Below, one piece after another: positions 1 to 15,164 of a stretch of DNA of 15,164 bases. The position numbers were made by a program, and so were the translations under genes. This stretch comes from Planctomycetia bacterium (lineage in GTDB: Bacteria; Planctomycetota; UBA1135; GCA-002686595), in assembly GCA_005778045.1 (NCBI GenBank), contig SXKQ01000145.1:1-15164 (forward strand), read 5' to 3'. Every line of letters begins with the position of its first letter. The first letter of the stretch is position 1. The notes beneath the pieces are model-generated. The model was not told where the DNA came from. It did no database searches and saw nothing but the letters and a program-made list of their open reading frames with translations.

Positions 1-677
1 GCATCGACAACGTCGTCTTCATCTCGATCCTGACGGGCAAGCTGCCTGCGGACGAGCAGGCCAGAGCGCGGCGCATCGGGCTCGTGCTCGCGATGGGAAT
101 GCGCATCGCGCTGCTCCTCGCGATTGGCTGGGTGATGGGACTGACCACGCCGCTCTTCTCGGTCGTCGAGCACAGCTTCAGCGGTCGCGACCTGATCCTG
201 CTCGTCGGCGGCCTGTTCCTCGTCGGCAAGGCGACATGGGAGATCCACGACAAGCTCGAAGGCGGCGTGCACGAGAAGGCTGGAAGCGCGCGGCGCGCCA
301 GCCTCGGTTCGATCCTCGCCCAGATCGTGGTGCTCGACATCGTGTTCTCGCTCGACAGCGTGATCACCGCGGTCGGCATGGCGAAGCATGTCGGCGTCAT
401 GATCGCGGCCGTGGTGGCCTCCGTGCTCGTGATGCTCGTGTTCGCGGGCCGCATCGCGACCTTCATCGAGAATCACCCGACGATGAAGGTGCTCGCGCTC
501 TCCTTCCTGCTGCTCATCGGCGTCGTGCTGATGGCCGACGGGTTCGGGCAGCACATCAGCAAGGGCTACATCTACTCGGCGATGGCCTTCTCGCTGTTCG
601 TCGAGGTACTGAACCTGCGCGTGCGCAAGCGCGTGCAGCCGCCGGTCGAGCTGCACCAGAGCTACGTCGAGAAGTAG
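1..677 (+). CDS. TerC-family integral membrane protein (5' end outside window)
   Basis: The reading frame is open from the first base (first full codon at base 3), so the true start lies upstream; about 224 residues are visible. The visible N-terminus IDNVVFISILTGKLP carries the acidic residue in a membrane helix that marks the TerC family, and a second such motif, VLDIVFSLDSVITAVGMA, lies near residue 110. At least six hydrophobic segments follow one another, including LILLVGGLFLVGKATWEIHD and the C-terminal SAMAFSLFVEVLNLRVRKR. Family members are inner-membrane proteins linked to tellurite resistance and, in better-studied cases, to metal (Mn) export; the substrate here cannot be told from sequence. 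It ends seven bases from the stop of the convergent oxidase gene. No tellurite-resistance neighbours are visible. Confidence 0.93.
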   Translation, partial: IDNVVFISILTGKLPADEQARARRIGLVLAMGMRIALLLAIGWVMGLTTPLFSVVEHSFSGRDLILLVGGLFLVGKATWEIHDKLEGGVHEKAGSARRASLGSILAQIVVLDIVFSLDSVITAVGMAKHVGVMIAAVVASVLVMLVFAGRIATFIENHPTMKVLALSFLLLIGVVLMADGFGQHISKGYIYSAMAFSLFVEVLNLRVRKRVQPPVELHQSYVEK

Positions 678-683
678 CGCGGT

Positions 684-1943
684 TCAGAGCCCGAACGCGC
701 CGCCCCAAGCGTCCGCCGCACCCGCGAAGCGCGCGGGATCGAAGAAGCGCGCGCTGAACGCGCCGACGGGCGCGCCTTCGAGCAGCTGCGCGACGCCCTC
801 GCCCACCGAGGGCGCGAGCTTGAAGCCGTGGCCCGAGAAGCCCGAGACGATGAACAGGTTCTGGAAGCCCGGGTAGGCTCCGATGAGCGCCTGCGCGTCG
901 GGCGTGAGCGTGTACCAAGCCGCGAGCGTGCCGGCGTCCGGCTGCGCGGCGTAGCGCGGCAGGCGACGCGCGAGAACGTCCCGCGACCAGCGTGAAAACT
1001 CGGGGGAGACGGTCTCTTCGAGCGTGTCGGGATCGTCGAGCACGTGGTCGCGCTCGTAGTCCATGGCGCCGACGCGCGTGCGCTCGCGCCGCGGCTCGCA
1101 GCGCGCGTAGTAGCCGTGCTCGATATCGAGCAGCACCGGGTGCGCGGGCTCGGCCTCCGATGACGCGGCGAAGCGCGGGTCGAACTCGGCGTCCATTCCA
1201 CCGGAGAGCGTCGGACGCGTGCGCGTGCGCTCGGGCGGCATCGCGAGGAAGTGCTGCTCGGGTCGTACGACCTTGAGCGGCAGATCGACGCCCGCACGCT
1301 GCAGCAGGCGGCGCGTCCACGGGCCGGCCGCGATCACGATGCGCTCGCAGTCGAAGTCGCCATCGCTCGTGCGCACGCCGCGCACACGCGCGCCGTCGAG
1401 GATGAGCTCCTGCACCTCGACCCCCGGGCGCGCCGTCGCTCCGGCTCCACGGGCCACTGCCACGAAGGCTTCGACCGTGCGCTGTGGATCGACGAAGCCC
1501 GCACCGGGCTCCCATGCGCCGAGCGCGCCGTCGGACACGTCGATGCCAGGCACGAGTTCGCGCATGCGCCGTGCGTCGACGAGCTCGACCTCCGCTCCGC
1601 ACTCCTGCATCAGCGCGGCGTTGCGCGCGACGAGCTCGACGGTCCCAGGCCGGCCCGGACCACCGATCGTGAGCACGCCGCTGCGCGTGAAGCCGATCGG
1701 GCGACCATGGCGTGTCTCGAAGCTCGCGTAGTCTCGCAAGCTGTCGCGCGCCATGCCGACGAGCTCGCGGTCGCTGTAGAACTGCCTGCAGATCGCGCCC
1801 GAGCGGCCCGAGGAGCCGGCGCCGAAGTGACGGCGCTCGAGCAACAGCACCGGCTTCTCGATCGGATCCGTCCGGCGCGCGCGAGCGAGCGCGATGGAAG
1901 CTCCCATCACCCCGCCGCCGACGATCAGCGTGTCGACTCGCAT
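684..1943 (-). CDS. FAD-dependent oxidoreductase, DAO / sarcosine oxidase beta-subunit type
   Basis: This 419-residue protein starts with a dinucleotide-binding fold (IVGGGVMG, residues 7-14, the GxGxxG that binds the FAD ADP moiety). The family motif GSSGRSGAICRQFYS lies near residues 43-57 and the C-terminal flavin-contact motif SGHGFKLAPSVGEG at 370-383. Such enzymes oxidise secondary or primary amines or amino acids such as sarcosine, glycine or D-amino acids to imines. The substrate cannot be assigned. At the AWYTLTPD motif (342-349), where monomeric sarcosine oxidases carry the Cys that links FAD covalently, there is no Cys, so FAD is probably non-covalent. Start: ATG at 1943, just before the Rossmann strand. 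It has no Shine-Dalgarno; GATCAT sits 8 bases upstream. No other Sox subunits lie beside it. Confidence 0.88.
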   Translation of the reverse strand: MRVDTLIVGGGVMGASIALARARRTDPIEKPVLLLERRHFGAGSSGRSGAICRQFYSDRELVGMARDSLRDYASFETRHGRPIGFTRSGVLTIGGPGRPGTVELVARNAALMQECGAEVELVDARRMRELVPGIDVSDGALGAWEPGAGFVDPQRTVEAFVAVARGAGATARPGVEVQELILDGARVRGVRTSDGDFDCERIVIAAGPWTRRLLQRAGVDLPLKVVRPEQHFLAMPPERTRTRPTLSGGMDAEFDPRFAASSEAEPAHPVLLDIEHGYYARCEPRRERTRVGAMDYERDHVLDDPDTLEETVSPEFSRWSRDVLARRLPRYAAQPDAGTLAAWYTLTPDAQALIGAYPGFQNLFIVSGFSGHGFKLAPSVGEGVAQLLEGAPVGAFSARFFDPARFAGAADAWGGAFGL

Positions 1944-1981
1944 GGCGCTCGATGATCGCGCGGGCGCGGCGCGAGACGGCG

Positions 1982-2017
1982 CAAAAAGACAGCAACCCCG
2001 CCCGGAAGCGGGGTTGC
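1982..2017 (-). terminator. Intrinsic terminator of the minus-strand RNA
   Basis: A perfect 9-bp inverted repeat (GCAACCCCG at 1992-2000, CGGGGTTGC at 2009-2017) with an 8-base loop is followed, reading the minus strand, by TGTCTTTTTGC. GC-rich stem plus T run is the classic intrinsic terminator layout on the minus strand only. No minus-strand protein gene lies upstream, so it implies a transcript from within 2018-2290. It lies 38 bases before the start of the oxidase gene and would insulate that gene from the RNA. Confidence 0.7.
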
Positions 2018-2257
2018 CTAGAGGAAGTCAGCACCCGGAGCGAGGGGATCGCGACCGCGCCGGCCAAGCGAGGGGGTATGTCGGCCGGGGTCAAACCCGG
2101 GTGTGGGCTTCTCCCCGCCCCGATTACGCAGGTTGGCGGCCGCCGGGGGCGGGAAAGTGCCCGGAATTGCGAAGTCGTGGCTCCACCACCGGGTCTTGGG
2201 GGCGATGCGGAGTCCAAGCCCAAGATCTTGTGGCCCTTGGGCGCCCGCTCCTCTGCA
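2018..2257 (-). ncRNA. Structured non-coding RNA, 6S-like candidate
   Basis: No convincing protein is encoded here. Read on the minus strand, the ends pair as a closing stem: AGAGGA (2249-2254) with TCCTCT (2020-2025), then GCGCCC (2239-2244) with GGGTGC (2031-2036), separated by an internal loop. Inside is a strong stem, TTTCCCGCCCC (2146-2156) with GGGGCGGGGAG (2111-2121), extended past an internal loop by GGGC/GCCC (2159-2162 and 2105-2108). A further hairpin, CCGGG-TTTGAC-CCCGG, spans 2085-2100. Several pairs are G-U in the minus-strand RNA and would be A-C mismatches on the other strand, so the fold favours minus transcription, as does the terminator. The order stem-GAG-AAGCC-hairpin resembles E. 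coli 6S RNA, which binds RNA polymerase. Length (about 240 nt) is longer than the typical 180-200. The 5' end is a guess. GCCCAAG/CTTGGGC (2218-2224 and 2236-2242) offers a competing hairpin. The 6S identity is an inference; a structured RNA is better supported. Confidence 0.55.
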
Positions 2258-2264
2258 CTAGGAT
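2237..2264 (+). promoter_or_regulatory. Weak candidate promoter for ispG
   Basis: TTGGGC (2237-2242), a 16-base spacer and TAGGAT (2259-2264, four of six matches to TATAAT) would start transcription about 20 bases before ispG. It would overlap the 5' end of the opposing RNA gene. Match quality is modest and no other evidence supports it. Confidence 0.22.
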
Positions 2265-2291
2265 GACGCGCCCTTTGGGGGCTACCCACCG

Positions 2292-3425
2292 ATGATTCCC
2301 CCGCGCACGACCCGCACCATCCAGATCCGCCACCTGAAGGTCGGCGGCTCGGCCCCCATCGCCGTCCAGTCCATGGCGGCCACCCAGACCCGCGACATCC
2401 CGGCCACCCTCCGGCAGGTGCGCATCCTCGAGGAGGCCGGCGCCGACCTGATCCGCATCGCGGTCGACAGCCAGGCTGATGTCGACGCGCTGGTGCAGAT
2501 CCGCGCTCAGACGAAGAGCCTGCTCTCGGTCGACCTGCAGGAGAATTACCGCCTCGCGGAGAAGGTGGCGCCCTACGTCGACAAGCTCCGCTACAACCCC
2601 GGGCACCTGCACCACCACGAGAAGCAGAAGCCCGTGGAGGAGAAGGTCGCGTACCTCGTCGGCATCGCGCGCCAGCACGGACTGGCCCTGCGCATCGGCA
2701 TCAACGCCGGCTCGATCGCGCCGGCCTACAAGGAGCGCTTCGGCGAGGACCATGTCGCGGCGATCGTGGCCTGCGCGGTCGATCACTGCCGCATGGTCGA
2801 TGCCCTCGGATTCGGCGACTACGTTGTATCCATCAAGGACTCCGACCCGCGCCTCGTCGTCGACGCCAACGTGCGCTTCGCAGCCGAGCGTCCCGACGTG
2901 CCGATCCACCTCGGCGTCACGGAAGCGGGCATGCCGCCCGAGGGCATCATCAAGACGCGCATCGCCTTCGAGCAGCTGCTCGCGCGCGGCATCGGCGACA
3001 CGCTGCGCGTCTCGCTGACCGTGCCGTTCGACGACAAGGGCCTCGAGATCAGGGTCGGGCGCGAGCTGATCGCCGACATCGAGGCCGGCCGCTTCCGCTC
3101 GGTGCCGCCGAACTTCTTCGACGGGCTCAACATCATCGCCTGCCCGTCGTGCTCGCGCGTCGAGAACGCGCGCTTCATCGAGCTCGCCGCGGACGTCAAG
3201 CAGATGACGGCCTACGCCAAGGAGCACGACCTGACCATCGCCGTCATGGGCTGCCGCGTGAATGGCCCGGGCGAAACGGACGATGCCGACCTCGGCCTGT
3301 GGTGCGGCCCGAACTTCGTCAATCTCAAGCGCGGACCGGCAGACGCGGGCACTTTCAGCTATGACGAGATTCTCGGCGCGCTGCGCCACGAGCTCGACGC
3401 GCTGATCGTCGCGCGCGCCAAGTAG
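2292..3425 (+). CDS. ispG: 4-hydroxy-3-methylbut-2-en-1-yl diphosphate synthase (IspG/GcpE)
   Basis: IspG is the [4Fe-4S] enzyme that reductively converts MEcPP to HMBPP, the penultimate step of the MEP isoprenoid pathway in the cytoplasm. The 377-residue protein has the family opening [21 protein letters not shown], a TIM-barrel body with YNPGH (101-105), and the C-terminal Fe-S domain. The three cluster cysteines are visible as CPSC (Cys284, Cys287) and GCRVNGPGE (Cys321), with the fourth ligand Glu328. Length fits the short bacterial form without the extra domain of plant and chlamydial enzymes. Start: ATG at 2292, nine codons before the conserved TI motif. No clear Shine-Dalgarno is present; only a G run lies upstream. 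It stands alone, and the next gene starts 57 bases on. All key residues are present. Confidence 0.97.
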
Positions 3426-3468
3426 GACACTGCGGCCGAGACTCTGGCGCTGTCGCGCGCCGGGGCCG

Positions 3469-3474
3469 TACGCT
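3469..3474 (+). promoter_or_regulatory. TANNNT hexamer (TACGCT) before the first amidohydrolase
   Basis: TACGCT ends 8 bases before the ATG at 3483, where no Shine-Dalgarno is seen. This matches the -10 position expected of a leaderless transcript. No convincing -35 was found. Confidence 0.25.
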
Positions 3475-3482
3475 TGGCTGCC

Positions 3483-4790
3483 ATGCGTACCGCCGCGCTT
3501 TCACTCGCTTGTGCTCTGCTCGCGGTTTCGGCCGCGGCGCAGGAACTCCCCCACGCCTTCGTCGGCGCTCGCGTGCTGCCTGTGTCCGGACCTCCTGTGG
3601 AGGACGGGGTCGTGGTCGTGCAGTTCAGGCGCATCCGCGCCGTCGGCGCGCGCGGTTCGGTCGACGTGCCCGCGGGCGCGAAGGTCATCGACGTGAAGGG
3701 CAAGGTGCTGATGCCGGGTCTCGTCGACACGCACAGCCACGTCGGCGGCGGATGGGGCGCTGACTCGAGCGCGCCGATCCAGCCGGATGTGCGCATGCTC
3801 GACGCGGTGAACTGCCGCGACGCCGGCCTGCAGCGCGCGCAGGCGGGAGGCATCACGACGCTGAATTTGATGAGCGGCAGCGGCCACCTGATGAGCGGCC
3901 AGACGATCTACCTGAAGAATCGCGACGTGCGCACGATCGAGGAGCAGTGCTACCGCTTCGACGATGGCTCGCCGATGGGCGGGATGAAGATGGCGAACGG
4001 CACGAACAGCCAGCAGGACCCGCCGTTCCCCGGCACACGCGGCAAGTCGGCGGCGCTCGTGCGCGAGCGCTTCCTCGCGGCGCAGGAATACAAGCGCAAG
4101 GTCGACGCGGCCGCTGGCGACGCGAGCAAACTCCCCTCGCGTGACCTCGGGCACGAGGCGCTGCTCGAGATCCTCTCGGGCAAGCGCATCGTCCACCACC
4201 ACACGCACCGTCATGACGACATCGTCACCGTGCTGCGACTCTCGAAGGAGTTCGGATTCCGCGTCGTGCTGCACCACGTCAGCGAGGCGTGGAAGGTGGC
4301 CGACGAGATCGCGGCGGCGAACGCGCCCTGCTCTCTGATCGTGCTCGACACGCCCGGCGGAAAGCTGGAGGCGATGGACTTCGACGCCCGCTCGGCGGCG
4401 GAGCTCGAGAAGCTCGGTCGACCGGACTTGGTCGGTTTCCACACCGACGACTGGATCACGGACTCCCGGCTTTTCCTGCGCAGCGCCGCGCTCGCCGTGA
4501 GGGCGGGCGTGTCGCGCGAGACGGCACTCGCGGGACTCACGCTCAACGCGGCAAACATGCTCGACCTCGGCGCCCGCGTCGGCAGCCTCGAGCCCGGCAA
4601 GGACGCGGACTTCATCGTGCTGTCGGGCGATCCGCTCTCGACATACACGCGCGTAGAGCAGACCTGGATCGAGGGCAACAAGGTCTTCGACCTCGCCAAC
4701 GAGGAGGATCGGCTCTGGGCGGAGGGCGGGTGGGGCGCGGGCCTCGCGCGCGCCGGAGCGCTGTGCTGCATCGGGGAGGCGGTGAAGTGA
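3483..4790 (+). CDS. Exported metal-dependent amidohydrolase (imidazolonepropionase-like)
   Basis: A 435-residue protein of the amidohydrolase superfamily. Residues 1-20 form a signal peptide (MRTAALSLACALLAVSAAAQ), so it should act outside the cytoplasm. Starting at ATG 3483 rather than the TTG at 3474 gives the cleanest signal. Metal ligands typical of the fold are present: HSH (84-86) after MPGLVD, a His-rich block HHHTHRHDD (238-246), HH (264-265) and the catalytic Asp in FHTDDW (Asp322/Asp323). The C-terminal beta-sandwich return motif GSLEPGKDADFIVLSGDP is intact. Such enzymes hydrolyse amide or related bonds in cyclic or peptide substrates; the substrate here is unknown. Its stop overlaps the start of the next gene by one base (TGATG), so the two are translationally coupled and probably work together. 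Confidence 0.88.
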   Translation: MRTAALSLACALLAVSAAAQELPHAFVGARVLPVSGPPVEDGVVVVQFRRIRAVGARGSVDVPAGAKVIDVKGKVLMPGLVDTHSHVGGGWGADSSAPIQPDVRMLDAVNCRDAGLQRAQAGGITTLNLMSGSGHLMSGQTIYLKNRDVRTIEEQCYRFDDGSPMGGMKMANGTNSQQDPPFPGTRGKSAALVRERFLAAQEYKRKVDAAAGDASKLPSRDLGHEALLEILSGKRIVHHHTHRHDDIVTVLRLSKEFGFRVVLHHVSEAWKVADEIAAANAPCSLIVLDTPGGKLEAMDFDARSAAELEKLGRPDLVGFHTDDWITDSRLFLRSAALAVRAGVSRETALAGLTLNAANMLDLGARVGSLEPGKDADFIVLSGDPLSTYTRVEQTWIEGNKVFDLANEEDRLWAEGGWGAGLARAGALCCIGEAVK

Positions 4791-6001
4791 TGGATCCGAA
4801 GCTCTTCCGAGCGCTCGCGCTCGCTCTCCTCTCGCTGCCGTCGCTCGCGCAGGACCTCGTGGTCCGCGGCGAGCGCGTCCACACCGTCTCTGGCGCCGTG
4901 ATCGAGAACGGCATCGTCGTCGTGAAGGACGGCAAGATCATCGCCGTCGGCAACGAGCGCCAAGTGCAGCCGCCGGTCGGCGTGCGCACGCTGTCGGCGA
5001 AGGTCGTGACGCCCGGCCTGATCGACGCGCACAGCGTGGTCGGCCTCGCGGGCTACCTGAACCAATCGCAGGACCAAGACCAGCACGACCCGACCGGTCC
5101 AATCCAGCCCGAGCTGCGCGCGATCGACGCCTACAACGCCCGCGAGCGCTTGGTCGAGTGGGTGCGCGGCTTCGGCGTGACCACGCTGCACACCGGTCAC
5201 GGTCCGCAGTCGCTCATTTCAGGCCAGACGATGATCGTGAAGACGCGCGGCGAGACGATCGACGAGGCCGTGATCGTGCCGCGGGCGATGATCGCCGCGA
5301 CTCTCGGCACGGGCTCGCGCACAAAGTCGCCCGGTACCGCCGGCAAGCAGATGTCGATGCTGCGCGAGGCGCTGATCGGCGCGCAGGAGCACCAGCGCAA
5401 GCTGCGTGCGGCTGGCGACGATGCCAGCAAGCGTCCCGAACGCGACCTGCGCAAGGAAGCGCTCGTCGACGTGCTCGAGCGCAAGGCACCGCTGCTCGTC
5501 ACCGCGCATCGCCATCAAGACATCGTGTCCGCGCTGCGCCTCGCGAGCGAGTTCGGCTTCCAGCTCGTGCTCGACGGTGCGAGCGAGTCCTACCTCGTGA
5601 TGGACGAGCTGCGCTTGGCCAAGGTGCCCGTGATCGTGCACCCGCCGATGGCGCGTTTCGTGGAAGAACTCGAGAACGCGAGCCGCTCCACGTACCGCAA
5701 GCTCGCCGATGCGAACGTGCCCTTCACGCTCCAGTCAGGCTATGAGGGTTACGTCCCGAAGACTCGCGTCGTGCTCTACGAGGCCGGCGTGGCCGCGGCC
5801 TATGGTCTCGGTCCCGAGCGCGCACTGCGCTCGATCACGCTCGATGCGGCGAAGATCCTCGGGCTCGACGCGCGACTCGGCAGCCTCGATGTCGGCAAGG
5901 ACGGCGACCTCGCGCTCTACGACGGCGACCCGTTCGAGTACACCTCGCACTGCATTGGTACCGTGATCGACGGCGTGTCGGTGTTCGAGGGCTCGCGCTA
6001 G
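4790..6001 (+). CDS. Exported amidohydrolase-like protein with degenerate active site
   Basis: This 403-residue paralogue of the preceding gene starts at ATG 4790 inside its stop codon, giving a signal peptide (MDPKLFRALALALLSLPSLAQ). The fold looks complete: the N-terminal sandwich (GIVVVKDGKIIAVG), TPGLIDAHS and the C-terminal GSLDVGKDGDLALYDGDP are present. The active site is not. HxH has become HSV (residues 81-83), the HH pair is DG (262-263), and the HTDD region is QSGYE (315-319), so the catalytic Asp is missing. His240 and His242 remain. I infer a non-catalytic partner or a protein with altered chemistry; coupling to an intact paralogue suggests a heteromeric complex. It could still be an enzyme with one metal. 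The stop TAG (5999-6001) shares CTAG with the convergent pseudogene. Confidence 0.86.
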   Translation: MDPKLFRALALALLSLPSLAQDLVVRGERVHTVSGAVIENGIVVVKDGKIIAVGNERQVQPPVGVRTLSAKVVTPGLIDAHSVVGLAGYLNQSQDQDQHDPTGPIQPELRAIDAYNARERLVEWVRGFGVTTLHTGHGPQSLISGQTMIVKTRGETIDEAVIVPRAMIAATLGTGSRTKSPGTAGKQMSMLREALIGAQEHQRKLRAAGDDASKRPERDLRKEALVDVLERKAPLLVTAHRHQDIVSALRLASEFGFQLVLDGASESYLVMDELRLAKVPVIVHPPMARFVEELENASRSTYRKLADANVPFTLQSGYEGYVPKTRVVLYEAGVAAAYGLGPERALRSITLDAAKILGLDARLGSLDVGKDGDLALYDGDPFEYTSHCIGTVIDGVSVFEGSR

Positions 6002-6602
6002 CGCGCGGCGACCGTGTGGACGAGGGCCCCGGAGAAAGTGGTCCAGAGCGGCGCGATCGCGGCTTCGCGCCAGCCCAGCGCACGGGGCTTCGCGCGCGTC
6101 CAGCTCGAACTCTCGTACGGCGCATCGCGCGTGCGCCACGTGCGCCAGGCAAAGAAGAACGTCAGCATCGCGAGGAGCAGCAAGCCGGGAGGATGCGGGG
6201 CTCCGTTGGCGCGCGTCGACTCCGGTGCGGTGAGGACGAGCGTGAAGACAGCGAGGGACAGCGCTCCGGCGGACTGCGATCCGCGGCGGACGTCGGGATG
6301 ACCGCGACGGCTCCGTAGACGAGCGCCATCGGCTCCAGCGCGAGCGCGAATCCGCAGCTCACGGCGACCAGCGGGGTCGCGAGGCCCGTCGAAAGGCGCG
6401 GGAGCCAGCGGTGGGACTACACGGCAAACGCGCCCGAGAGCACGAATAGGCCGGGGAACGCCGAGTACGCGAGCGGCGCGGCCAGCATGTCGAAGCGCGC
6501 CGCGGACAGCACGCCGGCGAGGATCGAGATGGCGAGGTACACCCACGCGCCGTGCGCCTTCGCGGGATCCGGCGCCTTCAGCTTGGGGGCGTATTCGCCC
6601 AT
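5998..6602 (-). pseudogene. YwiC-like membrane protein gene, broken by a stop and a frameshift
   Basis: Frame one runs from ATG 6602 (MGEYAPKLKAPDPAKAHGAW) to an in-frame TAG at 6417-6419. The same frame continues beyond it with membrane-like sequence (STGLATPLVAVSCGFALALE) until about 6275. There sense moves to another frame (GALSLAVFTLVLTA, LLLLAMLTFFFAWRTWRT) that ends at TAG 5998-6000. The 605 bases plus one lost base give 202 codons, so a single-base deletion near 6270-6285 explains the shift. At least five hydrophobic segments are recovered. HGAW near the N-terminus and a late PRALGWREA segment resemble YwiC-like proteins (function unknown, usually about 240 residues). The family assignment is from memory. 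Two independent lesions argue for a true pseudogene over one sequencing error. TACGGT lies 9 bases before the start. Confidence 0.7.
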
Positions 6603-6611
6603 ACTCAGTGG

Positions 6612-6617
6612 ACCGTA
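6612..6617 (-). promoter_or_regulatory. TANNNT hexamer (TACGGT) before the broken YwiC-like gene
   Basis: On the minus strand TACGGT ends 9 bases before the ATG at 6602, with no Shine-Dalgarno between. It fits the -10 position of a leaderless or very short-leader transcript. Confidence 0.22.
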
Positions 6618-6688
6618 GCAGGATTCCCGCGCGCACGGCTGCGGCGGGAGATACGCCGAAGGCCGTAGCGACGCGGAGACTATCGCCC

Positions 6689-7480
6689 ATGCAGCGCACA
6701 CGACTGGCTTGCGAGGAACGAGGCGCTGGGAAGCCCGTGCTGCTCGTTCATGGCTTTCCTTTCCACCGCGGGCAGTGGAGCGCGATCGTGCCGGCTCTCG
6801 CACTGCATGCACGCGTGATCGTGCCCGACTTGCGCGGATTTGGCGGCAGCGCGTTCGGCCCGAGCGGCGATGAGATCGTGCAGTCGATGGATGCGCACGC
6901 GGACGAGCTCGCGGAGCTGCTCGACTCTCTGCGGGTGAGCGAGCCCGTGACGCTGGTGGGCGTCTCGATGGGCGGCTACGTTTCGTTCTCGTTCTTCCGT
7001 CGTCATCGCGCACGGATCGGCGCTCTCGCGCTGTGCAACACGCGGGCCATCGCGGATACGCCCGAGGGAGCCGCAGGTCGCGCCACGCTCGCGGCCCGTG
7101 TGCTCGTCGAGGGGCCAGCGCCCGTGATCGAAGGCATGCTGCCGCGCCTGCTCGCCCCGGAGACGCTCGCCTCGCGGCCGGACGTGGTGGCAAGCGTGGG
7201 CGAGTTGATGGAAGTCGCACCCCCCGCTGGCATCGCGGCGTCCCTGCGCGGCATGGCCGCCCGCCGCGATTCGACGGCGCTGCTACCGCACATCGACGTG
7301 CCCACTCTGGTGGTGGTCGGTGAGCACGACGTGATCTCGCCGCCCGCCGAGATGCGCAGCATCGCGACCGCGATCTCTCGAGCACGCCTCGTCGAGCTCC
7401 CTCGCTGCGGCCACATGTCGACCCACGAGGCGCCGCAGGGCCTCGCCAGCGCGCTCGAGTCGTTCGTGCGCGCTCTCTAG
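6689..7480 (+). CDS. Alpha/beta-fold hydrolase
   Basis: A 263-residue protein of the alpha/beta hydrolase superfamily, complete and cytoplasmic (no signal peptide). VLLVHGFPFHRGQW (17-30) supplies the oxyanion-hole HGF. The nucleophile elbow GVSMG gives Ser93, the acid is Asp214 in VVGEHDVISP, and the base is His242 in RCGHMSTHEAP. The PDLRGFGGS motif (46-54) is typical of the esterase, haloperoxidase and 3-oxoadipate enol-lactonase branch. The substrate cannot be inferred from sequence. I chose ATG 6689 because homology begins a few residues later and GGAG (6675-6678) lies 10 bases upstream; an upstream GTG at 6608 would add 27 unconserved residues. It is divergent from the broken YwiC-like gene, with an 86-base gap. 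Confidence 0.9.
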   Translation: MQRTRLACEERGAGKPVLLVHGFPFHRGQWSAIVPALALHARVIVPDLRGFGGSAFGPSGDEIVQSMDAHADELAELLDSLRVSEPVTLVGVSMGGYVSFSFFRRHRARIGALALCNTRAIADTPEGAAGRATLAARVLVEGPAPVIEGMLPRLLAPETLASRPDVVASVGELMEVAPPAGIAASLRGMAARRDSTALLPHIDVPTLVVVGEHDVISPPAEMRSIATAISRARLVELPRCGHMSTHEAPQGLASALESFVRAL

Positions 7481-7486
7481 CGATCC

Positions 7487-7502
7487 GCGGAAGAAGTTCC
7501 GT
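7487..7502 (+). terminator. Small hairpin after the hydrolase gene
   Basis: CGGAA-GAAG-TTCCG (7488-7501) begins 8 bases after the hydrolase stop. The outer G/T pair at 7487/7502 pairs as G-U in the plus-strand RNA. There is no T run, so termination activity is uncertain. The only T run nearby is at 7557-7561 and is not adjacent to a good stem. Confidence 0.25.
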
Positions 7503-7571
7503 CGCGAGCTAAAGCCATTTCGTCGTGGCGGGCACCGCACTGTCGCGGCAGGGCGCTTTTTCGACAGGCTT

Positions 7572-7910
7572 CTAGTCGCTCGTGCCCGGTCCGTCACCGA
7601 GCGCCTTCTTGCGCAGGTGACTGCCGTAGAGCGCGAGTCCCAGACCGGCCATCGCGCGGACGAAGGCGCCGAGGAACGAGTCGTGAACGGCCGAGCGCGC
7701 TTGGAAGTCCGTGGTGCGATAGGCGAACTCGCGCTTCACGGGCTTCGGCACGCTGTCGAGGACATGGAACACGCCCCACAGCATGCCGAGCACGCCGAGC
7801 ACGACGAGAATCAACCCGAGTCGGGCCTGCTTGCGTCGTTCGTCGCGATCGAGTTGCTGCGCGTCGTGCACTTCGAGGACTGTAGCGCCGTTCTGTCCGG
7901 GATTGCACAC
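7572..7910 (-). CDS. Small membrane protein of unknown function
   Basis: A 112-residue protein that I do not recognise. A polar N-terminus ending in DRDERRKQ precedes a strong transmembrane helix (LGLILVVLGVLGMLWGVFHV, about residues 32-51). A soluble stretch with many charges follows, then a second hydrophobic segment (FLGAFVRAMAGLGLALYG, about 79-96) and a basic end, HLRKKALGDG. The layout suggests a two-helix inner-membrane protein with both ends in the cytoplasm. The start is GTG 7910; an alternative in-frame GTG lies at codon 14. No Shine-Dalgarno is obvious. It is divergent from rmuC with only 27 bases between starts. Membrane-protein composition makes it real rather than a shadow of the long plus-strand frame upstream of rmuC. 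Confidence 0.62.
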   Translation of the reverse strand: MCNPGQNGATVLEVHDAQQLDRDERRKQARLGLILVVLGVLGMLWGVFHVLDSVPKPVKREFAYRTTDFQARSAVHDSFLGAFVRAMAGLGLALYGSHLRKKALGDGPGTSD

Positions 7911-7924
7911 CTTCGCGGTCGCGC

Positions 7925-7930
7925 TAGAGT
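7925..7930 (+). promoter_or_regulatory. TANNNT hexamer (TAGAGT) before rmuC
   Basis: TAGAGT (four of six matches to TATAAT) ends 7 bases before the rmuC ATG at 7938, with no Shine-Dalgarno. It is a -10 candidate for a leaderless message. TTGCAC (7903-7908) sits 16 bases upstream as a poor -35. Confidence 0.3.
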
Positions 7931-7937
7931 CGAATCA

Positions 7938-9449
7938 ATGGACGGGATTTCTTTGCTCGTGGGGATCGGTGTCGGCGCGGTTGCTGGTTTCCTGATCGCG
8001 AATCTGCTGTCGCGCGGCAAGTCGACCGCTGCGGCCGCCACGCTTCAGGCTCAGCTGGACGCCGCGAAGTCCGAGCTTGGAGCGCTGCGGACGGAAGTGT
8101 CGAACTTGCGCGCGCGCGACACCGACCTCACGGCTCGCGAGGGTGCTGCTCGAGCCAGCGCCGATGGTCTCCAAGCGCAAGTTCGCGACTTGAGCGCGAA
8201 GCTCGAGCAGGAACGGGGCGCCACGCGCGCCGAAGCCAGCGAGCGCGCGAAGATCGCGGCCAGTCTTGCCGCGTTGCAGACGAGTCTCGACGAGCGCGAG
8301 CGATCGCTGCGCGAATTGCGTGCCACCGTGGAGCAGTCCAAGCAGCAACTCGTCGACGTGTTCAAGGCCACGGGCGGCGACGTGCTCAAGCAACAGGCCG
8401 AGCAGCTCCTCAAGCAGGCCAAGGAGCAATTCGAGGGCCACAAGCAGCTCTCGCAGCAGGAGCTCGAGGCACGCCAGCAGGCCATCCAGTCTCTGGTCCA
8501 GCCGCTCAAGGAACAGCTCGAGAAGCAGGAGAAGCTCGTCAAGGAGCTCGGCGAGAAGCGCGAGGGTGACTCGAAGTCCCTCTCCGAGCAGCTCAAACAG
8601 ATCGCGGAGCTGCAGCAGAAGGCATCGACGGCTGCGCTGACGCTCTCGAGCGCCATGCGCGACAACCGCCAGCGGGGCCAGTGGGGCGAGATCACGCTGC
8701 GCAACGTGGTGGAGATGGCTGGACTCGGCGCACACGTCGACTTCACCGAGCAGGCCAGCATCGAATCGGAGGACGGCGCGCGCCTGCGGCCAGACATGAT
8801 CGTGCGGCTGCCGGGCGATCGCTCGATTCCGATCGACGCCAAGGTTCCGATGAGCGCATACCTCGAATCGATCGACGCCACCCAGACGGACGCGGAGCGC
8901 GCGCGCAAGCGCCTGTCCCACGCCGATGCGGTGCGCTGCCACGTTCGCACGCTCAAGTCGCGCGACTACGCTGCGTCCGTGGAAGGCGAGATCGAGCTCA
9001 CCGTGATGTTCGTGCCGGTCGAGAGCGCGCTGGTCGCGGCGCTGGAGGCCGACGGCACGCTCTTCAAGGAGGCGCTCGACTCGCGAGTGATCATCACCAC
9101 GCCTTCGACGTTGCTCGCACTCCTGCGAACCTGCGCGATGCAGTGGCAGCAGGCCAAGCTCAACGAGAACGCGCTCAAGATCGGCGCGCATGCCAAGGAG
9201 CTCTTGGTGCGCATCCAGAACGTCGCGGAAGACCTGCACAAGGTCGGCAAGGGACTCAAGGGCGCGACCGACGCCTTCAATGCCGCAGTGGGCTCGTACA
9301 ACCTCCGCCTCGTGCCGAAGGCACGCGCCACGGCCGAGCTCGCCGGCGAGCTCGAGGCAGTGCCAGAGGAACTCGAGATGCAGTCGCGCAACGTGCGGAC
9401 CGACATCGTCGGCGGGCCTTCGACGCCGAAGCTCCTGCCGGAAGCCTGA
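7938..9449 (+). CDS. rmuC: DNA recombination protein RmuC
   Basis: A 503-residue protein with the RmuC layout. A single N-terminal membrane helix (LLVGIGVGAVAGFLIANLL, residues 6-24) is followed by a long Ala/Glu/Gln-rich coiled coil (about 35-235), then the nuclease-like RmuC domain. In that domain RGQWGEITLRNVVEMAGLG (about 245-263) and RPDMIVRLPGDRSIPIDAK precede SRVIITTPSTLLALLRT (about 380) and an AKLNENALKIGAHAKEL segment. RmuC limits inversions and rearrangements at short repeats in E. coli; a nuclease role is predicted from its fold. ATG 7938 places the membrane helix at the N-terminus, as in the family. The same frame is open further upstream but overlaps the opposing membrane-protein gene and looks non-coding. 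It converges on the HMA gene with 7 bases between stops. Confidence 0.93.
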   Translation: MDGISLLVGIGVGAVAGFLIANLLSRGKSTAAAATLQAQLDAAKSELGALRTEVSNLRARDTDLTAREGAARASADGLQAQVRDLSAKLEQERGATRAEASERAKIAASLAALQTSLDERERSLRELRATVEQSKQQLVDVFKATGGDVLKQQAEQLLKQAKEQFEGHKQLSQQELEARQQAIQSLVQPLKEQLEKQEKLVKELGEKREGDSKSLSEQLKQIAELQQKASTAALTLSSAMRDNRQRGQWGEITLRNVVEMAGLGAHVDFTEQASIESEDGARLRPDMIVRLPGDRSIPIDAKVPMSAYLESIDATQTDAERARKRLSHADAVRCHVRTLKSRDYAASVEGEIELTVMFVPVESALVAALEADGTLFKEALDSRVIITTPSTLLALLRTCAMQWQQAKLNENALKIGAHAKELLVRIQNVAEDLHKVGKGLKGATDAFNAAVGSYNLRLVPKARATAELAGELEAVPEELEMQSRNVRTDIVGGPSTPKLLPEA

Positions 9450-9461
9450 GCGCCGTTCAGG
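9445..9461. terminator. Stop-codon hairpin between convergent rmuC and HMA genes
   Basis: CCTGA (9445-9449) and TCAGG (9457-9461) form a 5-bp inverted repeat whose arms contain the two convergent stop codons. It could act as a weak bidirectional terminator, but the stem is short and no T run follows on either strand. Confidence 0.25.
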
Positions 9462-9822
9462 GGCGCGCTTGCGCCTCGTACTTGTCGAAGGTGAGGGCGC
9501 GCTCGAGGGCGGCGACATCGACCTGCGAGCCCACCAGCAGGGTGGCCGTGCCCGCTTCCTGATCGACCGCGGCCTCGCGCACGCCAGCAACCCCGAGTGC
9601 CGCGGCATGAACCTTGGGACGGCAACCGCCACAGCACATTCCCTCGATCTCGAACACGCGCACGATCTCGCCCGCGGCCGGCTCCGAGGCGAGCACGAAC
9701 GGGATCGTGGCCTGCTGTACCTTCGGGGGCGCCACGTAGCTGGGCGCCTTGGCCCGCAGGGCCACGACGGTGGCAGCGGAGCCGGCGACGGCGAGCAAGG
9801 CTACGAGCGCGTATTTGTTCAT
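9457..9822 (-). CDS. Membrane-anchored heavy-metal-associated (HMA) domain protein
   Basis: A 121-residue protein with an N-terminal hydrophobic segment (YALVALLAVAGSAATVVAL, residues 4-22) that is either a signal anchor or an uncleaved signal. A proline-rich linker leads to one HMA domain. The metal site is GMCCGGC (61-67): Met62, Cys64 and Cys67 fit MxCxxC, with an extra Cys63. VAGVREAAVDQEAGTATLLV continues the ferredoxin-like fold. HMA domains bind Cu(I), Hg(II), Zn or similar ions. Export to the periplasmic side is unlike CopZ-type chaperones but like MerP. I do not assign a metal. The start at ATG 9822 rather than 9846 is set by a strong Shine-Dalgarno. No metal ATPase or mer gene lies nearby. 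Confidence 0.82.
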   Translation of the reverse strand: MNKYALVALLAVAGSAATVVALRAKAPSYVAPPKVQQATIPFVLASEPAAGEIVRVFEIEGMCCGGCRPKVHAAALGVAGVREAAVDQEAGTATLLVGSQVDVAALERALTFDKYEAQARP

Positions 9823-9826
9823 AGGA

Positions 9827-9832
9827 CCCCCT
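9827..9832 (-). promoter_or_regulatory. Ribosome binding site of the HMA gene
   Basis: AGGGGG on the minus strand ends 4 bases before the ATG at 9822 and decides the start. It is one of only two clear Shine-Dalgarno sequences in the window. Confidence 0.7.
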
Positions 9833-9876
9833 AGAAGATCGAACACAGAGTGGCTGCTGTCCAGAGGTGCGCGCGC

Positions 9877-9905
9877 TTGAGGCTTTCGCGCAACTGGGAG
9901 AGAAT
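9877..9905 (+). promoter_or_regulatory. Candidate promoter for gmhA
   Basis: TTGAGG (9877-9882), a 17-base spacer and GAGAAT (9900-9905) match the consensus hexamers at four of six positions each. Initiation about 7 bases later would fall at the gmhA ATG (9913), giving a leaderless transcript. GGGAG (9896-9900) lies 12 bases upstream, too far for a good Shine-Dalgarno. Confidence 0.3.
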
Positions 9906-9912
9906 CGGCCGC

Positions 9913-10575
9913 ATGAACCAGAACGACCCCGTGCGCGCGTCATTCGAGGAGGCGCTGGCGACCTTGCAGGCCTTCCTGGCATCGCCCGAAGCGCTCCCCA
10001 ACGTGCAGCGTTTCGTCGAAGCGGCCGCGACGACCCTCGCGCGCGGCGGCAAGCTACTCTCGTGCGGCAACGGCGGGAGCATGTGCGACGCGATGCACTT
10101 CGCCGAGGAGTGGACCGGCCGCTTCCGCGGCAACCGCGACGCGCTGCCGGCGATCGCCTTCTCCGACCCGAGTCAGCTGACGTGCATCGCCAATGACTTT
10201 GGCTTTGACGAGGTCTTCGCGCGCCAAGTCGAGGCCCTCGGGCGACCCGGCGACCTGCTCGTGATGATGTCGACCTCGGGCAACTCGCCGAACTGCCTGC
10301 GCGCGGTCGAAGTGGCGCGCGCACGCGGCATCACCGTCGTGGGCTTGCTCGGCAAGGGCGGCGGCAAGCTGCAGTCGCTGGTCGACATCCCGATCGTCGT
10401 GCCGCTCGCGCAGACTTCCGACCGCATCCAAGAAGTGCACATCAAGGTGCTGCACATCGTGATCGAGGCGGTCGAGCGCCGCATGTTCCCGAAAAACTAC
10501 GAGCGATTCTGCAAGGCACGTCGCCCCGCGAGCACGTCCGTGACGCGCGCGCGGGGCGAGTTCGTTCGTAGGTGA
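9913..10575 (+). CDS. gmhA: Phosphoheptose isomerase (sedoheptulose 7-phosphate isomerase), SIS domain
   Basis: GmhA converts sedoheptulose 7-phosphate to D-glycero-D-manno-heptose 7-phosphate, the first step toward ADP- or GDP-heptose for lipopolysaccharide core or surface glycans. The 220-residue protein has the SIS-domain sugar-phosphate motifs SCGNGGSMCDAMHFAEE (50-66) and MSTSGNSPN (119-127). Catalytic and metal positions known from E. coli are present: His62 and Glu65 in the first motif, and Gln173 and His181 in RIQEVHIKVLH. A basic tail of about 25 residues (FCKARRPASTSVTRARGEFV) exceeds the usual length of about 190-200. ATG 9913 is the start closest to the family N-terminus. Other heptose genes are not adjacent. 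A DiaA-like SIS protein is the alternative, but the catalytic residues favour GmhA. Confidence 0.88.
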   Translation: MNQNDPVRASFEEALATLQAFLASPEALPNVQRFVEAAATTLARGGKLLSCGNGGSMCDAMHFAEEWTGRFRGNRDALPAIAFSDPSQLTCIANDFGFDEVFARQVEALGRPGDLLVMMSTSGNSPNCLRAVEVARARGITVVGLLGKGGGKLQSLVDIPIVVPLAQTSDRIQEVHIKVLHIVIEAVERRMFPKNYERFCKARRPASTSVTRARGEFVRR

Positions 10576-10576
10576 G

Positions 10577-11137
10577 CTAGCGACGGCGTGACAGGCGCCA
10601 GCCGAGGCGAGCTGCGGCACGATCCTCGTCGAAGCTGCGGCCGCGACGCTCCAGCGAACGCTCGATCTTCCCGCGCTGCTCCGGCGTGAGCGATTCGATC
10701 AGGGGGCGGGTCGGCGGCAGCATGCGCTCGCGCGCCGATTGCAGCAGAGGGCGCAGCCCGTCGCGCAGGATCGCCTTCGCGCCTTCGCGGTCGCCCGCGT
10801 CGCGCAGGGCGCGAGCTCGCTCGACGATCTCGCGCGCCTTCGTCCGGGTCTCCTCGGCGATGGGCGCAAGCTCGCGGGCGACGTCGCGACCGGCTGCGCG
10901 CTGTTCGTCGGTGATGCCGAGGTGCTCGCGGATCCGCTCGCGCACACCCTCGCGACGCTGGCGGGAGCGTTGGTGGCGGGCGCGTTGGTGGCGGCGAGCG
11001 CCGTCGCGATCGCGGCGTACGCCCTGCTCGGAGCGCTGGCCGCCCGGGGCTTCCCGGCGACCTTCCTGAAGGGCCGCGAAGGCCGTGCTTCCGGCGAAGA
11101 CCAAGGCTGCGAGTGCGAGAACGATGTGTTTCTTCAT
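10577..11137 (-). CDS. Exported Arg-rich protein, Spy/CpxP-like (LTxxQ motif)
   Basis: A 186-residue protein with a clear signal peptide (MKKHIVLALAALVFAGSTAFA, cleavage after residue 21). Residues 27-70 are a low-complexity basic stretch with 17 Arg in 44 residues. A helical domain follows with LGITDEQR (73-80) and LTPEQR (150-155), the spaced LTxxQ-like motifs of Spy/CpxP-type periplasmic proteins. Those bind metals or act as ATP-independent chaperones in envelope stress. The match is to the motif pattern only, so function is tentative. The start at ATG 11137 is supported by GGAGAG seven bases upstream. It lies 83 bases after the cytochrome c peroxidase gene on the same strand and may be in its operon. 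Its stop is one base from that of gmhA. Confidence 0.7.
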   Translation of the reverse strand: MKKHIVLALAALVFAGSTAFAALQEGRREAPGGQRSEQGVRRDRDGARRHQRARHQRSRQRREGVRERIREHLGITDEQRAAGRDVARELAPIAEETRTKAREIVERARALRDAGDREGAKAILRDGLRPLLQSARERMLPPTRPLIESLTPEQRGKIERSLERRGRSFDEDRAAARLGWRLSRRR

Positions 11138-11144
11138 GGCGAGT

Positions 11145-11150
11145 CTCTCC
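11145..11150 (-). promoter_or_regulatory. Ribosome binding site of the Spy-like gene
   Basis: GGAGAG on the minus strand ends seven bases before the ATG at 11137 and confirms that start over the longer upstream open frame. Confidence 0.65.
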
Positions 11151-11220
11151 GTGGTGACGCCCTGTGAAACCTCGCTACGGAATGCGGGTTCCGGCGTTGG
11201 CGCGCCCGTACATGGCTTTT

Positions 11221-12216
11221 TCAAGGCCGCGAGAGGGCCTGCAGGAACGCGACCAGCGCCGCCCGCTCCTCCGAGGTCGCGTCGAACGCACGCAGCTCTG
11301 GGTCGAGCTGCGGATGGGGGTTCCCGCCACGTGCGTAGAACTCGACGACCTCCTCGAGGGTCGCGAGGCTGCCGTCGTGCATGTAGGGCGCTGTGAGCGC
11401 GAGCGCTCGCAGGCTGGCGGTCTTGAAGCGTCCTCGATCCGCCGCATCGCCCGTGATCGCCGCGCGGCCCGGCTCGGCCTCGCCGTCTCGCACTCCGATG
11501 CCCGTGGAGTGAAAGCGCTCGTCGGAGAAGTTCGGACCCGAGTGGCAGCGCCAGCAACCGGCGCGGCTCTCGAAGAGCCACATGCCCGTACGCTCCTGCA
11601 GGCTCAACCCGGTCACATCGCCGGCGCGGAAGCGATCCACGGGGCTGTTGCCGAGCTGAAGCCGTCGCACGAACTGGGCCAGCGCGCGGGCCAGCGAGTC
11701 GCGCGTGAGGGCTCCGTACGCGGCTTCGAAACGCGCCGCATGGCGCGGCTCCGCGCGCAGTCGCGCCAGCGCATCCTCGACCGGCAGCGCCATCTCGTCG
11801 GGATTCTCGAGCGGCATGAGCGCCTGCTCCTCGAGGCTCTCCGCAGCGCCGTCCCACATCTGCGTACTCGCGTGGCCGCGATTGAAGAGCGTCGGCGCGT
11901 TGCGACGCGAGAGCTTGCCGTCGACACCCAGCGAGCGAGCTCGCGGGTCCGCCATGCCGTGCTCGGGCTGATGGCAGCTCGCACACGCGACCGTGCGATC
12001 GCGCGAGAGCAGCGGATCGAAGAACAGCGCGCGGCCGAGAGCGGTGCGCTCGTCGGTGAACTCGTTGCCAACCGGCGCGACCAGCTCATCCGGGAAGCCC
12101 AGCGGCGCCGCGAGCGGCAACGTCGCGGGCAGCGTGTCGCGCGGCAGTGGCCCCGGCCCCTGAACCAGGGTCGCGACCGCGAGCATCACGATGGAAAAAG
12201 CTGCGCGGAGCGCCAT
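11221..12216 (-). CDS. Diheme cytochrome c peroxidase (CcpA/MauG family)
   Basis: A 331-residue exported protein with two c-type heme sites, CASCH (78-82) and CWRCH (221-225), spaced as in bacterial diheme peroxidases. These reduce hydrogen peroxide in the periplasm using electrons from small cytochromes; MauG relatives modify proteins instead. ALGRALFFDPLLSRD (59-73) before the first heme, SRRNAPTLFNRG (103-114) and APYMHDGSLATLEEVVEFY (276-294) are family hallmarks; Met279 lies where a heme ligand is expected. The N-terminus (MALRAAFSIVMLAVATLV) is a signal peptide. ATG 12216 gives that signal; no Shine-Dalgarno is present, but TACCCT lies 6 bases upstream. It is divergent from the GT39-like gene and followed by the Spy-like gene. 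Peroxidase versus MauG-like function is not settled. Confidence 0.92.
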   Translation of the reverse strand: MALRAAFSIVMLAVATLVQGPGPLPRDTLPATLPLAAPLGFPDELVAPVGNEFTDERTALGRALFFDPLLSRDRTVACASCHQPEHGMADPRARSLGVDGKLSRRNAPTLFNRGHASTQMWDGAAESLEEQALMPLENPDEMALPVEDALARLRAEPRHAARFEAAYGALTRDSLARALAQFVRRLQLGNSPVDRFRAGDVTGLSLQERTGMWLFESRAGCWRCHSGPNFSDERFHSTGIGVRDGEAEPGRAAITGDAADRGRFKTASLRALALTAPYMHDGSLATLEEVVEFYARGGNPHPQLDPELRAFDATSEERAALVAFLQALSRP

Positions 12217-12222
12217 GCGCAC

Positions 12223-12228
12223 AGGGTA
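12223..12228 (-). promoter_or_regulatory. TANNNT hexamer (TACCCT) before the peroxidase gene
   Basis: On the minus strand TACCCT ends 6 bases before the ATG at 12216, with no Shine-Dalgarno between. It fits a leaderless -10 element. The 70-base divergent gap must also hold the promoter of the plus-strand glycosyltransferase gene. Confidence 0.25.
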
Positions 12229-12286
12229 CGACAGGGAATGTGCGCTGGCAGCAGCGCCGACACGTGACGTACAACAGACAGGGCCC

Positions 12287-13534
12287 ATGGACACAGACCA
12301 ACCGCCGACCACGACCACGCGCCTCCTCGGCTGGCTCGGCGCACTGGCCATCGTCGCGTTCCTCGGTGTCGCCGTGGGGGCCACGCTGGGAGACGTGCGC
12401 TACCAGCCGTCGTCGGACGAGGGCTTCTACCTGAAGTACATGCAGGAGGTGTGCGGCCGCGGGCCCGGCGCGCTGCCCGACCTGTTTCGCTTCTACCTTG
12501 GCGACACGCGGGCCCACATCTTCCCGCCGCCCAGTCGCGTCGGCTTCGTCGCCGTGAGCGCCGCGTGGGGCGGGCTGACCGAGACGACGCTGCCCGCGCT
12601 GTCACGCCTCTCGCTCGCGTCGCACCTCGCGCTCATCCTCGCGGTGTACGCCTTCGCATCGCGCTGGTTCGGACCGCTGAAGGGACTGCTCGCCACCGCA
12701 CTGGTCGCGACATCGACGCTCGGCCTGGGTCTGTCGCGCCACGCGCTGACCGACAGCTTCATCACGCTGTCCCAGTTCGTGACGGTGGCGCTGTTCATCG
12801 AGTACGTGCGCGAGCCGTCGCGTCTGGGGCGGGCGCTCGCGTTCGCGCTGGCCTTCACCTTCGCGATCCTGACCAAGGAGATCGCGGTGCTGCTCGCCGT
12901 CCCATTCGTGGCCTTCGCCGCGGTCGAGCGCTGGTACGCGCGCCGGGACGTGCCGATCGTACGTACCGCGCTGGTCCTCGCGCTGCCCGTGCTCGCGAGC
13001 ATCGCGGTCTGGGTGCTCGCCGCCGGAAGCCCGATCCTGCTCTTCAAGGTCATGAAGATCGTGTTGCTCTCGCCGGCCACGAACGAGTACGCGATCCGCT
13101 ACGGCTCCGGAGCGTGGTTCCGCTACCCGATCGACGAGCTGCTGATGTCGCCGTGGGCGACGCTGCTCGGACTGATGGCGATCGGCGTCGCGCTATGGCG
13201 CTGGCGCCGAGGAGAGTACGGCTCGCTCGCCGTCGCGCTCTCGCTCGTCTACGTCGGCCAGATCGCGGCGCTCGGGCCGTTCACCAAGAACCTGCGCTAC
13301 GTCGCGCTGCTGGAAGTGCCGCTGCGCATTCTCGCGGTGATGCTGCTGTGGGAGTTCTGCGACGCGAAGCGCTCGCGCGCGGGCCTCGCCGCGTGCTGCG
13401 CAGCCGTCGCGTTCCTGTGCTGGGCAAGCTGGGCGGACTTCCAGCTCATCTGGCTGCAATTCCACGCCTATGACCCGGTCACCGCGCTCCTCGTCGGCGT
13501 TCGCCAGATGGTGCCGACGACGCCCGGCAACTAG
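12287..13534 (+). CDS. GT39/ArnT-like integral membrane glycosyltransferase
   Basis: A 415-residue polytopic membrane protein with roughly nine to ten hydrophobic segments. After the first helix (LLGWLGALAIVAFLGVAVGA) comes the extracytoplasmic loop DVRYQPSSDEGFYLKYM. Its acidic pair (about residues 44-45) is the placement of the catalytic Asp/Glu in GT-C enzymes such as PMT and ArnT. A His-containing loop (LGLSRHALTDSFI) and a helix with LTKEIAVLLAVPFVAF follow, as in the family. Such enzymes move a sugar from a polyprenyl-phosphate carrier onto lipid, glycan or protein. The acceptor is unknown. ATG 12287 is chosen because the membrane helix follows directly; no Shine-Dalgarno is evident. 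It converges on a cytoplasmic glycosyltransferase-methyltransferase fusion that could act in the same glycan pathway. The stop shares CTAG with that gene. Confidence 0.78.
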   Translation: MDTDQPPTTTTRLLGWLGALAIVAFLGVAVGATLGDVRYQPSSDEGFYLKYMQEVCGRGPGALPDLFRFYLGDTRAHIFPPPSRVGFVAVSAAWGGLTETTLPALSRLSLASHLALILAVYAFASRWFGPLKGLLATALVATSTLGLGLSRHALTDSFITLSQFVTVALFIEYVREPSRLGRALAFALAFTFAILTKEIAVLLAVPFVAFAAVERWYARRDVPIVRTALVLALPVLASIAVWVLAAGSPILLFKVMKIVLLSPATNEYAIRYGSGAWFRYPIDELLMSPWATLLGLMAIGVALWRWRRGEYGSLAVALSLVYVGQIAALGPFTKNLRYVALLEVPLRILAVMLLWEFCDAKRSRAGLAACCAAVAFLCWASWADFQLIWLQFHAYDPVTALLVGVRQMVPTTPGN

Positions 13535-14925
13535 CGTCGCTCCGGCTCGAGCAGCGTGGCGACCTCGGCCTCGAGCAGGAACTGGTAGGCGAACATCTCG
13601 GGCCACAGGCGCGCGAGCGCGTGGTACGAGCTCGCCAGCGCGCGCACGAGCGCACTGCGACCGGTCGACTCGAACACCACCTCGAAGGGCAGCGCGGTGA
13701 CGCGCTCCTTCACGACGCGGAAGGCCGCGTTCTCGATCTCGCGTCGGAACGTGGCGCGCGTGAAGAGGTGCACGTGCGTCTCGTCGAGCACGCCGCGCGG
13801 CCCGTACTCGAAGCGGCCCGCGAGCAGCGAGAGTCGATAGAACCAGATCGCGATGTTGGGCGTCGAGATCAGGAGCTTGCCCTCGGGCTTGAGGTAGCGG
13901 CGCACGCTCGCGAGCAGCTCGGGGCGGTGGATGACGTGTTCGATCACATCCGAGCACACCACATAGTCGAACACGCGCTCTTCCGGAATCTCCAGCGGCC
14001 GCTCAAGATCGCGCTGGTAGTAGCGCGCGAGCGCGAAGGACACGCCCGCGGGTTCGCGCACGTCCACTCCGACGACTTGCACGCCCTTCGCCGCGAGGGG
14101 GGCCGCGAGCAACCCCTGCGAGCAGCCGAGATCGAGCACGAGCGAACCGGGCCGGATCGCGTCGAGTACCTGCATGTGCGAGCTCGACGGGTGCGACTTG
14201 AGCGTGTAGTGCACGTCGTGGTCGACGAACCACTGGCCGCGGCGCGTGAGGTGCAGCTGGTGAGCGCGGTAATCGAGCGCGACCTTCAGCGCCTCGAGCG
14301 GCGCGAACGACGGGTCGAGCTTCACGTCGCACTCCACGCTCGCGATGCGCGCGCCGAGTGCCCGCATCTGGATCACGAGCTCGGTGTCGAAGGCCCGGCT
14401 GTCTCGATTCTGGTGGAAGGGCACGCGTCGCAGCGCATCGCACGAGATGACTCGATAGGGCGACGTGTAGTCGCCGACCTCGAGCGCGAGCACGCGGTTG
14501 ATGAGCCCGCCACCCTGACCGTGACCGCGGCGCGCAGCGATGACGAGTGCGGCCCCAGCGTCGCTCGCATCGAGCAGGTCGCCGAGCGCCTCGGGCGGAT
14601 GGCGCTCGTCCGGGCGCAGCACGGCGACGCGCTCGAAGCCGTGCGTGAGCGCGTACTCGTAGGCCATCTTGCGTCGCCCGCCGTGCCCGTAGCGCCGGAC
14701 GTCCGCGTGGACTCGAACCAGCGCGTCGGATGCAGTCAGCGCCCGAAGCTCGTGCGGCAAGGCCGCGCCGTCGCTCTCGACCCCGACGAGCACCGCCAGC
14801 TCGGCGATTCGCTCTCGAATCTCGCGCGGCACGCGCGCCACGGCACGCACGAGCGCCACAGCGTCCCCGGCATCGCCGAGAAACACCGCCACCGTGCGTG
14901 CAGCCCGCTTCGTCTCGCTCGCCAT
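13531..14925 (-). CDS. Bifunctional family-2 glycosyltransferase / class I SAM methyltransferase
   Basis: A 464-residue two-domain protein. The N-terminal half (about 10-235) resembles polyprenyl-phosphate GT2 enzymes: RRYGHGGRRKMAYEYAL (77-93), LRPDERHPPEAL (103-114) at the nucleotide-sugar site, and GDYTSPYR (151-158). In that site the usual DxDxQ is RPDER, so only one acidic residue (Asp106) and no Gln remain. The C-terminal half (about 240-464) is a methyltransferase with VLDLGCSQG (263-271, SAM motif I), VGVDV (285-289) and DYVVCSDVIEHV (320-331), then LLISTPN (351-357), as in UbiG/Coq3-type enzymes. Fusions of this kind are known in surface-glycan clusters. The substrate is unknown. ATG 14925 lacks a Shine-Dalgarno. 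Its stop overlaps that of the membrane glycosyltransferase by four bases. Confidence 0.86.
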   Translation of the reverse strand: MASETKRAARTVAVFLGDAGDAVALVRAVARVPREIRERIAELAVLVGVESDGAALPHELRALTASDALVRVHADVRRYGHGGRRKMAYEYALTHGFERVAVLRPDERHPPEALGDLLDASDAGAALVIAARRGHGQGGGLINRVLALEVGDYTSPYRVISCDALRRVPFHQNRDSRAFDTELVIQMRALGARIASVECDVKLDPSFAPLEALKVALDYRAHQLHLTRRGQWFVDHDVHYTLKSHPSSSHMQVLDAIRPGSLVLDLGCSQGLLAAPLAAKGVQVVGVDVREPAGVSFALARYYQRDLERPLEIPEERVFDYVVCSDVIEHVIHRPELLASVRRYLKPEGKLLISTPNIAIWFYRLSLLAGRFEYGPRGVLDETHVHLFTRATFRREIENAAFRVVKERVTALPFEVVFESTGRSALVRALASSYHALARLWPEMFAYQFLLEAEVATLLEPERR

Positions 14926-15034
14926 GGTCGGAGGTCAGCTTTCGGACACCCCCGCCGCCGAGCGCGAGCGTGTCGCGCACGGAGTTTCACCTGCGTCCAC
15001 CCCATCGCGCCAGCGGCGCCCCAGCGCCTCAGGT

Positions 15035-15051
15035 CCGGAACTTGATTCCGG
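15035..15051. repeat. Inverted repeat, possible 3'-UTR hairpin
   Basis: CCGGAA (15035-15040) and TTCCGG (15046-15051) are a perfect 6-bp stem with a 5-base loop in the gap between the fusion gene and the window's last gene. No T run follows on either strand. Confidence 0.4.
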
Positions 15052-15074
15052 TGCCTTGCGCCCACCGCAACGAC

Positions 15075-15106
15075 GCGAGGCGCCCCCGATCCCGAGAGCG
15101 CCTCGC
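15075..15106. repeat. Inverted repeat, terminator-like hairpin
   Basis: GCGAGGCGC (15075-15083) pairs perfectly with GCGCCTCGC (15098-15106) across a 14-base loop. It lies 35 bases beyond the stop of the minus-strand gene at the window edge and could end its transcript, but no T run follows. A 10-base palindrome, CGTTCGAACG, overlaps its right end (15106-15115). Confidence 0.4.
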
Positions 15107-15140
15107 CGTTCGAACGCGGGTTCAGGCCCGTCGCGTCGGA

Positions 15141-15164
15141 TCAACCGCCGCCGCGGCCGCCACC
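15141..15164 (-). CDS. Gly/Arg-rich C-terminal end of a gene entering from the right
   Basis: Read on the minus strand, the last 24 bases encode Gly-Gly-Gly-Arg-Gly-Gly-Gly and then TGA (15141-15143). Such RGG-type tails end small RRM-type RNA-binding proteins in several bacterial phyla, including Planctomycetota and Cyanobacteria. Only seven residues are visible, so neither the gene nor the family is certain; a GC-rich non-coding run is the alternative. The downstream hairpin at 15075-15106 fits a gene end here. Confidence 0.35.
   Translation of the reverse strand, partial: GGGRGGG

Follow-up and report, generated by a model that had tools for sequence, protein, structure and literature searches.

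A candidate small regulatory RNA with C-rich loops between ispG and an oxidoreductase gene in Planctomycetota

We have identified a candidate structured RNA on the minus strand of a 15,164-nt stretch of planctomycete DNA (the window, meaning the whole stretch analysed), and comparison with related genomes supports a conserved part at approximately 2118-1983 (-), ~135 nt in length. This part comprises a stem with side hairpins that expose loops with runs of C, followed by a terminator. The element probably encodes, as a gene standing on its own with a dedicated promoter and terminator, a small regulatory RNA of ~135 nt that acts in trans and whose C-rich loops would pair with G-rich stretches of mRNAs. 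As far as searches of Rfam and the literature go, it appears to be a new RNA family of a known functional kind.

The source of the DNA is a planctomycete. The closest IspG (97% identical) is that of an uncultured planctomycete metagenome-assembled genome (MAG; locus L001, genome G001, isolate name Erken), and those that follow by IspG are Planctomycetota MAGs, with the complete genome of Poly30 (L027, 73%) among their number; several of the closest MAGs are from lakes. The first-pass annotation had placed an RNA at 1982-2257 in a gap between genes; the gap was confirmed, and lies between a gene for an FAD-dependent oxidoreductase (DAO) and the divergent ispG (Table 1). A probable ispG promoter was read by eye on the plus strand; ATCCTA, the complement of its TAGGAT, occurs near ispG in the window and in six of the seven closest loci, and a simple promoter/terminator scan of 1500-3000 did not return this promoter (2237-2264). 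At one related locus (L005, 1536-3228), unrelated sequence of ~1.5 kb, which may have been inserted, parts the RNA and DAO from ispG, the RNA having stayed with DAO.

Table 1. Features of the RNA candidate and its surroundings (positions in the window)
Feature	Coordinates	Strand	Evidence and remarks
FAD-dependent oxidoreductase (DAO)	684..1943	-	PF01266, E 6.3e-53; start ~40 nt past RNA terminator
Intrinsic terminator of RNA	1983..2018	-	Stem-loop 2018-1991, T run 1987-1983; identity 0.93 over 2018-1991
Structured core	2019..2116	-	P0 2116-2108/2027-2020; P1 2101-2096/2039-2034
Structured core, inner helices	2019..2116	-	P2 2093-2081/2067-2052; small P3 2051-2049/2043-2041 (P3 by eye)
C-rich motif 2, AUCCCCUC, P3 loop or junction	2042..2049	-	UCCCCUCG invariant in 8 aligned sequences
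C-rich loop 1, CCCCCUC, apical loop of P2	2070..2076	-	CCCCUCG invariant in 8 aligned sequences; hairpin-loop test
Probable transcription start (~2121-2116) and conserved RNA 5' end GGGGAGAAGC	2107..2121	-	Identity 0.94 over 2116-2107; start inferred
-10-like block, CTGCGTA (relatives CTGCGGA)	2125..2131	-	Mean identity 0.96 over 2131-2125
-35-like block, TTTCCCGCCCC (relatives TTTCCTGCCCC or similar)	2146..2156	-	Identity 0.73 over 2157-2146 versus 0.42-0.54 around, 7 sequences
Probable ispG promoter: TTGGGC 2237-2242, 16 nt, TAGGAT 2259-2264	2237..2264	+	Read by eye
ispG (GcpE), divergent neighbour	2292..3425	+	PF04551, E 3.4e-95

Pairwise identity among seven sequences aligned over 1983-2260 divides the region into two unlike halves. 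The 5' half of the element as first drawn (2257-2117) is mostly unconserved, with identities of 0.48-0.54 over 2257-2158 and 0.42 in the variable stretch between two promoter-like blocks that this half contains. Identity is 0.94 over 2116-2107, 0.65 over 2106-2092, 0.82 over 2091-2032, 0.76 over 2031-2019 and 0.93 over the terminator (2018-1991). The earlier description of 1982-2257 as a structured minus-strand RNA holds for strand and kind, while the conserved part is the shorter one given above.

The structure of this core is backed by compensatory changes. In 10 aligned copies, 95.4% of pair cells are paired, 15 cells are changed on both sides (reached by none of 500 shuffles), seven pairs carry changes on both sides (reached by three of 500), and the covariation score exceeds those of all 500 shuffles and all slid versions; kinship among the sequences inflates such counts, and this alignment, like that of the rows of the second model described below, was fitted to the structure and so leans towards it. 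By hand count, 35 of the 259 pair cells are G-U and would be mismatches if read on the other strand, so the minus orientation assigned at first sight is right. A model built from the core 2116-2019 aligned in 8 sequences (R1) scores the window at 102.3 bits, the window being itself one of the eight. Thirteen of the 154 genomes of the class match R1 at E <= 0.1, with one full match per genome: seven strongly (74.9-107.4 bits), two more weakly and ~1.3 kb from ispG (G007, G008), and four weakly (E 0.012-0.078). In Poly30 the RNA lies within L027:3723-3902 (-). Outside the class this narrow model, run with strict filters on a sample of 392 genomes of the phylum, found nothing, since the three matching genomes were all already known from the class. 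A second model (R2), derived from a deeper group, comprises one hairpin and the terminator; searched within the class, it matches 13 of the 154 genomes at E <= 0.01, the E-values of both models being rough. Its 14 distinct rows show changes on both sides in 14 of 22 pairs and 98.7% of cells paired, neither of which was reached by any of 500 shuffles. Single-sequence folding in the deeper group gives two C-rich loops, one at the apex of a stem and one on a second hairpin, together with the terminator. A stricter cut removed four partial rows of the opposite strand from one alignment (A9). Together with the hairpin-loop test described below, the conserved core and the covariation seen with R1 and R2 bear out the fallback reading of the first-pass annotation: a structured RNA on the minus strand that belongs to no assigned family and has a terminator of its own.

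The helices initially proposed across the gap did not survive this comparison. Given its composition, 1982-2257 does not fold unusually well (z -1.57, matched by 11 of 200 shuffles), and neither does the plus strand (z -1.06, 28 of 200); thermodynamic stability is of little use as evidence here. The stem said to close the element by pairing its ends keeps 3-6 of 6 pairs in the seven aligned sequences, and an 11-bp internal stem keeps 6-11 of 11. A second hairpin (CCGGG-TTTGAC-CCCGG) is indeed present, with 4-5 of 5 pairs kept, but conflicts with the conserved stems. Taken as a set, these helices have 79.7% of cells paired (reached by 15 of 500 shuffles) and only two cells with changes in both partners (reached by 42 of 500), and covariation among relatives is almost nil. 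The pairing between 2218-2224 and 2236-2242, supposed to act as a switch, falls, as judged by eye, on what is likely the -35 of ispG on the plus strand. We have rejected the whole arrangement, switch included, as a mixture of promoter-like DNA, ispG promoter DNA and RNA.

The same holds for the proposal that the element is a 6S RNA binding RNA polymerase, which we consider extremely improbable. It had been prompted by the folded minus strand and by a GAG-AAGCC order, and the pieces (GGGGCGGGGAG, AAGCCC, CCGGG-TTTGAC-CCCGG) do occur in that order; they are, however, promoter-like DNA mixed with the 5' end of an RNA that is not 6S. The 6S family (RF00013) is unmatched at the locus, being absent from the nine Rfam matches for 1900-2330 at E <= 10. 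It matches 12 of 22 related genomes, once per genome and either on a different contig or at a distant place, with five matches over the cut-off, and the closest relative (G001, IspG 97%) has a separate 6S of 47.9 bits; judged on the genomes of relatives, then, another 6S gene exists. In place of a long closing stem around a central bubble, the relatives show a decayed stem (3-6 of 6 pairs, seven sequences) and C-rich hairpin loops, and the helices first proposed show almost no covariation. While both are structured small RNAs of the same genomes, 6S thus differs from our element in locus, fold and upstream sequence: by eye, the nine 6S loci inspected have TAG- or TAC-type -10 elements and are without the two-block motif. 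In G001, G003 and Poly30 the 6S RNA lies ~3.5-5.3 kb from the 3' end of 16S on the same contig (L082, L083; G020:C1:2924148-2924309).

The terminator noticed at the outset, a GC stem-loop at 2018-1991 (-) followed by a T run, is real and conserved. It is the sole terminator-like site in 1500-3000, although the scan alone is weak because shuffled sequence yields a mean of 0.4 such sites against the one found; the site is however conserved in relatives. The accompanying claim that no protein gene could use this terminator was mistaken, as DAO starts ~40 nt beyond it on the same strand, and in L001-L007 the terminator ends 30-85 nt before DAO by our own reading. The folded RNA might therefore be a 5' leader of DAO, carrying an attenuator terminator and sensing a ligand, yet tblastn (E <= 1e-10) finds no DAO within ~3.7 kb past the RNA at nine loci that bear it (L010-L013, L029, L031, L034, L036, L037), so that the RNA does not always precede this gene; at L019 and L023 DAO lies within ~50 nt of ispG, leaving no room for the RNA. 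Because the RNA is present at loci where DAO was not found and DAO adjoins ispG at these two loci, attenuation of DAO is unlikely, though it may hold for the nearest kin of the window. It could also be argued that the conserved DNA is regulatory DNA of the divergent genes from which no RNA is made, as high-GC DNA folds easily. The covariation, the strand-specific loops and the conserved terminator make this very unlikely, as does retention of the element ~1.3 kb away from ispG in L008 and L009.

We followed the C-rich loops of the RNA through 76 regions upstream of ispG. These were 88 regions minus 12 taken as second copies of genomes, of which 11 were confirmed (no further identical pairs were found); the twelfth, L192, is a distinct genome without the motif, so that the true base is 77. 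An IspG match exists in 115 of the 154 genomes of the class, and the extra regions came from 49 genomes with a close, near-complete IspG (>= 66% identity), a set that leaves out genomes with IspG of ~40% identity and the 39 without a match. On the RNA strand, CCCCTC occurs 74 times in 48 of the 76 regions (shuffle mean 26.9, max 41), versus 19 occurrences of GAGGGG, the opposite strand, in 18 regions (shuffle mean 23.6), and ATCCCCTC occurs once each in 23 of the 76 (shuffle mean 0.89, max 4). The element is not universal, since 28 of the 76 regions are without CCCCTC. In a hairpin-loop test, in which the motif was held fixed, its 24-nt flanks were shuffled and loops of hairpins of at least 5 pairs were counted, 59 of 72 motifs fell in hairpin loops versus 20.9 expected, and 5 of 17 versus 4.1 expected on the other strand; three regions (L005, L008, L009) had been centred on the element by similarity or model instead of on ispG, which slightly favours the count. 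A looped motif was found in 44 regions, one of which (L021) has it within the DAO reading frame, probably by chance, and three regions have the motif solely outside a hairpin. Divergent relatives keep C-rich loops on other stems upstream of ispG and, by eye, stems vary widely between groups while the loop is constant. In some divergent relatives (L162, L169, L176) it is a terminator-like hairpin that carries the C-rich motif in its loop (L169: CCCACCGAGATCCCCTCCCGGTGGG), which looks as though the loop were displayed by the terminator.

Upstream of the RNA, many relatives carry a motif of the form TTTCCTGCCCC-N17-CGGA, in which ~17 nt separate a TTTC(C/T)TGCCCC-like block from the CGGA downstream. 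The window copy departs from the exact pattern by one base per block (in the second, T for the G of relatives), with the spacing fixed: its CGTA starts 17 nt after the first block, like CGGA in relatives. The two-block motif is probably, we infer, the promoter of the RNA gene and read by an alternative sigma factor. Matches to the exact pattern numbered 16 in 9 of 21 genomes and none for a reversed control, the genomes having been chosen partly as carriers of the element and 7 of the 16 matches being the element's own promoter. Allowing one mismatch in 61 genomes gave 29 matches versus 21 for the control by hand count, hardly above control. Of the nine matches away from the element, three stand before FG-GAP repeat genes at a distance of 62-70 nt (L099, L117, L217; PF01839). 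One precedes a starch-synthase-type gene by 51 nt (L219; PF08323), and another a mechanosensitive-channel gene (L208; PF00924). The match at L211 coincides with the beginning of a regulator-like reading frame and by eye may be due to chance, that at L214 is unclear by eye, and the last two belong to the copies of a second noncoding stretch that is C-rich (L210, L215). The placement before FG-GAP, starch-synthase-type and mechanosensitive-channel genes hints at a regulon, and the best reading may be that of a promoter common to the RNA, a second C-rich RNA and a few genes.

That second conserved noncoding stretch (L210:1233-1552 (-) and L215) spans ~260 nt and is 84% identical between the two genomes. 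The same promoter pattern stands at its start, one of its hairpins has a C-rich loop (UCCCCACCCCCUCCCGGGAU), and it carries a terminator of its own. At E <= 0.001 it matches 16 of 154 genomes, clearly in four (G001, the query's own, G005, G002 and G060), by the terminator part alone in two (G003, G006) and by short stretches in ten.

Comparison with known families gave no assignment. No Rfam family reaches its gathering score anywhere in the window, or comes near it at the element (stretch 1900-2330 and seven loci). The best listing, the Pseudomonas rnk leader (RF01772; 29.4 bits, E 0.0041 versus a cut-off of 55 bits), was rejected; its alignment at the locus covers largely the terminator hairpin. 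The closest described counterparts are small RNAs with C-rich loops, a class with which the element has in common C-rich motifs in the hairpin loops of a conserved structure, backed here by covariation. A terminator and conserved promoter-like blocks are also seen in the sequence of the element. The 6C RNA of Actinobacteria (RF01066) is likewise a free-standing small RNA with two C-rich stem-loops (PMC9569102), typically of six C each (PMC4046766), and is reported to pair through these loops (title of PMC6486639). The loops in the window have 5 and 4 C, and those of some relatives (L026) 6 and 6; 6C RNA differs in phylum, and the planctomycete RNA has a P0/P1 stem and junction and another overall architecture. 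RF01066 was unmatched in the window stretch and in seven loci, and a search of 14 genomes gave no match over the cut-off and 14 sub-threshold matches, none at the element, with a weak control in that only 4 of 14 control genomes matched and none, Corynebacterium glutamicum included, passed the cut-off. Membership of the 6C family as modelled was therefore rejected, with a weak control in this one of three tests.

Two further precedents are known from Xanthomonas and Rhizobiales. In Xanthomonas, according to PMC3771888, C-rich apical loops of sX13 act on G-rich motifs near translation starts, with Hfq dispensable; the likeness lies in the C-rich loops as described there, and sX13 differs in having three stems and three loops. 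In Rhizobiales, the account of SmelA075/SmelA099 (PMC3927594) gives repeated hairpin loops with an anti-Shine-Dalgarno-like motif on varying stems, as here, while their motif is CCUCCUCCC versus AUCCCCUC in the planctomycete RNA, and SmelA075 is described there with several copies per genome versus one full R1 match per genome. The Rhodopirellula-1 motif is a candidate structured RNA of Proteobacteria and Planctomycetes that carries no Rfam number in a table of PMC2864571; both it and our RNA are candidate structured RNAs, a likeness of description. Our literature searches listed no small RNA of this sort in Planctomycetota, the one planctomycete candidate named being the Rhodopirellula-1 motif.

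These precedents suggest how the RNA may act. An alternative sigma factor would probably recognise the two-block promoter (in relatives TTTCYTGCCCC, 17 nt, CGGA) and so start the RNA at ~2120, and the strong intrinsic terminator would end it. The body between would be a stem presenting the loops CCCCCUC and AUCCCCUC, which by analogy could pair with G-rich stretches near the ribosome-binding sites of mRNAs and block translation, as for sX13 and 6C RNA. On this analogy the RNA probably represses mRNAs with G-rich leaders. A small check on Poly30, in which a crude ORF picker called 193 gene starts in 20 stretches of 20 kb each, found GAGGGG in 1 of 193 starts, no enrichment, and no Shine-Dalgarno signal either; the check counts neither way because the sample is small and start codons are uncertain, and as these starts gave no support the target step stays a proposal.

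Two other modes of action deserve weighing. The C-rich loops might bind a protein, as a sponge or scaffold, with no pairing to mRNA; this would suit loops that are kept while stems change and the lack of target enrichment at Poly30 gene starts, but no partner is known and the precedents with such loops act by pairing (PMC3771888; title of PMC6486639), so we think it rather improbable. The other, a tentative idea to which we give slightly more weight, envisages an alternative-sigma regulon with at least two C-rich small RNAs (that of L210/L215 being the other), in which AUCCCCUC might serve as an anti-Shine-Dalgarno decoy and collectively dampen the translation of mRNAs whose leaders are G-rich. 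The 16S tail is canonical (CTGCGGCTGGATCACCTCC exact in G001, G003, G009 and Poly30; among the matches listed for G019 and G022, only inexact), so that a single base separates AUCCCCUC from the anti-Shine-Dalgarno stretch AUCACCUC; the decoy is proposed because AUCCCCUC copies this part of the 16S tail but for that base. Pairing of the C-rich loops of a free-standing small RNA with G-rich mRNA stretches remains our preferred reading.

The candidate RNA family described here combines fixed loops and a terminator with a promoter-like motif, and offers a direct entry to RNA regulation in Planctomycetota: genes that may be co-regulated can be named from the motif, and targets predicted from the loops. 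Finally, should C-rich loops have evolved independently in Actinobacteria, Xanthomonas, Rhizobiales and planctomycetes, this would point to one strategy of pairing having emerged more than once among GC-rich genomes.
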